In this document: piece by piece, positions 1 through 64,000 of the stretch
How the letters are laid out: each line of letters opens with the position of its first letter
Numbering within the stretch: position 1 is the first letter of the stretch
Origin: Phycicoccus jejuensis
Lineage (GTDB): Bacteria > Actinomycetota > Actinomycetes > Actinomycetales > Dermatophilaceae
Direction: 5' to 3'
DNA: 64,000 bases
Assembly: GCF_000720925.1 (NCBI RefSeq)
Contig: NZ_JOEE01000001.1
Location: 62,001-126,000, forward strand
Translations under genes and position numbers: made by a program
Notes under the pieces: model-generated
What the model was told of the DNA's origin: nothing
Databases searched by the model: none
The model's input: only the letters and a program-made list of their open reading frames with translations

Positions 1-166
1 CGATGACGCCGACGAGCGCGGCGAGGACGAGCGGGATCGCGTAGCCCCACGCGGCGCCGAACATCGACGGCGCGATGTCGTTCTTCGCGTAGTAGAAGAC
101 GTACGAGGCGACGAGGACGGCGGCCGCGATGGCCAGCGTCGTGCGGTTCCTCTGCACCCAGGCCAT
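1..166 (-). CDS. ABC transporter permease, second subunit (partial)
   Basis: Only the first 55 codons are inside the window; the gene continues past the left edge. The translation begins MAWVQRNRTTLAIAAAVLVA and then has a hydrophobic stretch typical of a first membrane helix. The ATG lies two bases after the stop of the neighbouring permease, so the two are almost certainly co-transcribed and translationally coupled. Nucleoside (BMP/RbsC-type) importers normally use two different permeases encoded side by side, and position and start sequence fit the second one. The substrate is inferred from the adjacent permease and the BMP lipoprotein upstream. Confidence 0.75.
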   Translation of the reverse strand, partial: MAWVQRNRTTLAIAAAVLVASYVFYYAKNDIAPSMFGAAWGYAIPLVLAALVGVI

Positions 167-168
167 GC

Positions 169-1329
169 TCAGCTCCCCCAGCTCGTCGAGGCGACGCTCA
201 CCTTGGCGGCGCGGCTGCGGAAGAGCCACTTGCCGAGGACGGGGATCGACACCATGAGGAGGATGACGGCGAGGAGGACGTCGACGATCTCGGGCGTGAT
301 GCCGCTCGGGAGGTCGGGCGTCTGGGTCGCGAACTGCAGGCCGGCGGCGCCGGTGCGCAGGATGCCGACGAGGAACGCGGCCGGGATCGTCGCGAGCGGG
401 TTGGCCCGGGCGAGCAGCGCGATGGTGATGCCGTCGAAGCCGAGCGTGCCGACGATGGCCGGCTCGAACCGGAAGAGCGTGCCCTCCGCCTCGAGGGCGC
501 CGCCGAGCCCGGCGAGGCCGGCGCCGAGCGCGAGCGAGAGGACGGTGATGGCCGGGATCGAGATGCCCGCGTAGCCGGCCGCGCTCTTGTTCGCGCCGAC
601 GGTGTTGAGCTTGAAGCCCAGGGTGGTGCGCGTGAGCATCCACCAGCACGCGACGGCGAGGACGACGGCGACGAGGAACCCGACCGGGACGCCGCCCACG
701 GCGCCGATCTGGCTGGACTCGGGGATCGCCTCGGTCTGCGGGATGCCGCTGGTCTTCGAGGACTCCGCCTGCAGCGGGCCGACGACGAGCCAGAAGGTGA
801 CGCCCGCGACGATGTAGTTGAGCATGATCGTCGAGATGACCTCGTGCACCCCGCGCCAGGCCTTGAGGACGCCGACGAGGACCCCGACGAGCGCGCCCGC
901 CACGAGCCCGGCGAGCATGCCGAGGAGCGCGCCGAGCCAGCCCGCCCCGCCCGCGGCGTAGGCGACCCACGCGCCCGCGATGGCGCCGGTGGCGAACTGT
1001 CCCTGGCCGCCGATGTTGAACAGCCCCACCCGCAGCGGCAGGACGACCGCGAGCCCCGTGAGGACGAGCGGCGCCGTCTTCTGGAGCGTGCGCGTGTACG
1101 CGTCGTTCTGGAAGGCCTCCTTGAACAGCGTCGTGTACGCGTACCAGGGGTCCACGCCCTGGTAGCGGATGAGCGCCGCGCCCACGAGGAGCGAGATGAG
1201 GAGGGCGACGACGATGACGACGCCGCTCTGGTGGCTGACGAGGAACGCGAGAGCCCCGCCCCGGTCGCGCTGCTGCGGATCCTCGGCGGGCGGCGGCGGA
1301 GTCTTCTCCGCCGTGCGGGTGTCGGACAT
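169..1329 (-). CDS. ABC transporter permease, nucleoside/BMP type
   Basis: A 386-residue inner-membrane permease of the BPD_transp_2 (RbsC/YufP-like) family. After a charged, proline-rich N-terminus of about 35 residues it has about ten hydrophobic segments. The motif LRVGLFNIGGQGQFATGA is typical of guanosine/nucleoside importers of the YufP type, and the conserved EVISTIMLNYI loop is also present. I chose the ATG at 1329 (MSDTRT) because a GGAG sits about six bases upstream; an in-frame start at 1356 lacks this. The gene follows the BMP lipoprotein gene after 228 bases holding a strong hairpin and precedes a second permease by two bases. No ABC ATPase gene is found between them. Confidence 0.9.
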   Translation of the reverse strand: MSDTRTAEKTPPPPAEDPQQRDRGGALAFLVSHQSGVVIVVALLISLLVGAALIRYQGVDPWYAYTTLFKEAFQNDAYTRTLQKTAPLVLTGLAVVLPLRVGLFNIGGQGQFATGAIAGAWVAYAAGGAGWLGALLGMLAGLVAGALVGVLVGVLKAWRGVHEVISTIMLNYIVAGVTFWLVVGPLQAESSKTSGIPQTEAIPESSQIGAVGGVPVGFLVAVVLAVACWWMLTRTTLGFKLNTVGANKSAAGYAGISIPAITVLSLALGAGLAGLGGALEAEGTLFRFEPAIVGTLGFDGITIALLARANPLATIPAAFLVGILRTGAAGLQFATQTPDLPSGITPEIVDVLLAVILLMVSIPVLGKWLFRSRAAKVSVASTSWGS

Positions 1330-1479
1330 GGGTCTCCAATGACTCGGGGTGCCCACAGTGTGGCCCGAGGGCCCGGTGGGCGGAAGTGCGGGGGTGCCCG
1401 ACGCGCGGGCGTGCTCTGGGCAGGTTCTGCCGAGGGCGGGGCGGCCGAGGGCGGGGCGGCGCCGACGGCGACCGACGTG

Positions 1480-1520
1480 CCGAGGGGGCGGGCATCCGGT
1501 CGGGATGCCCGCCCCCTCGG
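1480..1520 (-). terminator. 18-bp perfect hairpin between bmp gene and permease
   Basis: The arms 1480-1497 and 1503-1520 are perfectly complementary around a five-base loop. There is no T-run, as is common for actinobacterial terminators. It lies 38 bases downstream of the lipoprotein stop and about 150 bases ahead of the permease start. It could end most transcripts after the binding-protein gene or protect its 3' end, giving excess binding protein over permease. The regulatory role is inference. Confidence 0.7.
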
Positions 1521-1557
1521 GCGGGTGGTCAGCGGCGCTGACCGGTGACCGCGTCGG

Positions 1558-2646
1558 TCAGAGGGTGACGCCGGTCTTCAGCGTGCCGGCCTCCATCTGC
1601 TTGACGATGTCGGCGACCTTGGTCTTGACGTCCTCGGGGATCGTGGCGTCGAAGTCGTGGAACGACGACAGGCCCGCCTGGCCGAGGGTCTGGATGCCGG
1701 AGAACTCGCCGTCCTTGGCCGTCTTGATGGTGTCGGTGACACCCTTCGAGATGAGCTTCTCGGCCGAGGTGATGAGGCACGGCTGCGCGGCGGGGACGGT
1801 GTCCCACTGGTCGGTGTCGACACCGATGCAGAACTTGTCGGTGCCCGCACCGGAGGCCTTCGCGACCTCCTGGAGCGCGCCGTTGCCGGTGTTGCCGCCG
1901 GCGCCGAAGATGATGTCCGCGTTCTGCGCGAGCATCTTGCGCGCCTCGCCGCCGCCCCACACCGGGTCGTTGAACGCGTTGTCGCCGGCGGGGTGGTAGA
2001 CGGTGGTGACCGAGACCGACGGGTTGGCGGCCTTGGCGCCCGCCTCGAAGCCCTTGGCGTACTTCTGGACCGGCGGGATCTCGAGGCCGAGGACCTGGCC
2101 GAGCTTGTTGGTCTTGGTCATCAGGCCCGCGAGGTAGCCCGCGCCGTAGCCGGCCTGGTCCTCGGGGAAGATCAGACCGGTGAGGTTCTTCTCGGTCGTG
2201 CCCTCGGGGTAGCCCTGGTCGACACCGATGAACTTGGTGTCGGGGGAGGCCTTGGCCGCGGCGACCGTGGCGTCGGTCATGAGGAAGCCGACCGTGACGA
2301 CGACGTCGTACTTCTTGTTCGTGAACTGGGCCATGTTGGCCGCGTAGTCCTTGGCGTCCTGCGTCTCGATGTACTTGTAGAAGCCGTTGGTCTCGGCCTG
2401 AGCGGCCTTCGCGCCCTCGTGCGCCGACTGGTTGAACGACTTGTCGTCGACCTTGCCGGTGTCGGTGACCAGGCCGATGCAGAACACGTCGGCGCTCGCG
2501 CAGTTCGAGTCGTCGGTCGGGGCGCCGGCCGCGGCCGAGCCGGAGGCCGAGCTGCCGGACCCGGAGGTGCCGGTGCTGCCGCCACAGCCCGCGAGGGCCA
2601 GGGCGAGCGCCGCGGGGACCGCGACGAGGTAACGCGAAGACTTCAT
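1558..2646 (-). CDS. BMP family nucleoside-binding lipoprotein
   Basis: A 362-residue extracellular solute-binding lipoprotein of the BMP/Med/PnrA family. The N-terminus MKSSRYLVAVPAALALALAG is a lipoprotein signal ending in the lipobox LAGC, with Cys21 as the acylation site. A low-complexity Ser/Gly/Ala linker follows, then the substrate-binding fold with family phrases such as VTDTGKVDDKSFNQSAHEG near the start and FIGVDQGYPEGT in the middle. Members bind purine nucleosides and deliver them to an ABC permease. The ATG is preceded by a GGAG. The two permeases downstream and the purine nucleoside enzymes upstream support nucleoside uptake. It heads its own transcript or follows the SDR gene 112 bases upstream. 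Confidence 0.93.
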   Translation of the reverse strand: MKSSRYLVAVPAALALALAGCGGSTGTSGSGSSASGSAAAGAPTDDSNCASADVFCIGLVTDTGKVDDKSFNQSAHEGAKAAQAETNGFYKYIETQDAKDYAANMAQFTNKKYDVVVTVGFLMTDATVAAAKASPDTKFIGVDQGYPEGTTEKNLTGLIFPEDQAGYGAGYLAGLMTKTNKLGQVLGLEIPPVQKYAKGFEAGAKAANPSVSVTTVYHPAGDNAFNDPVWGGGEARKMLAQNADIIFGAGGNTGNGALQEVAKASGAGTDKFCIGVDTDQWDTVPAAQPCLITSAEKLISKGVTDTIKTAKDGEFSGIQTLGQAGLSSFHDFDATIPEDVKTKVADIVKQMEAGTLKTGVTL

Positions 2647-2758
2647 GGAGGATCTCCTCGAGAGGGCTGTACAGACGAGCAGATGCTACGGCCAGAAACG
2701 CCTCTCGCCGCACGCCGCCGGGCTTCGTTGCGGGGTCGTTACCAGAGGTCCCCGTCCC

Positions 2759-3511
2759 TCACCACCCGGGCGCGGCGGACCACCCGGCGTCGACGGTGAC
2801 GGTGGTGCCCGTGATGCCGGAGGCACCCGGTGAGGCGAGGAAGGCGACGGTCGCGGCGACCTCGTCGGGGTCGACGGCCCGCCCGAGCGCCGAGGCCGCC
2901 CGCCACCGCTCGACGCCCGCGGGCCACGCCTCGGCGAGCCCGTCACGGTCGACCAGGCCCGGCGCGACCCCGACGACGCGCACGCCGCGCGGCCCGACCT
3001 CGTGCGCCGCCGCCCCGACGAGGTGGTGCAGCGCGGCCTTCGCGACGGCGTAGGGGGCGTGGGTCGGCATCGCCCGCAGCCCCTCGATCGAGCCGACGAC
3101 GACGACCGCGCCGCCGGCGCCCATCCCGGCCGCGGCCTGGCGCAGGAGCACGGCGGTCGGGCGCAGGCCGGCCCGGTGGTAGCCGTCCCACGCGGCGGCG
3201 TCGAGGTCGTCCCACGCGAGGTGGTGCTGGGGGAAGGCGTTGAGCACGACGACGTCGGGGGCGCCGAGCGCGTCGGTGCAGCGCCCGAGCAGGTCGGCGC
3301 AGGCGGCGTCGAGGTCGGCGGGGGCCTCGAGGTCGAGGTCGGCGTGGAGGGCCAGCGCCCGCCGGCCCAGCCCCTCGACGCCGGCGACGACGGCGCGTGC
3401 CCCCGCCTCGTCGCCGCGGTAGTGGACGGCGACGTCGTGCCCGGCGCTCGCGAGGGCCCGGGCCACGGCCGCGCCGAGCCCACCGCTCGCGCCGGTGACG
3501 AGTGCGGTCAC
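2759..3511 (-). CDS. SDR family oxidoreductase
   Basis: A 250-residue short-chain dehydrogenase/reductase of classical length. The NAD(P)-binding TGASGGLG motif is at residues 6-13. Catalytic residues are visible as Ser141 (VGSIEG) and Tyr154-x3-Lys158 (YAVAK), with Asn91 after the fourth strand. The C-terminus ends with the usual GITGTTVTVDAGW. The GTG start overlaps the cupin stop as GTGA, so the gene is the last of a four-gene coupled set with phosphorylase, deaminase and cupin. The substrate cannot be read from sequence; an aldehyde or sugar released from nucleoside salvage is possible but unproven. Confidence 0.88.
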   Translation of the reverse strand: MTALVTGASGGLGAAVARALASAGHDVAVHYRGDEAGARAVVAGVEGLGRRALALHADLDLEAPADLDAACADLLGRCTDALGAPDVVVLNAFPQHHLAWDDLDAAAWDGYHRAGLRPTAVLLRQAAAGMGAGGAVVVVGSIEGLRAMPTHAPYAVAKAALHHLVGAAAHEVGPRGVRVVGVAPGLVDRDGLAEAWPAGVERWRAASALGRAVDPDEVAATVAFLASPGASGITGTTVTVDAGWSAAPGW

Positions 3512-4008
3512 CGCATCCGCCCGACCGGCTGCTCGCGGGTCAGGGTGCGGATCTCCTCGCCGAACTGCGGGTACCGCGCGACGAGGTCGTCGCGGCGGCC
3601 GAGCTCGAAGTGCTCGGGACGGAAGGCCGGGGCGCACCAGCAGGACAGGAGCGTCCACCAGCCGAGGGTCGTCGCGCCCATCCACGTGTTCCTGCGGACG
3701 AGGACCTGCGAGTGCTCGCCCCCGACGTAGTTGAGGACGCCGGAGCCACCGGGCCGCAGCCGCAGCAGCGCGGCCGGCGCGCCACCGAGCCACTGCCAGC
3801 CCTCGTCGATCGTGAGCCGGTGCATCGCCGAGAACCCGTCGGGCCGGTTGGTCAGCAGCACGGTGATCGCGTTGAGGCCCTGGGTCCGGGGGCCGGCGAC
3901 GTACCAGGCGCCCTCCTCCGGGATCGGGACCATGCCGAGCCGGTCGATGACCTCCTCGGCGCTCTCGTCCGGTGGGTCGACCTGGAGGACGCCCGCCGCC
4001 GCGCTCAC
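3508..4008 (-). CDS. Cupin domain protein, DUF985 family
   Basis: A 166-residue protein with the pattern of the DUF985 (cupin_5) family: a leading EEGAWYVAG stretch, the core GFSAMHRLTIDEGWQWLGG near residues 58-76, a GEHSQVLVRRNTW segment and a C-terminal cysteine-containing LLSCWCAPAFRPEHFEL block. Members form single-domain beta-barrels; the biochemical role is not well defined. The start is GTG in a GTGA overlap with the deaminase stop, and its own stop overlaps the SDR start. Its place inside a nucleoside-salvage operon is the only functional hint. It could bind a sugar or nucleoside derivative. Confidence 0.8.
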   Translation of the reverse strand: MSAAAGVLQVDPPDESAEEVIDRLGMVPIPEEGAWYVAGPRTQGLNAITVLLTNRPDGFSAMHRLTIDEGWQWLGGAPAALLRLRPGGSGVLNYVGGEHSQVLVRRNTWMGATTLGWWTLLSCWCAPAFRPEHFELGRRDDLVARYPQFGEEIRTLTREQPVGRMR

Positions 4009-5345
4009 GAGGCCTCCGCGGCCGCCCGGGCGCTGGCCCCGACCTCGCGGGCGCGCGCGAGGAGGGCAGGAGTGTCGACGCGGGTGCTGCGCCCGTCGCG
4101 CACGACGACCTCGCCGTCGACGAGGACGTCGGTGACGTCGGCGCGACCGGCCGCGAAGACGAGGAGCGCGTGCACGTCGTGCACCGGCGTGAGGTGCGGC
4201 TTCTCGAGGTCGAGGAGGACGAGGTCGGCCCGCTTCCCGACCTCGACCGACCCGACGACGTCGCCGAGGCCGAGCGCCCGGGCCCCGTCGATGGTCGCCG
4301 CGCGCAGCACGGCGTGGGCGCTCGCGACGTCGGGACGGCCGCTCGTCAGGCGGGCCAGGAGCGCGGCCTGGCGCATCGCCTGCCACATGTCGAGGTCGTT
4401 CGAGCTCGAGCAGCCGTCGGTGCCGATGCCGAGGCGGATCCCGCTCTCGCGCACCGTCTCCCACGGCAGGGCGCCGCTGGCGAGCTTCTGGTTGGAGCCG
4501 GCGCAGTGCGCGACGGCGGCGCCCGCGGCGGCCAGGCGCTCGCGGTCGCTCGCCGAGAGGTGCACGCCGTGGCCGACGACGAGCGGGAGGTCGCCGTGGA
4601 GACAGCCGGCCCCGGCGAGGACCTCGGTGGGGGTCGCGCCGTAGCGGGCCGCGACGTCGTCGTTCTCGGCGGCGTTCTCCGAGACGTGGGTCGTCAGCAG
4701 GGCGGGCCCGCCGTCGCGCACCTCGCGCAGCGTGGCGAGCACCTCGGCGAGGTTCTCGGGGGAGCAGGTGTACGTCGCGTGCGGCATGGCCGACACGGGC
4801 ACCGCCGGGCCGCCGAGCGCCGCCATCGCCGCCGGCCAGGCGCGCATCAGGGCGAGGCGCTCCTCCCAGGCGAGGCCGTCGGGGCCGGGGCCGTCCATGA
4901 AGACCGGGCCGATGACGTGCCGGCTGCCCGCCGCGACCGCGCCCCGGTGGGCGGCCTCGTGGTGGAAGTACATGTCGAGCTGCGTGGTGCAGCCGCCGAG
5001 CAGCGACTCCAGCGCCCCGAGCGTCGCGCCGAGCTCGACGGTCGGCGGGTCCATCACCGCGCCCTCGGCCGCCCACACGCGGGTGAGGAAGCCCTGGAGG
5101 TCGACGTCCTCGGCGAGCCCGCGCAGCAGCGTCATCGGCAGGTGGGTGTGGAGGTTGACCAGGCCCGGCATCAGCAGCCGGCCGCGCGCGTTGAGGACCT
5201 CGTCGCCGTCGACCGGGCCGTCGGCCGCCGGCCGGACCTCGGTGATCGTGCCGTCCTCGACGACGACGGTCGTGTCCCGCAGGACGGTGTCGGTGTCGTC
5301 GACCGTGACGACGTACGCGGCGCCGTCGATGACCAGCCGGCTCAT
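4005..5345 (-). CDS. mtaD: S-methyl-5'-thioadenosine / S-adenosylhomocysteine deaminase
   Basis: A 446-residue amidohydrolase. The metal motif NLHTHL places His66 and His68 after the first strand. TTHVSEN supplies His220, GHGVHLS supplies a further ligand near residues 259-262, and GIGTDGCSSSNDLDM supplies Asp310. The long N-terminal beta-sandwich and the GTDGCSSSNDLDMWQ phrase are typical of MTA/SAH deaminases of the TrzA/AtzA group rather than of adenosine deaminase. The reaction turns 5'-methylthioadenosine (and often SAH) into the inosine form plus ammonia. The ATG overlaps the phosphorylase stop as ATGA. The paired upstream enzyme looks specific for 6-oxopurines, which fits a deaminate-then-phosphorylyse route. 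Guanine or 8-oxoguanine deaminase is a less likely alternative. Confidence 0.85.
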   Translation of the reverse strand: MSRLVIDGAAYVVTVDDTDTVLRDTTVVVEDGTITEVRPAADGPVDGDEVLNARGRLLMPGLVNLHTHLPMTLLRGLAEDVDLQGFLTRVWAAEGAVMDPPTVELGATLGALESLLGGCTTQLDMYFHHEAAHRGAVAAGSRHVIGPVFMDGPGPDGLAWEERLALMRAWPAAMAALGGPAVPVSAMPHATYTCSPENLAEVLATLREVRDGGPALLTTHVSENAAENDDVAARYGATPTEVLAGAGCLHGDLPLVVGHGVHLSASDRERLAAAGAAVAHCAGSNQKLASGALPWETVRESGIRLGIGTDGCSSSNDLDMWQAMRQAALLARLTSGRPDVASAHAVLRAATIDGARALGLGDVVGSVEVGKRADLVLLDLEKPHLTPVHDVHALLVFAAGRADVTDVLVDGEVVVRDGRSTRVDTPALLARAREVGASARAAAEAS

Positions 5346-6118
5346 CCGGCGTCCTCCTCGCTGAACGTGGCCCGGGTGTGGACGAGCTCGTCGAGGACGG
5401 CGAGCACCGCGTCGCGGCTGCGGGCCAGCACCGCGTCGATCTCGGCCATGGTGATCGGCTCGTCGGCATCGCCGACCCCGGTCGCGGGGTTGACGACGAG
5501 CGAGACCGCCGCGTAGCGCAGGCCGGCCTCGCGGGCGAGGGTGACCTCGGGGACGCCGGTCATCCCGGCGACGTCGCCGCCGGCGAGGCGGGCCAGCCGG
5601 ATCTCGGCGGCGGTCTCGAAGCGCGGCCCCTCGAAGGCGGCGTAGACCCCGCCGTCGCGCATCGGCCGGCCGACCGCCGCGGCGGCGTCGAGCAGCTCGC
5701 GGCGCAGCGCCGGGTGGTAGGGCGCCGAGACGTCGACGTGGACGACGCCCTCGGGGCCCGAGCCGTCGAAGAAGGTGAGCGGCCGCTGCTTCGTGAGGTC
5801 GAGGAAGTCGTCGAGGCAGACGAGGTCGCCGGGGGCGAGGTCTGGGTCGATCGAGCCGGTGACGTTGACGGCCACGACGTCCTCGACGCCGAGGTCGGCG
5901 AGCGCGCGGATGTTCGCGCGGTAGTTGACGAGGTGCGGCGGCACCGAGTGGCCCGGGCCGTGCCGGGTGAGGAAGACGACCGGCAGCCCGTGCCAGCGGC
6001 CGCGGGTGACCCGCGCCGGGCCCCACCGGGTGTCGACGGTCTCCTCGGTGCGGTCCTCGAGGGCCTCGAGGTCGTAGAAGCCGGTCCCGGCGACGACGGC
6101 GAGGGGCGGGCGGCTCAT
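5342..6118 (-). CDS. S-methyl-5'-thioinosine phosphorylase-like (MTAP/PNP family)
   Basis: A 258-residue trimeric-type nucleoside phosphorylase. Phosphate and ribose contacts are visible as GTGFY (11-15), TRHGPGH (51-57), the VNVTGSI strand and AFEGPRFET (161-169). The base pocket reads SLVVNPATG: where MTA phosphorylases carry Asp for adenine, this protein has Asn210, as in 6-oxopurine phosphorylases and bacterial methylthioinosine phosphorylases. The expected reaction is methylthioinosine (or inosine) plus phosphate to hypoxanthine and the sugar 1-phosphate. It is the first gene of a coupled set, its stop overlapping the deaminase start. The start is ATG at 6118. MTA phosphorylase (mtnP) or purine nucleoside phosphorylase are the alternatives. 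Confidence 0.82.
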   Translation of the reverse strand: MSRPPLAVVAGTGFYDLEALEDRTEETVDTRWGPARVTRGRWHGLPVVFLTRHGPGHSVPPHLVNYRANIRALADLGVEDVVAVNVTGSIDPDLAPGDLVCLDDFLDLTKQRPLTFFDGSGPEGVVHVDVSAPYHPALRRELLDAAAAVGRPMRDGGVYAAFEGPRFETAAEIRLARLAGGDVAGMTGVPEVTLAREAGLRYAAVSLVVNPATGVGDADEPITMAEIDAVLARSRDAVLAVLDELVHTRATFSEEDAG

Positions 6119-6191
6119 GCTCCCGAACGCTACCGCCCGGTCACGGACGGCGGCCACGCGAGCGGTCGGGGCGGTGGCAGGATGCCGCTCC

Positions 6192-7724
6192 ATGGGTGAG
6201 GTGGCGCTGGCGGCGACCGGTCCGGTGTCGCTCGCGGCGGGCCGGGCCCTCGCCGACGCCGGGGGCAACGCCGTCGACGTCGCCGTCGCCGCGGCGCTCG
6301 CCGCGATGGCCACCGAGCCGGGCATCGTCTCGCTCGGCGGTGGTGCCTTCGTGTCGGTCTGGGGCCCCGACGGCGAGCCCGTCCTCGTCGACGGCACGGT
6401 CGAGATGCCGGGCCGCGGCCTGTCCCGCGAGGCCTTCGGGCAGGGCGTGCGCGAGGTCCACACCGAGTATGGGGGCGGCGTGACGATGTTCGCCGGCCAC
6501 GGGTCGGTGGCGACCCCGGGCGCCGCGTCGGCGTGCGAGGACGTCGTGACCCGCTTCGGGCGGGCGGGATGGTCCGACGTCGTGGCCCCGGCGGCCGCCG
6601 CCTGCCGCGACGGGTACCCGATGGGGGGCGCCGCCGCCCGCTACCTCGGCTTCGTCGCCGGCAGCCTCTTCGGGGCCGACCCCGAGGCGCACCGGGTCGT
6701 CACCCGCGACGACGGTTCGCCGCTGCGCGCCGGCGACGTCACGACGAACCCGCTGCTCGCCGACGTCCTCGACCTCGTCGGGCGCGACGGCGCCTCCGTC
6801 CTCACGACGGGCGAGGTGGGTCGGGCGATGGTCGCCGACATGGCCGCGCACGGTGGGCTCGTGACCGCCGACGACGTCGCCGCCTACCGCGTCCTCGAGC
6901 GCGACCCGGTGCGGCGCACCGTCGGCGACTGGGACCTCGCCGCGAACCCGCCTCCGTCGGTGGGCGGTCCGATGCTCGCCGTGATGCTCGGCGAGCTCGC
7001 GCGTCGCGGCTCCTACGACTGGGACGACGTGCTGGCCGTCCAGCTCGCCGTGCTGCGCTACCGGCTCGAGGTCCACGACGTCTCGCCCGACCTCGACGCC
7101 GCGGGGCACGCGCTCCTGTCCTCGGTCGACCGCCAGGGCCTCGCCGGCCTGCCGACCTCGGCCTCCACCGCGCACGTCTCGGCCGTCGACGCCGACGGGC
7201 TCGCCTGCGCCGTCACGGTGTCGGCGGGCTACGGCGCCGGCATCACGGTGCCGGGCACGGGGATCCTCCTCAACAACGCGCTCGGGGAGCCGGAGCTCAA
7301 CCGGCTCGGCCTCCACGCGCTGGCGCCCGGCACGCGGCTCGCGTCGAACATGGCACCGACGACCGGTCGCACCGCCGACGGCCGCGTCATCGCCGTCGGG
7401 TCCCCCGGGGCCGACCGCATCACGACCGCCCTCATGCAGGTGCTCGGCCAGGGGTGCCTCCACGGTGCGGACCTGACGACCGCCATCGAGGCGCCGAGGC
7501 TGCACGTCCGGTTCGACGCCGGCGGCCGGCCCGTCGTCGAGCACGAGTCCGACCCGGCCATCACCGCCGCGGTGCACCGGGCCGGCCTGGCGGCCACCGA
7601 TCACGGCGCCCTCTCGATGTACTTCGGCGGGGTCGGGGCCGCGTACCGGCACGCCGACGGCGCCCTCAGCGCGGCGGGCGACCCGCGGCGCGAGGCCGCG
7701 GTGGCCGTCCTCGGTCACGGCTGA
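6192..7724 (+). CDS. ggt: Gamma-glutamyltransferase family protein
   Basis: A 510-residue Ntn-hydrolase precursor of the gamma-glutamyltransferase family. The autocatalytic nucleophile is Thr326 in SASTAHVSAVDADG, giving a large subunit of about 325 residues and a small one of about 185. Downstream features of the small subunit are visible: GYGAGITVPGTGILLNNAL, the SNMAPT loop and AVGSPGADRITTALMQVL. There is no clear signal peptide from the ATG at 6192 (MGEVALAATG), so it may be cytosolic, unlike classical periplasmic GGT. An upstream in-frame ATG at 6117 overlaps the divergent phosphorylase and is less likely. Some such proteins act on glutathione or as acylases; substrate is not determined. 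Confidence 0.87.
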   Translation: MGEVALAATGPVSLAAGRALADAGGNAVDVAVAAALAAMATEPGIVSLGGGAFVSVWGPDGEPVLVDGTVEMPGRGLSREAFGQGVREVHTEYGGGVTMFAGHGSVATPGAASACEDVVTRFGRAGWSDVVAPAAAACRDGYPMGGAAARYLGFVAGSLFGADPEAHRVVTRDDGSPLRAGDVTTNPLLADVLDLVGRDGASVLTTGEVGRAMVADMAAHGGLVTADDVAAYRVLERDPVRRTVGDWDLAANPPPSVGGPMLAVMLGELARRGSYDWDDVLAVQLAVLRYRLEVHDVSPDLDAAGHALLSSVDRQGLAGLPTSASTAHVSAVDADGLACAVTVSAGYGAGITVPGTGILLNNALGEPELNRLGLHALAPGTRLASNMAPTTGRTADGRVIAVGSPGADRITTALMQVLGQGCLHGADLTTAIEAPRLHVRFDAGGRPVVEHESDPAITAAVHRAGLAATDHGALSMYFGGVGAAYRHADGALSAAGDPRREAAVAVLGHG

Positions 7725-7894
7725 GCCGGCGAACGGGGCCGTCGGCCGACCCGCTCGTGACCTGCGGGTCAGCAGTTGGCAAAGAATCGCGTGGGTTGCC
7801 CTCTGCCCTATTCCCACAGCGCCGGATCCGTGGTTGCCTGTCGCCACCGTTGTTCAGACGCAGGCAGGTGCGTCGCGGGGAAGACAGGACACCG

Positions 7895-10800
7895 ATGAGA
7901 CATCCCCTCTCCCACAGGTCGGGGCGCGTCGCGCTCGCCGGCCTGGCCGCCGCAGCCCTCACCACGGGGTCGTTCGGCGCCTCGGGCGCCGTCGCGAAGG
8001 GGCCCGCTGACCCGGGTCTCCTGCGCGAGAAGGCCCCCCAGGCCACTCTCCAGAAGACCGAGGTCAAGGAGACCCCCTCGGCCACCACGACCGAGAAGAA
8101 GCTCGGCCAGCACGACGTGCAGCTGCTCGAGAAGGCGGAGGCGGCCGGCACCAAGCGGGTCACCCTCATCATGGCCGTCGACAAGGGCACGACGAAGCAG
8201 GTCGCCGCGTCCATCCGCGCCCAGGGCGGCTTCGTCGGCATGACCAACGACAAGGTCGGCTACGTGCGGGCCAGCGTCCCCACGAAGGCCGTCCCCGGTG
8301 TCGCGGCGCTCGCGAAGGTCCGCGCCGTCGACCTCGACGAGTCGGTCAAGCTCCCCACGCCGGGGGCCGAGGGCAAGGCCGGCGCCGTGCGCACCCTCGC
8401 GGGGCCGGGGAAGTCCACGCCGAACGCCAACCCGTACATGCCGACCCGCGAGACCGGGTCCGTGGACTTCAAGAAGGCCAACCCGACGTGGGACGGCCGC
8501 GGCGTGACCATCGGTGTCCTCGACTCGGGTGTCGACCTCGACCACCCGGCCCTGGCCACGACCTCCACCGGCGAGCGCAAGATCGTCGACTGGGTGACGG
8601 CCACCGACCCGATCTTCGACGGTGACGCCACCTGGCGACCGATGCTGACGCAGGTCGAGGCCACCCCGTCGTTCACCCTCACGGGTGTCGGCACCTATCG
8701 GGCGCCCAAGAGCGGCTCCTTCTACTTCAGCCGTTTCTCCGAGTCGATCACCGCGGCGAGCGAGCCCGGCGGCGACGTCAACCGCGACGGTGACACCACC
8801 GACCGGTTCGGCATCCTCTACGACGCGACGACCCACGACATCTGGGTCGACAGCAACCTCGACAACGTCTTCTCCGCCGACGAGCTCATGCGGCCGTACA
8901 ACGAGAAGTACGACATCGGCCACTTCGGCGTCGACGACCCGTCGACCGACATCGTCGAGAGCATGCCGTTCGTCGTCGAGTACCGCGAGGACGTCGACAT
9001 GAGCCCCTACGGCGGGCCCTACGTCGGGACCACCGCGGACTTCGTCAACATCGGCATCGTCGAGGACGCGCACGGCTCGCACGTCGCGGGCATCGCGGCC
9101 GGGCACAGCCTGTTCGGCGGCAGGATGGACGGCCAGGCGCCCGGCGCCAAGATCGTCTCCTCGCGCGCCTGCACCTGGGGCGGCGGCTGCACCAACGCGG
9201 CGCTGACCGACGGCATGGTCGACCTCGTCGCCAACCGCGGCGTCGACGTCGTCAACATGTCGATCGGTGGCCTCCCGGCCCTCAACGACGGCGCGAACGC
9301 CCGGGCGGAGCTGTACAACCGGCTCATCGACGTCTTCGGCGTCCAGCTGTTCATCTCGGCCGGCAACTCCGGCGCCGGCATCAACACCGTCGGTGACCCG
9401 TCGGTCGCGACCGACGTCGTGAGCGTCGCCTCCTCGGTCTCGAAGGAGACCTGGCTGGCCAACTACGGCTCGCAGGTGTCGAGCAAGCTCGCGCTGCACA
9501 ACTACTCCTCGCGCGGCCCGCGCGAGGACGGCGGCTTCAAGCCGAACATCATGGCGCCGGGCTCGGCCATCTCGACCGTGCCCCAGTGGCTCAAGCAGCC
9601 CGACCTCGCCGAGGCCGGCTACACGCTGCCGATCGGCTACGCGATGTTCAACGGCACGTCGATGGCCTCCCCGCAGGCCGCCGGCTCCGCCGCGCTCCTG
9701 CTCTCGGCCGGCTTCCAGACCCAGACGCCGATCACCCCGAAGCAGCTGCGTGAGTCGATGTACACCAGCGCCGACTACCAGAAGAAGCTCGAGGCGGTCG
9801 GCCAGGGCACCGGCCAGACCGACGTCCCCGGTGCGTGGAACCTGCTCAAGAAGCGGTCGAACGTCCGCGGCGAGTACACCACCACGGCCCCGGTCTGCAC
9901 CGCCCTCTCGGGCTTCCTCACGACCCCGAACCAGGGCACCGGCCTCTACGTCGACTGCCCCGCCGGCCAGGGTGGCCTCAAGGTGGGCCAGACCAAGCGG
10001 TACACCGTCAAGGTCGCGCGGACGACGGGCACCTCGCAGCGGGTCAAGCACACGGTCCGCATCATCGGCAACGACGGGACCTTCTCGGCGCCGTCCTCGG
10101 TGCGCATCGGTCGCGGCGGCGAGGTCTCCATCCCGGTGACCACGAAGGTCAAGACCCGTGGGCTGCACTCGGCGATCCTCGAGATCGACGACCCGACGAC
10201 CCGGCTGGTCGACCACCGCGTGATGCTCGCGGTCGTCGCCTCGACCGACGTCACGAAGCCGTCGTACTCGACGGTCACCCGCGGCACGGTCGAGCGCAAC
10301 CTCTTCAAGCGGGTCTTCGTCACGGTCCCCGAGGGCGCCAAGGCGCTCCAGGTGAACCTGTCGGGCATCGCCACGAAGAGCCAGGTCCGCTGGGTCGCGT
10401 TCAACCCGTACGGCGTCCCGGTCGACACCACGTCGACGCCGTTCTGCTACACGAACTACAGCGACCCGGCCACCTGCAAGCCGCAGTCCCGGGCCTACGC
10501 CAACCCGATCCCGGGCGTGTGGGAGCTGCTCGTCGAGTCGCGGCGCACCTCGCCGTTCCTCGACAACCCGTTCGTGCTGACCGCGGCCGTCCAGGGCCTC
10601 ACGGTCGACCCGGAGACCCAGACCGTCGACGCCCCCGTCGGTGAGTCGACCCCGGTCTCCTGGACGGTGAAGAACGACTTCGGCACCGTGACGGTCAACC
10701 CGCGCGGCGGCTCGCTCGGCTCGGCCCACGCCGAGCGCGCGACCATCGCCGACGGCAACCAGGCCACGTACGAGGTCGTCGTGCCGGAGGGCGCGACCCG

Positions 10801-11221
10801 CCTCGACGCGGCGATCGGCAACACCTCGGACCTCAGCGCCGACCTGGACCTCACGGTCTTCGACGCCGACGGCAACCAGGTGGCGCAGTCGGCCGACGGT
10901 GACTCGGAGGAGGCGGTCTCGATCGCCAACCCGGCGCCCGGCACCTACACCGTCGTCATCGACGGCTACTCGGTCCCGGCGGGCACGACGGAGTACGACT
11001 ACCGTGACGTGTTCTTCAGCCCGGCCCTCGGCACGCTCGACGTGCCGTCGGGCTCGGTCACCCTCGCGGGTGGGGCCTCGGTCACGGTCAACGGGGCCAT
11101 CTCGCCCGACGCCGCGGCCGAGAACGGTCGTCAGCTGTTCGGGGAGATGAACCTGCTCTCCACGGAGGGTGCGGTCCTCGGGACGGGCTCGGTGCTCGTC
11201 TCGGCTCCGGCGCAGAGCTGA
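7895..11221 (+). CDS. Secreted S8 subtilisin-family serine protease, multi-domain
   Basis: A 1108-residue exported protease. A Sec-type signal (about residues 1-35: basic start, hydrophobic core, AVA end) is followed by an inhibitor-like propeptide. The catalytic triad is Asp210 (GVLDSGVDLDHP), His393 (DAHGSHVAGIAAG) and Ser589 (FNGTSMASPQAAG), with the oxyanion Asn in ISAGNSGAG. The large insertion between Asp and His and the long beta-rich C-terminus (about residues 650-1108) resemble large actinobacterial subtilases related to tripeptidyl peptidase II. The end of the tail looks like a pre-peptidase C-terminal domain (ADLDLTVFDADGN, NPAPGTYTVVIDGY). The ATG at 7895 was chosen because the signal peptide starts there. 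A terminator hairpin follows. Confidence 0.93.
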   Translation: MRHPLSHRSGRVALAGLAAAALTTGSFGASGAVAKGPADPGLLREKAPQATLQKTEVKETPSATTTEKKLGQHDVQLLEKAEAAGTKRVTLIMAVDKGTTKQVAASIRAQGGFVGMTNDKVGYVRASVPTKAVPGVAALAKVRAVDLDESVKLPTPGAEGKAGAVRTLAGPGKSTPNANPYMPTRETGSVDFKKANPTWDGRGVTIGVLDSGVDLDHPALATTSTGERKIVDWVTATDPIFDGDATWRPMLTQVEATPSFTLTGVGTYRAPKSGSFYFSRFSESITAASEPGGDVNRDGDTTDRFGILYDATTHDIWVDSNLDNVFSADELMRPYNEKYDIGHFGVDDPSTDIVESMPFVVEYREDVDMSPYGGPYVGTTADFVNIGIVEDAHGSHVAGIAAGHSLFGGRMDGQAPGAKIVSSRACTWGGGCTNAALTDGMVDLVANRGVDVVNMSIGGLPALNDGANARAELYNRLIDVFGVQLFISAGNSGAGINTVGDPSVATDVVSVASSVSKETWLANYGSQVSSKLALHNYSSRGPREDGGFKPNIMAPGSAISTVPQWLKQPDLAEAGYTLPIGYAMFNGTSMASPQAAGSAALLLSAGFQTQTPITPKQLRESMYTSADYQKKLEAVGQGTGQTDVPGAWNLLKKRSNVRGEYTTTAPVCTALSGFLTTPNQGTGLYVDCPAGQGGLKVGQTKRYTVKVARTTGTSQRVKHTVRIIGNDGTFSAPSSVRIGRGGEVSIPVTTKVKTRGLHSAILEIDDPTTRLVDHRVMLAVVASTDVTKPSYSTVTRGTVERNLFKRVFVTVPEGAKALQVNLSGIATKSQVRWVAFNPYGVPVDTTSTPFCYTNYSDPATCKPQSRAYANPIPGVWELLVESRRTSPFLDNPFVLTAAVQGLTVDPETQTVDAPVGESTPVSWTVKNDFGTVTVNPRGGSLGSAHAERATIADGNQATYEVVVPEGATRLDAAIGNTSDLSADLDLTVFDADGNQVAQSADGDSEEAVSIANPAPGTYTVVIDGYSVPAGTTEYDYRDVFFSPALGTLDVPSGSVTLAGGASVTVNGAISPDAAAENGRQLFGEMNLLSTEGAVLGTGSVLVSAPAQS

Positions 11222-11238
11222 CGCACGCGTCGCACGGA

Positions 11239-11267
11239 GGGCCCCGCGGGTACGTCCCGCGGGGCCC
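11239..11267 (+). terminator. Rho-independent-like terminator after the subtilase
   Basis: Twelve-base perfect arms (11239-11250 and 11256-11267, GGGCCCCGCGGG and its complement) surround a five-base loop, 18 bases after the subtilase stop, followed by TTCC. It is the only strong structure between this gene and the MATE gene. Confidence 0.85.
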
Positions 11268-11324
11268 TTCCGCGTGCCGTGGGCGTGCCACCGGCCACGG
11301 CCGGTCCCGTGCGAGAGTGCCGGG

Positions 11325-12692
11325 GTGAGCGCGCCGCCCGAGGACACCTCCCCGTCGCAGCACCGCGAGGTCCTGCGCCTGGCCCTGCCGGCCTTCCTCG
11401 CCCTCGTCGCCGAGCCGCTCTTCCTCCTCGTCGACTCGGCCATCGTCGGGCGGCTGGGCGTCGAGCCGCTCGCCGGCCTCGGGGTCGCGAGCGCCGTGCT
11501 GCTGACCGCCGCCAACGTCTTCGTCTTCCTCGCCTACGGCACGACGAGCGTCGTCGCGCGCCGGCTCGGGGCGGGCTCGCGCGAGGGTGCGGTGTCGGCG
11601 GGGCTCGACGGCACCTGGCTCGCGGTCGGGCTCGGCGTCCCGACCGCCCTGCTCGTCGCCCTCCTCGCCCGGGACCTCTCGGGCGCCTTCGGGGCCTCCG
11701 CGGCCGTCGTCGACGAGGCCACCACCTACCTCGCGGTCTCGGCGGTCGGGCTCCCCGCGATGCTCGTCGTCCTCGCGACGACCGGGGTGCTGCGGGGCCT
11801 GCAGGACACCCGCACCCCGCTCGTCGTCGCGGTCGGCGGGTTCGGGGCCAACGCGCTGCTCAACCTCTGGTTCGTCCACGGGCTCGGCTGGGGCATCGCC
11901 GGGTCCGCGTGGGGGACCGTGCTCGCGCAGTGGGGGATGGCCCTCGCGCTCGGGTCGGTGCTCGTCCGCGAGGCCCGGCGCGCCCGCCTGCCGCTGCGGG
12001 CCCATCCCGGCCGCGTGCTCGCGGCAGCGCGCGGCGGCGTGCCCCTGCTCGTCCGCACGCTGGCGCTGCGCGCGGTGCTGCTCCTCACGACGTGGGTCGG
12101 CGCCGGCTTCGGGGACGTGCCGCTCGCGGCCTACCAGGTCACCGCGACGCTCTGGTCGTTCCTCGTCTTCGCCCTCGACGCCCTCGCCATCGCGGCGCAG
12201 GCCATCACCGGGCGCACGCTCGGTGCGGGCGACGTGGCGCGGACGCGGGCGGCGACGCGGCTCATGGTGCGTTGGGGCGTGCTCGGCGGTGTCGTGCTCG
12301 GGGTGCTGGTCCTCGCGGTCCGCCCGTGGGTGGGGGCGTGGTTCACGCCGGACCCGGCCGTGCAGGCGGCCGTCGCGGCGGGCCTGACCGTCGTCGCGCT
12401 CCAGCAGCCGCTGTCGGGGTTCGTGTTCGTCGTCGACGGCGTCCTCATCGGTGCGGGCGACGGGCGCTGGCTCGCGGTGGCGATGGTCGGGACGCTCGTG
12501 GCCTACGTCCCGGTCGCCCTCGGCGTGCGGGCGGCCGCGGACTGGCTCCTCGAGGGGGGCAGCGTCCTCGGGCAGGAGCACGCCCTCATCTGGCTCTGGC
12601 TGGCCTTCACGGCGTTCATGGCGGTGCGCGGCACCCTGCTCTGGCTGCGGGTGCGCACCGACCGGTGGATGGTGACCGGCGCCCCCCGCTGA
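11325..12692 (+). CDS. MATE family efflux transporter (DinF-like)
   Basis: A 455-residue inner-membrane protein with about twelve hydrophobic segments in two similar halves, as expected for the MATE/DinF fold. The first helix region reads LRLALPAFLALVAEPLFLLVDSAIVGRLG, a family hallmark, and a matching LALRAVLLLTTWVGAGFGDVPLAAYQV starts the second half. Such pumps export cationic drugs or metabolites using Na+ or H+ gradients; the substrate is not evident. The start is GTG at 11325 (VSAPPEDTSPSQ), since the upstream open frame is the terminator region. It runs towards the CoA-transferase gene, with a palindromic element between the two 3' ends. DinF-like MATE genes are often found near dnaB in actinobacteria. 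Confidence 0.9.
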   Translation: MSAPPEDTSPSQHREVLRLALPAFLALVAEPLFLLVDSAIVGRLGVEPLAGLGVASAVLLTAANVFVFLAYGTTSVVARRLGAGSREGAVSAGLDGTWLAVGLGVPTALLVALLARDLSGAFGASAAVVDEATTYLAVSAVGLPAMLVVLATTGVLRGLQDTRTPLVVAVGGFGANALLNLWFVHGLGWGIAGSAWGTVLAQWGMALALGSVLVREARRARLPLRAHPGRVLAAARGGVPLLVRTLALRAVLLLTTWVGAGFGDVPLAAYQVTATLWSFLVFALDALAIAAQAITGRTLGAGDVARTRAATRLMVRWGVLGGVVLGVLVLAVRPWVGAWFTPDPAVQAAVAAGLTVVALQQPLSGFVFVVDGVLIGAGDGRWLAVAMVGTLVAYVPVALGVRAAADWLLEGGSVLGQEHALIWLWLAFTAFMAVRGTLLWLRVRTDRWMVTGAPR

Positions 12693-12706
12693 CCGGGCCC
12701 CCTCTT

Positions 12707-12762
12707 CCGCGAACGCGTGTGAACCCGCCGGGGAGGACCGGCGGTTCCACACGCGTTCGCGG
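12707..12762. repeat. Intergenic palindrome, family II copy 1
   Basis: The arms 12707-12731 and 12738-12762 match at 23 of 25 positions around the loop GGAGGA. It sits between the convergent ends of the MATE and CoA-transferase genes and could terminate both. A second copy with the same inner stem CCGCCGG/CCGGCGG and a similar loop is at 38794-38846. Confidence 0.85.
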
Positions 12763-12796
12763 ACGGGACGGGGCGGAGGAGGGGGTGCGGGGGCGC

Positions 12797-14035
12797 TCAG
12801 GCGAGGCCGAGCGCGCGTGCCTCCTCCCACAGCTCGTCGCGGACGTCCGGGTGGGCGGCGTCGCGGATGATGTGCCGGCACTGGCCGCGCTGGTCGTACC
12901 CGAAGAGCTCCGCGGCGCCCTGCTCGGTGACGATCGCGGTCTGCTGCACGCTCGTCACGGGCTCGTCGAGGAGCGGGACGACGGTGGAGCAGTTCGCCTT
13001 CGGGTGCCACGAGCGCAGCGCGATGAAGGACTGCCCGCCCGGCGAGTGCAGCGCCCCGACGACGAAGTCGGTCTGGCCGCCGAAGCCCGAGTGGATGCGC
13101 GCGTCGATGCGCGAGGCGTTGGCCTGGCCGAAGAGGTCGACCTCGAGCGCGGAGTTGACTGAGGTCATCCGGCGCTGGTGGGCGATGAGCCCGGGGTCGT
13201 TGGTCGTCTCGGTCCGGGTCATCCGCACCCGCGGGTTGCCGTCGACCCAGTCGTAGAGGTCCTGGGAGCCGAACAGGAACGACGTCGTCAGCGGGTGGTC
13301 GCGGTCGAGCGCGCCGGCCCGGTCGAGGGCGACGACGCCGTCGGAGAACATCTCGGTCCACACGCGCAGGTCGCGCCGGCCGGTCAGGGCCGCGATCGTC
13401 GCGTCCGGGATGCCGCCGATGCCCGCCTGGATGGTCGCGCCGTCGGGGACGCGCGCCGCGATGCGCTCGCCGATGAGCCGGCTGTCGTCGTCGGGGACGA
13501 GCGGCTGGTGCGTCGGCAGGGGCGCCGAGACCTCGACGGCGAGGTCGACCGCCTCGACCGGGAGCAGGGCGTCGCCGCCGGTGTACGGCATCCGGTCGTT
13601 GACGACCGCGACGACGAGGCCGGAGCGGGCGCGGCAGGCGTCGATGGCCGCCGGGAGGACGTTGACCTCGATGCCGAGCGAGAGCATCCCGTCGCGCGGT
13701 GGCGCGCAGTGGACGACGACGACGTCGGGGGCGAGCGGCCCGCCGTAGAGCACGGGGACCAGCGAGAGCCGGCTCGGGACGTACGAGAGGTTCGAGTGGC
13801 GGCGCATCCCGCCGCCGACGAAGCAGGTCTCGGCGGTGACCCCGGGCCGGTCCGGGATCCCCGGTGGCGCGTTGAGGGCGTGGAGAACGTACTCCTGGCG
13901 TCCCTCGTCGAGGACCCGGACGGCCTCCCAGGGCACGGCCACGTTGCCGGAGACGACGACGCGGGGGACCCCCGGGAGGGCGGCGAGGTGGCGGCCGAGC
14001 TGGTCGAGCGTGACTGTCCGCACGACACCCATCAT
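12797..14035 (-). CDS. Acetyl-CoA hydrolase/transferase family protein
   Basis: A 412-residue family I CoA-transferase-like enzyme of the acetyl-CoA hydrolase / 4-hydroxybutyrate CoA-transferase group. The active-site glutamate that would form the CoA thioester is Glu228 in VWTEMFSDGVV. GIGGIPDA and the C-terminal FSGFGGQTDF-like block (HSGFGGQTDFVVGALHSPGG) are typical of the family. It is a cytosolic enzyme moving CoA between acetyl-CoA and another carboxylate, or hydrolysing it. The start is one of two adjacent ATG codons at 14035/14032; no strong ribosome-binding site is visible. It is divergent from the DUF2277 gene. Exact acyl substrates cannot be told from sequence. Confidence 0.88.
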   Translation of the reverse strand: MMGVVRTVTLDQLGRHLAALPGVPRVVVSGNVAVPWEAVRVLDEGRQEYVLHALNAPPGIPDRPGVTAETCFVGGGMRRHSNLSYVPSRLSLVPVLYGGPLAPDVVVVHCAPPRDGMLSLGIEVNVLPAAIDACRARSGLVVAVVNDRMPYTGGDALLPVEAVDLAVEVSAPLPTHQPLVPDDDSRLIGERIAARVPDGATIQAGIGGIPDATIAALTGRRDLRVWTEMFSDGVVALDRAGALDRDHPLTTSFLFGSQDLYDWVDGNPRVRMTRTETTNDPGLIAHQRRMTSVNSALEVDLFGQANASRIDARIHSGFGGQTDFVVGALHSPGGQSFIALRSWHPKANCSTVVPLLDEPVTSVQQTAIVTEQGAAELFGYDQRGQCRHIIRDAAHPDVRDELWEEARALGLA

Positions 14036-14119
14036 GGCCCGTCGCGGGCACGCGCACACGGCAGGTGAGGCTGTCCTGACCCCTTCCGGCCACGCCGTGG
14101 CGGGCCTAGCGTGGACGCC

Positions 14120-14395
14120 ATGTGCCGCAACATCCGCCAGCTCCACAACTTCGAGCCGCCCGCGACGAGCGAGGAGGTGCGGGCCGCCGCGCTCCAGTAC
14201 GTGCGCAAGGTGAGCGGGTCGACGCGGCCGTCCCAGGCCAACGAGGAGGCCTTCGCCCGGGCCGTCGACGAGGTCGCTCACGCCACCGCGCACCTGCTCG
14301 ACGCGCTCGTCACGCAGGCCCCGCCCAAGGACCGCGAGGTGGAGGCCGCCAAGGCCCGCGCCCGCGCGGCGGAGCGCTACGGCCGCACCGGCTGA
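14120..14395 (+). CDS. DUF2277 domain-containing small protein
   Basis: A 91-residue protein that opens with MCRNIRQLHNFEPPATSEEV, the highly conserved signature of DUF2277. The rest is helical and charged, ending in an Ala/Arg-rich helix. Its biochemical role is not known to me; Cys2 and the conserved basic and His residues at the N-terminus could be functional. The ATG at 14120 is preferred over a GTG nine bases upstream because the conserved block starts there. It is a single gene, divergent from the CoA transferase and followed by the long dnaB leader. Confidence 0.88.
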   Translation: MCRNIRQLHNFEPPATSEEVRAAALQYVRKVSGSTRPSQANEEAFARAVDEVAHATAHLLDALVTQAPPKDREVEAAKARARAAERYGRTG

Positions 14396-14782
14396 CACCG
14401 GTGTCCGGCAGGTCGGGCGGGCCACGACGTGATGCAGATGCCTCCCGTCGCCTGTGGACCGTGACACGCCCGAAACTTTCTGTCGCGCACAGGGGGTGGA
14501 CGGAGACGTCGCAGGTCAGGGCCGTGCGGTGCGATCCGTCGGTGCGTCGTCCACAGGGTTCTCCACCGACGGTGCACAACTCCGCCCGGCGTTTTCCCCA
14601 CCTCGTCCACACCCTGTCCACAGCCGTTCGGCGCCGGGGTTGGAGGTCGCCGCCCGCAGGTCCTACGGTGACTCGGACGTCCCGGTGTCGGTGCCTTCTG
14701 GTGGGGTGAGCACCAGGCCGACGGACGTCGCGCAGGCGGTCCGCTCGGGGTCGCACGGACCGGTCCAGGAAGGGGCGCACGG
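14396..14782 (+). promoter_or_regulatory. 387-bp dnaB leader with DnaA-box-like nonamers
   Basis: No gene is seen here. The stretch is richer in A/T than its surroundings in places and holds several matches to TTGTCCACA: the reverse form in CCTGTGGACC at 14451-14460, TCGTCCACA at 14547-14555, TCGTCCACA at 14603-14611 and CTGTCCACA at 14614-14622, next to TTTTCCCCAC at 14592-14601. These look like DnaA boxes, which suggests autoregulated expression of the replicative helicase. The spacing of the last two (11 bases) is close to one helix turn. The binding claim is inference. Confidence 0.55.
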
Positions 14783-16153
14783 GTGAGCATCGCGGAGCTG
14801 AGCGAGGCCTTCTCCGTTCCCAGCGACCGCCCGGACGAGCGGGTCCCCCCGCAGGACCTCCACGCCGAGCAGTCGGTCCTCGGCTCGATGCTCCTCGACA
14901 AGGACGCCATCGCCGACTGCCTCGAGGAGGTCAAGGCCCACGACTTCTACCGGCCGGCCCACGAGGCGATCTTCGACGCCGTCCTCGACCTCTTCGGCCG
15001 CGGCGAGCCGGCCGACGCCATCACCGTCGCCGACGAGCTCTCCAAGCGCGGCGACCTCACCCGCGTCGGCGGGCAGGCGTACCTCCACCAGCTGATCCAG
15101 TCGGTGCCGACCGCCGCCAACGCCGGCTACTACGCCGAGATCGTCCACGAGCGGGCCGTGCTGCGCCGCCTCGTCGAGGCCGGGACGCGCATCGTCCAGA
15201 TGGGGTACGCGCAGGGCGAGGGTGACATCGACGACATCGTCAACCGCGCCCAGGCCGAGGTCTACTCGGTCGCCGAGAAGCGCGGCGGCGAGGACTACCA
15301 CGCGCTCGGCGAGCTGCTCAACGAGACGATGGAGGAGATCGAGGCCGCCTCCGGCCGCACCGACGACCTCATCGGTGTCCCCACCGGGTTCATCGAGCTC
15401 GACGAGCTGACCCACGGCCTGCACCCCGGCCAGATGATCGTCGTCGCCGCGCGACCGGCCGTCGGAAAGTCGACGCTCGGCATCGACATCGTCCGGGCGG
15501 CCGCCATCAAGCACGGGATGGCCGCGGCCGTCTTCTCCCTCGAGATGAGCCGCACCGAGATCACGATGCGCATCCTCTCGGCCGAGGCGACCATCCAGCT
15601 CCAGGACCTGCGCCGCGGCCTGAAGAACCAGGAGCAGTGGACCAAGCTCGCCCGGATCATGGGCAAGATCTCGGACGCGCCGCTGTTCATCGACGACAGC
15701 CCGAACATGTCGCTCATGGAGATCCGGGCCAAGGCGCGCCGGCTCAAGCAGCAGCACAACCTCAAGCTCATCGTCATCGACTACCTCCAGCTGATGACGA
15801 GCGGCAAGAAGGTCGAGTCGCGCCAGCAGGAGGTCGCCGAGTTCTCGCGTGCGCTCAAGCTGCTCGCCAAGGAGCTCGAGGTGCCGGTCATCGCGGTCTC
15901 GCAGCTCAACCGTGGCCCCGAGCAGCGCACCGACAAGCGCCCGCAGATGTCGGACCTGCGTGAGTCGGGCTCGATCGAGCAGGACGCCGACGTCGTCATC
16001 CTCCTGCACCGCGACCGCTCGGACCCCGAGCGCGAGGGCGAGGCCGACGTCATCGTCGCCAAGCACCGCAACGGGCCGACCGCCGACATCGTCCTGGCCT
16101 TCCAAGGGCACTACTCGCGCTTCAACAACATGGCGCGCGACGGCGGCTTCTGA
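14783..16153 (+). CDS. dnaB: Replicative DNA helicase DnaB
   Basis: A 456-residue hexameric 5'-3' helicase. The N-terminal DnaB_N domain (about residues 20-125, starting PPQDLHAEQSVLGSML) is followed by a linker and the RecA-type ATPase. Walker A is ARPAVGKSTLG near residues 222-232, Walker B is LIVIDYLQLM, and the C-terminal VSQLNRGPEQRTDKRPQMSD and SGSIEQDADVVILLHRD motifs are complete. No intein interrupts the P-loop, unlike many actinobacterial DnaB proteins. The start is GTG (VSIAELSEAF) with AGGAAGGGG about ten bases upstream. It is preceded by a leader with DnaA-box-like sites and followed by two palindromic elements that may end its transcript. Confidence 0.97.
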   Translation: MSIAELSEAFSVPSDRPDERVPPQDLHAEQSVLGSMLLDKDAIADCLEEVKAHDFYRPAHEAIFDAVLDLFGRGEPADAITVADELSKRGDLTRVGGQAYLHQLIQSVPTAANAGYYAEIVHERAVLRRLVEAGTRIVQMGYAQGEGDIDDIVNRAQAEVYSVAEKRGGEDYHALGELLNETMEEIEAASGRTDDLIGVPTGFIELDELTHGLHPGQMIVVAARPAVGKSTLGIDIVRAAAIKHGMAAAVFSLEMSRTEITMRILSAEATIQLQDLRRGLKNQEQWTKLARIMGKISDAPLFIDDSPNMSLMEIRAKARRLKQQHNLKLIVIDYLQLMTSGKKVESRQQEVAEFSRALKLLAKELEVPVIAVSQLNRGPEQRTDKRPQMSDLRESGSIEQDADVVILLHRDRSDPEREGEADVIVAKHRNGPTADIVLAFQGHYSRFNNMARDGGF

Positions 16154-16169
16154 CCCCCTCCGCGACTTC

Positions 16170-16228
16170 TTGCCCATCCGCCACCTGTGGGGCCGGTTTC
16201 CGGGGGTGGTGAGGTGGCGGATGGGCAA
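16170..16228. repeat. Intergenic palindrome, family I copy 1
   Basis: Perfect 17-base arms (16170-16186 TTGCCCATCCGCCACCT and 16212-16228) enclose a 25-base G-rich loop. It is flanked on the left by CGACTTC and on the right by TCAGT, the same flanks as the copies at 16251 and 37752, although the stem sequence differs. It starts 16 bases after the dnaB stop and may act as terminator. Confidence 0.85.
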
Positions 16229-16250
16229 TCAGTCCCCGGGTCGCGACTTC

Positions 16251-16309
16251 TTGCGAGTTCGGCCGGTCGACGCGCCGGTGGTGCGGCGTGTCAGCGGCGG
16301 AACTCGCAA
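16251..16309. repeat. Intergenic palindrome, family I copy 2
   Basis: The arms begin TTGCGAGTTC (16251-16260) and end GAACTCGCAA (complement at 16300-16309), with a longer, imperfect inner stem. The left flank CGCGACTTC and the right flank TCAGTGGG match the other copies. It directly follows copy 1, so two palindromes stand in tandem between dnaB and the alarmone synthetase gene. Confidence 0.85.
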
Positions 16310-16380
16310 TCAGTGGGCTAGGTGACGGTCGGGGGCGTCGTGAGGTCGGGGGAGCGGGCCGGCGTGGGACAGTGGGCCGC

Positions 16381-17361
16381 ATGTCCCTGCGCCACGTCGA
16401 CCGGGCCGTGGCCGGGTACACAGCCTCCCGCCCGCGGCTCGTCCCCGCGACCGAGCAGTTCGTCGCCGACGTCGCCGCGACGATCGACGAGGCCGGCATC
16501 AACTACCTGAGCGTCACCGGCCGCACGAAGTCGGTGGCCTCCTTCGCCGCCAAGGCCCGCGGGGTGCTCGCGGCCGACGGTGCGGCCGACCCGCTCGTCG
16601 CCGTGACCGACCAGGTCGGCGTCCGCGTCATCACCTACGTGCAGCGCGACATCGATGCCGTCGCCGACCTGCTCGCCGAGCACTTCACCGTCCTCGACGA
16701 CCGCGACCTCGGGGTCGAGACCGCCGCCGCCGGCCGCTTCGGCTACGCGAGCCGCCACCTCCTCGTGACGCGCTCGACCGAGCCCGGCGCCGGCTACGAG
16801 CCGCTGCGGTGCGCGTCGGTCCAGCTGCGGACCGTGCTGCAGCACGCGTGGGCCGAGTTCGAGCACGACATCCGCTACAAGGGGACGGTCCCGCCCGAGC
16901 AGGTGCCCGACCTCGACCGCCGCTTCACGCTCGCGGCCGGCCTCCTCGAGCTCGCCGACCGTGAGTTCCAGACCATCCGCGACCGGCTGCAGGCGGGCTT
17001 CGGCACGAGCGGGGTCGACGCCGGCGACGAGCTCGACCCGCGGATCAGCGCCCAGGAGCTCGCGACCTTCCTCGCCGGCCGGTACTCGAGCGCGGGGTGG
17101 TCGCGCACCGACCACTACGAGTGGATCGCCGGGCTGCTCCTCGAGCTCGGCATCGCGTCCCTCGACGAGCTGAGCGAGGTCCTGCGCGACATCGACAGCG
17201 CCGCCGTCACCGCCGCCATGGACTACCGCTACCCGCCCGGGGCCGTCCGCCGGCTCGACGACGACCTCCTCGCGCGCTTCGGGGAGCGCTACCTCGCCCT
17301 CCACGGCAACGCCCACCGGCACGACGCCCTCGCGGCGCGGGCCGCTCGCCTCAGCGGGTGA
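16381..17361 (+). CDS. RelA/SpoT-domain (p)ppGpp synthetase, small alarmone synthetase type
   Basis: A 326-residue protein with a lone RelA/SpoT nucleotidyltransferase domain and no HD hydrolase, TGS or ACT domain. Visible motifs are GRTKSVASFAAKA (47-59), VTDQVGVRVITY (75-86) with Asp77, the GYASRHLLV block (121-129) and SVQLRTVLQHAWAEFEHDIRYKG (146-168) with the catalytic Gln/Glu region. About 100 residues after this domain (from about 220) form a helical extension that I cannot assign. The protein should transfer pyrophosphate from ATP to GDP or GTP. The ATG at 16381 gives a natural start; an in-frame upstream start at 16288 lies inside a palindrome. The 3' end overlaps the convergent lipoprotein gene by 11 bases. 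Confidence 0.85.
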   Translation: MSLRHVDRAVAGYTASRPRLVPATEQFVADVAATIDEAGINYLSVTGRTKSVASFAAKARGVLAADGAADPLVAVTDQVGVRVITYVQRDIDAVADLLAEHFTVLDDRDLGVETAAAGRFGYASRHLLVTRSTEPGAGYEPLRCASVQLRTVLQHAWAEFEHDIRYKGTVPPEQVPDLDRRFTLAAGLLELADREFQTIRDRLQAGFGTSGVDAGDELDPRISAQELATFLAGRYSSAGWSRTDHYEWIAGLLLELGIASLDELSEVLRDIDSAAVTAAMDYRYPPGAVRRLDDDLLARFGERYLALHGNAHRHDALAARAARLSG

Positions 17362-18382
17362 CGCGCTGGACCGTGCCGTCGGTGCGGCTGGCGACCCAGA
17401 GCGTGCGCGACCCCGGCGCGACGGCCACGGTGTTCGGCTGCTGGACGGTCGGGTACCGGACGACCTCGCGCGGTGCCGACCCCGAGACGTCCACGCCCAC
17501 GACCTCGTTGAGCGCGGTCAGGGTCACCCACACGAGGCCGCCCTCCGCGTCGGCGGCGAGGCCGTAGGGGCTGCCGGCGAGGGCCAGCGACCCGACCTGT
17601 CGCAGCGGGTCGACCGAGAACAGCAGCAGAGCGTCGCCCCGGGTGTCGGCGACGGCGACCAGCCCCGGCCGGGCGAGGATGCCGTGGGTCGGCCCCGCGC
17701 CGGCCGGCACCCGGGCGACCCGGGTCATCCGGTCGAGGTCGTAGCTCGTGAGCGACCAGTCGGCGACGTCGACGGCCAGGGCCGTGCGCCCGTCGGCGAC
17801 GACGCCGCCCGGCTGGCGCAGGTCGTCGAAGGTGTGGACGACCCGGCCGTCCCGGACGACGCTCATCGAGCCGCTGAACTCGTCGCCGACGAGGATGTCG
17901 CCGCCCTCCGCGCCCGTCGCGTCGTGGGGCACGTGGCCGACCGGGGTCGTGCGGGTGAGTCCGGTCGCGGTGTCGACCTCGACGAGCTCGTCGGCGGCCT
18001 CGTTGGCCACGAGCACCGTCCCGCCGCCCGCGGTGAGGCCGAGGTGGCGCACCGTGCCGGGGACGTCCACCGTGCGACGCACGGCGAGCGTCGTGGGGTC
18101 GAGGAGGACGAGGCGGTCCGGGCGACGGACGCCCACGGCGAGCAGGCCGCTCGCGGGGTCGAGGACGATCCCCTCGGGCGAGTAGCCGACCGGCACGACC
18201 CGGCCGGCGGGCTCCACGCTCGGCGTCGGGGCCACGGCCGGCTCGGCGCCGGGGCCGCCGCCCGCGTGGTGGTCGGCGGGATCCGGCGGCTCGTCACCGG
18301 AGCACGCGACGATGGCGGAGACGGCACCCACCACACCCGCGCCGAGGACGAGACGGCGGCCGACGGGGCGAGGAGGGGTCAC
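17351..18382 (-). CDS. Putative lipoprotein with YncE-like beta-propeller
   Basis: A 343-residue exported protein. The N-terminus VTPPRPVGRRLVLGAGVVGA has a twin-arginine-like RR followed by a hydrophobic run ending VSAIVACSG, a plausible lipobox with Cys near residue 27. The mature part, after an Asp/His/Pro-rich spacer, has six to seven repeats of the type VVPVGYSPEGIVLDPASGLLAVG, VPGTVRHLGLTAGGGTVLVAN and AGSPYGLAADAEGGLVWVT, as in YncE/SMP-30-like propellers. No catalytic residues are recognised; such proteins often bind ligands at the cell surface. The start is GTG at 18382. It is convergent with the alarmone synthetase and divergent from the HAD gene. Confidence 0.8.
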   Translation of the reverse strand: MTPPRPVGRRLVLGAGVVGAVSAIVACSGDEPPDPADHHAGGGPGAEPAVAPTPSVEPAGRVVPVGYSPEGIVLDPASGLLAVGVRRPDRLVLLDPTTLAVRRTVDVPGTVRHLGLTAGGGTVLVANEAADELVEVDTATGLTRTTPVGHVPHDATGAEGGDILVGDEFSGSMSVVRDGRVVHTFDDLRQPGGVVADGRTALAVDVADWSLTSYDLDRMTRVARVPAGAGPTHGILARPGLVAVADTRGDALLLFSVDPLRQVGSLALAGSPYGLAADAEGGLVWVTLTALNEVVGVDVSGSAPREVVRYPTVQQPNTVAVAPGSRTLWVASRTDGTVQRVTR

Positions 18383-18509
18383 CGGCCCGAGTCTGCCCGA
18401 GGCCGGTCCCCGGACGGCTGTGCACATCCGGCGGGCCCGTCGTGCGTGCAGGCCAGCCGGGCCGGGTAGCCCTCCGGTGTCCCGTCCCCGACCCCACCGG
18501 AGGCCCTCC

Positions 18510-19187
18510 GTGCCCACCGCCCCCCGCGCCGTGCTCCTCGACGTCGACGGCACCCTCGTCGACACCTCCTACGCGCACACGACGTGCTGGTGGCAGGCCC
18601 TGCGCGAGCACGGGCACGTCGTGCCGATGCACCGCATCCACCGGGCCATCGGCCTCGGGTCGGACCGCATCGTCGGCCACCTCCTCGACGGGGACGACGA
18701 GGCGGTCGCCGACGAGGTCGTCGCCTCGCACGCGGCGCTGTTCGCGGCGTGGCACGAGCGGCTCGTCCCGCTGCCCGGCGCCCGCGACCTCGTGCGGCGC
18801 TGCCACGAGGCGGGGATGGTCGTCGTCCTGTCCACGTCGGCAGGCCGGACCGACCTCGACGCCCTGCGGAGCGCGCTCGACGCCGACGACTGGGTCGACG
18901 AGAGCACCACCAGCTCCGACGCCGAGCGCAGCAAGCCCGACACCGACATCCTCGACGTCGCCCTCGAGCGGATCGGGCTGGGCGCCGGGCAGGCGGTGTT
19001 CGTCGGCGACTCCGTCTGGGACGCCGAGGCCGCACGCCGCGCCGGGATGCCGTGCGTCGGCGTCGAGTGCGGGGGCACGAGTGCGGCCGAGCTGCGGGAG
19101 GCCGGCTGCGTCGAGACGTACGCGGACCCGGCCGACCTGCTCCGACACTGGCAGGAGTCAGCCCTCGCCGGCGTCACCGGGGGCTGA
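18510..19187 (+). CDS. HAD family hydrolase
   Basis: A 225-residue haloacid dehalogenase-like phosphatase. Motif I is LLDVDGTLVD with nucleophile Asp11 and acid/base Asp13. Motif II is VVLSTSAGR, motif III is the Lys in DAERSKPDTDI and motif IV is VFVGDSVWDAEAARRAGM. The four-helix cap between motifs I and II makes it a class C1 enzyme of phosphoglycolate phosphatase type. The start is GTG at 18510 behind a good GGAGG. It stands alone between divergent and convergent neighbours, so its phosphate ester substrate cannot be inferred. Confidence 0.9.
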   Translation: MPTAPRAVLLDVDGTLVDTSYAHTTCWWQALREHGHVVPMHRIHRAIGLGSDRIVGHLLDGDDEAVADEVVASHAALFAAWHERLVPLPGARDLVRRCHEAGMVVVLSTSAGRTDLDALRSALDADDWVDESTTSSDAERSKPDTDILDVALERIGLGAGQAVFVGDSVWDAEAARRAGMPCVGVECGGTSAAELREAGCVETYADPADLLRHWQESALAGVTGG

Positions 19188-19205
19188 CCGGCCGGCGGCG
19201 GCCGG

Positions 19206-20012
19206 TCAGGTCAGTCGCGCGACCCACTCGCGCAGCAGCCAGGCGAAGCGTTCGGGGTGGTCCATCGAGGGCAGGTGCGCGGCGTCCGGCCAGTCGACGC
19301 GACCGACGTCGGGCGCGCCCGCGACGACGCGGTCCGCGGCGTCGTGCACCGTCGCGAGGTCGTGCCCACCGACGAGGACGAGCACCGGCACCTCGAGCCG
19401 CGAGAGGCGCTCGACCGCGGGCGGCTCCGGCTCGTCGACGTCGAGGTCGCCGAGCAGCGCCTCGACGTCGAAGGCGCGCCGCTGCATCGTCGCGACGGCC
19501 CGGCGCGAGGCCGGGTCGACGTCGGCGTCGGTGCGTCCCGGGCCGACGAGCCACGTCCGGACGTTGAGCGCGACGGCGCCGTCCAGGTCGCCGGCCGCGA
19601 CCAACGCGCGCTCGGCCTCGACGAAGGCCCGCAGGTCCTCCGTCATCGTCACGAGGAGGCTGCCGCCCGGCGGGGCGAGGACGAGCGAGCGCACGAGGTC
19701 GCGTCGCTCGAGGGCGACCTCGGCCGCGACCCCGGCGCCGAACGACGCGCCGACGAGGTGGCACGGGCCGGTGGCCAGCTCGTCGAGGAGGGCCGCGACG
19801 TCATCGCGGTGGCACACGCTGCCGTCGGGTGCCGTGTCCGAGGCGCCGAAGCCGCGCAGGTCCAGCCGCACGACGTCGAGCGCGTCGGTCAGGGTGTCCC
19901 ACACCGGGTCCCACATCCGCCGGTCGGCGACCCCGGCGTGCAGGAGCACGACGGTCGATGCCTCGGGCCGGCCGGCGCGCTCGTACGCGACGGACCGGTC
20001 GCTCAACGGCAC
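19206..20012 (-). CDS. Alpha/beta hydrolase
   Basis: A 268-residue alpha/beta-hydrolase-fold enzyme. The HAG oxyanion strand is at residues 25-27 (LLHAGVADRRMW), the nucleophile Ser is in the elbow GASFGAG (about residues 88-94), an acidic residue follows LVLVGGHD and the catalytic His is in DAAHLPSMDHPE near the end. The family includes esterases, lactonases and haloperoxidase-like enzymes; substrate is unknown. The start is GTG at 20012. It converges with the HAD gene and lies 82 bases downstream of the aminotransferase on the same strand, so the two may share a transcript. Confidence 0.88.
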   Translation of the reverse strand: MPLSDRSVAYERAGRPEASTVVLLHAGVADRRMWDPVWDTLTDALDVVRLDLRGFGASDTAPDGSVCHRDDVAALLDELATGPCHLVGASFGAGVAAEVALERRDLVRSLVLAPPGGSLLVTMTEDLRAFVEAERALVAAGDLDGAVALNVRTWLVGPGRTDADVDPASRRAVATMQRRAFDVEALLGDLDVDEPEPPAVERLSRLEVPVLVLVGGHDLATVHDAADRVVAGAPDVGRVDWPDAAHLPSMDHPERFAWLLREWVARLT

Positions 20013-20094
20013 GCGGGACCGGGGACGGACGTCATGCGGTCAGTCAACGCCGCAGGCAGCCGGCGCGGCAAGCGGTTTACGGACGATGCGCGGC

Positions 20095-21213
20095 TCAGGC
20101 GGCCCGCCACGGCATCCCGGCGAGGACCTCCTCGAGCACCCCGACGCCGTGGTCGACGTCCTCCGGGGTCGTGTAGGGCGCGACGGACAGCCGGAGCACC
20201 GGGCCCTCGTCGGTGCCGGCGCACCAGAGGTCGACGCCGCGCGCGTGCATCCGGCGCAGGGCCTCCTCGGGATCGACCGGCGGGAGGCCGACCGCGACCA
20301 TCGCGGGGGCGCGCGGCGCCGGGGCGAGGACGCTCGTGCCGGGCAGCGCGAGCAGGAGGGTCTCGGCGTGCCCGGTCAGCTTCTCCCAGTGGTCGACCAG
20401 CCCGTCGTCGAGCAGCTCGCGGTGGTAGGCGAGGGCGGTCGGGGCGACGAGGTGGGCGACGACGTCGTCCGTCCCGCCCCAGGCGAACCGCTCCGTCAGC
20501 GACCCCGACTGCGAGTACCAGCTGGTGACGACCGGGCGCAGGTCGTCGGCGGCGTCGTCGGGCACGACGAGGAAGCCCGCGCCCTTGGGCAGGTGCAGCC
20601 ACTTGTGGAGGGTCAGGCAGACGAAGACCCCCGGACGCCGCACCGGCATCCTCAGCTGGCCGGCGGTGTGGGCGCCGTCGACGACGGTCGCGACGCCGCG
20701 CGGCGAGAGCTCGGCGGAGAGCCGGTCGACCTCGTTGACCTGCGACCAGGGCGAGGTGACGTGGCTGACGACCACCGCCCTCGTGCGCGGGCCGCAGGCG
20801 TCGAGCAGCCGCTCGACGAGCCCCTCGTGCCGACCGTCGACCACCTCGACGTCGACCCCGCGCGCAGCGAGCACACCCATGAGCGCGACGGTGGCCTCGT
20901 ACTCGCGGCTCGTGACGACCACCTGCTCGCCGGGGCGCAGCGCGAGGTGGTCGACCACCGTCTGCATCGCCGTCGTGGCGTTGCGGACGAACACGCCGCG
21001 GTCCTCGGGCACGCCGAGGTGCGCGCAGACGGCGCGGCGGCTGGCGTCGAGCTGCGGGAAGAGCCGGTGGTGGTAGAAGCCCGGGTAGTCGGCCTCGGCG
21101 TCGGCCCGGACCTCGCGGGCGGCGTCGAGCACCGTCGCGGGCGTGGCCCCGAACGAGCCGTGGTTGAGGAAGGTACGGCCGCGGGCCAGCGCGTAGTCGT
21201 CCCGTCGGTCCAT
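20095..21213 (-). CDS. PLP-dependent aminotransferase class V
   Basis: A 372-residue fold-type I PLP enzyme. It begins FLNHGSFGATP, as in isopenicillin N epimerase-like and cysteine desulfurase-like proteins. The cofactor Asp is in VVDGAHTAGQ, and the Schiff-base Lys is in LTLHKWLHLPKGAGFL. Between them, VVSHVTSPWSQVNEVDRLS is typical of the CefD/epimerase subgroup. It may be an aminotransferase, epimerase or desulfurase; the exact reaction is not readable. I chose the ATG at 21213, which has GAGG nine bases upstream, over the in-frame ATG at 21222. It is divergent from the aldo/keto reductase gene. Confidence 0.86.
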   Translation of the reverse strand: MDRRDDYALARGRTFLNHGSFGATPATVLDAAREVRADAEADYPGFYHHRLFPQLDASRRAVCAHLGVPEDRGVFVRNATTAMQTVVDHLALRPGEQVVVTSREYEATVALMGVLAARGVDVEVVDGRHEGLVERLLDACGPRTRAVVVSHVTSPWSQVNEVDRLSAELSPRGVATVVDGAHTAGQLRMPVRRPGVFVCLTLHKWLHLPKGAGFLVVPDDAADDLRPVVTSWYSQSGSLTERFAWGGTDDVVAHLVAPTALAYHRELLDDGLVDHWEKLTGHAETLLLALPGTSVLAPAPRAPAMVAVGLPPVDPEEALRRMHARGVDLWCAGTDEGPVLRLSVAPYTTPEDVDHGVGVLEEVLAGMPWRAA

Positions 21214-21319
21214 GACGGACATCCTCACCCGTCCGACCCCCTCCCGGGCCTCCGAGCGCCACGGATTCCACAGCGACGGTGAGCGGAATACCCACGGCCC
21301 GCTGACCGCTGGACCCTGC

Positions 21320-22165
21320 ATGACCGTTCCCCGCATCACGCTCAACGACGGCACGACCATCCCCCAGCTCGGCTTCGGGGTGTTCCAGATCGAGCCGTCG
21401 GACACCGCAGAGGCCGTCACGCGCGCCCTCGAGATCGGCTACCGCCACATCGACACCGCGGAGATGTACGGCAACGAGGCGGAGGTCGGCGAGGCCATCC
21501 GCACCTCCGGCATCCCGCGCGACGAGATCTACGTGACCTCCAAGCTCAACAACGGCTTCCACCGCCCGGACGACGCGAAGCGCGCCTTCGGCGAGACGAT
21601 GGAGAAGCTCGGGCTCGACAAGATCGACCTCTTCCTCATCCACTGGCCGCTCCCGACGCTCTACGACGGCGACTACGTCTCGACGTGGCGCACGATGGCG
21701 TCCTTCGTCGAGGACGGGCGCGCCGCCTCCGTCGGTGTCTCGAACTTCCAGCCGGCGCACCTCGAACGCATCGTCGCCGAGACCGGTGTGGTGCCGGCCG
21801 TCAACCAGGTCGAGGTCCACCCGTACTTCACGAACGAGGCCGTCCGCGCGGCCGACGCCGAGCACGGCATCGCGACCGAGGCGTGGTCGCCGATCGCGCA
21901 GGGCAAGGTACTCGGCGACCCGGTCATCACCGAGATCGCGCAGGCCAAGGGCGTCTCCCCGGCGCAGGTCACGCTGCGCTGGCACATCGAGCGCGGTGAC
22001 ATCGTCTTCCCGAAGTCGGTGACCCCCGAGCGCATCCGCGAGAACTTCGAGATCTTCGGCTTCTCGCTGACCCCGGACGAGGTCTCGCGCATCTCGGCGC
22101 TCGACCAGGGCGAGGAAGGCCGCACCGGCCCCAACCCCGACGAGTTCGACTACGTCCCCGAGTGA
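21320..22165 (+). CDS. Aldo/keto reductase
   Basis: A 281-residue TIM-barrel NADPH-dependent reductase. The catalytic tetrad is visible: Asp and Tyr in HIDTAEMYGNE (about 46-56), Lys in YVTSKLNN and His in DLFLIHWPLP. The NADPH-binding C-terminal part has FPKSVTPERIRENFEIFGFSL. This pattern is that of the AKR5 group (2,5-diketo-D-gluconate reductase-like). It likely reduces aldehydes or ketones in the cytosol. The ATG at 21320 starts MTVPRITLNDGTTIPQLGFG, the family's normal N-terminus. A strong terminator and a complex palindrome follow. Confidence 0.92.
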   Translation: MTVPRITLNDGTTIPQLGFGVFQIEPSDTAEAVTRALEIGYRHIDTAEMYGNEAEVGEAIRTSGIPRDEIYVTSKLNNGFHRPDDAKRAFGETMEKLGLDKIDLFLIHWPLPTLYDGDYVSTWRTMASFVEDGRAASVGVSNFQPAHLERIVAETGVVPAVNQVEVHPYFTNEAVRAADAEHGIATEAWSPIAQGKVLGDPVITEIAQAKGVSPAQVTLRWHIERGDIVFPKSVTPERIRENFEIFGFSLTPDEVSRISALDQGEEGRTGPNPDEFDYVPE

Positions 22166-22181
22166 CGTCTCGCTGACCGCC

Positions 22182-22216
22182 CGAGGGCCCGGCTCCACCA
22201 GGGGGCCGGGCCCTCG
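22182..22216 (+). terminator. Terminator hairpin after the aldo/keto reductase
   Basis: Twelve-base perfect arms, CGAGGGCCCGGC (22182-22193) and its complement (22205-22216), with an 11-base loop, 16 bases after the stop codon. A GC-rich tail without a T-run follows. Confidence 0.8.
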
Positions 22217-22249
22217 CGCGTCCCCCCGGGTCTTCCCACGAGTCACCTG

Positions 22250-22332
22250 CGTATCGGGTGACCCGATACGACCGCGCTTCACCCGAGAACCGTTCCGGGG
22301 TGAAGCGCACCCGTATCGGGTGACCCGATACG
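22250..22332. repeat. 83-bp compound palindrome with two identical end palindromes
   Basis: Two identical elements, 22250-22270 and 22312-22332, each consist of arms CGTATCGGGT and ACCCGATACG around one G. Between them are arms GCGCTTCACCC (22274-22284) and GGGTGAAGCGC (22298-22308). The whole unit can fold as two short hairpins plus a central hairpin or as a single long cruciform. It lies between the convergent ends of the reductase and methyltransferase genes. Function is unknown: a regulator-binding pair or a mobile palindromic element are both possible. Confidence 0.8.
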
Positions 22333-22358
22333 CGTGAGGTCTGGCGCGGCGAGGCGCG

Positions 22359-23153
22359 TCAGGGGGAGGCCAGCAGGTCGCCGTGGAGGACGGTGAACCA
22401 GCCGTCCGGCGCGTCGGCCCAGGCCCGCCAGTCCGCCGCGACCGCCCCGAGCTCGGCCGCGGCGCAGCGCTCCTCGCGCAGCAGCTGGTCGGCCAGCCGC
22501 GACCCCGTCATCCGGTCCGCCCAGGAGCCGCCCCACCAGGCCCGGTCCTCGGGGGTCGCGAAGCACCACGTCGAGGCGGTCACGCGTGGCGCGGGGAAGC
22601 CCGCCTCCAGCGCCCAGCCGAGCAGGCGCCGACCCGCGTCGGGCTCACCGCCGTTGGCCCGGGCGGCGTCGCGGTAGAGGTCGAGCCAGCGGTCGATGCC
22701 CGCCGGCCGCGGCCACCAGGCGAAGGCGGCGTAGTCGGCGTCCCGGGCGGCGACCACCCCGTCAGGACGGCAGACGCGTCGCATCTCGCGCAGGGCCCGC
22801 ACGGGGTCGGCGACGTGCTGGAGCACCTGGTGGGCGTGCACGACGTCGAACGAGCCGTCCGGGAAGGGCAGGTCGTGCACGTCGCCCACGACGAGGTCGG
22901 CCCCGACACCGCGCCGGCGCAGCTCCGCGGCGGTGAGGGCGAGGGAGGCGTCGTCCGCCTCGAGCGCCGTGACCCGGCCGGGGGCCACGAGCCCGGCGAG
23001 GTCGGCGGTGATGGTGCCCGGTCCCGAGCCGACGTCGAGCAGGCGCAGGCCCGGACGCAGCCGCGGCAGGAGGTGCGCGGCCGAGTTCTCGGCCGTGCGC
23101 CACCGGTGCGAGCGCAGGACGGGCTCGGCGTGTCCGTGCGTGTAGGGGACCAT
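22359..23153 (-). CDS. Class I SAM-dependent methyltransferase
   Basis: A 264-residue methyltransferase of the Methyltransf_11/UbiE-like type. SAM motif I is LLDVGSGPGTITADLA (about residues 38-53), the acidic end of strand 2 is ALEADD, motif II is VGDVHDLPFPDGSFDVVHAHQVLQHV and post-motif II is LREMRRVCRPDG. The C-terminal half is a lid with many Trp residues. The target is not known. The start is ATG at 23153 (MVPYTHGHAEPVL); a GTG one codon earlier is equally possible. It is downstream of the transglycosylase-like gene on the same strand by 91 bases. Confidence 0.9.
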   Translation of the reverse strand: MVPYTHGHAEPVLRSHRWRTAENSAAHLLPRLRPGLRLLDVGSGPGTITADLAGLVAPGRVTALEADDASLALTAAELRRRGVGADLVVGDVHDLPFPDGSFDVVHAHQVLQHVADPVRALREMRRVCRPDGVVAARDADYAAFAWWPRPAGIDRWLDLYRDAARANGGEPDAGRRLLGWALEAGFPAPRVTASTWCFATPEDRAWWGGSWADRMTGSRLADQLLREERCAAAELGAVAADWRAWADAPDGWFTVLHGDLLASP

Positions 23154-23244
23154 CACCCCACGGTCACTCCCGCGGGAGGCGCGGGCAAGGGGGTGCTCGC
23201 GTCCCGGTCGGGCGGTGTCCACGGGGTGGTCGGTTGCCTGCGGG

Positions 23245-23925
23245 TCAGTACCAGTGCGGGGAGCGGGCCTGCCAGGCGTTCCACGCCGCGCACGGCGAGC
23301 CGTAGGCCCGCTGGATGTAGTCCATCCCCCAGCGGACCTGCGTCGTCGGGTCGGTCAGCCAGTCCGACCCGGCGCTCGCCATCTTCCAGCTCGGCAGGGC
23401 CTGGGGGATGCCGTAGGCGCCCGACGAGGGGTTGGTCGCGCTCCAGCTCCAGCCCGACTCGCCGTTCCACAGGTCGACGAGGCAGCCGTACTGGTCGCCG
23501 CCCCAGCCGTGGGCGCCGAGCAGCGAGCGGGCCGTGCGCTGGGCGCTCGCCGCGGAGCCACCTCCCGCTCCGACCACCGGCGTCGAGGCGCCGCCCCGCG
23601 CGGCGCGGTCGCGGGCGGCGCGGGCCTCGCGCGCGGCCCGGCGACGGGCCTGCGCCGTCGCCCGCGCGCGGGCCCGGGCGAGCGCCTGCAGGCCGGTCGC
23701 GCGCTGGGTCGCGAGCCGGTCGGCCCGGGCGCGCAGCGCGGTGACCTGCGCGTCGAGGGCCTCGGCGCGGGCGGCGAGGGCGGCTGCGACGACGCGGGCC
23801 GTCCGACCGTTCGTCGATTTCCCCCGCCGGCAGGCGCGTCCACCAACTGACGAATGTGTCAGTTTCTGTACACCGTCGGCCTCGTGGACGTGGACGAGCT
23901 GACGGATGTGTCGACTCGTGCACAC
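23245..23925 (-). CDS. Transglycosylase SLT-like domain protein, N-terminus uncertain
   Basis: The C-terminal 75 residues are a lysozyme-like domain of the kind found in secreted actinobacterial proteins: HGWGGDQYGCLVDLWNGESG with the catalytic-type Glu, then ATNPSSGAYGIPQALP, and the ending WGMDYIQRAYGSPCAAWNAW. Before it lies an Ala/Arg-rich coiled coil (about 65 residues). Relatives are exported, but no signal peptide is seen in this frame. Starts available are GTG at 23925 or 23982 or ATG at 24039, which would overlap the next gene. The region that should encode the export signal is occupied by a cluster of palindromes (23810-23968). The gene may be 5'-truncated or have a frameshifted start. 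Coordinates of the 5' end are a guess. Confidence 0.6.
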   Translation of the reverse strand: MCTSRHIRQLVHVHEADGVQKLTHSSVGGRACRRGKSTNGRTARVVAAALAARAEALDAQVTALRARADRLATQRATGLQALARARARATAQARRRAAREARAARDRAARGGASTPVVGAGGGSAASAQRTARSLLGAHGWGGDQYGCLVDLWNGESGWSWSATNPSSGAYGIPQALPSWKMASAGSDWLTDPTTQVRWGMDYIQRAYGSPCAAWNAWQARSPHWY

Positions 23926-23968
23926 GGGTGCGGCCGGCAGGCGTGCAGGAGTCGACGAAAGCGTCGAC
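23810..23968. repeat. Cluster of nested palindromes with a repeated loop
   Basis: Unit 1 has near-complementary arms TTCGTCGATT (23810-23819) and AACTGACGAA (23845-23854); the latter also forms ACTGAC-GAATGT-GTCAGT (23846-23863). Unit 2 has arms GTCGACTCGTGCAC (23910-23923) and GTGCAGGAGTCGAC (23943-23956), and then GTCGAC-GAAAGC-GTCGAC (23951-23968). Both units carry the same loop word GCCGGCAGGCG (23826-23836 and 23933-23943). The cluster spans the 5' part of the transglycosylase-like frame and the promoter area of the divergent SRPBCC gene. Confidence 0.7.
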
Positions 23969-24037
23969 TCCCGTCCGCTCACGCCGACCCGCGGCCGGGT
24001 CTCGACGTGTCGCCCGACGACCGACACACTGGCCCGC

Positions 24038-24508
24038 ATGGGCACCCCGTACGTCGTCACCCGCTCGACGACGACGAGCGCGCCGCCGGCGGCCGTCCAC
24101 GCGCTGCTCGAGGACTTCCACGCCTGGCCGCGGTGGTCGCCGTGGGAGGAGCTCGACCCGGCGATGCGCCGCACGTACTCCGGCGCCGCGCGCGGTCCCG
24201 GCGCCCGCTACGCGTGGGGCGGCAACCGCAAGGCGGGCCGCGGCACGATGGAGGTCGTCGGCTCCACCCCCGAGCAGGTCGACGTCGACCTCGCGTTCGA
24301 GAAGCCCTTCCCGTCGCGCTCGCGCGTCGAGTTCGTGCTCACCCCGCAGGCCACCGGCGGGACAGGGGTCGAGTGGCGGATGCGCGGCGAGCTCTCCCCG
24401 GTCATGCGCGTGTTCTCGCTCGTGAAGTCGATGGACTCGCTCGTCGGCCCCGACATGGAGCGCGGCCTCGCCCGGCTGCGCGCCGCCGCGGAGACGCCCG
24501 CCGGCTGA
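24038..24508 (+). CDS. SRPBCC family protein
   Basis: A 156-residue START/Bet v1-like (polyketide cyclase 2) protein. The N-terminal strand VVTRSTTTSAPPAAVHALLEDFHAWPRWSPWEELDPAM is a classical SRPBCC opening. It continues with GPGARYAWGGNRKAGRGTMEV and ends in a long C-terminal helix (DMERGLARLRAAAE). These proteins bind hydrophobic ligands in a deep pocket; many have no known reaction. The start is ATG at 24038. Its 3' end is eight bases from the convergent Pr6Pr gene. Confidence 0.88.
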   Translation: MGTPYVVTRSTTTSAPPAAVHALLEDFHAWPRWSPWEELDPAMRRTYSGAARGPGARYAWGGNRKAGRGTMEVVGSTPEQVDVDLAFEKPFPSRSRVEFVLTPQATGGTGVEWRMRGELSPVMRVFSLVKSMDSLVGPDMERGLARLRAAAETPAG

Positions 24509-24515
24509 GCCCCCG

Positions 24516-25220
24516 TCAGCCGCGCCGGCGGGAGCGTCGGGTCAGCAGGGCGTCGACACCCCAGAGCACGCTCGCCACGACGAGCCCGAAGACGAGGATG
24601 AGGACGAGTGTCGTCGCCACCGAGCCGTAGCCGAGGGCGACGACGTTGGTGAAGTCGTACGGGTAGGCGCCGACGACCGCCCCGCGCCCGAGCATCCACG
24701 CGACCCACGCGAGGGGCACGACGAGGGCGAAGGGGACGAGCCGGCCGGTCACCCAGCCCCGCGGGCCGGCGACGAGCCAGACGAGGACGGTCAGCGCCGG
24801 CGTCACGACGTGGAGGATCGGGTCGGTCAGCCGCGACCAGCCGACGACGTCGGCGGTGGGGGCGAGGAGCACCTGGTAGACGATGGCCGTGACGGTGATC
24901 ATCAACAGCGCATCGAGCCGGATCACCCTCTCCAGGAGGCCTGTCCGGGTGGGGCGCAGGACGAGCAGGGTCGCCGACACCGCGACGACGACGTTGGACC
25001 AGATGGTGAAGTAGCTGAGGGTGTCGGCCAGTCGCGAGACCACGCCCGCCGCCCCGTCGGGGTGCAGGCCGTAGAGGCCGCGCGGCGGTACCGACTCGGC
25101 GTACCCGCCGGCGCCGGAGATCACGAGCGTGAGCACGAGCCCCAGCCACGCGACACCGGCGTTGAGGCCGAAGGCGGCGCGGGCCGCTCGGGACGGGGCG
25201 GGGGCTGCGACGTCGACCAC
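24516..25220 (-). CDS. Pr6Pr family membrane protein
   Basis: A 234-residue integral membrane protein with six hydrophobic segments. The phrases LSYFTIWSNVVVAVSATLLVLRP, VYQVLLAPTADVVGWSRLTDPILHVVTPALTVLVWLV and GAYPYDFTNVVALGYG are typical of the Pr6Pr (FAR-17a/AIG1-like) family, whose eukaryotic relatives hydrolyse fatty-acid esters using membrane-embedded Thr and His. Here the DPILHVVTP His is retained. The bacterial function is not established. The start is GTG at 25220. The next gene upstream on the same strand, also a membrane protein, ends 49 bases before. Confidence 0.85.
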   Translation of the reverse strand: MVDVAAPAPSRAARAAFGLNAGVAWLGLVLTLVISGAGGYAESVPPRGLYGLHPDGAAGVVSRLADTLSYFTIWSNVVVAVSATLLVLRPTRTGLLERVIRLDALLMITVTAIVYQVLLAPTADVVGWSRLTDPILHVVTPALTVLVWLVAGPRGWVTGRLVPFALVVPLAWVAWMLGRGAVVGAYPYDFTNVVALGYGSVATTLVLILVFGLVVASVLWGVDALLTRRSRRRG

Positions 25221-25269
25221 GGGGCGAGTATGCCCGCGGGACAGGGCGATGCCCGCGCGGCGCGCCTCG

Positions 25270-25914
25270 TCAGAGCCGGTGGCGCCGGCCGCGACCAGGG
25301 AGCGTGTGCGCGGCCGCGGCGGCGAGGTCCCCGACGACGACGCACCACAGGAGCGGCACGGTCGGGACGCCTCCGGGCACGAGCGCCAGGGCGACGGCCG
25401 CCACGCCGGCGCATCCCGCGACCCATCTCGTGGCCGGATGACCGATCCGGCTGCGCGACAGCGCGACCGCCTGCGCCAACAGGCCGATCCCGAGCACCCC
25501 GGCGCCCGCCGCCCAGGCCGGTCGGGCTGCCGCGAGGTCCTGGGGGCCGAGCAGCCCCACGGCCGTGGCGGCCAGCACCAGGGCGTAGCCGAGCCGGCCG
25601 AGCAGTGCGGCGCGCGCGGCGGGTCGTGCGGCGGCCCGGGTGCGCCGCCACGCAGCGCGCGCGGCCAGGGCCTGCAGGCCGGCCACGAGGACGAAGGACG
25701 CGGCGACGTCGACCGTCGCGGTCCCGACCCGTCCGGCGGCCACCAGGGCCGGCACGGTGAGGGCGGTCGCGGCCACGACGGGGCCGAGCACCGCGAGGCC
25801 CGTCGGCGTCGCCCGGTCGGTCCCGGCGAGGACGCCGCCCCGCGCCACGGACGAGCGGGATGCGGCGGCGGGCCCCTCGACGGGGAGGGTGTCGCGCGCT
25901 GCGGTCGTGGTCAT
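25270..25914 (-). CDS. Hypothetical multi-pass membrane protein
   Basis: A 214-residue protein that I do not recognise. After about 35 polar residues it shows five or six hydrophobic segments: GLAVLGPVVAATALTVPALV, VDVAASFVLVAGLQALAA, LGRLGYALVLAATAVGLLG, PAWAAGAGVLGIGLLAQAVAL and a C-terminal pair near WVAGCAGVAAVALALVPGG. The ATG at 25914 is taken as start. The frame stays open upstream through the 51-bp repeats to an ATG at 26247, but that extension would be only repeat-derived Pro/Arg/Ser sequence. It lies upstream of and on the same strand as the Pr6Pr gene, and divergent from pncB. Confidence 0.65.
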   Translation of the reverse strand: MTTTAARDTLPVEGPAAASRSSVARGGVLAGTDRATPTGLAVLGPVVAATALTVPALVAAGRVGTATVDVAASFVLVAGLQALAARAAWRRTRAAARPAARAALLGRLGYALVLAATAVGLLGPQDLAAARPAWAAGAGVLGIGLLAQAVALSRSRIGHPATRWVAGCAGVAAVALALVPGGVPTVPLLWCVVVGDLAAAAAHTLPGRGRRHRL

Positions 25915-25976
25915 GGCTCGAGCGTGGCCCCCGCGCCGTCGGGCGTCTGTCGGGGGCGACCCTGACCCGACCCGGA

Positions 25977-26221
25977 GCGGAAGCCCGCACGTGCGGGGTC
26001 GTCGGGGTGCGGGAGGGGACGGGGTCGCGGAAAGCCGGCACGTGCGGGGTTGTCGGGGTGCGGGAGAGGACGGGGCCGCGGAAAGCCCGCACGTGCCGGG
26101 TCGTCGGGGTGCGGGAGAGGACGGGACCGCGGAAAGCCCGCACGTGCGGGGTCGCCGTGGTGCGGGAGGCGAGGGGGTCGCGGAAAGCCCGCACGTGCCG
26201 GGTCGGCGCTGCGGTGGTCGC
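25977..26221. repeat. 51-bp tandem repeat array upstream of pncB
   Basis: Four full units and one partial unit start at 25977, 26027, 26078, 26129 and 26180; the first is 50 bp and the next three 51 bp. Each begins GCGGAA and contains a palindromic core of the type GCCCGCACGTGCGGG (with one-base variants), then GTCGTCGGGGTGCGGGAG. The array fills most of the 356-bp gene-free stretch between a divergent membrane gene and pncB. It ends about 50 bases before the pncB start; GTCACGGTGAC, an 11-base palindrome, lies between. It is open in several frames only because 51 is a multiple of three. Confidence 0.9.
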
Positions 26222-26270
26222 GGTCGCTCGCCGCCGGTTATGGTCACGGTGACTTCCCGAGGAGGCTCCG

Positions 26271-27572
26271 GTGACCCACGGCCCCGGCATGCTGACCGAC
26301 CGCTACGAGCTGACGATGCTCACGGCGTTCGTCCGCGACGGCAGCGTCGACCATCCCGCGGTGTTCGAGGCGTTCGCCCGACGCCTGCCCGAGGGGCGCC
26401 GGTACGGCGTCGTCGCGGGCCTCGGCCGGCTGGCCGCGCTGGTCGAGGACTTCCGCTTCGACGCCTCGGAGGTCGCCTGGCTCGAGGCGGCCGGGGTCGT
26501 CGACGACGCGACCGCCGCCTGGCTGTGCGACTTCCGCTTCACCGGCGACGTCGACGCCTACCCCGAGGGCGACCTCTACTTCCCGGGCAGCCCGGTGCTC
26601 AGCGTCCGCGGCACGCTCGGCGAGTGCGTGATGCTCGAGACCCTCGTGCTCAGCGTCCTCAACCACGACACCGCCGTCGCGAGCGCGGCCGCCCGGATGG
26701 TCCTCGCGGCGCAGGGCCGGCCCCTCGTCGAGATGGGCAGCCGCCGGACCCACGAGGAGGCCGCCGTGGCCGCGGCCCGGGCCGCGTACCTCGCGGGGTT
26801 CGCCTCGACGAGCAACCTCGCCGCCGGCCATCGGCACGGTGTGCCGACCGTCGGGACGGCGGCCCACGCGTTCACGCTGGCGCACGCCACCGAGGCCGGG
26901 GCCTTCGCGAGCCAGGTCGCCGTCCAGGGCGTCGGCACGACGCTGCTCGTCGACACCTACGACGTCGAGCAGGGCATCCGCACCGCGGTCGAGGTCGCGG
27001 GGACGGGGCTCGGGGCGGTGCGCATCGACTCCGGCGACCTCGCCGAGACCTCGGCGGCGGCGCGGGCGCTCCTCGACGACCTCGGGGCCCGCGACACCCG
27101 CATCATCGCGACGAGCGACCTCGACGAGTTCGTCCTCACCGCCCTCGCCGACGCGCCGATCGACGGCTATGGCGTGGGCACGCGCGTGGTCACCGGCTCC
27201 GGCCACCCGACCGCGAGCCTGGTCTACAAGCTCGTCGCCGTGGCGTCCGAACCCGGTGGGGCGCTGCGGCCGGTCGCGAAGAAGAGCCACGACAAGATCT
27301 CCGTCGGCGGCGGCAAGACCGCCTGGCGCCGCCACGACGAGCACGGGGTGCTGCGGCGCGAGTGGTACCGCACCGACGACCACGAGGAGCCCGGCGCCAC
27401 CCGCGTCCAGGTCCCCGTCCTGCGCGGCGGGCGCCCGGTGGGGGTCCCCGACCTCGACACCGTCCGCGAGCACTGCGCCGCGGCGCTGGCCACGCTGCCC
27501 CCGCAGGCCCGGTCGGTGGCCGCCGGCCGCCCGTACCTCACCGTCGAGCAGGAAGGGGAGACCGATGGCTGA
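26271..27572 (+). CDS. pncB: Nicotinate phosphoribosyltransferase
   Basis: A 433-residue enzyme forming nicotinate mononucleotide from nicotinate and PRPP (Preiss-Handler route). The start GPGMLTDRYELTML is the family N-terminus. The catalytic His199 is in VGTAAHAFTLAH, which is phosphorylated by ATP in homologues. The PRPP-binding end includes VRIDSGDLAE, DGYGVGTRVVTGSGHP and VYKLVAVASEPGGALRPVAKKS. The start is GTG at 26271 with GAGGAGG upstream. The 3' end overlaps pncA by eight bases, and nrtR follows, so the three form an NAD-salvage operon. A tandem repeat array and a short palindrome precede it. Confidence 0.95.
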   Translation: MTHGPGMLTDRYELTMLTAFVRDGSVDHPAVFEAFARRLPEGRRYGVVAGLGRLAALVEDFRFDASEVAWLEAAGVVDDATAAWLCDFRFTGDVDAYPEGDLYFPGSPVLSVRGTLGECVMLETLVLSVLNHDTAVASAAARMVLAAQGRPLVEMGSRRTHEEAAVAAARAAYLAGFASTSNLAAGHRHGVPTVGTAAHAFTLAHATEAGAFASQVAVQGVGTTLLVDTYDVEQGIRTAVEVAGTGLGAVRIDSGDLAETSAAARALLDDLGARDTRIIATSDLDEFVLTALADAPIDGYGVGTRVVTGSGHPTASLVYKLVAVASEPGGALRPVAKKSHDKISVGGGKTAWRRHDEHGVLRREWYRTDDHEEPGATRVQVPVLRGGRPVGVPDLDTVREHCAAALATLPPQARSVAAGRPYLTVEQEGETDG

Positions 27573-28143
27573 CGCGCTCGTCGTCGTCGACGTCCAGACC
27601 GACTTCGTGGAGGGCGGGTCCCTCGGCGTCGAGGGGGGCCACGAGGTCGCCCGCCGCATCACCGAGCACCTCGCCGCGCACCGTGACGACTACGCCGCCG
27701 TCGTCGCCTCCCGCGACTGGCACGAGCCGCACGGCACCAACGGCGGGCACTTCGCGCAGCCGGGCACCGAGCCGGACTTCGTGACGACGTGGCCGGCCCA
27801 CTGCGTCTCGGGCGGCCCGGGGGCGGCCTACGCCGACGGGTTCGACACCTCCGCCGTGACCCACCACGTCCGCAAGGGCCGGGGGAGCGCCGCCTACAGC
27901 GCCTTCGAGGGCACCACCGAGGACGGCCGTCCCCTCGCCGCGCTGCTGCGCGACCTCGGCGTCACGCACCTCGACGTCACCGGCATCGCCACCGACCACT
28001 GCGTCCGGGCGACCGTCCTCGACGCGCGTCGGGAGGGGTTCTCGGTGCGGCTGCTGCCGGGGATGCACGTCGGCGTCGCCCCCGCGACGAGCGAGCGGGC
28101 CCTGGCCGAGATGGCCGCGGCCGGCGCGGAGGTGGCCCCGTGA
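27565..28143 (+). CDS. pncA: Nicotinamidase
   Basis: A 192-residue isochorismatase-like hydrolase converting nicotinamide to nicotinate. The catalytic triad is Asp9 (VVDVQTDF), Lys104 (HVRKGRGS) and Cys146 ([13 protein letters not shown]). Metal ligands are seen in SRDWHEPH (Asp51, His53) and GGHF. The cis-peptide region IATDHC is intact. It starts at ATG 27565, overlapping the end of pncB by eight bases, so that nicotinate is made and used by adjacent genes. Its stop overlaps the nrtR GTG start as GTGA. In mycobacteria the same family activates pyrazinamide; here only the salvage role is inferred. Confidence 0.95.
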
Positions 28144-28856
28144 GCGAGCACCCGCCGTTCGCCGTCACCGTCGACCTCGGCGTCTTCACCATCCGCGACG
28201 GCGTGTTCTCGGTGCTGCTCGTCGAGCGTGGCTCCGAGCCGTTCGCGGGGTCGTGGGCGCTGCCCGGCGGGTTCGTCGAGGCCGACGAGGACGCCGAGAC
28301 CGCCGCATGGCGCGAGCTGCGGGAGGAGACCGGCGTCGAGCGCTTCGAGGGGCACCTCGAGCAGCTGCGCACCTACTCCGCGCCCGACCGCGACCCGCGG
28401 ATGCGCGTCGTGTCCGTCGCCCACGTGGCCTTCGCCCCCGACCTGCCCGCGCCGAGCCCCGGCTCGGACGCCGCGAACGCCCGCTGGTGGTCGGTCGACG
28501 ACGTGCTCGACGGCGGGCCGGACGCCCCGACCCTCGCGTTCGACCACGCCGAGATCCTCCACGACGCCCGCGAGCGCGTCCGCTCCAAGCTCGAGTACAC
28601 CACCCTCGCACGGGAGTTCGTGGCCGAGCCGTTCACGCTGCCCGAGCTGCGCCGCGTCTACACCGCGGTGTGGGGCGCGCCCCCGGACCTCGGCAACTTC
28701 CGTCGCAAGGTCCTCGGCACCGACGGCTTCGTCGTCCCCACCGAGGCCCACGGCGTCTCGGCCGCGGGCGGCCGGCCGGCCCTGCTCTACCGCCGGGGCA
28801 CCGCGACCGACATCCAGCCCCCGATGCTGCGCACCGCCACCCGCGGCGAGCGCTGA
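28140..28856 (+). CDS. nrtR: NrtR-type Nudix transcriptional regulator of NAD metabolism
   Basis: A 238-residue protein with an N-terminal Nudix domain and a C-terminal winged helix. The Nudix box at residues 43-66 reads GGFVEADE and then REL-REETGV, which fits the full catalytic consensus, so ADP-ribose hydrolase activity may be retained; many NrtR proteins keep only ligand binding. The winged-helix part contains [20 protein letters not shown] and [14 protein letters not shown], a typical NrtR signature. In the family, ADP-ribose releases the repressor from NAD biosynthesis promoters. Linked to pncBA by GTGA overlap, it probably controls its own operon. The operator is not identified with certainty; palindromes upstream of pncB are candidates. 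Confidence 0.92.
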
Positions 28857-28863
28857 CCCGTCG

Positions 28864-30156
28864 GTGGGCCACCACCACGCGCTGCCGGACGCCGCGGCCC
28901 ACGGCGCGCTGCCCGACGACGCGACCCACCGCCTGCCGCCGACGCCCCTCGTGACGCGGGTCGTCGTCGTCGCCCTCGTCCTGCTCACGGCCGCCGCGAC
29001 CGCGTACGGCCTCGTCGCCCTCTGGCCGCGCGGCGAGCTGCCGACCGACCCGCAGCTCGACTACGCGGTGCAGGGGGCGACCTTCCCGCAGGGCAGCGTC
29101 GTCTCGCTGACCGCCCCCTGCCCCGCCGTCGCCCCCGACTCGACGGACGACGTACCGGTCGGCGACCCCGACTGCGGGCAGCTGACGGTGCGTCTCGACG
29201 ACGGCTCGGAGCAGACGGTGCGCATCCAGCCGGAGGTCAGCCGCTCCGGGCTGCGCGCCGGCGACACGGTGACGCTGCTGAAGCTGCCGGACGCCGCGCT
29301 CGACTCGGCGCAGGAGCAGGGGGCGATCCTCGACAGCGCGTACTCGTACGCCGGGGTCGAGCGCCAGCCGCCGCTGCTCGTCCTCGCCGCCGTCTTCGTC
29401 GTCCTCGTGCTGCTCGTCGCGCGCTGGCGGGGGCTCGCCGCGCTGGTCAGCCTCGGGGTCGGTGGTGCGATCCTCCTGTTCTTCGTGGCCCCGGCGCTGC
29501 TCGACGGCGCGAACCCGGTCGCGGTGGGGCTCACCGCCTCCGGGGCGACGATGCTCGTCGTCCTCTACCTGACGCACGGCCTGAGCCTGCGCACGTCGAC
29601 CGCGCTGCTCGGGACCGTGCTCGGTCTCGGGCTGACCGCCGTCGCGGGCGTCCTCGGCTCCGACGCCGCCCGGCTGACCGGCGTCGGCGACGAGAACAGC
29701 GGTCTGCTGCAGGCGCTCGCGACCGACGTGAGGCTGCACGACCTCGTCGCGTGCGGCGTCCTCATCGCGGCGTTCGGCGTGCTCAACGACGTGACGATCA
29801 GCCAGACCTCGGCCGTCTGGGAGCTGCGCGCCGCCGACCCCCGGCGCAGCCGCCGGGCGCTGTTCGCCTCCGCGATGCGCATCGGTCGCGACCACCTCGC
29901 CTCGACCGTCTACACCATCGTGTTCGCCTACGCCGGAGCCGCGCTGCCGATCCTGCTGCTCATCGCGCTCTCCGGCCAGGGCGCCGACAAGCTGTTCCTC
30001 TCCGAGGACATCACGGCCGAGGTCGTCCGCACGCTGGCCAGCGCCGTCGGCCTGGTGCTCGCCATCCCCGCGACGACCGCCGTCGCCGTCGTCGTCGCCC
30101 CGCCGCCCCGGGTCGCGCCGGCCCCCGCGGACGCCGAGGTCGCCGCGCCCGTCTGA
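28864..30156 (+). CDS. YibE/F family membrane protein
   Basis: A 430-residue membrane protein. A His/Ala-rich N-terminus precedes one helix (about residues 33-53), then an extracytoplasmic beta-rich domain of about 120 residues containing DDVPVGDPDCGQLTVRL and AGDTVTLLKL. After that come seven or so helices of the YibE/F domain with family phrases FGVLNDVTISQTSAVWEL and FAYAGAALPILLLIALSG. The role is not established; an exporter or channel-like function has been suggested for the family. The GTG at 28864 gives the longest likely form, but no clear ribosome-binding site is visible, so a later GTG is possible. It follows nrtR by seven bases and could be read through. Confidence 0.85.
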   Translation: MGHHHALPDAAAHGALPDDATHRLPPTPLVTRVVVVALVLLTAAATAYGLVALWPRGELPTDPQLDYAVQGATFPQGSVVSLTAPCPAVAPDSTDDVPVGDPDCGQLTVRLDDGSEQTVRIQPEVSRSGLRAGDTVTLLKLPDAALDSAQEQGAILDSAYSYAGVERQPPLLVLAAVFVVLVLLVARWRGLAALVSLGVGGAILLFFVAPALLDGANPVAVGLTASGATMLVVLYLTHGLSLRTSTALLGTVLGLGLTAVAGVLGSDAARLTGVGDENSGLLQALATDVRLHDLVACGVLIAAFGVLNDVTISQTSAVWELRAADPRRSRRALFASAMRIGRDHLASTVYTIVFAYAGAALPILLLIALSGQGADKLFLSEDITAEVVRTLASAVGLVLAIPATTAVAVVVAPPPRVAPAPADAEVAAPV

Positions 30157-30261
30157 GTCCCGCACTGGTCGGCGGACCGGGCGGTGTGGTGGGATCGAGG
30201 TCCGGTCCGCGGGCTCGACGACGCGGCCGGGCCGCCCGGTCCACCACCCGCAAGGAGCACG

Positions 30262-31509
30262 ATGACCGACGCCAGCACGCTGGGGGTGCACTCCGAGGTC
30301 GGTCGCCTGCGCAAGGTCCTCGTCTGCCGGCCGGGCCTCGCGCACCGGCGGCTCACCCCGACCAACAGCGCCGACCTGCTCTTCGACGACGTCATGTGGG
30401 TCGGGCAGGCCGAGCGCGACCACGCCGACTTCGTCCAGAAGCTGCGCGGCCTCGGGGTCGAGGTGGTCGAGCTCCACGACGTCCTCGCCGAGACGATGGC
30501 CATCCCCGGAGCGCGCGACTGGCTGCTCGACCGCAAGATCGTCCCGAACCACGTCGGTCTCGGGCTCGTCGACTCCACGCGGGCCTTCCTCGAGACGCTC
30601 GAGCCGGCGCGGCTGGCGGAGTTCCTCATCGGCGGGCTCGCGATCCCCGACCTCCCCGACGACTTCCGCACCCCGTTCGTCATGCTCGCGCGCGAGCAGA
30701 CCGGGGCGCGCGAGTACCTGCTGCCGCCGCTGCCCAACACCCTCTACACGCGCGACACGACGTGCTGGGTGTACGGCGGGCTGACGCTCAACCCGCTCTA
30801 CTGGCCGGCGCGCCAGAACGAGACGATCATCTACAAGGCGATCTACCGCTTCCACCCCGACTTCGCCGGCGCGACCGTGTGGTGGGGCGACCCCGAGACC
30901 GACTGGGGCGAGGCGACCCTCGAGGGCGGCGACGTCATGCCGGTCGGCAACGGCGTCGTCCTCGTCGGGATGAGCGAGCGCACCTCGCGCCAGGCGATCA
31001 CCCAGGTGGCGGCCTCCCTCTTCGCCCAGGGCGCGGCCGAGAAGGTCGTCGTCGCCGGCCTGCCGCAGCTGCGCGCCGCCATGCACCTCGACACCGTCTT
31101 CACCTTCGCCGACCGCGACGTCGTCACCCTCTACCCGAACGTCATGGACGGGGCGCACACCTTCGTCCTCCATCCCTCCGACACCGACCCCGGCGTGGAG
31201 GTCGAGGACCGCGGCGAGGGCACGTTCAGCAAGGTCGTCGCCGAGGCGCTCGACCTCGACGGCCTGCGCGTCATCGAGACCGGCGGCGACGTGTACGCCT
31301 CCGAGCGCCAGCAGTGGGACAGCGGCAACAACGCCGTCGCCGTCGAGCCGGGCGTCGTCTTCACCTACGACCGGAACACGACGACCAACGCCCTGCTGCG
31401 CGACGCCGGCATCGAGGTCGTCGAGATCGTCGGGTCCGAGCTCGGCCGGGGCCGCGGCGGCGGCCACTGCATGACCTGCCCGCTCGTGCGCGACCCCGTC
31501 GAGTACTGA
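30262..31509 (+). CDS. arcA: Arginine deiminase
   Basis: A 415-residue guanidino-modifying enzyme converting arginine to citrulline and ammonia. Family motifs are the start [19 protein letters not shown], the FTRD-like [22 protein letters not shown], and the C-terminal catalytic Cys403 in [17 protein letters not shown]. The catalytic His is in the MHLDTVFTF segment. The start is ATG at 30262 with AAGGAG six bases upstream. No arcB, arcC or arcD gene is adjacent, so a full deiminase fermentation operon is not seen here. It may serve acid tolerance or nitrogen supply. An imperfect hairpin (arms 30174-30184 and 30232-30242) lies in its leader. Confidence 0.95.
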
Positions 31510-31512
31510 CCC

Positions 31513-32463
31513 GTGCAGTCCCCGCCGCGTGACCTGCCGGACGCCGACGTCCTCGACGTCGTGCGGCGGGGCTGGGACGCGACGACCCTGTCGCTGACCC
31601 ACCTCCCGGTCGGCTACGGCAGCCACCACTGGGCGGCGACGGCGGCCGGGGGACGGCGCTGGTTCGTCACCGCAGACGCGACCCCCGACGACGGGACCGT
31701 CGAGGCGCTGGCGGCCGCGTACGCGGTGCCCGCGGCGGCCCGCGCCCACGGCGTCGCGGGCGCGCACGGCCCGGTCGCGGCGGCCGACGGGGCGCTGCTG
31801 CACCGTCACGGGACGTGGTCGGTGTCGGTGCAGCCCTGGCTCGACGGCGCCGCCGGGGGCTTCTCCGACCGGTGGCCCGACGCGGGCGCCGAGGCGGTCG
31901 TGCGCCTGCTCGCCGACCTCCACGCGCTCGACGCCCCGAGCACCCCGGCCCGGCCCGAGGACCCCGCCCTGCCCGGGGTCGACGGGCTCGCGGCGGCTCT
32001 CGACCGCTGCGAGCGCGACGAGCCGCTCGCCGGAGGGCCGCTGGCCGGGGTCGTCACCGGGTTGTTGCGCCCGCACACCGCCGCCGTGCGCGAGGCGCTG
32101 CGCGAGGACGCCACGGACCTCCCCGGCGCCACCGTCCTGACCCACGGCGAACCGCACCCGGGCAACGTCGTCCTCACCGCCGACGGCCCCGTGCTCGTCG
32201 ACTGGGACACCGCGCGCCGCGCCGAGCCCGAGCGCGACCTCTGGCTCGTCGCGGCCCGCACCGACCTCGACGTCGCCGCCCTCTACGCCGACCTCACCGG
32301 CCGCACACCGTCCCCCGCCCGGATGCGCAGGCGCGAGCGCCGCTGGGCCCTCGCCGACGTCGCCGCGTACGTCGTCGACCTCGCGGCCGCGCCTGCCGAG
32401 GACGCCGACACCGCGTGGCAGCTGCGCTCGCTGCGGGGGACCCTCGAGGAGCTCGGACGCTGA
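31513..32463 (+). CDS. Aminoglycoside phosphotransferase-like kinase
   Basis: A 316-residue APH/choline-kinase-fold protein. The catalytic loop is LTHGEPHPGNVVL (about 209-221); the usual HGD is HGE here, with Glu213 in place of the catalytic Asp, while the metal-binding LVDWDTA segment is present. The N-lobe is divergent, without a clear Lys motif. It may phosphorylate a small molecule or be weakly active. It starts with GTG three bases after the arcA stop, so translation is probably coupled, although no link to arginine use is known to me. Resistance should not be assumed from the family name. Confidence 0.78.
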   Translation: MQSPPRDLPDADVLDVVRRGWDATTLSLTHLPVGYGSHHWAATAAGGRRWFVTADATPDDGTVEALAAAYAVPAAARAHGVAGAHGPVAAADGALLHRHGTWSVSVQPWLDGAAGGFSDRWPDAGAEAVVRLLADLHALDAPSTPARPEDPALPGVDGLAAALDRCERDEPLAGGPLAGVVTGLLRPHTAAVREALREDATDLPGATVLTHGEPHPGNVVLTADGPVLVDWDTARRAEPERDLWLVAARTDLDVAALYADLTGRTPSPARMRRRERRWALADVAAYVVDLAAAPAEDADTAWQLRSLRGTLEELGR

Positions 32464-32546
32464 CGTCGGCGCAGGTCACCGGGCGACCCCGGCGCCCCGC
32501 CCCGTAGGCTCGGGCACCAGTGCTCGACCACCGGAGGGACCCCCCG

Positions 32547-33689
32547 ATGAGCCCCGACCGCACGTTCCACCCGTCCGCGGGCCGCACCCTCGGTGTCGAG
32601 TGGGAGCTCGGCCTCGTCGACCCCGACACCCTTGACCTCGTCTCGCGCGCCCCCGAGCTCATCGCGGCCCTCGACGACGGCGGGTCGCGCAGCGGGTCGG
32701 CCTCCGCCGGACGCTCGTCCGTCACGAACGAGCTGCTGACCAACACCCTCGAGATCGTCACCGGCATCTGCGACAACGCGGCCGCGGCGGCGGAGGACCT
32801 CCAGCACGGACTCGACCAGGTCCGTCGGGCGGCCGACGAGCGCGGCCTCGCGCTGTTCGGCGGCGGCGCGCACCCCTTCAGCAGGTGGGAGGACCAGGAG
32901 GTCTCCTCCGGCGAGCGCTACGCGACGCTCATCGACCGCACCCAGTGGTGGGGCCGGCAGATGGTCATCTACGGCATGCACGTCCACGTCGGCATCACGT
33001 CGGCGGCCAAGGTGTGGCCGCTCGTCAACGCGCTGCTCACCTACCACCCGCACCTCACGGCGCTCTCGGCGTCGTCACCGTTCACCGGCGGCGTCGACAC
33101 CGGGTACGCGAGCAACCGCACGATGCTCTTCCAGCAGCTGCCGACCGCCGGCCTGCCCTTCCAGTTCGAGTCCTGGGCGCAGTACCGGACCTACCTCCAC
33201 GACGTGTTCACGACGGGGGTCGTCGACCACGTCAGCGAGCTGCGCTGGGACATCCGGCCCTCGCTCGGCCTCGGCACCATCGAGGTGCGGGCGTGCGACG
33301 GGCTGTCGAGCCCCGCCGACGTCACGGCGATCGCGGCGCTCGTGCACTGCCTCGTCGTGCACCTCGAGGACCAGCTGGACGTCGGTCGGCTGCCGGCGCC
33401 GCTCCCGCCCTGGCACGTGCAGGAGAACAAGTGGCGCGCAGCGCGGTACGGGCTCGAGGCCATCGTCATCGTCGATGCGGACAGCCGCGAGGTGCCGGTC
33501 GTCGACGACGTGCTCGAGCTCCTCGAGCGGCTGCAGCCGGTGGCGCGTCGGCTCGGCTGCGTCGACGAGCTCGCGGGCGTCGAACGGCTCGCGCGCGGCG
33601 GCGGGGGCTACACGCGGATGCGCGAGGCCGTGACCGCGGCGGACGGCGACCTGCGGGCCGCCGTCCGCGCCGCGCTCGTCAGCGGCTGA
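32547..33689 (+). CDS. Glutamate--cysteine ligase-like carboxylate-amine ligase (GCS2/YbdK)
   Basis: A 380-residue ATP-dependent ligase of the GCS2 family. It opens GRTLGVEWELGLVD, the ATP/metal-binding strand, then has NTLEIVTGICDN, a YGMHVHVGI strand with metal/substrate residues and WDIRPSLGLGTIEVRACDG near residue 235. The length matches the YbdK group, which forms gamma-glutamylcysteine weakly; actinobacterial members may act in other amide ligations. The ATG at 32547 follows CCGGAGGGA. The 3' end overlaps the convergent NAD(P)H-binding gene by 11 bases in the palindrome GTCAGCGGCTGAC, which supplies both stops. Confidence 0.88.
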   Translation: MSPDRTFHPSAGRTLGVEWELGLVDPDTLDLVSRAPELIAALDDGGSRSGSASAGRSSVTNELLTNTLEIVTGICDNAAAAAEDLQHGLDQVRRAADERGLALFGGGAHPFSRWEDQEVSSGERYATLIDRTQWWGRQMVIYGMHVHVGITSAAKVWPLVNALLTYHPHLTALSASSPFTGGVDTGYASNRTMLFQQLPTAGLPFQFESWAQYRTYLHDVFTTGVVDHVSELRWDIRPSLGLGTIEVRACDGLSSPADVTAIAALVHCLVVHLEDQLDVGRLPAPLPPWHVQENKWRAARYGLEAIVIVDADSREVPVVDDVLELLERLQPVARRLGCVDELAGVERLARGGGGYTRMREAVTAADGDLRAAVRAALVSG

Positions 33690-34335
33690 CGGCGTCGAGC
33701 TCGTCGGCGACCGGGGTGTCGCCGGTGTTGAACTCGACGACCGCGTGCGCCGTGCCCGGGCGCGCGAGGACCTCTGCGATGACGAGGGCGACGTCGGCGC
33801 GCGGCACCGACCCCTTGCCCGCACCGGTGCGCGAGGTCTCGATGCGGCCGGTCGACGGGTCGTCGGTCAGGGCGCTGGGGCGGACGAGGGTCCACGCGAG
33901 ACCCGAGGCCTGCAGGTGCTCGTCGGCCGCGGTCTTGGCGTCCGCGTAGGCGAAGAAGGCGTCGTCCTCCGGCACACCGTGGTCCGGCCCGGCGCCGTAG
34001 TACGACACCATGACGTAGCGCTCGACGCCGGCCTCGAGGGCGGCGTCCATCGAGCGGATGGCGGCGTCGCGGTCGACGGCGTAGGTGCGCTCGGGGTCAC
34101 CGCCACCGGCGCCGGCGGACCAGACGACGGCGTCGAAGCCGCGGACGAGGTCGGCGAGCTCGGGGGTCGACATCGACTGCACGTCGGCGACCTTCGCGGT
34201 GGCGCCGTCGGCCTCGACGTCGGCCGCGTGCTCGGGGTTGCGGATCACCGCGGTGACCTCGTGGGAGCGCTCGGCGAGGAGGGGGGTCAGGTGGCGGGCG
34301 ACCTTGCCGTGGCCGCCGATCGTGAGGATGCGCAT
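33679..34335 (-). CDS. NAD(P)H-binding atypical SDR
   Basis: A 218-residue Rossmann protein of the NAD(P)-binding (NmrA/YhfK-like) group. The nucleotide motif is MRILTIGGHGKVARHL (GxxGxxG type at about 7-13), followed by VTAVIRNPEHAADVEADGA. The active-site region reads YVMVSYYGAG and the YADAKTAADEHL helix gives Tyr-x3-Lys. Such proteins act as flavin/quinone reductases or redox sensors; the substrate is unknown. The start is ATG at 34335. It converges with the GCS2 gene, and its upstream 137 bases hold no recognised feature. Confidence 0.88.
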   Translation of the reverse strand: MRILTIGGHGKVARHLTPLLAERSHEVTAVIRNPEHAADVEADGATAKVADVQSMSTPELADLVRGFDAVVWSAGAGGGDPERTYAVDRDAAIRSMDAALEAGVERYVMVSYYGAGPDHGVPEDDAFFAYADAKTAADEHLQASGLAWTLVRPSALTDDPSTGRIETSRTGAGKGSVPRADVALVIAEVLARPGTAHAVVEFNTGDTPVADELDAVSR

Positions 34336-34472
34336 GTCCGGGCCAACACCCGCGTCGGGGCCGCTGTTCCGGACCTTCGACAGTCCGGCCCATCCGGGGT
34401 CGAGTGCGGAAGCGGTCGCCGGGGCAGCCACGTGCGCCCTCGACCCCGGAAGGAGAGGGGCGTGGGGGACGG

Positions 34473-34886
34473 TCAGGCGAGGGCGGCGACGGCGGCCACG
34501 AGCCCGGCGAGCGCCGTCACGGAGCGCGCGGCGTCGACGGCGCGCAGCCGCCGGGCGAGCGCCGGGGTGCGCCCCTCGCGCCCGAGCGCCCCGTGGGTGG
34601 GGGCGGCGAGGAGCGCGGTGAGGAGGAGCACGACCCCCTGGAGGGCGACCGCCAGCAGGACCGCGGGGGTGCGCGGCCCGGCGGCGACGACCCATGCGAC
34701 GGCGCCGAGCACCGCGGCGTACGTCGGGACGACGAGGACGAGGATTCGGCGCGAGTGCCGGTCGTGGGCGGCGGCGAAGCGGTCGGCCGGCTGCTCGAGG
34801 AGGGTCGGGTAGGCGAGCGTGCTGACGGCCAGCTGGAACGCCGCGTGCCACGCGGCCACCGCGGCGAGGGCGACGAGCGGGGTCAC
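34473..34886 (-). CDS. Small membrane protein, four predicted helices
   Basis: A 137-residue integral membrane protein that I cannot name. Hydrophobic segments are at the N-terminus (VTPLVALAAVAAWHAAFQLA), around RILVLVVPTYAAVLGAVAWVV, around PAVLLAVALQGVVLLLTALLAA and at the C-terminus (SVTALAGLVAAVAALA). The layout of short helices with LAYPTLLEQPADRFAAAHDRHSRRI between helices one and two resembles uncharacterised actinobacterial proteins. The GTG start overlaps the stop of the DUF2071 gene as GTGA, so both are co-translated. Confidence 0.72.
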   Translation of the reverse strand: MTPLVALAAVAAWHAAFQLAVSTLAYPTLLEQPADRFAAAHDRHSRRILVLVVPTYAAVLGAVAWVVAAGPRTPAVLLAVALQGVVLLLTALLAAPTHGALGREGRTPALARRLRAVDAARSVTALAGLVAAVAALA

Positions 34887-35623
34887 CACCCGGTGGTCCG
34901 CAGCCGGCGGGGCATCCCGAACGCGGTCCGTGTGCCGGCCGAGTGCAGGACGCTGTCGGGCGGGCGCGCGGCGAGGTCGGCGAACCCGGCGGCCCCGAGC
35001 AGCTCGTCGTCGAGGTCGAGCAGCTCGGCCCGGCGCAGCGGCCACGGCGGGTGCTCGTTGGGGACCCACGCCGTCCGCCCGGCGACGCGCGTGTGCAGGC
35101 CGAAGCGTGCGGTGACGAACTCGGACACCGGGTCCGGCTCGGGCAGCTCCTCGCCGACGCGGACCCGCATCGTCGAGCGGGCGCCGCGCGGGCCGGGCAG
35201 CCGGCGCGTCGAGGTGTAGCGGACCTCGTCGCCGGAGCGCTCCATCCGCATCCGGGCCCACGTGTACGGCGTACCGAAGACGACGCGGGCGCCGACGGCG
35301 ACGAGGGTGCGCTCGCACTCCAGCGACCCGAAGACCACGCCGTGCCGACCCTCGTCGTCGACGGAGTAGAAGCGGACGTTGGTCTCGAGGAAGTCGCCGA
35401 GCCACGGCACCGCCGGCCCGCGGCCGAAGCCGGCCCGGTGCATCCGGAAGGGGATGAGCCCGACGTACGTCACGCCGTCGAGGACGTCGGGGCGGGCACC
35501 GGCCGGCAGGAGCGGGGCGACGCGCTCGGGCTCCACCGCCCAGTGGACGAACGTGATGTCGCGCCACTGCTGGCGCATCGTCCGCGGGCCCGTCAGCGGA
35601 GGAGCCTCGACGCGTACCTGCAT
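34883..35623 (-). CDS. DUF2071 family protein (YqjF-like)
   Basis: A 246-residue protein with the DUF2071 signature: QQWRDITFVHWAVEPERVAPLLPAG near the start, VTYVGLIPFRMHRAGFGRGPAVPWLGDFLETNVRFYS in the first third and PYTWARMRMERSGDEVRYTSTRR in the middle. The fold is acetoacetate decarboxylase-like, but no catalytic Lys assignment is safe. The function is unknown. The start is ATG at 35623, with a good N-terminus for the family. Its stop overlaps the small membrane gene, suggesting a functional pair. Confidence 0.87.
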   Translation of the reverse strand: MQVRVEAPPLTGPRTMRQQWRDITFVHWAVEPERVAPLLPAGARPDVLDGVTYVGLIPFRMHRAGFGRGPAVPWLGDFLETNVRFYSVDDEGRHGVVFGSLECERTLVAVGARVVFGTPYTWARMRMERSGDEVRYTSTRRLPGPRGARSTMRVRVGEELPEPDPVSEFVTARFGLHTRVAGRTAWVPNEHPPWPLRRAELLDLDDELLGAAGFADLAARPPDSVLHSAGTRTAFGMPRRLRTTGW

Positions 35624-35706
35624 GATCCGAGTGTCGGTCGCGCGCAGGCCCGTCGGGCGGCTCGGTGGCGCCGGCCGCCGGCCGCCGTCGAAGGAGCCGG
35701 CCGGCG

Positions 35707-35904
35707 TCAGTGCAGGCGGGAGCGCCGGCGACGCAGCTCGCGGACGACCGCCGCCTGCCGCCGGACGACGCGCAGGTCGCGCTCCGAGAGGCCGTGGCCG
35801 GCCCGGCCGCGCAGCGCGTCCTCGGTCGAGGCGAGCTCCGCGATGAGGTCGCGGACCGACGCGGTCGTGGGGGCGGTGGTCGGGAGCGGCGCCGTCGTCG
35901 TCAT
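35707..35904 (-). CDS. Hypothetical small basic protein
   Basis: A 65-residue protein that I do not recognise. The first 18 residues are Thr/Pro/Ala-rich and the rest is a predicted charged helix: SVRDLIAELASTEDALRGRAGHGLSERDLRVVRRQAAVVRELRRRRSRL. The ATG is preceded by GGTGGAGGC, a good ribosome-binding site, and the frame fills an otherwise empty stretch between the DUF2071 and glpD genes. Composition and start support a real gene, but it could be a chance frame. Confidence 0.5.
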   Translation of the reverse strand: MTTTAPLPTTAPTTASVRDLIAELASTEDALRGRAGHGLSERDLRVVRRQAAVVRELRRRRSRLH

Positions 35905-36004
35905 GCCTCCACCCTCGGGTGGGTGCCTCGGGACGGCTTCGGCCCCGACTGTGGGGTCGCTGTCAGGGCCGCGTCGGGCATCACCGGGAGGCGACGGGCA
36001 GGCC

Positions 36005-37666
36005 TCAGGCCGAGGTGCGGTCCTCGTCGGCCACGGTGTGCCGCTCGCGGTGGCGGGCGTCGAGGTACTCGGCCAGGCGCCGGTCGGCGTCGTCGCCGAA
36101 GAGGATCCGGGCGACCTCGCGCAGCCCCTCGGAGCCCTCGATGTCCTCGTCGCGCACGACGAGGTCGATCTTGGAGCGGCGGCGCATGAAGTCGTCGAGC
36201 GTGACGACCATCTCGTGCTGCGCGGCGGTGTAGAGCTCGGCGCGCAGGTAGTCGGCCGAGCCCATGACGTCCTCGCCCATCGACGGGTCGGCGCGGATGG
36301 CCTCGAGCAGGTCGAAGGCGCGCCGGCCGTAGCGGCGCCACAGCCGGTCGGTCAGCGGCTCGGTGTCGGGCTTGGTCCGCAGCGCGTCGAGGCGCATCAG
36401 CCGGGCCTGCCGGTAGAACTCGGCGCGGGTCTGCGCGGCGGGCTCGCCGTACCAGTTGCCGAGGTCCTTCTCGAGCGGGATGCCGAGACGCACGACCTCC
36501 TCCGCGACCTCCTCGCCGACGTTGAGGCAGTCCGTCAGCTTGCCGCCGAGGACCGTGACGACGCGCTGGTGGTCGTCGCGCTCGATCTCGTGCTTGCGCG
36601 ACAGCGAGGTCCAGTCGGCCTGGTCCTGGTCGCCCGCGCCGCGGCTGACGACGAGGGGGCGCACGCCGCAGCGCTCGGCGATGACGTCGTCGGCGGTCAG
36701 CGGCTGCGCGAGGTCGAGGCGCTTGTTGATCTGCTCGAGGAGGAACTCGCGGTCCTCGTCGGTCACCTCGGTGTACGGGCTGTCGACCCGGGTGTCGGTC
36801 GTGCCGATGACCGAGCGGCGGCCCATCGGGATGACGTAGAAGAGGCGCTGGGTGTCGTCGAAGAACGCCAGCACGCGGTCGTGCTTGGTCGTCGTCAGGC
36901 GGGGGACGACGAGGTGGATGCCCTTGGAGTAGACGATCCGGTGCTCGGTGCGCAGGTCCCAGGACTCGTTGATCTCGTCGACGAACGGGCCGGCGGCGTT
37001 GACGACGACCCGCGCGGCGGTCGTCACCTCACGGCCGGTGTCGGTGTCGCGCAGGCGGCAGACCCAGCGGTCGCCGATGCGCTCGGCCGAGACGAGCTCG
37101 ACGTAGTTGGCGACGGAGGCGCCGGCCTCGAGGGCGGAGCGGACGAAGGAGAAGACGAACCGGCTGTCGTTGTCGACGAGGAAGGCGTCGCGGTACTCGA
37201 TGGCGCCGCGGACGTCGGTCGTGTCGATGGCCGGCTCCTGCTCCTTGACGTCGTCGGCGTCGTAGAGGTGCGGGCGCTTGGTGCCGAAGAGGCCGATGCC
37301 CCAGTAGGCCGTGGCCCCGAGGCCGGCGAACCACGGTGCGTACGGCGAGCCGTGGTCGAGCGCGGCGAGGAAGCCGATCTCGCGGATGTTGTCGGGGTAG
37401 GCCTTCATCAGCCGGTTGCGGCTGCGGCAGAGGCCGAAGACGAGCGGCAGCTCGTAGTTCTCGAGGTACTTGAAGCCACCCCACACGAGGTTGGAGGACT
37501 CCTGGCTGACGAAGCCGCCGAAGTCGCCCCGGTCGATGAGCGCGACGGAGGCCCCACGGCCGGCCAGCGCCGCCGCGGAGACGGCGCCGTTGATGCCGGC
37601 GCCGACGACGAGGACGTCGAACAGGCCGCCGTCGATCCGCTCGATGTTCGTCGATCGCAGGCTCAT
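36005..37666 (-). CDS. glpD: Glycerol-3-phosphate dehydrogenase (FAD-dependent)
   Basis: A 553-residue membrane-associated flavoenzyme oxidising sn-glycerol 3-phosphate to dihydroxyacetone phosphate and passing electrons to quinone. The FAD motif is DVLVVGAGINGAVSAAALAGRG (about 17-38), followed by the GGFVSQESSNLVWGGFKYLEN substrate/FAD block. A central YVIPMGRRSVIGTTDT and VLGGKLTDCLNVGEEV follow, then the C-terminal helical DAO_C domain. Length and motifs match bacterial GlpD/GlpA-type enzymes. The start is ATG at 37666. No glpK or glpF is adjacent. A family I palindrome stands upstream between it and the epimerase gene. Confidence 0.93.
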   Translation of the reverse strand: MSLRSTNIERIDGGLFDVLVVGAGINGAVSAAALAGRGASVALIDRGDFGGFVSQESSNLVWGGFKYLENYELPLVFGLCRSRNRLMKAYPDNIREIGFLAALDHGSPYAPWFAGLGATAYWGIGLFGTKRPHLYDADDVKEQEPAIDTTDVRGAIEYRDAFLVDNDSRFVFSFVRSALEAGASVANYVELVSAERIGDRWVCRLRDTDTGREVTTAARVVVNAAGPFVDEINESWDLRTEHRIVYSKGIHLVVPRLTTTKHDRVLAFFDDTQRLFYVIPMGRRSVIGTTDTRVDSPYTEVTDEDREFLLEQINKRLDLAQPLTADDVIAERCGVRPLVVSRGAGDQDQADWTSLSRKHEIERDDHQRVVTVLGGKLTDCLNVGEEVAEEVVRLGIPLEKDLGNWYGEPAAQTRAEFYRQARLMRLDALRTKPDTEPLTDRLWRRYGRRAFDLLEAIRADPSMGEDVMGSADYLRAELYTAAQHEMVVTLDDFMRRRSKIDLVVRDEDIEGSEGLREVARILFGDDADRRLAEYLDARHRERHTVADEDRTSA

Positions 37667-37751
37667 GACCCCAGCGTAGGCGTCCCGCGGCGCACACCGG
37701 GGCGGAGGGGGCGGGGCTGGACAGCGCCCGCCCCGCCCCATCCTCGACTTC

Positions 37752-37810
37752 TTGCGAGTTCCGCCGCTCGACACGCCGTCGGGCGGTGTGTCGAGCGGGG
37801 GAACCGGCAA
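37752..37810. repeat. Intergenic palindrome, family I copy 3
   Basis: The outer arms start TTGCGAGTTCCGCCGCTCGA and end with its near complement, about 27 bases each with a few mismatches. The flanks CGACTTC (left) and TCAGTGGGG (right) match the copies at 16170 and 16251, over 21 kb away. It lies between the 3' end of the epimerase gene and the glpD start, both on the minus strand. Confidence 0.87.
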
Positions 37811-37830
37811 TCAGTGGGGAGGTGCGGGGG

Positions 37831-38730
37831 TCAGCCGGCGCGGGGGTCGTCGAGGACGTCGCGCCAGGAGTGCTGCGGCTCGTAGCCGAGGAGGCGCTTG
37901 GCCTTGTCGATGCAGAAGAAGGTCTCGTGCTCGCCCATCTCGCGGCGGACCTCGACCCCGTCGTAGAACTGCTCGACGAGCTCGGCCGTCGTCGCGGCGA
38001 CGGAGTGGTCGGCGTTGGCGATGTTGAAGACCTCGAAGCCGAGGCCGTCGGTGGCCAGGCAGCGGTCGATCGCCTGCGCGAGGTCGCGGACGTCGATGTA
38101 GGCGAAGATGTTGCGCCGCCGCTGGGCCGGGTCCTCGAGGAAGCCGGGGAACCGCTCCGCGTACTCGTGCGGCTCGATGACGTTGTTGATCCGCAGCCCG
38201 TAGACGTCGGCCCCGGTGCGGCGCTGCAGCGAGCGCGCCGTCGTCTCGTTGACGACCTTCGAGGTCGCGTAGGCGTCCTCGGGCACGGTCGGGTGCTCCT
38301 CGTCGACCGGCAGGTACTCGGGCTTGCGCTCGCCGCGCGCGAAGCAGATGCCGTAGGTGGTCTCGGACGAGGCGAAGACGACCTTGCGGATGCCGAGGAT
38401 CGCGGCGGCCTCGAGGACGTTCCACGTCGAGAGGACGTTGTTCGCGTAGGTCTCGTTGTCGGCCTTGAGCAGGATGGCGGGGACCGCAGCCAGGTGGACG
38501 ATCGCGTCGTAGGCCCGCTCCTGCGGCTCGTCGAGCTCGTCGAAGGAGGCAGGCATCCGCAGCGTGGAGAGCAGCTGCCCGAGGTCGGTCAGCTCGACGT
38601 CGAGGTCGGTGACGCCGTCGAGGCCGAGCGGGGCGCGGTCGAGGTTGGTGACGGTGTGGCCGTGCTCGACGAGGTACGGGACGACGTGGCGGCCGGCCTT
38701 GCCGCTGCCACCGGTGAGGAGGATGCGCAT
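37831..38730 (-). CDS. NAD-dependent epimerase/dehydratase
   Basis: A 299-residue extended SDR. The nucleotide motif MRILLTGGSGKAGRHV (GxxGxxG) opens the protein; VHLAAVPA marks the strand 4 region and VVFASSETTYG provides the Ser/Thr position. YATSKVVNETTARSL provides Tyr-x3-Lys. The C-terminal substrate domain contains FAYIDVRDLAQAIDRCL and GFEVFNIANADHSV. It probably acts on a sugar or nucleotide-sugar; the product is not identified. The start is ATG at 38730. It lies between two palindromic elements on a run of minus-strand genes. Confidence 0.9.
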   Translation of the reverse strand: MRILLTGGSGKAGRHVVPYLVEHGHTVTNLDRAPLGLDGVTDLDVELTDLGQLLSTLRMPASFDELDEPQERAYDAIVHLAAVPAILLKADNETYANNVLSTWNVLEAAAILGIRKVVFASSETTYGICFARGERKPEYLPVDEEHPTVPEDAYATSKVVNETTARSLQRRTGADVYGLRINNVIEPHEYAERFPGFLEDPAQRRRNIFAYIDVRDLAQAIDRCLATDGLGFEVFNIANADHSVAATTAELVEQFYDGVEVRREMGEHETFFCIDKAKRLLGYEPQHSWRDVLDDPRAG

Positions 38731-38793
38731 CCCGTCATCCTCACACCCCGATCGACGGGTTCGGCCCGCGTGCGCAGCCTGACCCGCTCCCGC

Positions 38794-38846
38794 CGCGAAC
38801 GTGTGTCAACCGCCGGGGAAGACCGGCGGTTTCACACGCGATCGCG
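38794..38846. repeat. Intergenic palindrome, family II copy 2
   Basis: The arms begin CGCGAACGTGTGTCAACCGC and end near its complement, around the loop GGAAGA. The inner stem CCGCCGG/CCGGCGG, the loop type and the outer CGCGAACG match the element at 12707-12762, with scattered substitutions. It sits between two codirectional minus-strand genes. Confidence 0.85.
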
Positions 38847-38859
38847 AAAGGCGGGAGGG

Positions 38860-39774
38860 TCAGAGGGTGAAGGAGACGCCCGTCAGGTCCTCGGAGCGGT
38901 CGAAGAGGGTGCGGCCGAGGGTCGCGTCCTGCGCCCAGCGCGAGCGGCGGGCCTCGCCGACCGGCCCGCGGGTCTCGCCGATGCCGGTGGGGCCGGAGTA
39001 GGTGCCCCCGCCCGCGACCGTCGCGGCGTACAGCGGGCCCTCGGCGCCCTTCTCGGGGCCGGGGAAGAGCAGCCTGACGCCGAGCTGGCCGATCGTGCCG
39101 ACGACGGGGATGGCCCCCATGCCGTCCTTGCTCGCGACGAGGTTGGTCGCGGAGACGCCGGGGTGGGCGGCGTTCGAGGTGAGCGCGACGCCGGCGGCGC
39201 GGGCGCGTCGCTCGAGCTCGTCGGCGAAGAGGAGGTTGGCCAGCTTGGAGCGGCCGTAGGTCGTCTGCGGGTCGTAGCCCTCGCGCGGGTTGCCCTCGCA
39301 GACCGCGCCGTCGCCCCGGTGGTGGGCGATCGAGGCCACGGTCGTCACCCGCGCGGCGGGCGCCTCGAGCAGGTGCGGCAGGAGGAGGCCCGTCAGCGCG
39401 AAGTGGCCGAGGTGGTTGGTGCCGAACTGCAGCTCGAAGCCGTCCTCGGTCTCGCGGTACCGGGGCGGGGTCATGACGCCGGCGTTGTTGAGCAGCAGGT
39501 CGAGCGGCCCGTCCCACCCCTCGGCGAACTCGCGGACCGACGCCTGCGAGGCGAGGTCGAGCCGCCGCACCGAGACCGCGCCGGGGGCGCCGGTGCGCCG
39601 GATGCGCTCGGCCGCCTGCTCGCCGGCCTGCGTGTTGCGCACGGCGAGGACGACGTCGGCGCCGTGCCGGGCGAGCTCGCGCGCCTCGACCAGCCCGATG
39701 CCGGAGTTCGCCCCGGTGACGACAGCGCGGCGTCCGGTGAGGTCGGGGATCTGCTCGAAGGTCCAGCGGCTCAT
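38860..39774 (-). CDS. SDR family oxidoreductase, retinol dehydrogenase-like
   Basis: A 304-residue short-chain dehydrogenase. The cofactor motif is VVTGANSGIGLVEARELARHG (about 18-38), with Arg after strand 2 (VRNTQAGEQAA) suggesting NADPH. DLLLNNAGVM and VTTVASIAHH follow, and the catalytic YGRSKLANLLFADEL gives Tyr-x3-Lys. The NNAG phrase and the long C-terminus resemble WW-domain oxidoreductase/retinol dehydrogenase relatives in actinobacteria. Substrate is unknown. The start is ATG at 39774. It is followed by a family II palindrome. Confidence 0.9.
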   Translation of the reverse strand: MSRWTFEQIPDLTGRRAVVTGANSGIGLVEARELARHGADVVLAVRNTQAGEQAAERIRRTGAPGAVSVRRLDLASQASVREFAEGWDGPLDLLLNNAGVMTPPRYRETEDGFELQFGTNHLGHFALTGLLLPHLLEAPAARVTTVASIAHHRGDGAVCEGNPREGYDPQTTYGRSKLANLLFADELERRARAAGVALTSNAAHPGVSATNLVASKDGMGAIPVVGTIGQLGVRLLFPGPEKGAEGPLYAATVAGGGTYSGPTGIGETRGPVGEARRSRWAQDATLGRTLFDRSEDLTGVSFTL

Positions 39775-39857
39775 GCGTGCTCCTCGGTGGTCGGCTCTCG
39801 GGGGGTCAGCGCGCGGGGCGCCGGCGGGGTTCCGCCGCCGGCGCGGCGCGGTGGGGG

Positions 39858-40268
39858 TCAGCGGCGGCGCAGCTCGACGACGGGGATGACGCGCGTCGTC
39901 TTCTGCTCGTAGGACCGGAAGCCCTCGGACATCGCAGTGAAGCGGGCCCACGCGGCGTCGCGCTCCTCCGGCGGCAGCACCCGCGCGGTCACCGGCACCG
40001 TGCCGTCGTCCGGCGTCTCGATCTCGGTCTCCGGGTGGGCGCGCAGGTTGTGGAACCAGTCGGGGTTGCCCGGTGCGCCGGCCTTGGAGGCGGCGACGAG
40101 CCAGACGTCCTCCCCGTCACGGACGGTGGCGAGGGGCGAGACGCGCGCGGTGCCGGTGCGCGCCCCCACGTGGTGCAGCAGGACGAGGCCGCGGCCGAAG
40201 CCCATGGTCCGCACCGTGCCGCCGTTGCTGCGGAACTCGTCGATGATGCTCTGGTTCCAGTCGGCCAC
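39858..40268 (-). CDS. F420-dependent nitroreductase (DDN) family protein
   Basis: A 136-residue split-beta-barrel protein of the deazaflavin-dependent nitroreductase family. Visible parts are FRSNGGTVRTMGFGRGLVLLHHVGARTGTARVSPLATVRDG and the conserved WLVAASKAGAPGNPDWFHNLRAHPE block, typical of F420-binding DDN/AOR proteins of actinobacteria. The C-terminus ends EGFRSYEQKTTRVIPVVEL. It would use F420H2 to reduce quinones or other electrophiles. The start is GTG at 40268 with AGGAGG upstream at good spacing. The glyoxalase-like gene lies 74 bases upstream on the same strand. Confidence 0.9.
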   Translation of the reverse strand: MADWNQSIIDEFRSNGGTVRTMGFGRGLVLLHHVGARTGTARVSPLATVRDGEDVWLVAASKAGAPGNPDWFHNLRAHPETEIETPDDGTVPVTARVLPPEERDAAWARFTAMSEGFRSYEQKTTRVIPVVELRRR

Positions 40269-40342
40269 GATGGCCACCTCCTGCTGCGTCGGGACGGCGT
40301 ACGCCCACGTGTCCGAGGCGATCAGCGACGCTGCGCGCGAGG

Positions 40343-40753
40343 CTATTCCGCGGGGCTCTTGGCGGCCTCGCGCTCCGCGCTGTTGCGCAGGATGCAGAAC
40401 TCGTTGCCCTCCGGGTCGGCGAGGACGACCCAGCCGGTGCCCGGACCGTACTTGCCGCGCAGGTCGGCGACCTCCGTGGCACCGTGCGCGAGCAGGCGCG
40501 CGAGCTCGTCGTCGCGGCTGCCCTCGACCGGCTCGAGGTCGAGGTGGATGCGGTTCTTGACCGTCTTCTCCTCGGGGACCTCGATGAAGAGGATGCGGTG
40601 GGTGCGGTCGCGGCTGACGAGCATGCACTCCTCGTGGCCCGGCTCGTTGGGGTCGTCGGGCAGGTCGGTGTAGTCGAGGACGCCCTTCCACCACTCGGAG
40701 AGCTCGTAGGCGTTGCGGCAGTCGACGGAGGTGTGGGAGACGCGCGCGGTCAT
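40343..40753 (-). CDS. VOC/glyoxalase-fold protein
   Basis: A 136-residue protein with the glyoxalase/bleomycin-resistance (VOC) fold, as two beta-alpha-beta units: VSHTSVDCRNAYELSEWWKGVLDY in the first and RIHLDLEPVEGSRDDELARLLAHGATEV in the second. The ending WVVLADPEGNEFCIL is typical of the uncharacterised actinobacterial glyoxalase-like subgroup. Possible metal residues are His and Glu in these strands, but no reaction is known. The start is ATG at 40753. It probably shares a transcript with the F420-type reductase gene downstream. Confidence 0.87.
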   Translation of the reverse strand: MTARVSHTSVDCRNAYELSEWWKGVLDYTDLPDDPNEPGHEECMLVSRDRTHRILFIEVPEEKTVKNRIHLDLEPVEGSRDDELARLLAHGATEVADLRGKYGPGTGWVVLADPEGNEFCILRNSAEREAAKSPAE

Positions 40754-40816
40754 GCCGTCACCCTCCCACCGGCGGCGGGGGCGGGCCAACCGGGTTGCCG
40801 GCCGGGGTGACGGAGG

Positions 40817-42214
40817 TCAGACGTGGATGGCCGCCGGGATGCCGTCCGAGAAGACCTCTGGCGGGTCCGGGAGGCGCTCGGAGCCGCCGGCCGCGTGACG
40901 GGCGGTGGTCCACGCGACGGCGCACGCGTCGAGGACGTCGTCGGCGGCGTAGCCCCGCCCCTCGAGCACCGACGGCCGGGCGATGCCGGCGGCCGCGAGC
41001 GCGTCGAGGCGGGCCCGGCGCCCCTCGTCGGTCTTCTTGTTGGGCCGCAGGGGGGCGCCGGACATCCGGGCGAAGCAGACCTCGGGATGGACCTCGAGCA
41101 CCTCGACGGTGGGTCGCGAGCGCACCCACGCGTCGACCTCGAGGATCTTCGCGCGCAGGGCGAAGGCCTGCGCCCCGACGCCCTGCCCGCTGAGCGCGCG
41201 GTTGACGGTGTCCGCGGCGGCGCGGTCGGGAGCGCCGTAGGCCTCGCGGGTCAGCGTGGTGAACACCGACGACGCCTTGCCCGGCAGCGCGCGGCGGGCC
41301 AGGGCGTCCGCGGCCCGGGTCGTGCTGTCGGGCAGGCCGATCGGGATGTCGATGCCGACGACCCGGACGTCGGCGACCTCGCGGACGGTCTCGACGAGCT
41401 CGGCGATCGTCGAGGCGACGACGACGCGCGGCCGGGGCGCGCCCGGCTCGAGCAGCGCGCCGACCCAGCCGGCCGGGCAGCCGTCGACGCCGAGGACCGG
41501 CACGTCGACCGTGACGGGTGGCGGGACCGCCGGCCCGGCCGGTGCGTCGGGCGCGGCCGGAGCGAGGCCCTCGACCGCCCCGAGGACGAGGTCGAGGGTC
41601 ACCTCGAACTCCGCCCCGAACGACCACCCGGGCCGCATCGTGTGGTCGCGGGCGAACTCGGTGAAGTGCGGGTAGGTCGCCGCCACGGCCTCGTCGATGA
41701 TCTCGGCCTCGAGCTGCGCCAGCTCCTCCTGCCCGGCGAAGGGGAGCGAGAGCTCCTGGACCATGAAGCCGTAGAGGTGCGCGTCGACGAGCGCGAAGAC
41801 GTGGCCGACCGCGGCGAGCGAGAAGCCCTGCGCGCGAAGGCATCCGATGACGGCGTCGTGGTGCGCGACGGCAGCGGGCCCGGGGGAGCGGCGCGCGTCC
41901 ATCAGCCCGATCGCCCAGCGGTGGCGCAGCAGGGCCGCCCGGCCGGACACCGACCGGGCGCGCAGCTCCTGGCGCCAGGCGCCGCCCACGACCGGCGTGT
42001 GCAGCTCCGCGAAGACCGCGTCGACCATCGCGTCGAGGAGCGCGTCCTTGTTCGGCACGTGGTGGTAGAGCGACATCGCCTCGACCCCGAGCCGACCGGC
42101 GAGGGCCCGCATCGAGAGCGCGCCGAGGCCGTCGGCGTCGGCGAGGGCGACGGCCTCGGCCACGATGCGCTCGCGGCTGAGCGTGGGGCGGTCGGTGCGG
42201 GGGCGGGGCGGCAC
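40817..42214 (-). CDS. TetR-family regulator fused to a DUF429 domain
   Basis: A 465-residue two-domain protein. Residues 1-225 are a TetR repressor: RERIVAEAVALADADGLGALSMRALAGRLGVEAMSLYHHVPNKDALL is the DNA-binding three-helix unit, then a helical ligand domain. A Pro/Ala linker (about 218-240) leads to a DUF429 domain starting VPVLGVDGCPAGWVGALL, with VVGIDIPIGLP, LEVHPEVCFARM and the DDVLDACAVAWT helix; DUF429 is a predicted RNase H-like nuclease. The whole frame is open without a stop between domains. It is divergent from a quinone reductase-like gene with two CTTACG-type palindromes between them. Fusion of these domains is unusual to my knowledge. Confidence 0.87.
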   Translation of the reverse strand: MPPRPRTDRPTLSRERIVAEAVALADADGLGALSMRALAGRLGVEAMSLYHHVPNKDALLDAMVDAVFAELHTPVVGGAWRQELRARSVSGRAALLRHRWAIGLMDARRSPGPAAVAHHDAVIGCLRAQGFSLAAVGHVFALVDAHLYGFMVQELSLPFAGQEELAQLEAEIIDEAVAATYPHFTEFARDHTMRPGWSFGAEFEVTLDLVLGAVEGLAPAAPDAPAGPAVPPPVTVDVPVLGVDGCPAGWVGALLEPGAPRPRVVVASTIAELVETVREVADVRVVGIDIPIGLPDSTTRAADALARRALPGKASSVFTTLTREAYGAPDRAAADTVNRALSGQGVGAQAFALRAKILEVDAWVRSRPTVEVLEVHPEVCFARMSGAPLRPNKKTDEGRRARLDALAAAGIARPSVLEGRGYAADDVLDACAVAWTTARHAAGGSERLPDPPEVFSDGIPAAIHV

Positions 42215-42252
42215 GGCGTCTCCGAGGGGTCCACGGGTGGGTCTTGCGCGAT

Positions 42253-42303
42253 CTTACGTCGTAAGGCTACGGTGCGACGCATCCGCCGTTCTTACGCTGT
42301 AAG
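42253..42303. promoter_or_regulatory. Twin TetR-type operators
   Basis: CTTACGTCGTAAG (42253-42265) and CTTACGCTGTAAG (42291-42303) are two near-identical 13-base palindromes with centres 38 bases apart. They lie between the divergent TetR-DUF429 and oxidoreductase starts; the second ends nine bases before the oxidoreductase GTG. They are likely binding sites of the adjacent TetR domain. Confidence 0.8.
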
Positions 42304-42312
42304 GGAGTAGCC

Positions 42313-43365
42313 GTGCGCGCCGTCGCCCAGGACCGCTTCGGGGGCACCGACCGCCTCCACCTCACCGACCGCCCCGACCCGGAGCCCGGCCGGGGGGAGG
42401 TGCTCGTGCGCGTCGCCGCCGCCGGCCTCGACCGCGGCACCGTGCACGTGATGACCGGGCGCCCGCTCCTGGCCCGCCTCGGCCTCGGCCTGCGCCGCCC
42501 GAGGTTCCCCGTGCCCGGCCGCGACCTCTGCGGCACCGTCGTCGCCCTCGGTCCCGGCGTCACGGGCGTGGAGGTCGGCGACCGCGTCGTCGGCACCGCC
42601 GACGGGTCGTGCGCCGAGCTCGCGGTCGTCCCGGTCCCGCGCCTCGCCGCGGCCCCCCGCACGCTGACCGACGAGGAGGCGGCCGCGCTCCCGGTCTCGG
42701 GCCTCACCGCCCTCCAGGCGCTGCGCGCCGCCGGTGTCGGGCCCGGGCAGCGCGTCCTCGTCGTCGGGGCGTCCGGGGGGGTCGGCACGTACGCCGTCCA
42801 GCTCGCCGTCGCCGCCGGCGCCCGCGTGACCGGGGTGTGCAGCCGGGCCAAGGCCGAGCTCGTCCGGGGGCTCGGGGCAGCGCACGTCGTCGCTTACGAG
42901 GAGGCCGACGTCGACGCCGAGGGCGTCCGCTACGACGCGGTCCTCGACATCGGCGGCCACCGGTCGCTGCGCACGCTGCGGGCGGTGCTCGCGCCCCGGG
43001 GCACGCTCGTCGTCGTCGGCAGCGAGGCACCCGGACGCTGGCTCGGGGGCCTCGAGCGGTCGGTGGGGGCGGCGCTGCTCTCGCCGTTCGTGCGCCAGCG
43101 CCTCGTGATGCACGTGTCCCGCGAGCGGGCCGCCGACCTCGCCGAGCTCGTCGGCCTCGTCGACGCCGGCGCGGTCCGGCCGGTCCTCGACCACGTCGTG
43201 CCCCTCGACGGGGTGGCGCGGGCCCTCGACCACGTCGCCGCCGGGCGCGCCCGGGGCAAGGTCGTCGTCCGCGTCGACGGGCGGTCGGACCGGGCCGGGT
43301 CGGCCGCGGCCGCCGTCAGCGAAGGGGGCGGACCGGGGTGGCCGTCAGCCTCGCCGAGACCTTGA
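42313..43365 (+). CDS. Zinc-less MDR alcohol dehydrogenase / quinone reductase-like
   Basis: A 350-residue medium-chain dehydrogenase/reductase. The GroES-like start has GEVLVRVAAAGLDRGTVHVMTGRP and VPGRDLCGTVVALGPGV, without the zinc-binding Cys set, so it is a quinone-reductase-like MDR. The NAD(P)H motif is VLVVGASGGVGTYAVQLAVAAGA (about 157-179). Similar enzymes act on quinones and alkenals. It starts at GTG 42313 right after a TetR-type operator, so the divergent TetR-DUF429 protein probably represses it. The last 50 bases overlap the convergent metalloprotease gene. Confidence 0.88.
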   Translation: MRAVAQDRFGGTDRLHLTDRPDPEPGRGEVLVRVAAAGLDRGTVHVMTGRPLLARLGLGLRRPRFPVPGRDLCGTVVALGPGVTGVEVGDRVVGTADGSCAELAVVPVPRLAAAPRTLTDEEAAALPVSGLTALQALRAAGVGPGQRVLVVGASGGVGTYAVQLAVAAGARVTGVCSRAKAELVRGLGAAHVVAYEEADVDAEGVRYDAVLDIGGHRSLRTLRAVLAPRGTLVVVGSEAPGRWLGGLERSVGAALLSPFVRQRLVMHVSRERAADLAELVGLVDAGAVRPVLDHVVPLDGVARALDHVAAGRARGKVVVRVDGRSDRAGSAAAAVSEGGGPGWPSASPRP

Positions 43366-44956
43366 TCGTGGCGGAGGCCGCCGGCCACGCGGTCCCACCG
43401 CCGTCGACCGCCCGGACCGCGACGGTGTGCCGCCCGGACCACGTCGGACCCGACCACGAGGTCCCCGAGACCTGCTCGGTCCGCCCGTCGACCGTCACGG
43501 TGTAGCCACCCGAGGCGACGACGCCGGAGGGCGCCGTCCACGTGGCCTGCAGCGTCGAGCCGCTGACGGCGAGGGCGAGGTCGCGCGGGGCGACGCGCGA
43601 GCCGACGCGCAGCACGGCACCGGCCGCGGTCACCGACACCACGTCGACCCGGACACCCGTCGTCGCGTCCGTCACGGAGCCGCCCGGGAGCACCGGGGCG
43701 TCGGCGAACGAGGAGGTCGCGGGCTTGCCGTCGAGGAGCCAGCTCTGGTGCCCCGCACCGCGGTCGATGCGGAAGGTGACGCCCCGGACGGCCGGGTCCG
43801 TCGCCGCGAACGTGTCGAACGCCCCGGTGGTCGTGCGCAGCTCGGCGGTCAGCCACGACCCGTCCCGCCGCGGGATCCGCAGCTCGCGGTTCCCCGACGG
43901 CGTCTCGGACGGGACGATGCGCACGGTCCTCGCCTCGCCGGCGGGCACGGACACCGGCTTGACCTGGCCGAAGTGGACGCGGCCGGCCGCGGGGTGCAGG
44001 CGGGCATGGGTGTTGCCCATGACGGAGAACGGGTCCGCGTACTCCAGCACCGTCCCCGAGGGGTCGCTGCAGCCGGAGGGGGCCCCGAGGGTGACGTTCG
44101 TCGTCCCCGTCGTGCAGCGGTAGCCGGAGGCGTGGTGCTCACCGAAGTTGTGGCCGAGCTCGTGGGCGGTCACGAGCAGCGAGGGGGAGTCCTGGTTGAT
44201 CCAGGACCAGGTGCCCGGCACCTCGGCGAGGCCGTCCCAGCCGCAGGAGGCCTGCCGCGGCACGACGACCATGATGTTCGTGTAGGCGGAGGTGTCGACC
44301 TTCGCGGCTCTGGCGGCGGCCTGTGCCTTCTCGCCCCACTCCCGGAAGTCGCAGCTCGACGGGTTGCTCCGGGTCACCGTGTAGGGGCCGACCGCGCGGC
44401 CGCCGACGGTCCACAGCCGGTCCGAGGACTCGGCGTAGAACGCCCGGACGCTCGAGGACGCGCCGAAGAGCCGCGCCGCGACGGTGCTCGGCGAGGCCGG
44501 CGCCTCGGACGGACGGTCGGCGAAGCGCAGGGAGATCGCGAGCACCGTGTAGGTGCGCTTCCCCGAGCCGGTGGGCAGGGCGAGCTCGGCGGTGCGGGAG
44601 GCCGTGCCCGAGGCGGCGAGGGCGGCGTCGGAGGTGCGCAGCGCCCCGGAGGCGGTCCGGGTGCCGCGGACGCTGACACGGGCCCCGACGAGGGGGTGCT
44701 CGTCCGTCGCCGTCACACCGGTCAGCGGGACGGGGCTGCCGGCCGTGCCGCCGGGGGTGACGGCGAGCGTCGTGCTCGTCGTGCCGCTGCGGAAGCCGTC
44801 GGCGACGAGCGCGGTCAGGGTGCCGCTCACGGTGGCCGGCCCGGTCCGCGCGCCGGGCGGGGCGGCGTGCACCGGGGCGGCGCCACCGCCGACGAGGGCC
44901 GCGGCGGACGCGGCCAGGGCCACGCCGAGGGCGAGCAGGCGGGGGCGCGGGGGCAT
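43316..44956 (-). CDS. Secreted zinc metalloprotease, gametolysin/reprolysin-like
   Basis: A 546-residue exported protease. A Sec signal occupies residues 1-32 (MPPRPRLLALGVALAASAAA then AAPVHAA). The catalytic motif is AHELGHNFGEHHASG with zinc ligands His265, His269 and His275 (HExxHxxGxxH) and the Met-turn FSVMGN downstream. This metzincin pattern and the GTVLEYADPFSVMGN phrase fit the M11/gametolysin-like peptidases. The C-terminal 90 residues look like a fibronectin III-type domain (ATWTAPSGVVASGGYTVTVD, HTVAVRAVDGGG). The start is ATG at 44956. The 3' end overlaps the oxidoreductase by 50 bases. A terminator for dctA lies just upstream. Confidence 0.9.
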   Translation of the reverse strand: MPPRPRLLALGVALAASAAALVGGGAAPVHAAPPGARTGPATVSGTLTALVADGFRSGTTSTTLAVTPGGTAGSPVPLTGVTATDEHPLVGARVSVRGTRTASGALRTSDAALAASGTASRTAELALPTGSGKRTYTVLAISLRFADRPSEAPASPSTVAARLFGASSSVRAFYAESSDRLWTVGGRAVGPYTVTRSNPSSCDFREWGEKAQAAARAAKVDTSAYTNIMVVVPRQASCGWDGLAEVPGTWSWINQDSPSLLVTAHELGHNFGEHHASGYRCTTGTTNVTLGAPSGCSDPSGTVLEYADPFSVMGNTHARLHPAAGRVHFGQVKPVSVPAGEARTVRIVPSETPSGNRELRIPRRDGSWLTAELRTTTGAFDTFAATDPAVRGVTFRIDRGAGHQSWLLDGKPATSSFADAPVLPGGSVTDATTGVRVDVVSVTAAGAVLRVGSRVAPRDLALAVSGSTLQATWTAPSGVVASGGYTVTVDGRTEQVSGTSWSGPTWSGRHTVAVRAVDGGGTAWPAASATIKVSARLTATPVRPLR

Positions 44957-45066
44957 GAGGGGTCCTGGAGGTCGGCGCGACGGGTTCACTCGCAGGGTAG
45001 GGACACCCGGGGACCGCCCGCTGCCCGTCCCGGGCGGGAAGGGCCGTCCGGCCGATGCCGGCACGG

Positions 45067-45105
45067 CGGAGGGCGGGCGGCCCCGTGGGGACCACCCGCC
45101 CTCCG
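45067..45105 (-). terminator. Terminator hairpin after dctA
   Basis: The arms CGGAGGGCGGG (45067-45077) and CCCGCCCTCCG (45095-45105) are perfect, with near pairing extending further out. It is 25 bases downstream of the dctA stop and precedes the metalloprotease gene. Confidence 0.75.
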
Positions 45106-45129
45106 GCGGTGCTGTGGGTGCGGCGGTGC

Positions 45130-46506
45130 TCAGCGCGCCGCGGGCTCGAGCTCCTCGGCGGCCGGCGGGGCCGTCTCGTGGTCGTCGATCATGCGGGCCT
45201 CGTCGAAGGGTCGCTGCCCGGCGAGCACGGCACTCATCTGCTCGCGGTCGATGGCGTTGGTCCACGTGCCGATGAGGACGGTCGCGACCGAGTTGCCGGC
45301 GAAGTTGGTCAGCGCGCGCGCCTCGCTCATGAGGCGGTCGATGCCGACGATGAAGCCGACGCCGTCGACGAGGTCGGGGCGGTGCGACTGGAGGCCGCCG
45401 GCGAGGGTCGCCAGGCCGGCGCCGGTGACACCCGCGGCGCCCTTGCTCGCGATGATCATGAAGACGAGCAGGCCGATCTGCTGGCCGATGCTGAACGGCT
45501 TGTCGAGCGCCTCGGCGATGAAGAGCGAGGCCATCGTCAGGTAGATCGCGGTGCCGTCGAGGTTGAAGGAGTAACCGGTCGGGACGGTGATGCCGACGAC
45601 CGGACGGGAGACCCCGAGGTGCTCCATCTTCGCGATGAGTCGCGGCAGGGCCGACTCCGAGGACGAGGTCGAGAGGATGAGGAGGAACTCGCGGCCGAGG
45701 TACTTGAGGAGCGACCAGATGCCGACGCCCGCGACGACGCGGAGCATCGCCCCGAGCACACCGAAGACGAAGAGGAAGCACGTCGCGTAGAAGGCGACCA
45801 TGATCAGGCCCAGGCTCTTGAGCGCGTCGAGGCCGGTGGCGCCGACGACCGCGGCCATCGCGCCGAACGCGCCGACGGGGGCGACCCACATGATCATCGC
45901 CATGAGGCGGAAGACGAGCTTCTCGAGGTGCTTGATGCCGCGCAGGATCGGCTCGCCGGCGGTGCCGAGCTTCTGCAGCGCGAAGCCGACGAGGATCGCG
46001 ACGAGGAGGGTCTGCAGCACCGACCCGGAGGTGAGCGCCGAGACGAGGGTGTCGGGGACGAGGCCGAGGAGGAACTCGGTCGTCGACTCCGCCTCCGCCG
46101 AGACCTGCGACTGACCGGACTTCGCGAGCTCGTCGGTGAGGTTGAGCCCGGCGCCGGGCTGGACGATGTTGCCGACGACGAGGCCGATGGCCAGGGCGAC
46201 GGTCGACATCGTGAGGAAGTAGCCGAGCGCGAGGCCGCCGACCTTGCCGACCTGCGCGGCGCGGCGCACCGACCCGATGCCGAGGACGATCGTCACGAAG
46301 ATGATCGGGCTGATCATCATCTTGATGAGGTTGACGAAGAACGTCCCGAGCGGCTTGAGCTCCTTGCCGAACTCCGGGAAGAGGAAGCCCACGGCGATGC
46401 CGAGGAGCATCGCGACGATGACCGCGATGTAGAGGAAGTGCGTTCTGTCGCGGCGCTTCGGGGCGGCGGTGTCGCCACCCGGCGCTGCGGGCGCGGATGC
46501 AGTCAT
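45130..46506 (-). CDS. dctA: C4-dicarboxylate/cation symporter
   Basis: A 458-residue dicarboxylate/amino-acid:cation symporter of the DctA/GltP family. Hallmarks are FVNLIKMMISPIIFVTIVLGIGSV, the STSSSESALPRLIAKMEHLGV loop (re-entrant hairpin 1), VPTGYSFNLDGTAIYLTMA with the NLDGT cation site, and IASKGAAGVTGAGLATLAG (hairpin 2). The GFIVGIDRLMSEARALTNFAGN segment with Arg and Asn near the substrate site favours C4-dicarboxylates over glutamate. The start is ATG at 46506 with AAGGAG upstream. It is divergent from a CitA/DcuS-type kinase and its regulator, which probably control it. Confidence 0.94.
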   Translation of the reverse strand: MTASAPAAPGGDTAAPKRRDRTHFLYIAVIVAMLLGIAVGFLFPEFGKELKPLGTFFVNLIKMMISPIIFVTIVLGIGSVRRAAQVGKVGGLALGYFLTMSTVALAIGLVVGNIVQPGAGLNLTDELAKSGQSQVSAEAESTTEFLLGLVPDTLVSALTSGSVLQTLLVAILVGFALQKLGTAGEPILRGIKHLEKLVFRLMAMIMWVAPVGAFGAMAAVVGATGLDALKSLGLIMVAFYATCFLFVFGVLGAMLRVVAGVGIWSLLKYLGREFLLILSTSSSESALPRLIAKMEHLGVSRPVVGITVPTGYSFNLDGTAIYLTMASLFIAEALDKPFSIGQQIGLLVFMIIASKGAAGVTGAGLATLAGGLQSHRPDLVDGVGFIVGIDRLMSEARALTNFAGNSVATVLIGTWTNAIDREQMSAVLAGQRPFDEARMIDDHETAPPAAEELEPAAR

Positions 46507-46625
46507 GGCGTGAACTCCTTTGTCCGACGCAGTGGGCCTGCGCTGTCGTCGTCGAGGGTGCTCGACGACGCGGCTATCGTCACCGTTGTGTACGCAAAGT
46601 TCACGCGGGAGCGCGGGCCCCGGTC
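46507..46625. promoter_or_regulatory. Shared promoter region of dctA and the two-component system
   Basis: These 119 bases separate the divergent dctA and kinase starts. Somewhat more A/T is found around 46590-46607 (TTGTGTACGCAAAGTTCAC). The word GTGAAC/GTTCAC occurs near both starts. A binding site of the neighbouring response regulator is expected here but cannot be delimited by eye. Confidence 0.45.
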
Positions 46626-48266
46626 GTGAGCCGGGCGGGCGAGGGTGCCCCGGGCCGGCCCGCGCCGCCGGACGAGCCCGGGTCGCACGGGCTGAGCGTG
46701 GCGGGGCAGACGGCGCTGCTCGTCGTCGCCCTCGTCTTCGGGGTCATCGCGGCCGGGCTGGGGGCCGCCTACCTCCAGGCGCGCCAGGCGGTCACCGACC
46801 AGTCGACCGCACAGGTCCTCGCCGTCGCCCAGTCCGTCGCCGCCGAGCCCGAGGTCGTCGACGCCGTCCGCGACGGCGACCCCGACGGCGTGCTCCAGCC
46901 GCTCGCGGAAGGGGTGCGGCGCAGCACCGGCACCGACTTCGTCGTCGTCATGAGCCCGAGCGGCATCCGGTACTCCCACCCGAACCCCGACCAGGTCGGG
47001 AAGCAGTTCGTCGGGCACATCGCCGCCGCGCGCGCCGGCGGGGAGGTCGTCGAGGACTACACGGGCACGCTCGGGCCGAGCCGGCGAGCGGTCGTGCCGG
47101 TGCGTGACGGGGCACGGGTCGTCGGGCTCGTCGCGGTCGGCATCGGCAAGCAGGCCGCGGACGAGCGGCTCGCCCGCGAGCTGCCGCCGCTGCTCGTCGC
47201 CGGCGTCGTGGCGGGCCTGCTCGCCGCGGTCGGCACCACGCTCATCACCCGGCGGGTGCGCCACCAGACCCGCGGGCTGCGGGCGGCCGAGCTCCAGGCG
47301 ATGCACGACCACCACGACGCCGTCCTGCACTCGGTGACCGAGGGGCTCGTCCTCGTCGACCCCGGGGGCCGGTTGCGGCTGGCCAACGACGAGGCGCGCC
47401 GCCTGCTCGGGCTGCGCGAGGACCCCACCGGGCGCGACGTCGGCGAGCTCGGGCTCGCGCCACCGCTCGTCGCGGCGATGGCGGACCCCGACGTCCGCGA
47501 GGACGACCTGCACGTGACCGGCGGGCGGGTGCTCGTCCTCAACAAGGCGCGGGCGCGCCGCGACGGCGAGGACCTCGGCGCGGTCGTCACCGTCCGCGAC
47601 CGCACGGACCTCGAGGAGCTGACCGGCGAGCTCGGTGCGGCGCGGGGGCTGGCCGAGGCGCTGCGCTCGCAGGCGCACGAATCGGGCAACCGGCTGCACA
47701 CCATGGTCTCGCTCATCGAGCTCGGGCACCCCGACCGCGCGGTCGAGTTCGCGACCGACGAGCTCGAGCGGGCGCAGCGGCTCACCGACGTCGTCGTCAC
47801 CGGCGTCGAGGACCCGACGCTGTCGGCGCTGCTGCTCGGCAAGGCCGCCGAGGCCCACGAGCGCGGGGTCGAGCTCGTCGTCGACCCCGGGCTGCGCTGG
47901 CCCGCGGACGTTGCGCCGGCCCGCGACGTCGTCACCGTCGTCGGCAACCTCGTCGACAACGCGATCGACGCCGTCACCGGGGTCGAGGGCGTCCGGCGGG
48001 TGACCCTCGGGGCGCACGACCTCGGCGAAGGGGTCGAGCTCGTCGTCGCGGACACCGGCCCGGGCATCCCGTCGGCGCTGCGCGAGCGGGTGCTCGAGCG
48101 CGGCTTCTCGACGAAGTCGGTCGACGGGCCGGCCGGGTCGCGCGGCATCGGGCTGGCGCTCGTCGCCGACACCGTGCAGCGGCTCGGGGGCACGCTGCGC
48201 ATCGACGAGCCGCCGGGGGCGACCGTCACGGTGCGCCTGCCCGTGCGCGCGGGGGTGGACGGGTGA
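46626..48266 (+). CDS. Sensor histidine kinase, CitA/DcuS type
   Basis: A 546-residue membrane sensor. One helix (about residues 25-48) is followed by an extracytoplasmic sCache/PAS domain with GTDFVVVMSPSGIRYSHPNPDQVGKQFVGH, the citrate/dicarboxylate-sensing pattern, then a second helix (LLVAGVVAGLLAAVGTTLI). A cytoplasmic PAS (HSVTEGLVLVDPGGRLRLAN) leads to the SPOB-type dimerisation helix with phospho-acceptor His351 in SQAHESGNRLHTMVSLIELG. The ATPase has NLVDNAIDAV, DTGPGI and GIGLALV. The start is GTG at 46626. The stop overlaps the response regulator start as GTGA. Dicarboxylate sensing for dctA is inferred. Confidence 0.92.
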   Translation: MSRAGEGAPGRPAPPDEPGSHGLSVAGQTALLVVALVFGVIAAGLGAAYLQARQAVTDQSTAQVLAVAQSVAAEPEVVDAVRDGDPDGVLQPLAEGVRRSTGTDFVVVMSPSGIRYSHPNPDQVGKQFVGHIAAARAGGEVVEDYTGTLGPSRRAVVPVRDGARVVGLVAVGIGKQAADERLARELPPLLVAGVVAGLLAAVGTTLITRRVRHQTRGLRAAELQAMHDHHDAVLHSVTEGLVLVDPGGRLRLANDEARRLLGLREDPTGRDVGELGLAPPLVAAMADPDVREDDLHVTGGRVLVLNKARARRDGEDLGAVVTVRDRTDLEELTGELGAARGLAEALRSQAHESGNRLHTMVSLIELGHPDRAVEFATDELERAQRLTDVVVTGVEDPTLSALLLGKAAEAHERGVELVVDPGLRWPADVAPARDVVTVVGNLVDNAIDAVTGVEGVRRVTLGAHDLGEGVELVVADTGPGIPSALRERVLERGFSTKSVDGPAGSRGIGLALVADTVQRLGGTLRIDEPPGATVTVRLPVRAGVDG

Positions 48267-48955
48267 GCGCGGCCGAGCAGCCCATCCGCGTGCTCGTCGT
48301 CGAGGACGAGCCGGTGGCGGCGCAGGCCCACGCGACGTACGTCGGCCGCCTCGAGGGGTTCGTCGTGTCGGGGACGGTGCACACGGCCCGCGACGCCCTG
48401 CAGCACCTCGGGAGCAGCGCGGTCGACCTCGTGCTCCTCGACATGGGGCTGCCGGACCTGCCGGGGCTCGACGTCGTCCGGGCGATGCGGGCCGGCGGGC
48501 ACCGGGCCGACGTCGTGGCGGTCACCTCGGCGCGTGACCTCGAGATGGTGCGCGCCGCCGTGTCGCTCGGGGTCGTCCAGTACGTCCTCAAGCCCTTCGT
48601 CTTCGGCACCCTCCGCGACCGGCTCGAGGCCTACCGCGCCTACCGGGCGGAGGCGTCGGGCGGCGTCGAGGCCGACACGCAGGCCGAGGTCGACACCCTC
48701 TTCTCGCGGCTGCGGCCCGCCGGGGGGTCGGCGGTGCCCAAGGGCATGACCGAGGACCTCCTCGCGCGCACGTCCGTCGCCCTGCGCGAGGCCGGGGGGC
48801 CGTGCTCGGCGGCCGAGCTCGGCGAGCGGCTCGGCGTCAGCCGGGTGACGGCGCGCCGGTACGGCGAGCACCTCGTGACGGCCGGGCGGGCGGCCCGCGG
48901 CAACCGCTACGCCGGCACCGGGCGCCCCGAGGTCACCTACGAGTGGACCGGCTGA
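48263..48955 (+). CDS. Response regulator, CitB/DcuR type
   Basis: A 230-residue response regulator. The receiver has acidic residues at about 14-16 (VVEDEP), phospho-acceptor Asp60 (LLDMGLPDLPG), Thr/Ser in VAVTSARD and Lys in YVLKPF. The output half contains a helix-turn-helix of the CitB/DcuR kind: CSAAELGERLGVSRVTARRYGEHLV and then GRPEVTYEW. The GTG start overlaps the kinase stop. The target is probably the divergent dctA promoter. A long palindrome follows the gene and may end the transcript. Confidence 0.92.
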   Translation: MSAAEQPIRVLVVEDEPVAAQAHATYVGRLEGFVVSGTVHTARDALQHLGSSAVDLVLLDMGLPDLPGLDVVRAMRAGGHRADVVAVTSARDLEMVRAAVSLGVVQYVLKPFVFGTLRDRLEAYRAYRAEASGGVEADTQAEVDTLFSRLRPAGGSAVPKGMTEDLLARTSVALREAGGPCSAAELGERLGVSRVTARRYGEHLVTAGRAARGNRYAGTGRPEVTYEWTG

Positions 48956-48980
48956 CCCCACCGCCCCCGTCCAGGTGCCG

Positions 48981-49028
48981 GCTACACCGCAGCAAGTGCT
49001 GCTGTGGCGACCCGTACTGCGGTGTAGC
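48981..49028. repeat. Intergenic palindrome after the response regulator
   Basis: Perfect 12-base arms, GCTACACCGCAG (48981-48992) and CTGCGGTGTAGC (49017-49028), enclose a 24-base stretch; CCCCGT and ACGGGG further out extend the pairing. It lies between codirectional genes, 25 bases after the regulator stop and about 95 before the oxidoreductase start. Confidence 0.75.
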
Positions 49029-49121
49029 GCGCGACGGGGAGCGCGGCTGACCTGCGACGTCCTGACATTCGTCACGGACCCTGAGCCACTGCGGCGCGCC
49101 CGCGGGTGCGAGGGTGAGGAC

Positions 49122-51539
49122 ATGGCCGAGAACTCCCGCGTGACCCGGATGCTCGAGCCCTGGCGCGGTGCGCCGGAGGCCGACGTCGCCCCCACCGACG
49201 TCGACGTCCACCACCGCCGCAGGGCCGCGGCCGGGCTCGAGGCCGTCGCGGTCTCGATGAACCGCGGCATCGGCCAGATGGGGCCCGTACGCACCCTCAA
49301 CACCCTCCGGCGCCTCAACCAGGCCGACGGCTTCGACTGCATGGGCTGCGCCTGGCCCGACCCCGACCCGGAGCACCGCAGCTTCGCCGAGTTCTGCGAG
49401 AACGGCGCGAAGGCGGTCGCCGAGGAGGCCACCAAGCGGCGCGCCGACCCCGCGTTCTTCGCGCGCCACCCGGTCTCCGAGCTCGCCACGTGGAGCGACT
49501 ACCAGCTCGGGCAGCAGGGGCGCATCACCGAGCCGATGCTCCTGCGCGAGGGTGGCACGCACTACGAGCCGGTGACCTGGGGCGAGGCGTTCGGCATCGT
49601 CGCCGAGGAGATGCAGGCGCTCGACTCGCCCGACGAGGCCGTGCTCTACACGAGCGGACGCGCCTCCAACGAGGCCGCGTTCGTCTTCCAGCTGTTCGCC
49701 CGGGCCTTCGGCACCAACAACCTGCCGGACTGCTCGAACATGTGCCACGAGTCGACCTCGGTCGCGCTCGCCGAGACCATCGGCATCGGCAAGGGGTCGG
49801 TGACCCTCGAGGACGTCCACGAGGCCGAGCTCGTCATCATCGCCGGGCAGAACCCCGGCACCAACCACCCGCGGATGCTCTCGGCGCTCGAGAAGTGCGT
49901 CAAGGGCGGCGGGAAGATCGTCGCCGTCAACCCGCTGCCCGAGACCGGGCTCATGAAGTTCGACAACCCGCAGACGGTCCGTGGCCTGACCGGTGTCGGC
50001 ACCGACCTCGCGGACGAGTACCTGCCGATCCGCCTCGGCGGCGACCTCGCGCTCTTCCAGGCCCTCGGCGCCCTCCTCGTCGAGCGCGGTGCCGTCGACC
50101 ACGACTTCGTCGACCGGTACACGACCGGGTTCGAGTCCTACAAGCAGCACGTGCGCGACCTCGACTGGGACCTCGTGCTGCGCGCGACCGGGTTGGAGCG
50201 CAGCCAGATCGAGCGGGTCGCCGACCTGCTGGTCGGCTCGTCGAAGACGGTCTTCTGCTGGGCGATGGGCGTGACGCAGCAGAAGCACGCGGTGTCGACC
50301 ATCAAGGAGATCACCAACGTCGCTCTGCTGCAGGGCAACATCGGCAAGCCCGGCGCCGGCCTGTGCCCGGTGCGCGGCCACTCCAACGTCCAGGGCGACC
50401 GGACGATGGGTATCTGGGACAAGCTGCCCGCCCACTTCGCCGAGAAGCTGCGCCTCGAGTTCGGCTTCACGCCACCGAAGCAGCGCGGCCACGACGTGGT
50501 CAACAGCATCCGCGCGCTGCAGGAGAACCGGGTCAGGGTGCTCGTCGGCCTCGGTGGCAACCTCGCCGCCGCGACGCCCGACTCCGAGCTCGTCCACGAG
50601 GTCATCCGCTCGGTGAGCCTCGGGGTGCAGATCTCGACCAAGCTCAACCGCACGCACGTCCTGCCCGGGCGGCGGATGCTCATCCTGCCGTGCCTCGGCC
50701 GGACCGAGAAGGACATCACGACCGAGGGCTGGCAGGGGCTGACCGTCGAGGACTCGATGTCGCAGGTGCACCTGTCGGTCGGGCGCAACGAGCCGGCCGG
50801 TCCGATGCTGCGCGGTGAGCCGTGGATCGTCTGTCGGATGGCCGAGGCCGTCCTCGGTCACGGCCCCGAGGGCTCGAGCATCGACTGGGCCGCGATGGCC
50901 GAGGACTACTCCGCCATCCGTCGGCACATCGGCCACGTCGTCCCCGGCTGCGACGCCTACGACGACAAGGTCCAGCGGCCCGGCGGGTTCACCCTGCCGC
51001 ACCCGCCCCGCGACTCCCGTGTCTTCGAGACCGCGTCGGGGAAGGCCGAGATCTCGTCCGTGCCGATCGAGCTGCTCGAGGCGCGCGAGGGCCGGCTCGT
51101 CCTGCAGACGCTGCGCAGCCACGACCAGTTCAACACGACGATCTACGGCCACGACGACCGCTACCGCGGCCTCGCCGGCGGGCGCAACGTCGTCATGGTG
51201 CACCCCGACGACATCCGCGGGCTGGGCCTGCGCGAGGGCGAGCTCTACGACGTCGTCTCGGAGTGGGTCGACGGCTCCGAGCGGGTGGCGCACGGCTACC
51301 GGGTCGTGTCGTACCCGACCGCGCGCGGCTGCGCGGCGGCCTACTACCCCGAGTGCAACGTCCTCGTCCCGCTCGACCACGTCGCCGAGGGCAGCAACTG
51401 CCCGGTGTCCAAGGGCCTCGTCGTCCGGTTCGAGCCGCTCGGCTCGTGCGGGCGCGTCGACTGCGACCCCGAGAGCCGGGTCAGGTCCGGCAGCGACCAG
51501 AAGAACCGCAGCGACGTCGAGCCGCACCACCTGAGCTGA
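49122..51539 (+). CDS. FdhF/YdeP-type molybdopterin oxidoreductase
   Basis: An 805-residue bis-MGD oxidoreductase of the YdeP/FdhF-like family. No N-terminal four-cysteine iron-sulfur motif is seen; the N-terminus instead reads NQADGFDCMGCAWPDPDPEHRSF, typical of this subgroup. The Mo-binding region is NLPDCSNMCHESTSVALAETIG, with Cys208 at the place held by selenocysteine or cysteine in formate dehydrogenases. AGQNPGTNHPRML and KGGGKIVAVNPLPE bind the cofactor, and the C-terminal MoCo domain includes LRSHDQFNTTIYG. It may be a cytosolic formate dehydrogenase-like or acid-stress protein; no FdhD or electron-transfer subunit is adjacent. The start is ATG at 49122 after GGTGAGGAC. Confidence 0.9.
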   Translation: MAENSRVTRMLEPWRGAPEADVAPTDVDVHHRRRAAAGLEAVAVSMNRGIGQMGPVRTLNTLRRLNQADGFDCMGCAWPDPDPEHRSFAEFCENGAKAVAEEATKRRADPAFFARHPVSELATWSDYQLGQQGRITEPMLLREGGTHYEPVTWGEAFGIVAEEMQALDSPDEAVLYTSGRASNEAAFVFQLFARAFGTNNLPDCSNMCHESTSVALAETIGIGKGSVTLEDVHEAELVIIAGQNPGTNHPRMLSALEKCVKGGGKIVAVNPLPETGLMKFDNPQTVRGLTGVGTDLADEYLPIRLGGDLALFQALGALLVERGAVDHDFVDRYTTGFESYKQHVRDLDWDLVLRATGLERSQIERVADLLVGSSKTVFCWAMGVTQQKHAVSTIKEITNVALLQGNIGKPGAGLCPVRGHSNVQGDRTMGIWDKLPAHFAEKLRLEFGFTPPKQRGHDVVNSIRALQENRVRVLVGLGGNLAAATPDSELVHEVIRSVSLGVQISTKLNRTHVLPGRRMLILPCLGRTEKDITTEGWQGLTVEDSMSQVHLSVGRNEPAGPMLRGEPWIVCRMAEAVLGHGPEGSSIDWAAMAEDYSAIRRHIGHVVPGCDAYDDKVQRPGGFTLPHPPRDSRVFETASGKAEISSVPIELLEAREGRLVLQTLRSHDQFNTTIYGHDDRYRGLAGGRNVVMVHPDDIRGLGLREGELYDVVSEWVDGSERVAHGYRVVSYPTARGCAAAYYPECNVLVPLDHVAEGSNCPVSKGLVVRFEPLGSCGRVDCDPESRVRSGSDQKNRSDVEPHHLS

Positions 51540-51565
51540 CACGGGCTCCGCTCGCCACCTCGCCG

Positions 51566-51613
51566 GGATGCTCCCTCGGCCCCCGGAAGCCTCCGGGTGC
51601 CGCGGGAGCATCC
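51566..51613. repeat. Intergenic palindrome, family III copy 1
   Basis: The 22-base arms 51566-51587 and 51592-51613 match at 20 positions; the outer part is GGATGCTCCC/GGGAGCATCC. The right flank GCAATCGGCGGGG resembles the family I right flank GCAATCAGTGGGG. It lies between the convergent ends of the oxidoreductase and TetR genes. Confidence 0.82.
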
Positions 51614-51626
51614 GCAATCGGCGGGG

Positions 51627-52319
51627 TCAGGCGCCGGCCTGCAGGCGCAGCCCGGCGAGCAGCAGGTCCAGCCCCGCCCGGAACTGGTCGGTGTCGTCGT
51701 GGCCGGCGAACTCGTCGGCGATCTCGTGGAGGTACGGGAACTCGACCGGGTCGAGGGCCCGCCACTGGTCGACCGCGGCGTCGAGGTACTCGTGGCGCCC
51801 GACCTCGCCCGAGAGCACCTCGGCCGGGGGGTCCTGCCCGAGGTCGGCCGCGGTGCCGACGACGAAGCCGACGACCGCGGACACCGCGTGGAAGCGCTGG
51901 CGTGGCGTGAGGTCCAGGCGCAGGGCCTGCTGGCCGAGCTTCTCGAACAGGCGCAGGGCGTTGGGCTGCACGAGCGTGTTGCGCATGAAGTAGGCACCGA
52001 GCCACGGGCGCTCGACGATCGCGTCGAAGAGGGTGACGGCGATGGTGCGCAGGTCGTCGACCGGGTCGGCGCCGCCGACGTCGCGGACGTCGGCGAGGAC
52101 GCCCGCGAGGACGTGGTCCGAGGCCCGGTCGAGCAGCTCGTCCTTGCTCGAGACGTACCAGTACACGCTGCCAACGCCACCACCGAGCCGCCCGGCCAGC
52201 GCGCGGAAGTTCAGCCCGGGCTCCCCGTGCTCGTCGAGCAGGGCGACGGCCTCGGTGAGGACGGACTCCAGCGAGTGCGAGGCGCGTCGACGAGGGGGCA
52301 CGCCCCCATGAGACCACAC
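51627..52319 (-). CDS. TetR family transcriptional regulator
   Basis: A protein of about 230 residues. The DNA-binding part is SLESVLTEAVALLDEHGEPGLNFRALAGRLGGGVGSVYWYVSSKDELLDRASDHVL; the C-terminal domain (TetR_C_33-like) is helical and likely binds a ligand. GTG starts at 52319 and 52301 are possible. It is divergent from an MFS exporter gene with three imperfect palindromes of the CGAACGACGTTCG type between them, so it most probably represses the exporter and itself, with a drug-like inducer. Confidence 0.88.
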   Translation of the reverse strand: MWSHGGVPPRRRASHSLESVLTEAVALLDEHGEPGLNFRALAGRLGGGVGSVYWYVSSKDELLDRASDHVLAGVLADVRDVGGADPVDDLRTIAVTLFDAIVERPWLGAYFMRNTLVQPNALRLFEKLGQQALRLDLTPRQRFHAVSAVVGFVVGTAADLGQDPPAEVLSGEVGRHEYLDAAVDQWRALDPVEFPYLHEIADEFAGHDDTDQFRAGLDLLLAGLRLQAGA

Positions 52320-52344
52320 CCGGACGCGGGGTCTTGCCGCGGAC

Positions 52345-52396
52345 CGAACAACGTTCTATAGTTTCGAACGTCGTTCGACTACCGAACGACGTTCGA
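52345..52396. promoter_or_regulatory. Cluster of TetR-type operators
   Basis: Three related sites: CGAACAACGTTCT (from 52345), TCGAACGTCGTTCGA (52364-52378, fully palindromic save the centre) and CGAACGACGTTCG (52383-52395). Centres are about 20 and 18 bases apart. They fill the gap between the divergent TetR and MFS genes, just before the MFS ribosome-binding site. Confidence 0.82.
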
Positions 52397-52413
52397 TCCA
52401 GAGAGGGGGCGCC

Positions 52414-53901
52414 ATGACCTCCATCCCGGCCACCGCGCCCCGCACGTACCCGTCCCTCCGCGCCGCCTGGGTGCCGCTGGCCGCCCTCTGCCTCGCCTTC
52501 TTCGTCGAGATGGTCGACAACACGCTGCTCACCGTGGCGCTGCCGACCATCGGCCGCGACCTCGGCAGCGGGACGACCGCCCTCCAGTGGGTCACCGGCG
52601 TTTACTCGTTGACCTTCGGGGGCCTGCTGCTCACCGCCGGCTCGATGGCCGACCGGCTGGGCCGCCGCCGGGTCCTCCTCGTCGGCCTCGCGGTCTTCGG
52701 CCTCGTGAGCTTCACCGTGGCCGCCGTCTCGACGACCGGCGAGCTCGTCCTCGTGCGTGCCGCGCTCGGGGTCGCCGCCGCCGCGATGGCCCCGATCACC
52801 AACTCGCTCGTCTTCCGGCTGTTCGGCGACCAGGCCCTGCGGATGCGGGCGATGACGGTGATGATCGTCGTCGGCATGTCCGGCTTCGTCCTCGGACCGC
52901 TGCTCGGCGGCACCGCGCTCGCGCACGTCCGGTGGGAGTGGCTGCTGCTCGTCAACGCCCCGATCGCCCTCCTCGCCTGGGTGGGCGTCCGGCTCGGCGT
53001 CCCGGCCGACCGCCGCGAGGACCTGACCGACGACCGCCTCGACCTCGGTGGCACGGTGCTCAGCGTCGCCGCCATCGGCCTCGGCTGCTGGTCGCTGACC
53101 AGCGGGGTCGAGCACGGCTGGCTCTCGGCGTGGACCGTGGCCGCGCTCGCCGGGGCGGCCCTGGCGGTGGTCGCCTTCGTGCGGCACGAGCGCCGCACGC
53201 CGTCCCCGATGCTCGACCTCGCGCTCGTGCGCACCGGGACGGTTCGGGGCGCGGCGCTGGCGCAGGTCGGCACGTCGATCGCCATGGCCGGCGTGATGTT
53301 CGGGCTGATCCTGCACTTCCAGTACGCCGACGGCTGGAGCCCGGTGCGCGCCGGGCTGGCTAACCTGCCGATGGTCGCGACGATGCTCCTCGCGACCCCG
53401 GTCACGGAGCGGCTGGTCGGGCACCTCGGCCACCGGGTCGCGTGCCTCGTCGGCGCGGGACTGCTCACGGCCTCGCTCGCCGGGATGGCCTGGGGCGTCT
53501 CGCACGGCTACCCCGCCGTGGCGGCGGCGATGGTCGGGCTCACCCTCGGCCTGCGCACGGTGATGACCACCTGCGCCGTCGCCCTCGTCGACGCCATGCC
53601 GGCCAACCGCACGTCCATCGGCACCGCGCTCAACGACACGGCGCAGGAGGTCGGGTCCAGCGTGGGCGTCGCCGTCGTCGGCACGCTCGTCGCGCTCCTC
53701 GTCACCCGGTCGCTGCCGGCGGGCCAGTGGGGGAGCGACCTCGTCGACGCGTTCTTCCGGGGTGAGCGGGTGACCTACCTCGTGCTCGCGCTCCTCGTCG
53801 GGGTCGTCGCGACCTGGGGCGCCTCGTCCCTCACCGACTCCCGGAGCGTCGAGGAGCACCCGCAGGACGCCACGGACGAGGAGGTGGCCGGCGTCCGCTG
53901 A
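52414..53901 (+). CDS. MFS transporter, DHA2 (14-helix) drug exporter type
   Basis: A 495-residue major facilitator with about 14 hydrophobic segments. The DHA2 motifs are FVEMVDNTLLTVALPTIGRDLG (motif D1), GGLLLTAGSMADRLGRRRVLLVGL (motif A) and GMSGFVLGPLLGGTALAHVRWEWLLLVNAPI (motif C, exporter-specific). Homologues extrude drugs by proton antiport. The ATG at 52414 follows AGAGAGGGGG. The gene is divergent from a TetR regulator and preceded by palindromic operators. The 3' end is close to the convergent FMN-binding gene. Confidence 0.92.
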   Translation: MTSIPATAPRTYPSLRAAWVPLAALCLAFFVEMVDNTLLTVALPTIGRDLGSGTTALQWVTGVYSLTFGGLLLTAGSMADRLGRRRVLLVGLAVFGLVSFTVAAVSTTGELVLVRAALGVAAAAMAPITNSLVFRLFGDQALRMRAMTVMIVVGMSGFVLGPLLGGTALAHVRWEWLLLVNAPIALLAWVGVRLGVPADRREDLTDDRLDLGGTVLSVAAIGLGCWSLTSGVEHGWLSAWTVAALAGAALAVVAFVRHERRTPSPMLDLALVRTGTVRGAALAQVGTSIAMAGVMFGLILHFQYADGWSPVRAGLANLPMVATMLLATPVTERLVGHLGHRVACLVGAGLLTASLAGMAWGVSHGYPAVAAAMVGLTLGLRTVMTTCAVALVDAMPANRTSIGTALNDTAQEVGSSVGVAVVGTLVALLVTRSLPAGQWGSDLVDAFFRGERVTYLVLALLVGVVATWGASSLTDSRSVEEHPQDATDEEVAGVR

Positions 53902-53920
53902 CGCCGGCCACCCGCGGGGG

Positions 53921-54415
53921 TCAGAGCTCGACGGTGCGGTGGTCGACGGGGAACTCGTCGGGGTCGTCGCGGCGGATGCCCCGGGCCATCCCCAGCATCT
54001 GCTTGACCCGGCTCGTCGCCGCGTCCCAGTACTCGGCGGTCTCGCCGTGGACCTTGACGAGCGCGAGGCCGGGGGTCTCGAGGCCGTCGGGGAACCACGT
54101 CTCGAGCGGCTTGGCCCACAGCTCCTCGGCCTTGGCCCGGTCGTGGACCACCTCGGCGCGGCCGCTGATGGAGGTCCACTCGCTCTTGCGGTCGTTGGAG
54201 AAGGACACGTTGACGCGCGGGTTCTCGCGGATCTGGCGCACCTTGTCCGAGCCCTCGTCGACGAAGAACCACAGGTCCCCGTCGAACTCGTTCTCCTGCA
54301 CGGCCATCGGTCGGCTCACGTGGTCGCCGTCGGGGGTCATCGTCGTGAGCATCGCCGACTGGGCGCGCCCCACGAGCTCGACCACCGTGGCCCGGTCGTC
54401 CTGGTCCTGTGCCAT
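53921..54415 (-). CDS. Pyridoxamine 5'-phosphate oxidase-fold protein (general stress 26-like)
   Basis: A 164-residue split-barrel flavin-binding protein. The family pattern is AMLTTMTPDGDHVSRPMAVQENEFDGDLWFFVDEGSDKVRQIRENPRVNVSFSND, then EWTSISGRAEVVHDRAKAEELW and a C-terminal KVHGETAEYWDAATSRVKQM. It resembles Gsp26/blh-type stress proteins binding FMN or F420 rather than a true PdxH. The start is ATG at 54415. It converges with the MFS gene, 19 bases away, and a palindrome separates it from the second MFS gene upstream. Confidence 0.9.
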   Translation of the reverse strand: MAQDQDDRATVVELVGRAQSAMLTTMTPDGDHVSRPMAVQENEFDGDLWFFVDEGSDKVRQIRENPRVNVSFSNDRKSEWTSISGRAEVVHDRAKAEELWAKPLETWFPDGLETPGLALVKVHGETAEYWDAATSRVKQMLGMARGIRRDDPDEFPVDHRTVEL

Positions 54416-54525
54416 GGTCACTCCGTTCGTCCCGGCCCGCCCCAGCGGCGCACCGCACACCGGGGCTACCCCGTCCGGCGACGCGGCAACCTCGGAACCC
54501 GAACGGTGTCCGCCGTGCTGACTCC

Positions 54526-54575
54526 CGGATGCTCCCGCGCCTCCGCGAAGGTCGCGGGAGGCGCGGGAGCATCCG
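54526..54575. repeat. Intergenic palindrome, family III copy 2
   Basis: The arms start CGGATGCTCCCGCGCCTCC and end with its complement; 23 and 24 bases pair with a single bulge around a short loop. It shares GGATGCTCCC/GGGAGCATCC with the copy at 51566, three kilobases away. It is located 17 bases beyond the stop of the second MFS gene. Confidence 0.85.
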
Positions 54576-54591
54576 CGCGGGCGAGGAGCCG

Positions 54592-56088
54592 TCAGTGGGC
54601 GGCCGGTGCTCCCGCCCCGCTCTCGAGGCCGGCCGTCGGCGGCAGGCGGTTCGGCAGGAGCAGGGCGAGGCCGACGACGCCGACCGCGAGGATCGCCGCG
54701 ACGCTGAAGGCCGCACGCACCCCGCCGACGTACGCCGCGGCCTCGCCGGCGCCGCCCGCCGCCAGCTGCGCCGACCGCCACGAGAGCACGGTCACCGTCA
54801 GCGCCGTGCCGACCGCCGCGGACACCTGCTGGGCGGTGCCGAGCAGGGAGGACCCGTGGGCGTAGAGGTGCGCCGGCAGGGCACCGAGGCCGAGGGTGAA
54901 GGCCGGCGTGAACAGCGCCGCGAGCGAGACCATGAGCAGCACCTGCACCGCGAGGAGGAGGACGTACGGCGTCCCCTCGGCGAGGCGGGAGAGCGCGGCG
55001 AGCGAGGCCAGGACCCCGAGCGAGCCCGGCACGACGAGCGGTCGCGCCCCCACCCGGTCGAGGACCCGCCCGACCACCGGCCCGAGCAGACCCATCGCGA
55101 CGCCGCCCGGCGCGACGAGCAGCCCGGTCTGCAGCGGTGAGAGGCCGCGCAGGTCCTGGAGGTAGAGCGGCAGGAGGATCATCGCGCCGAGCATCGTGAG
55201 GAAGGCGAGCGACTGCATCGCGAGCGAGACCGCGTACGTGCGGTGGGTCAGGGCGCGCAGGTCGAGGAGCGGCTCGGACCGCCGTGTCAGGGCGCGCTGG
55301 CGCAGGACGAAGCCCGCGACGACGAGCACGCCGCCGAGCGCCCAGCCCCACGCGGGCACCGCCCCGGGGTGCTCCTCGCCGACCCGGCTCAGGCCGTAGA
55401 CGAGCGCCCCGAAGCCGAGGGCCGACAGGACGACGCTCGCCCAGTCGACGCGCGAGGCGCGGACCTCGCCGACGTCGGTGAGGCGGCGCAGCCCGGCGGC
55501 GCCGACGAGCACGACGACCGGCAGGACGAGCCCGAACAGCCAGCGCCACCCGGCCGCGGCGAGCACGACGCCCGAGAGCGCCGGACCGAGCGCGGGCGCC
55601 ACCGAGATGGCGAGCGTGACGTTGCCCATGACCCGGCCGCGGTCGCGCTCGTCGACGACCGTCATGAGCGTCGTCATGAGCAGCGGCATCATCACGGCGG
55701 TGCCGGCCGCCTGGACGACCCGGCCGCCGACGAGGACCGGGAAGGTCGGCGCGAGCGCGCAGACGAGCGTGCCCACGCCGAAGACCGACATCGCCACGGT
55801 GAAGGCCTGCCGGGTCGTGACCCGCTGCAGGAACCAGCCCGTGACCGGGATGACGACGGCCATCGTCAGCATGAACGCCGTCGAGAGCCACTGTGCCGCA
55901 CGGGCGCCCACGTCGAACTGGGCCATGAGGCGGGGGATCGCGTTGACCATCACGGTCTCGTTGAGGATGACGGTGAAGGTCGCCGCGACGAGCCAGCGCA
56001 GCACCGGGTAGGTGCGCGCCGGGGCGTCCGGGGCCGCCGCCGCGCGGGCCGCGGGGGCGTCGAGGGTGGTGGAGTCCGTGGTCGTCAT
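54592..56088 (-). CDS. MFS transporter, DHA2 family
   Basis: A 498-residue exporter with about 14 helices, related to EmrB/LfrA-type pumps. Motifs include LNETVMVNAIPRLMAQFDVGARAAQWLSTAFML near the start and GRVVQAAGTAVMMPLLMTTLM in helix 4. SVAPALGPALSGVVLAAAGWRWLF is the antiporter motif C. It differs clearly from the MFS protein at 52414, so the two are not a recent duplication. The start is ATG at 56088. A long palindrome lies between it and the divergent sigma factor gene. The substrate is unknown. Confidence 0.9.
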   Translation of the reverse strand: MTTTDSTTLDAPAARAAAAPDAPARTYPVLRWLVAATFTVILNETVMVNAIPRLMAQFDVGARAAQWLSTAFMLTMAVVIPVTGWFLQRVTTRQAFTVAMSVFGVGTLVCALAPTFPVLVGGRVVQAAGTAVMMPLLMTTLMTVVDERDRGRVMGNVTLAISVAPALGPALSGVVLAAAGWRWLFGLVLPVVVLVGAAGLRRLTDVGEVRASRVDWASVVLSALGFGALVYGLSRVGEEHPGAVPAWGWALGGVLVVAGFVLRQRALTRRSEPLLDLRALTHRTYAVSLAMQSLAFLTMLGAMILLPLYLQDLRGLSPLQTGLLVAPGGVAMGLLGPVVGRVLDRVGARPLVVPGSLGVLASLAALSRLAEGTPYVLLLAVQVLLMVSLAALFTPAFTLGLGALPAHLYAHGSSLLGTAQQVSAAVGTALTVTVLSWRSAQLAAGGAGEAAAYVGGVRAAFSVAAILAVGVVGLALLLPNRLPPTAGLESGAGAPAAH

Positions 56089-56114
56089 GGTGGGATCGAC
56101 CGGGACACCGGCCG

Positions 56115-56143
56115 GAACTCATCGTCGCCGCGGCGATGAGTTC
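56115..56143. promoter_or_regulatory. Operator-like palindrome between MFS and sigma factor genes
   Basis: The arms GAACTCATCG (56115-56124) and CGATGAGTTC (56134-56143) are perfect around a nine-base centre; CCGGCC-type pairing extends further out. It lies in the 117-base gap between divergent genes. No local regulator other than the sigma factor is evident. Confidence 0.65.
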
Positions 56144-56205
56144 GGCGGCCGGCGCCGGTCGGTACGGCTGAGAGGCACCACGGGGGTGCCGGGAGGAGGA
56201 CCGCG

Positions 56206-57258
56206 ATGACGTCCACGGGCTCACCGACCCGGGCCGCGGCCGACGGGGGCACCCGCGCCGACGCCGACACCGACTTCGACGCCGCCGTCGGCCGGTACCG
56301 CCGCGAGCTGCTCGCGCACTGCTACCGGATGACGGGGTCGCCGAGCGACGCCGAGGACCTCGTGCAGGAGGTCTACCTGCGCGCGTGGCGGGCGTACGGC
56401 TCGTTCGAGGGGCGCTCCTCGCTGCGCACGTGGCTGCACCGCATCGCGACCAACGTCTGCCTCACCGCGCTCGAGGGCAAGGACCGCCGCCCGCTGCCGT
56501 CCGGCCTCGGCACGGCCTCCTCCGAGGGTGCCGACCCGCTCGACGAGCGCACCGAGGTCCCGTGGCTCGGCCCGATGCCGGACGCCGCGCTCCTCGGCAC
56601 CGCCGACCCGGCCGACGTCGTCGCCGAGCGCGACACCGTCCGGCTGGCCTTCGTCGCGGCGCTGCAGCACCTGCCGGCGCGCCAGCGGGCCGTCCTCGTC
56701 CTGCGCGACGTCCTGCGCTGGTCCGCGGCCGAGGTCGCGGAGGCCACCGGCTCGTCGGTCGCGTCGGTCAACAGCGCGCTCCAGCGGGCCCGCGCGACCC
56801 TCGGCGACGTCGCCCCCACACCGGACGCCCCGCGCGCCGAGCTCGACGACGAGCAGCGCGCCCTCCTCGACCGGTACGTCGACGCGTTCTGGCGCAAGGA
56901 CCCCGACGCCATCGCGCGCCTGTTCACGCAGGACGCCGTCTGGGAGATGCCGCCCTTCGCCGGGTGGTACCAGGGGCCGCGCACCATCGCCGAGCTCGTC
57001 GACACCCAGTGCCCCGGCGGCACCTACGACATGCCGATGCTGCCGACGACGTGCAACGGGCAGCCGGCGTTCGGCCTCTACATGCGCGAGGAGGGCCCGG
57101 GCGGCGACGTCTTCCGGCCCTTCCAGCTGCAGGTGCTCGAGCTCGAGGGCCCGCTCGTCAAGCACGCCGTCGTGTTCTTCGACCCCGCGTACTTCGCGCT
57201 GGCCGGGCTGCCGGAGCAGCTCGGGCCGGACGACGTCCCCGCCCGACCGGGGGAGTGA
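56206..57258 (+). CDS. ECF sigma factor with SnoaL-like C-terminal domain (SigG-like)
   Basis: A 350-residue sigma-70 family protein. Region 2 is about residues 25-95 (YRRELLAHCYRMTGSPSDAEDLVQEVYLRAWRAYGSFEGRSSLRTWLHRIATNVCL). Region 4 is about 145-195 (ALQHLPARQRAVLVLRDVLRWSAAEVAEATGSSVASVNSALQRARATL). After that, about 130 residues (LDRYVDAFWRKDPDAIARLFTQDAVWEMPPFAGWYQG) form a SnoaL-type cone that may bind a ligand or tune activity, as in SigG/SigJ-like ECFs without a classical anti-sigma factor. The start is ATG at 56206 with GGAGGA upstream. Its stop overlaps the TIGR03086 gene. Confidence 0.92.
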   Translation: MTSTGSPTRAAADGGTRADADTDFDAAVGRYRRELLAHCYRMTGSPSDAEDLVQEVYLRAWRAYGSFEGRSSLRTWLHRIATNVCLTALEGKDRRPLPSGLGTASSEGADPLDERTEVPWLGPMPDAALLGTADPADVVAERDTVRLAFVAALQHLPARQRAVLVLRDVLRWSAAEVAEATGSSVASVNSALQRARATLGDVAPTPDAPRAELDDEQRALLDRYVDAFWRKDPDAIARLFTQDAVWEMPPFAGWYQGPRTIAELVDTQCPGGTYDMPMLPTTCNGQPAFGLYMREEGPGGDVFRPFQLQVLELEGPLVKHAVVFFDPAYFALAGLPEQLGPDDVPARPGE

Positions 57259-57845
57259 GCGTGCACCCCGCGGACTGCCGTCCGGGGGTCGACGTCGAGC
57301 TGCTGGACCGGTCGCTGGCCTGGACCCGCGGCGTCCTCGTGGGGGTCACCGACGACGACGCCGACCGGCCGACCCCCTGCGCCGCCTGGACGCTCACCGA
57401 CCTCCTCGTGCACCTGGTCGACTCCCTCGAGGTCGTCACCGAGCTCTCGCTCGGCCGGATGGCGAGCGTCGGGCCGCCGCCGACCTCCCGCCGGCCGACC
57501 GTGCTCGCCGACCACCTGCGCGTGCTGGGCTGCGCCCTCCTCGAGGGGTGGGTGCGCGACGGCGGTCCGGGGCCGGTGCTCGTCGGCGACCGACGCCTGG
57601 AGCCGGACGTGGCGCTCGAGGTGTCGTCGGTGGAGGTCGCGGTGCACGGGTGGGACGTCGCCGCCGCGCTCGGGTCGCCGGCGCCGTTCCCGCCGCTGCT
57701 CGCCGCCGCCCTGCTGCCCGTGGCCCTGCGCCGCGTGCCGGCCGGCGTGCGCCATCCGCGCTTCGCGCCGCCGGTGCCGCCGCGGGCGACCGACCCCGCG
57801 TCCCTCCTGCTCGCGCACCTCGGCCGGGTGCACCCCGTCGAGTGA
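57255..57845 (+). CDS. TIGR03086 family protein (DinB/maleylpyruvate isomerase-like)
   Basis: A 196-residue protein of the four-helix DinB/MDMPI superfamily. The family opening VELLDRSLAWTRGVLVGVTDDDADRPTPCAAWTLTDLLVHLVDSLE carries the His in the LVHL helix that binds metal in mycothiol-dependent enzymes. VEVAVHGWDVAAALG provides the second conserved His. It might use mycothiol, but the reaction is unknown. The GTG start overlaps the sigma factor stop as GTGA; a second GTG is two codons later. Genes of this family are commonly paired with SigG-like sigma factors in actinobacteria. Confidence 0.83.
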   Translation: MSVHPADCRPGVDVELLDRSLAWTRGVLVGVTDDDADRPTPCAAWTLTDLLVHLVDSLEVVTELSLGRMASVGPPPTSRRPTVLADHLRVLGCALLEGWVRDGGPGPVLVGDRRLEPDVALEVSSVEVAVHGWDVAAALGSPAPFPPLLAAALLPVALRRVPAGVRHPRFAPPVPPRATDPASLLLAHLGRVHPVE

Positions 57846-57898
57846 GCAGGACGCGCCGCCTGCGAGCCGGCGCACACGGCGTGTCCTGTTCACTCGAC
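57837..57898. repeat. Palindrome spanning the TIGR03086 stop codon
   Basis: The 22-base arms 57837-57858 and 57877-57898 (outer GTCGAGTGAGCAGGAC and complement) differ at only two sites, both G-T wobbles. The left arm includes the stop codon. It lies between convergent genes and would work as a bidirectional terminator. Confidence 0.8.
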
Positions 57899-57940
57899 GG
57901 GTGGGAGGGGCCGAGGAGCCGACGGATGCCGGGGTGCGGT

Positions 57941-58006
57941 CGGCGGGGTGGCGGGCCGGTGGCGTCAGCGGGCCGGCGGGGTGGCGGACCGGTGGCGTCA
58001 GCGGGC
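57941..58006. repeat. 33-bp tandem duplication over the pxpC stop
   Basis: Two 33-base copies, 57941-57973 and 57974-58006, differ at one base. The right copy contains the pxpC stop (57998-58000); the left copy repeats the last codons and stop downstream of the gene. It looks like a recent slippage duplication of the gene end. Confidence 0.85.
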
Positions 58007-58882
58007 CGGGGTCGTGACCGCGCGCAGGCGCACGGCCTGTCCGGGGCGCAGCTGGGCGGCGCGATCGGCCGAGGCCTCGGTCAGCACGGCGACGACCGGG
58101 TAGCCGCCGGTCACCGGGTGGTCGGCGAGGAACACGACGGCCTCGCCGCCGGGCGGCAGCTGAACCGCGCCGCGCACCATGCCCTCGCTCGGCAGCTCGT
58201 CGCCCGCGTGCTCCGGGAGGCGCTCGACCGGGGCGTCGACCGGCCGCAGCCGCACCCCGACCCGGTCGCTGTCCGGGCCGACGACCCAGCCGCCCCGGGT
58301 CATCGAAGCGAGACCGCCGACCCACGAGGCGCGCGGCCCGGGCAGCACGTCGAGGACGACCTCGCCGGGGGCCGGAGGCGGCACCACGGCGTGGTCGACG
58401 TGCGGGAAGGTCGCCGGCGCGGGTCCGACCGGCAGGACGTCCCCGGGCCGCACCGGGGCCGGGCCGATCCCGGACAGGACGTCGGTCGAGCGCGAGCCGA
58501 GCGCCGCCGGCACGTCGAGGCCACCGCGCACCGCGAGGTAGGAGCGCAGGCCGGCGGTGGGCGCGCCGAGGGCCAGCTCGGCGCCGTCGCGCAGCTCCAG
58601 CACGGCGGCGTGGGGCGCCGGCCGGCCGCCGACCACGAGCGGTCCCACCGCCCCGGTGACGGCGACGAGCACGCGGCCCCGCGCCCGGACGACGAGTCCG
58701 CCGAGCAGCACCTCGAGCGCCGCCGGGTCGTCCCGGTGCCCGACGAGCCGGCAGGCCAGCCGGTACGCGCCGCGGTCGGCGGCCCCGGACCGGCCCACCC
58801 CGACCGCGGCGAGCCCCGGCCGCCCGGCGTCCTCGAGCAGCACCTGCGCCCCCGTGCGCACGACCTCGAGCGCGGACGTCAT
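57998..58882 (-). CDS. pxpC: 5-oxoprolinase subunit C (biotin-dependent carboxylase-like)
   Basis: A 294-residue protein of the KipA/AHS2 family. Visible phrases are EVVRTGAQVLLEDAGRPGLAAVGVGRSGAAD at the start, LRSYLAVRGGLDVPAALGSRSTD in the middle and the C-terminal PVTGGYPVVAVL. Together with PxpA and PxpB it forms the ATP-dependent 5-oxoprolinase that opens pyroglutamate to glutamate. The ATG at 58882 overlaps the pxpB stop as ATGA. Its 3' end carries a 33-bp tandem duplication. It lies at the end of the pxpABC operon. Confidence 0.93.
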   Translation of the reverse strand: MTSALEVVRTGAQVLLEDAGRPGLAAVGVGRSGAADRGAYRLACRLVGHRDDPAALEVLLGGLVVRARGRVLVAVTGAVGPLVVGGRPAPHAAVLELRDGAELALGAPTAGLRSYLAVRGGLDVPAALGSRSTDVLSGIGPAPVRPGDVLPVGPAPATFPHVDHAVVPPPAPGEVVLDVLPGPRASWVGGLASMTRGGWVVGPDSDRVGVRLRPVDAPVERLPEHAGDELPSEGMVRGAVQLPPGGEAVVFLADHPVTGGYPVVAVLTEASADRAAQLRPGQAVRLRAVTTPAR

Positions 58883-59532
58883 CCGTCCACCGCCACGAAG
58901 CGGACGAGCCCACCAGGGCGCAGCAGCGCGGGCGGCTCGCGCTCGGCGTCCCACAGCACGACGTCCGTCGTGCCGACGAGTCGCCAGCCGCCGGGCGAGG
59001 CGCGCGGGTAGACGCCGGAGAACTCCCCGGCCAGCCCGACCGACCCCGCCGGCACCGAGGGGCGCGGGGCGTCGCGGCGCGGCACGCGCAGCCGCGGGTC
59101 GCCGCCGACGAGGTAGGCGAACCCCGGCGCGAACCCGCCGAAGGCGACGCGCCAGGGCGTGCCGGTGTGCGCGGCGACGACCTCCCCGGCGGTCAGGCCG
59201 GTCAGCCGGGCCACGTCGTCGAGGTCCGGCCCGTCGTAGCGCACCGGCACCTCGACGAGGTCGCCGTCGGTGGGGGTCGAGGCGTCGGCGTGGACGACCG
59301 CGGCCAGTCGGCGCACGGCATCCGCGACGGGGGCCGGGTCGAGGCGGTCGCCGACGAGGAGGAGGGTCCGGGCGGCGGGGACGACGTCGGTCACGCCCGA
59401 CCACGGCGCGCCGCCTCGGGCGACCGCGGCCCGGACCGCGACGGCCAGCGCGAGGACCTCGGCCAGGCCGGGCGCCTCGACGAGGACGGCGTGCTCCCCG
59501 GCGGGCAGGATCCGCACGGGGACGCCGCTCAC
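58879..59532 (-). CDS. pxpB: 5-oxoprolinase subunit B
   Basis: A 217-residue protein of the KipI/AHS1 family. The N-terminus VRILPAGEHAVLVEAPGLAEVLALA is family-typical, followed by VPVRYDGPDLDDVARLTGLTAGEVVAAHTGTPWRVAFGGFAPGFAYL and the Pro-rich VPAGSVGLAGEFSGVYPRASPGGWRLVG ending. It works with PxpC and PxpA in 5-oxoproline hydrolysis. GTG start at 59532 overlaps the pxpA stop as GTGA. The earlier annotation of such genes as allophanate hydrolase or sporulation-kinase inhibitor reflects homology only. Confidence 0.93.
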   Translation of the reverse strand: MSGVPVRILPAGEHAVLVEAPGLAEVLALAVAVRAAVARGGAPWSGVTDVVPAARTLLLVGDRLDPAPVADAVRRLAAVVHADASTPTDGDLVEVPVRYDGPDLDDVARLTGLTAGEVVAAHTGTPWRVAFGGFAPGFAYLVGGDPRLRVPRRDAPRPSVPAGSVGLAGEFSGVYPRASPGGWRLVGTTDVVLWDAEREPPALLRPGGLVRFVAVDG

Positions 59533-60296
59533 GGCTCGACGACCGCCCGCAGGCCGATGCCGGCCGCCGCCAGCGCGTCGCGGACGGCCTGCGTGACGGA
59601 GACCGCGCCGGGAGTGTCGCCGTGGACGCACACGGAGTCGGGGGCGACGGGGACGAGCGTGCCGTCGACGGCCTCGACGACGCCGTCGCGCACCATCCGC
59701 ACGACCCGCGCGGCGACCTGCGCGGGGTCGGTCACGAGCGCGCCGGGGTCACGGCGTGGCACGAGCCGGCCCGCGGCGTCGTATCCGCGGTCGGCGAAGG
59801 CCTCGGCGACGGTCGCCAGGCCGGCGTCCGCCGCGACGGCGAGCAGGACCGAGCCGGGCAGCCCCATCACCGGGAGCGAGGCGTCCCACGCGACGACGGC
59901 GTCGACGACCGCCCGCGCCTGCCCCTCGTCCACCGCGGCCGTCGTGTAGAGCGCGCCGTGCGGCTTGACGTACCGGACGCGCGTGCCGGCCACCCGGCAC
60001 ATCGCCTCGAGCGCGCCGAGCTGGTAGAGCACGTCGGCGGTCAGGTCCTCCGGCGCGACGTCGATGCGGCGCCGCCCGAACCCCGCGAGGTCGCGGTAGC
60101 CGACCTGCGCGCCGACGACCACGCCGGCGGCCGCGGCCTGCGCGACGGTCCGGCGGATGGTCGTGGGGTCGCCCGCGTGGAAGCCGCAGGCGACGTTCGC
60201 GCTGGTCACGACCCGGAGCATCGCGGCGTCGTCGCCGAGCGTCCACGCCCCGAAGGACTCGCCGAGGTCGGCGTTGAGGTCGATGACGGCTCCCAC
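59529..60296 (-). CDS. pxpA: 5-oxoprolinase subunit A (LamB/YcsF family)
   Basis: A 255-residue TIM-barrel-like protein. It begins IDLNADLGESFGAWTLGDDAAML, the LamB/YcsF signature, then VTSANVACGFHAGDPTTI with probable metal/active-site residues and VRYVKPHGALYT. Later comes VCVHGDTPGAV. It is the first gene of the overlapped pxpABC operon, which scavenges 5-oxoproline formed from glutamine and peptide ends. Start is GTG at 60296. It is divergent from the peroxidase gene. Confidence 0.94.
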   Translation of the reverse strand: MGAVIDLNADLGESFGAWTLGDDAAMLRVVTSANVACGFHAGDPTTIRRTVAQAAAAGVVVGAQVGYRDLAGFGRRRIDVAPEDLTADVLYQLGALEAMCRVAGTRVRYVKPHGALYTTAAVDEGQARAVVDAVVAWDASLPVMGLPGSVLLAVAADAGLATVAEAFADRGYDAAGRLVPRRDPGALVTDPAQVAARVVRMVRDGVVEAVDGTLVPVAPDSVCVHGDTPGAVSVTQAVRDALAAAGIGLRAVVEP

Positions 60297-60405
60297 GGCG
60301 CCGACGCTACCGGCCGGCCGGGGCGACGACCCCAAGGCAACCCCAAGGTGGCGGCGGGACCCTGCCCGGATCGGCGCGCAGGGGCGCCGGGGAAGCGGGA
60401 CGACC

Positions 60406-63400
60406 ATGGTCGGGTACAGCAGCAGGCGACAGGGGCTCCGAGGGCCCGGACTCCGTGCGGCGGGCCGGCCCCGCCGGGGATGGCGACACGTGGTGGTCGC
60501 CGTCGTGGCGGCGACGGTGGCCGGCGGTGCCGTGCCGGCGCTGGCCGGCCCGGCGGCCGCGGCCACGACGGTGGGCGCCGGGTTCACCGTGACCAAGGGC
60601 GACCTCGCGTACATCCTCAAGCAGGTCAGGATCGCCGAGCGGCACAGCACGACGTTCACCGCCGCGGACCCGTGCGGCACGCTCGTCGCGCGGGCCGGCG
60701 ACGGCATCCCCGACGGCGAGCAGGTGCCGGACATCCTCACGGCCTACGGTCTGCGGACGGTCGACGGCTCGTGCAACAACCTCAAGACCGCCGGCACCTT
60801 CCGCGTCGCCGCGGCGGACGAGCTCTTCCCGCGCCTGACGACCCCGGTCTTCCGGGACGCCGACCCCATCACTTCGAGCCTGCCGGTGGGCGCGCCCGGC
60901 CCGACGAGCTATGCGCAGAAGACCGGCAACGTCGTCGACGCGCAGCCGCGCGTCGTCAGCAACCTCGTCGCGGACCAGACCGTGACGAACCCGGCCGCCG
61001 TCGCCGCCGCGGGGCGGCCGGTGCGCTCGCAGAGCACCAGCCCGACGGCCGTGCCCTGCACCACCGACCCCGACGAGTCGACCGACCCGCCGGTCGTCGC
61101 GGACCCGCCCGGGTGCACGCCGAGCCACCAGACGCTCTTCATCCCGAACATCACGACCGACGTCGGCCTCTCGCCGCCCTACAACAGCCTGTTCACCTTC
61201 TTCGGGCAGTTCTTCGACCACGGCATCGACCAGACCGTCAAGGGCGGCGCCACCGTCTTCGTGCCGCTCAGGGCCGACGACCCACTCGTCACGGTCGGCC
61301 CGGACGGCCGCGCGGGGACCGGTGACGAGGTCCCGCCGTCGCGCCGGTTCATGGTCCTCACCCGGGCCCGCAACCAGAAGGGCGACGACGGCGTGCTCGG
61401 CACCGCCGACGACGTCCAGGAGGCCGCGAACACCGACACCCCGTGGATCGACCAGAGCCAGACCTACACCTCGCACGCCTCGCACCAGGTCTTCCTGCGC
61501 GAGTACCGCGCGGCCACCGGCCCGGTCGGCCCGACCAGCCCCGCGGCCGTCGCCACCGGCCGTCTGCTCGACGGCCTCCCCGCCGGTCAGACCTACACGG
61601 GCTCACCGGACATGACCGGCGGCGAGTCGAGCTGGGCCGCGGTCAAGCGCCAGGCCCGCGAGCTGCTCGGCCTCGAGCTGTCCGACCGGGACGTGCTGGA
61701 CGTGCCGATGCTCGCCGTCGACCCCTACGGCAACTTCCTCCCGGGCCCGGCCCGCGGCCTGCCGCAGTACGTGACCGCGAGCGGGCTCGTCGAGGGCGAC
61801 ACCACGAACCCGGTGCCGGTCCCCACCGACGTCGCGCACTTCGACACCCCGTTCCTCACCGACATCGCGCACGCCGCCGACCCGTCGCAGGTCGACACCG
61901 ACCACGACGGCGCGCCGGACTCCTGGCCGACGCCCGACCCCGACGACGTCGTCACCGCCGGGCCGACCGCGCCGGGCACCTACGACGACGAGCTCCTCGC
62001 GTCGCACGCCGCCTGCGGCGACGGCCGCTGCAACGAGAACATCGCGCTCACTGCGGTGCACCAGGTCTTCCACTCCGAGCACAACCGGCTCGTCGACGCC
62101 ATCCGCGCCACCCTCGAGGGCGACACGACCGCCGCCGGGCGCGCCGCGCTCGCCCAGTGGCAGGCGGTCGGTGTCGCCGGTGAGAACGGCACGGGGTCGT
62201 GGACCTACGGCCAGCGGCTCTTCCAGGCCGCCCGCTTCGTCGACGAGATGGAGTACCAGCACCTCGTCTTCGAGGAGTTCGGCCGCAAGGTGCAGCCGGC
62301 CATCCGTCCGTTCCACGTGTACTCACCGGACGTGAACCCCGCCATCAGCGCCGAGTTCGCGCACGCGGTCTACCGGTTCGGCCACTCGATGCTCGACGAG
62401 ACCGTCTCGCGCCACGTCGTGGCCGCCGACGGCTCGATGACGGACACCTCGCTGCCCCTGCTCGACGCCTTCCTCTCGCCGCCGACGCTCTACGACGGCG
62501 GTCCGGTGGGCACGCTGACCGCGAAGCAGGGCGCGGGCGCGGTCTTCATGGGCTCGTCGGACCAGACCGGCAACGAGATCGACGAGTTCGTCACCGAGAC
62601 CCTGCGCAACAACCTCCTGGGTCTCCCGCTCGACCTCGCGACGCTCAACATCACGCGGGCCCGCGACGCCGGCGTCCCCCCGCTCAACGACGTCCGACGG
62701 CAGATCTTCGACCGGACGCACGACGCCGCGCTGACGCCCTACGAGAGCTGGAGCGACCTCGGCCAGCACCTCAAGCACCCCGAGTCGCTCGTCAACTTCG
62801 TCGCGGCCTACGGCACGCACCCGACGATCCTGGCCGCCACCACGACGGCGGCCCGACGTGACGCCGCCCGGGCGCTCGTCGACCCGACACCGACCGACGT
62901 GGTCCCGGCCGACGCCGCGGACTTCATGTTCGGCACGGGTGACTGGGCCAGCACGTCCGCCGGCGTGACGACCACCGGGCTCGATGACGTCGACCTGTGG
63001 ATCGGCGGGCTCGCCGAGCTGACGAACCTCAACGGCGGCATGCTGGGCAGCACGTTCAACTACGTCTTCCAGAACCAGATGGAGGACCTCCAGGACCACG
63101 ACCGGCTCTACTACCTGGCCCGGACCCCCGGCATGAACCTGCGCACGCAGCTCGAGGGGAACTCCTTCTCCGAGATCATCATGCGCAACACCGACGGGAC
63201 GCGGACGCTCAAGGCCGACGCCTTCGCCCGGGCTGACTGCAAGTTCGAGCTCGCGAACCTCGCGGGCACCCCGGCGGGCTACGCGGCGGGCGGTTCCACC
63301 GTGGCCGACGACCCGGCCTCGGAGTGCAACGAGACCAAGCTGCTGCTGCGGCGGCCCGACGGCACCATCCAGTACCGCTCGGTCAACACCGTCGACCCGC

Positions 63401-64000
63401 CCGGCATCAACGGCCAGGCCGTCTACGACGGGACCTCCGGCGCCGACCGCGTCGCGGGTGGCGTGGACAACGACACCTTCTGGGGTGGCGACGGGCCGGA
63501 CGTCATCGAGGGTGGTGGTGGTGACGACGTGGCCCTCGGCGGCAACGGCAACGACATCATCACCGACACCGACGGCGCCGACGTGCCCAAGGGCGGTCCG
63601 GGCAACGACGCGATCGACGCCGGCCCCGGGGACGACATCGTCCACGGCAACGACGGCGACGACCTGCTCAACGGCGGGGCGAACGACAACGAGATCTTCG
63701 CCGGTCCCGGCAACGACCTCGTGATCGCCGGCCAGGGCGCCGACGCCGTCTTCGGTGGCGGTGGCGACGACTGGATCCAGGGCGGCACGGGGCAGGACCT
63801 GCTCCAGGGCGACCACGGCGCGCCGTTCTTCGACGACCCGGCCGAGACGGCCCCCGGCAACGACGTCTTCGTCGGCCAGGTCGGCGAGAACGACTACGAC
63901 GCCGAGGGCGGCGACGACATCATGTCGCAGAACGCGGCGGTCGACCGCAACGCCGGCTCCGGTGGCTTCGACTGGGCCATCCACCAGTACGACACCGTCG
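60406..64000 (+). CDS. Animal-type haem peroxidase with RTX-like calcium repeats (partial)
   Basis: An open frame of 1198 codons that runs off the window. A Sec signal of about 53 residues (basic start, hydrophobic VVVAVVAATVAGGAVPALA, end AAAA) shows export. The peroxidase core has distal FGQFFDHGID (266-275) with Asp271 and His272, GDGRCNENIALTAVHQVF with the catalytic-type Arg541 and the haem-ester Glu544, SEHNRL, and the proximal His660 in YRFGHSMLDE. From about residue 1015 there are at least six glycine/aspartate-rich nonapeptide-like repeats (GGDGPDVIEGGGGDD, GGNGNDII, GGPGNDAI) that bind calcium in RTX proteins. Manganese or iodide oxidation are possible roles; neither is shown. The ATG at 60406 follows GGAAGCGGGA. 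Confidence 0.9.
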   Translation, partial: MVGYSSRRQGLRGPGLRAAGRPRRGWRHVVVAVVAATVAGGAVPALAGPAAAATTVGAGFTVTKGDLAYILKQVRIAERHSTTFTAADPCGTLVARAGDGIPDGEQVPDILTAYGLRTVDGSCNNLKTAGTFRVAAADELFPRLTTPVFRDADPITSSLPVGAPGPTSYAQKTGNVVDAQPRVVSNLVADQTVTNPAAVAAAGRPVRSQSTSPTAVPCTTDPDESTDPPVVADPPGCTPSHQTLFIPNITTDVGLSPPYNSLFTFFGQFFDHGIDQTVKGGATVFVPLRADDPLVTVGPDGRAGTGDEVPPSRRFMVLTRARNQKGDDGVLGTADDVQEAANTDTPWIDQSQTYTSHASHQVFLREYRAATGPVGPTSPAAVATGRLLDGLPAGQTYTGSPDMTGGESSWAAVKRQARELLGLELSDRDVLDVPMLAVDPYGNFLPGPARGLPQYVTASGLVEGDTTNPVPVPTDVAHFDTPFLTDIAHAADPSQVDTDHDGAPDSWPTPDPDDVVTAGPTAPGTYDDELLASHAACGDGRCNENIALTAVHQVFHSEHNRLVDAIRATLEGDTTAAGRAALAQWQAVGVAGENGTGSWTYGQRLFQAARFVDEMEYQHLVFEEFGRKVQPAIRPFHVYSPDVNPAISAEFAHAVYRFGHSMLDETVSRHVVAADGSMTDTSLPLLDAFLSPPTLYDGGPVGTLTAKQGAGAVFMGSSDQTGNEIDEFVTETLRNNLLGLPLDLATLNITRARDAGVPPLNDVRRQIFDRTHDAALTPYESWSDLGQHLKHPESLVNFVAAYGTHPTILAATTTAARRDAARALVDPTPTDVVPADAADFMFGTGDWASTSAGVTTTGLDDVDLWIGGLAELTNLNGGMLGSTFNYVFQNQMEDLQDHDRLYYLARTPGMNLRTQLEGNSFSEIIMRNTDGTRTLKADAFARADCKFELANLAGTPAGYAAGGSTVADDPASECNETKLLLRRPDGTIQYRSVNTVDPPGINGQAVYDGTSGADRVAGGVDNDTFWGGDGPDVIEGGGGDDVALGGNGNDIITDTDGADVPKGGPGNDAIDAGPGDDIVHGNDGDDLLNGGANDNEIFAGPGNDLVIAGQGADAVFGGGGDDWIQGGTGQDLLQGDHGAPFFDDPAETAPGNDVFVGQVGENDYDAEGGDDIMSQNAAVDRNAGSGGFDWAIHQYDTV

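Follow-up and report, generated by a model that had tools for sequence, protein, structure and literature searches.

Fusion of DUF429 to a second functional domain has been described in M. smegmatis, where the stress-tied protein MSMEG_5849 (RelZ, or MS_RHII-RSD) carries a (p)ppGpp synthetase C-terminal of a domain formerly called DUF429; published reports assign RNase HII activity to that domain and describe removal of R-loops (PMC4429107, PMC7591505, PMC4300193). NUDIX, RelA/SpoT and phosphomethylpyrimidine kinase domains are noted as DUF429 partners in the portions available of two further papers, where MazG, SLOG and TetR are not named (PMC3985635, PMC3153485). In a literature search that fell short of most subscription papers, we found neither a paper pairing DUF429 with TetR nor a TetR family member with a C-terminal nuclease domain. 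TetR repressors normally terminate after the ligand domain, and the solved chains listed for ActR, SimR, PamR2 and TetR, all of the TetR_C_1 type, have no C-terminal enzyme domain.

The window analysed here, 64,000 nucleotides from Phycicoccus jejuensis, departs from these examples in that DUF429 is preceded by a repressor. One uninterrupted frame of 465 amino acids (40817-42214, minus strand) runs from a GTG start at 42214, with a GGAG a few bases 5' of it, to a stop ending at 40817. As the preliminary description had it, with the right coordinates, this single frame holds complete TetR DNA-binding and ligand domains, a Pro/Ala linker and DUF429, and all three domains score above the Pfam cut-offs: TetR_N (PF00440, residues 17-63, 42026..42166, 36.0 bits against a cut-off of 24), the ligand/dimer domain TetR_C_1 (PF02909, residues 78-212, 41579..41983, 53.0 against 21) and DUF429 (PF04250, residues 242-453, 40856..41491, 163.8 against 23), which spans profile positions 1-213 of 214. 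The linker occupies about residues 218-238 (41501..41563), and residues 222-226 are the only segment of the fusion model with a pLDDT below 50. The first half has the helix-turn-helix and the all-helical ligand/dimer domain of the TetR type, with ActR, SimR and TetR as the nearest structures. No Pfam model other than these three matched the fusion at E up to 0.001; in particular, no RelA/SpoT synthetase domain was found. As in RelZ, DUF429 shares its chain with another functional domain, but here the partner is TetR and lies on the N-terminal side.

A database search gave 551 relatives, and in all of the best 120 TetR_C_1 and DUF429 lie in a single chain, with TetR_N also recognized in 115. 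Identity to the window fusion reaches down to about 64% among these 120, and the fused sources among the matches listed include Phycicoccus, Ornithinibacter, Oryzobacter, Fodinibacter, 'Arthrobacter sp. NEB 688' and Dermatophilaceae metagenomes. The fusion was also seen at the DNA level in five distinct genomes (G000, G034, G157, G159 and G160). Since all 120 relatives are fused, the arrangement is not a chance event, and a sequencing error hiding a stop between the domains, against which the preliminary description had cautioned, is ruled out by these relatives together with the five genomes. The TetR-DUF429 fusion is genuine, conserved and unusual. Several JGI records are automatically named 'predicted RNase H-like nuclease/AcrR family transcriptional regulator', so annotation software had already noticed both parts. 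Searches for independent fusions of the same kind gave no other full-length match in 297 genomes from the order (E up to 1e-40, five candidates per genome) or in 394 from the class (E up to 1e-50, four scored), two overlapping sets in which rare or divergent fusions could escape detection.

Conservation is unevenly distributed along the chain. In the alignment of the window protein (P0001) with its 120 relatives, the mean top-residue frequency is 0.87 in TetR_N, 0.80 in the rest of TetR and 0.86 in DUF429, and 0.49 in the linker, whose length, measurable between two landmarks in 106 of 120 proteins, is 20-63 amino acids. Between the window gene and four fused relatives, dN amounts to 0.07-0.26 for TetR, 0.03-0.23 for DUF429 and 0.26-1.0 for the linker; dS in the two domains is 0.31-0.63, a rough value since GC3 is near 0.98. 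By these sequence measures, both halves are under constraint. The two checks proposed in the preliminary description, a search for further fusions and a look at linker conservation, thus gave fused relatives and a variable linker.

Because a fold search with the whole model was filled by TetR chains, the DUF429 half was modelled separately. The resulting model (pLDDT 97) has a predicted RNase H/RuvC-like fold, closest to the RuvC resolvases, and rows 1-25 of its fold search are RuvC-like resolvases, recombinases and Cas9. Residues D244, D289, E374, H376 and E378 show no substitution in any of the 121 sequences, as the preliminary description had anticipated in pointing to conserved Asp and Glu motifs, and D426 and D429 are identical in 118. 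The counterparts of these residues vary little or not at all across 42 DUF429 sequences, most of which are not TetR fusions, so that an acidic set with a probable catalytic role is present in the fused half and in stand-alone DUF429s. At the sequence level the relationship is distant: the RuvC and MOC1 Holliday junction resolvases show 11-20% identity in the rows listed, the RuvC and RNase HII Pfam models do not match the fusion at E up to 0.001, and a search for a solved DUF429 relative gave no convincing hit by sequence (best E 0.13) and nothing by profile up to E 10. The fold and the acidic residues suggest an intact enzyme of the RuvC/RNase H-like kind, and by analogy with the activity reported for part of MSMEG_5849 it may share a substrate with the RelZ domain. 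The RNase H-like character claimed at the outset therefore holds for the predicted fold and agrees with the activity reported for the M. smegmatis protein. The domain could instead handle or sense nucleotides and pass a second signal to the repressor. We consider this unlikely, as the nearest folds are those of nucleic-acid enzymes of the RuvC type, the acidic residues do not vary and RNase HII activity has been reported for the M. smegmatis domain.

The fusion gene is divergent from a quinone-oxidoreductase-like gene of the MDR type (42313..43365, plus strand; Pfam ADH_N, ADH_zinc_N and ADH_zinc_N_2), which in NCBIfam comes closest to a quinone oxidoreductase subfamily, yet reaches the cut-off of none of the 25 models listed. 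Between the two genes lie twin copies of the palindrome CTTACNNNGTAAG, CTTACGTCGTAAG at 42253..42265 and CTTACGCTGTAAG at 42291..42303, which are putative operators. The pattern occurs only at these two sites in the genome of 3,985,545 bases, where its backwards control does not occur at all, and both copies are exact in the five fused genomes available as DNA. The twin palindromes and the divergent reductase were thus correctly recognized from the window. Downstream of the fusion, on the same strand, follow a Glyoxalase_6 (VOC) gene (40343..40753, PF18029), a gene of the F420H(2)-dependent quinone reductase family (39858..40265, PF04075) and a short-chain dehydrogenase (SDR) gene (38860..39774, PF00106). 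In G034 (L118/L178) the SDR gene matches as two overlapping pieces with the middle missing, and therefore looks broken or rearranged. ActR and SimR were solved with actinorhodin and simocyclinone, respectively, according to their entry titles; since these are the nearest structures and the neighbours are of quinone-reductase type, our best guess by analogy is a quinone-like or polyketide-like inducer. A second TetR-type stretch (52002-52301, minus strand), about 10 kb away, shares 45% identity with residues 1-100 of the fusion.

The same palindromes accompany TetR genes that carry no DUF429. Among seven unfused TetR/reductase pairs with a TetR of at least 55% identity, five have two exact sites (L006, L144, L168, L169 and L210), L005 has one exact and one single-mismatch site and L170 two single-mismatch sites. 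Below 55% identity (15 pairs), L215 has two exact sites, L166 one, four have single-mismatch sites only and nine have none. At TetR loci without a nearby reductase the palindrome is absent in 78 rows, L148 has one exact and one mismatched site and L149 one mismatched site; six further loci of this kind, from other families (L146, L150, L153, L157, L214 and L216), have two exact sites 20-23 bases apart. The 73 loci L008-L080, which total 730,263 bases, contain no exact site. The spacing is 38-39 bases in all five fused genomes (the window, L001, L002, L115 and L118) and 29-37 in the seven closer unfused pairs (L005, L006, L144, L168-L170 and L210, the last with 33). At six loci the unfused TetR ends just past its last helix, the point at which the linker starts in the fused form. 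Sequence comparison thus indicates that the TetR half is part of an older, separable module made up of TetR, the divergent quinone-reductase-like gene and the twin putative CTTACNNNGTAAG operators.

DUF429, for its part, was found in 101 of 186 genomes of the bacterial family, and in five of these the match to the fusion extends along almost the entire query; fusion status is not readable in G035, where DUF429 is cut by a contig end, or in G036 and G037, which gave weak pieces only. The genus of the window contributes 12 genomes, four with the fusion, six with DUF429 and no TetR, and two in which no DUF429 was found. In three of the unfused genomes (G154, G156 and G158) the distance between DUF429 and the upstream flank, which the window has at about 45.18 kb, is at most a few hundred bases, and the locus lacks TetR, the reductase and the stretch beyond it. 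That stretch (window about 43700-44560) contains, by eye, a metalloprotease-like HExxHxxGxxH motif; the region adjoins the TetR-less DUF429 in G162, G163 and partly G153, and is absent there in G154, G156 and G158. Of the six unfused genomes, four (G153, G154, G156 and G158) have the glyoxalase-like gene after DUF429, G163 has the F420-type reductase there and G162 neither. The palindrome is missing, even with one mismatch allowed, from all 12 loci examined at which DUF429 lacks TetR, and no locus read has TetR and DUF429 as two adjacent separate genes. In the relatives the two parts do occur as separate genes, which is half of what the preliminary description had named as refuting its reading, namely separate genes in unrelated contexts.

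The trees are consistent with more than one history. The TetR label requires two changes in a quick DUF429 tree and four in a careful one, where starred branches force at least two; a constraint uniting all 35 fused rows is not rejected (p-AU 0.464), so that a single fusion with later losses is possible. G162, a long branch, is placed among fused rows. The TetR tree gathers the 21 fused rows in one starred set of 23, whose other two members, the unfused G070 and G076, are not among the genomes with a DUF429 match; because these two fall inside, the fused label needs three changes. The TetR-less DUF429 copies of the genus may be losses or the older state, both compatible with the trees. Since unfused TetR/reductase pairs keep the twin sites, and G070 and G076 fall inside the fused group, the TetR module is not tied to DUF429.

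Taking into consideration that each half occurs without the other in relatives, the simplest reading is a two-function inducible stress protein, in which a RuvC/RNase H-like enzyme has been placed under the inducer of a quinone-detoxification operon; we give this about an even chance (roughly 50%). The TetR half would bind the twin CTTACNNNGTAAG operators and repress both the divergent reductase and its own operon, that is, the fusion, the glyoxalase-like gene, the F420-type quinone reductase and the SDR, steps for which the sequence argues strongly, and a quinone-like or polyketide-like ligand would relieve the repression. The DUF429 half would be a metal-dependent hydrolase acting cell-wide on RNA-DNA hybrids or branched DNA. 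Fusion would link enzyme dose and operator release to one inducer and would lend the TetR dimer to the enzyme, the benefit being co-induction with detoxification rather than cleavage at the operator.

The preliminary description had instead seen a repressor that brings a predicted RNase H-like activity to its own operators. In this reading TetR would park DUF429 there, and its targets at the divergent promoter would be R-loops, DNA or newly made RNA. Both halves are intact in a single chain, a bound protein would sit only at the two sites that the genome offers, the linker is long and loose, and operators are spaced slightly wider in the fused genomes, a small difference in few cases. However, the same regulation exists without DUF429 and DUF429 exists without the regulation, also in the same genus, and the unfused G070 and G076 suggest that the tail is droppable. 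This makes operator-directed cutting very unlikely; the separability of the halves speaks against operator cleavage as a core function and against obligatory joint action, not against the fusion itself. Separability at the same locus would also fit a neutral or merely convenient joining of neighbouring genes, in which the TetR stop was lost, both halves go on working as before and nothing new arose; so would the free variation of the linker and the end of unfused TetRs right at its start. We find this unlikely, given that the fusion persists through several genera in the 120 best relatives and that the adjacent, unjoined gene pair was not met at any locus read.

Several candidates concerning the gene itself were discarded. 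A GTG with an upstream GAGG/GAGGT in the linker region, which could restart translation and yield a separate DUF429, is present in three of the five fused genes read (L001, L002 and L118) and absent in the window gene and L115, so an internal start between the halves is not conserved. An anti-phage defence system was set aside, as no family of the PADLOC-DB defence models matched the fusion protein. A promoter scan predicted no promoters, and two terminator-like sites inside the gene are both on the opposite strand.

A TetR repressor with a predicted RuvC-like enzyme in its chain offers a small testable setting here, with two operator sites in the whole genome and one divergent promoter. Since a single locus reveals the sensor, the operator and a candidate class of inducer (quinones), the function of DUF429, a widespread but little-characterized domain, becomes approachable here, and its exchangeable N-terminus provides a further handle. 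That end is a swapping point, because MazG-like, SLOG and NUDIX domains occupy it elsewhere: in these fusions DUF429 is likewise C-terminal, but the partners are nucleotide-processing or nucleotide-binding, whereas that of the window protein is a DNA-binding repressor. One could imagine an inducer-gated nuclease. Parked on its two operators, the dimeric RuvC/RNase H-like enzyme would wait at a single promoter, where it might remove R-loops; a quinone-type ligand would then set it free and make it more abundant, so that it acts genome-wide. More generally, DUF429 would be a constant nucleic-acid effector whose trigger is set by a swapped sensor, N-terminal in the case of TetR, MazG, SLOG and NUDIX and on the other side for RelA/SpoT. 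We regard this reading as a whole as unlikely.

Within the same bacterial family, a MazG-like domain (PF12643, above cut-off) precedes DUF429 with the same junction as TetR in L123, L125, L143 and L094 (genera g39, g20, g17 and g27), and it has a motif of the E-x-x-E / E-x-x-D type. SLOG cluster 4 (PF18306), a second sensor-like partner of the predicted nuclease, precedes DUF429 above the Pfam cut-off in L205 and L206, also of this family; further SLOG-DUF429 cases are L095, L208, L209 and proteins such as P0123-P0126, P0139, P0142 and P0151, with Ornithinimicrobium and Arsenicicoccus among the sources. A SLOG-type DUF429 query gave 666 matches, and the best 120 include 37 SLOG-DUF429 and three NUDIX-DUF429 proteins, the NUDIX matches (PF00293) ahead of DUF429 being confirmed by Pfam. 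In L211-L213, from another family, a Nudix-box-like stretch is visible by eye before DUF429. The short N-termini in L096 and L102 resemble the MazG-like domain by eye in one alignment, which is suggestive only of a MazG ancestry.
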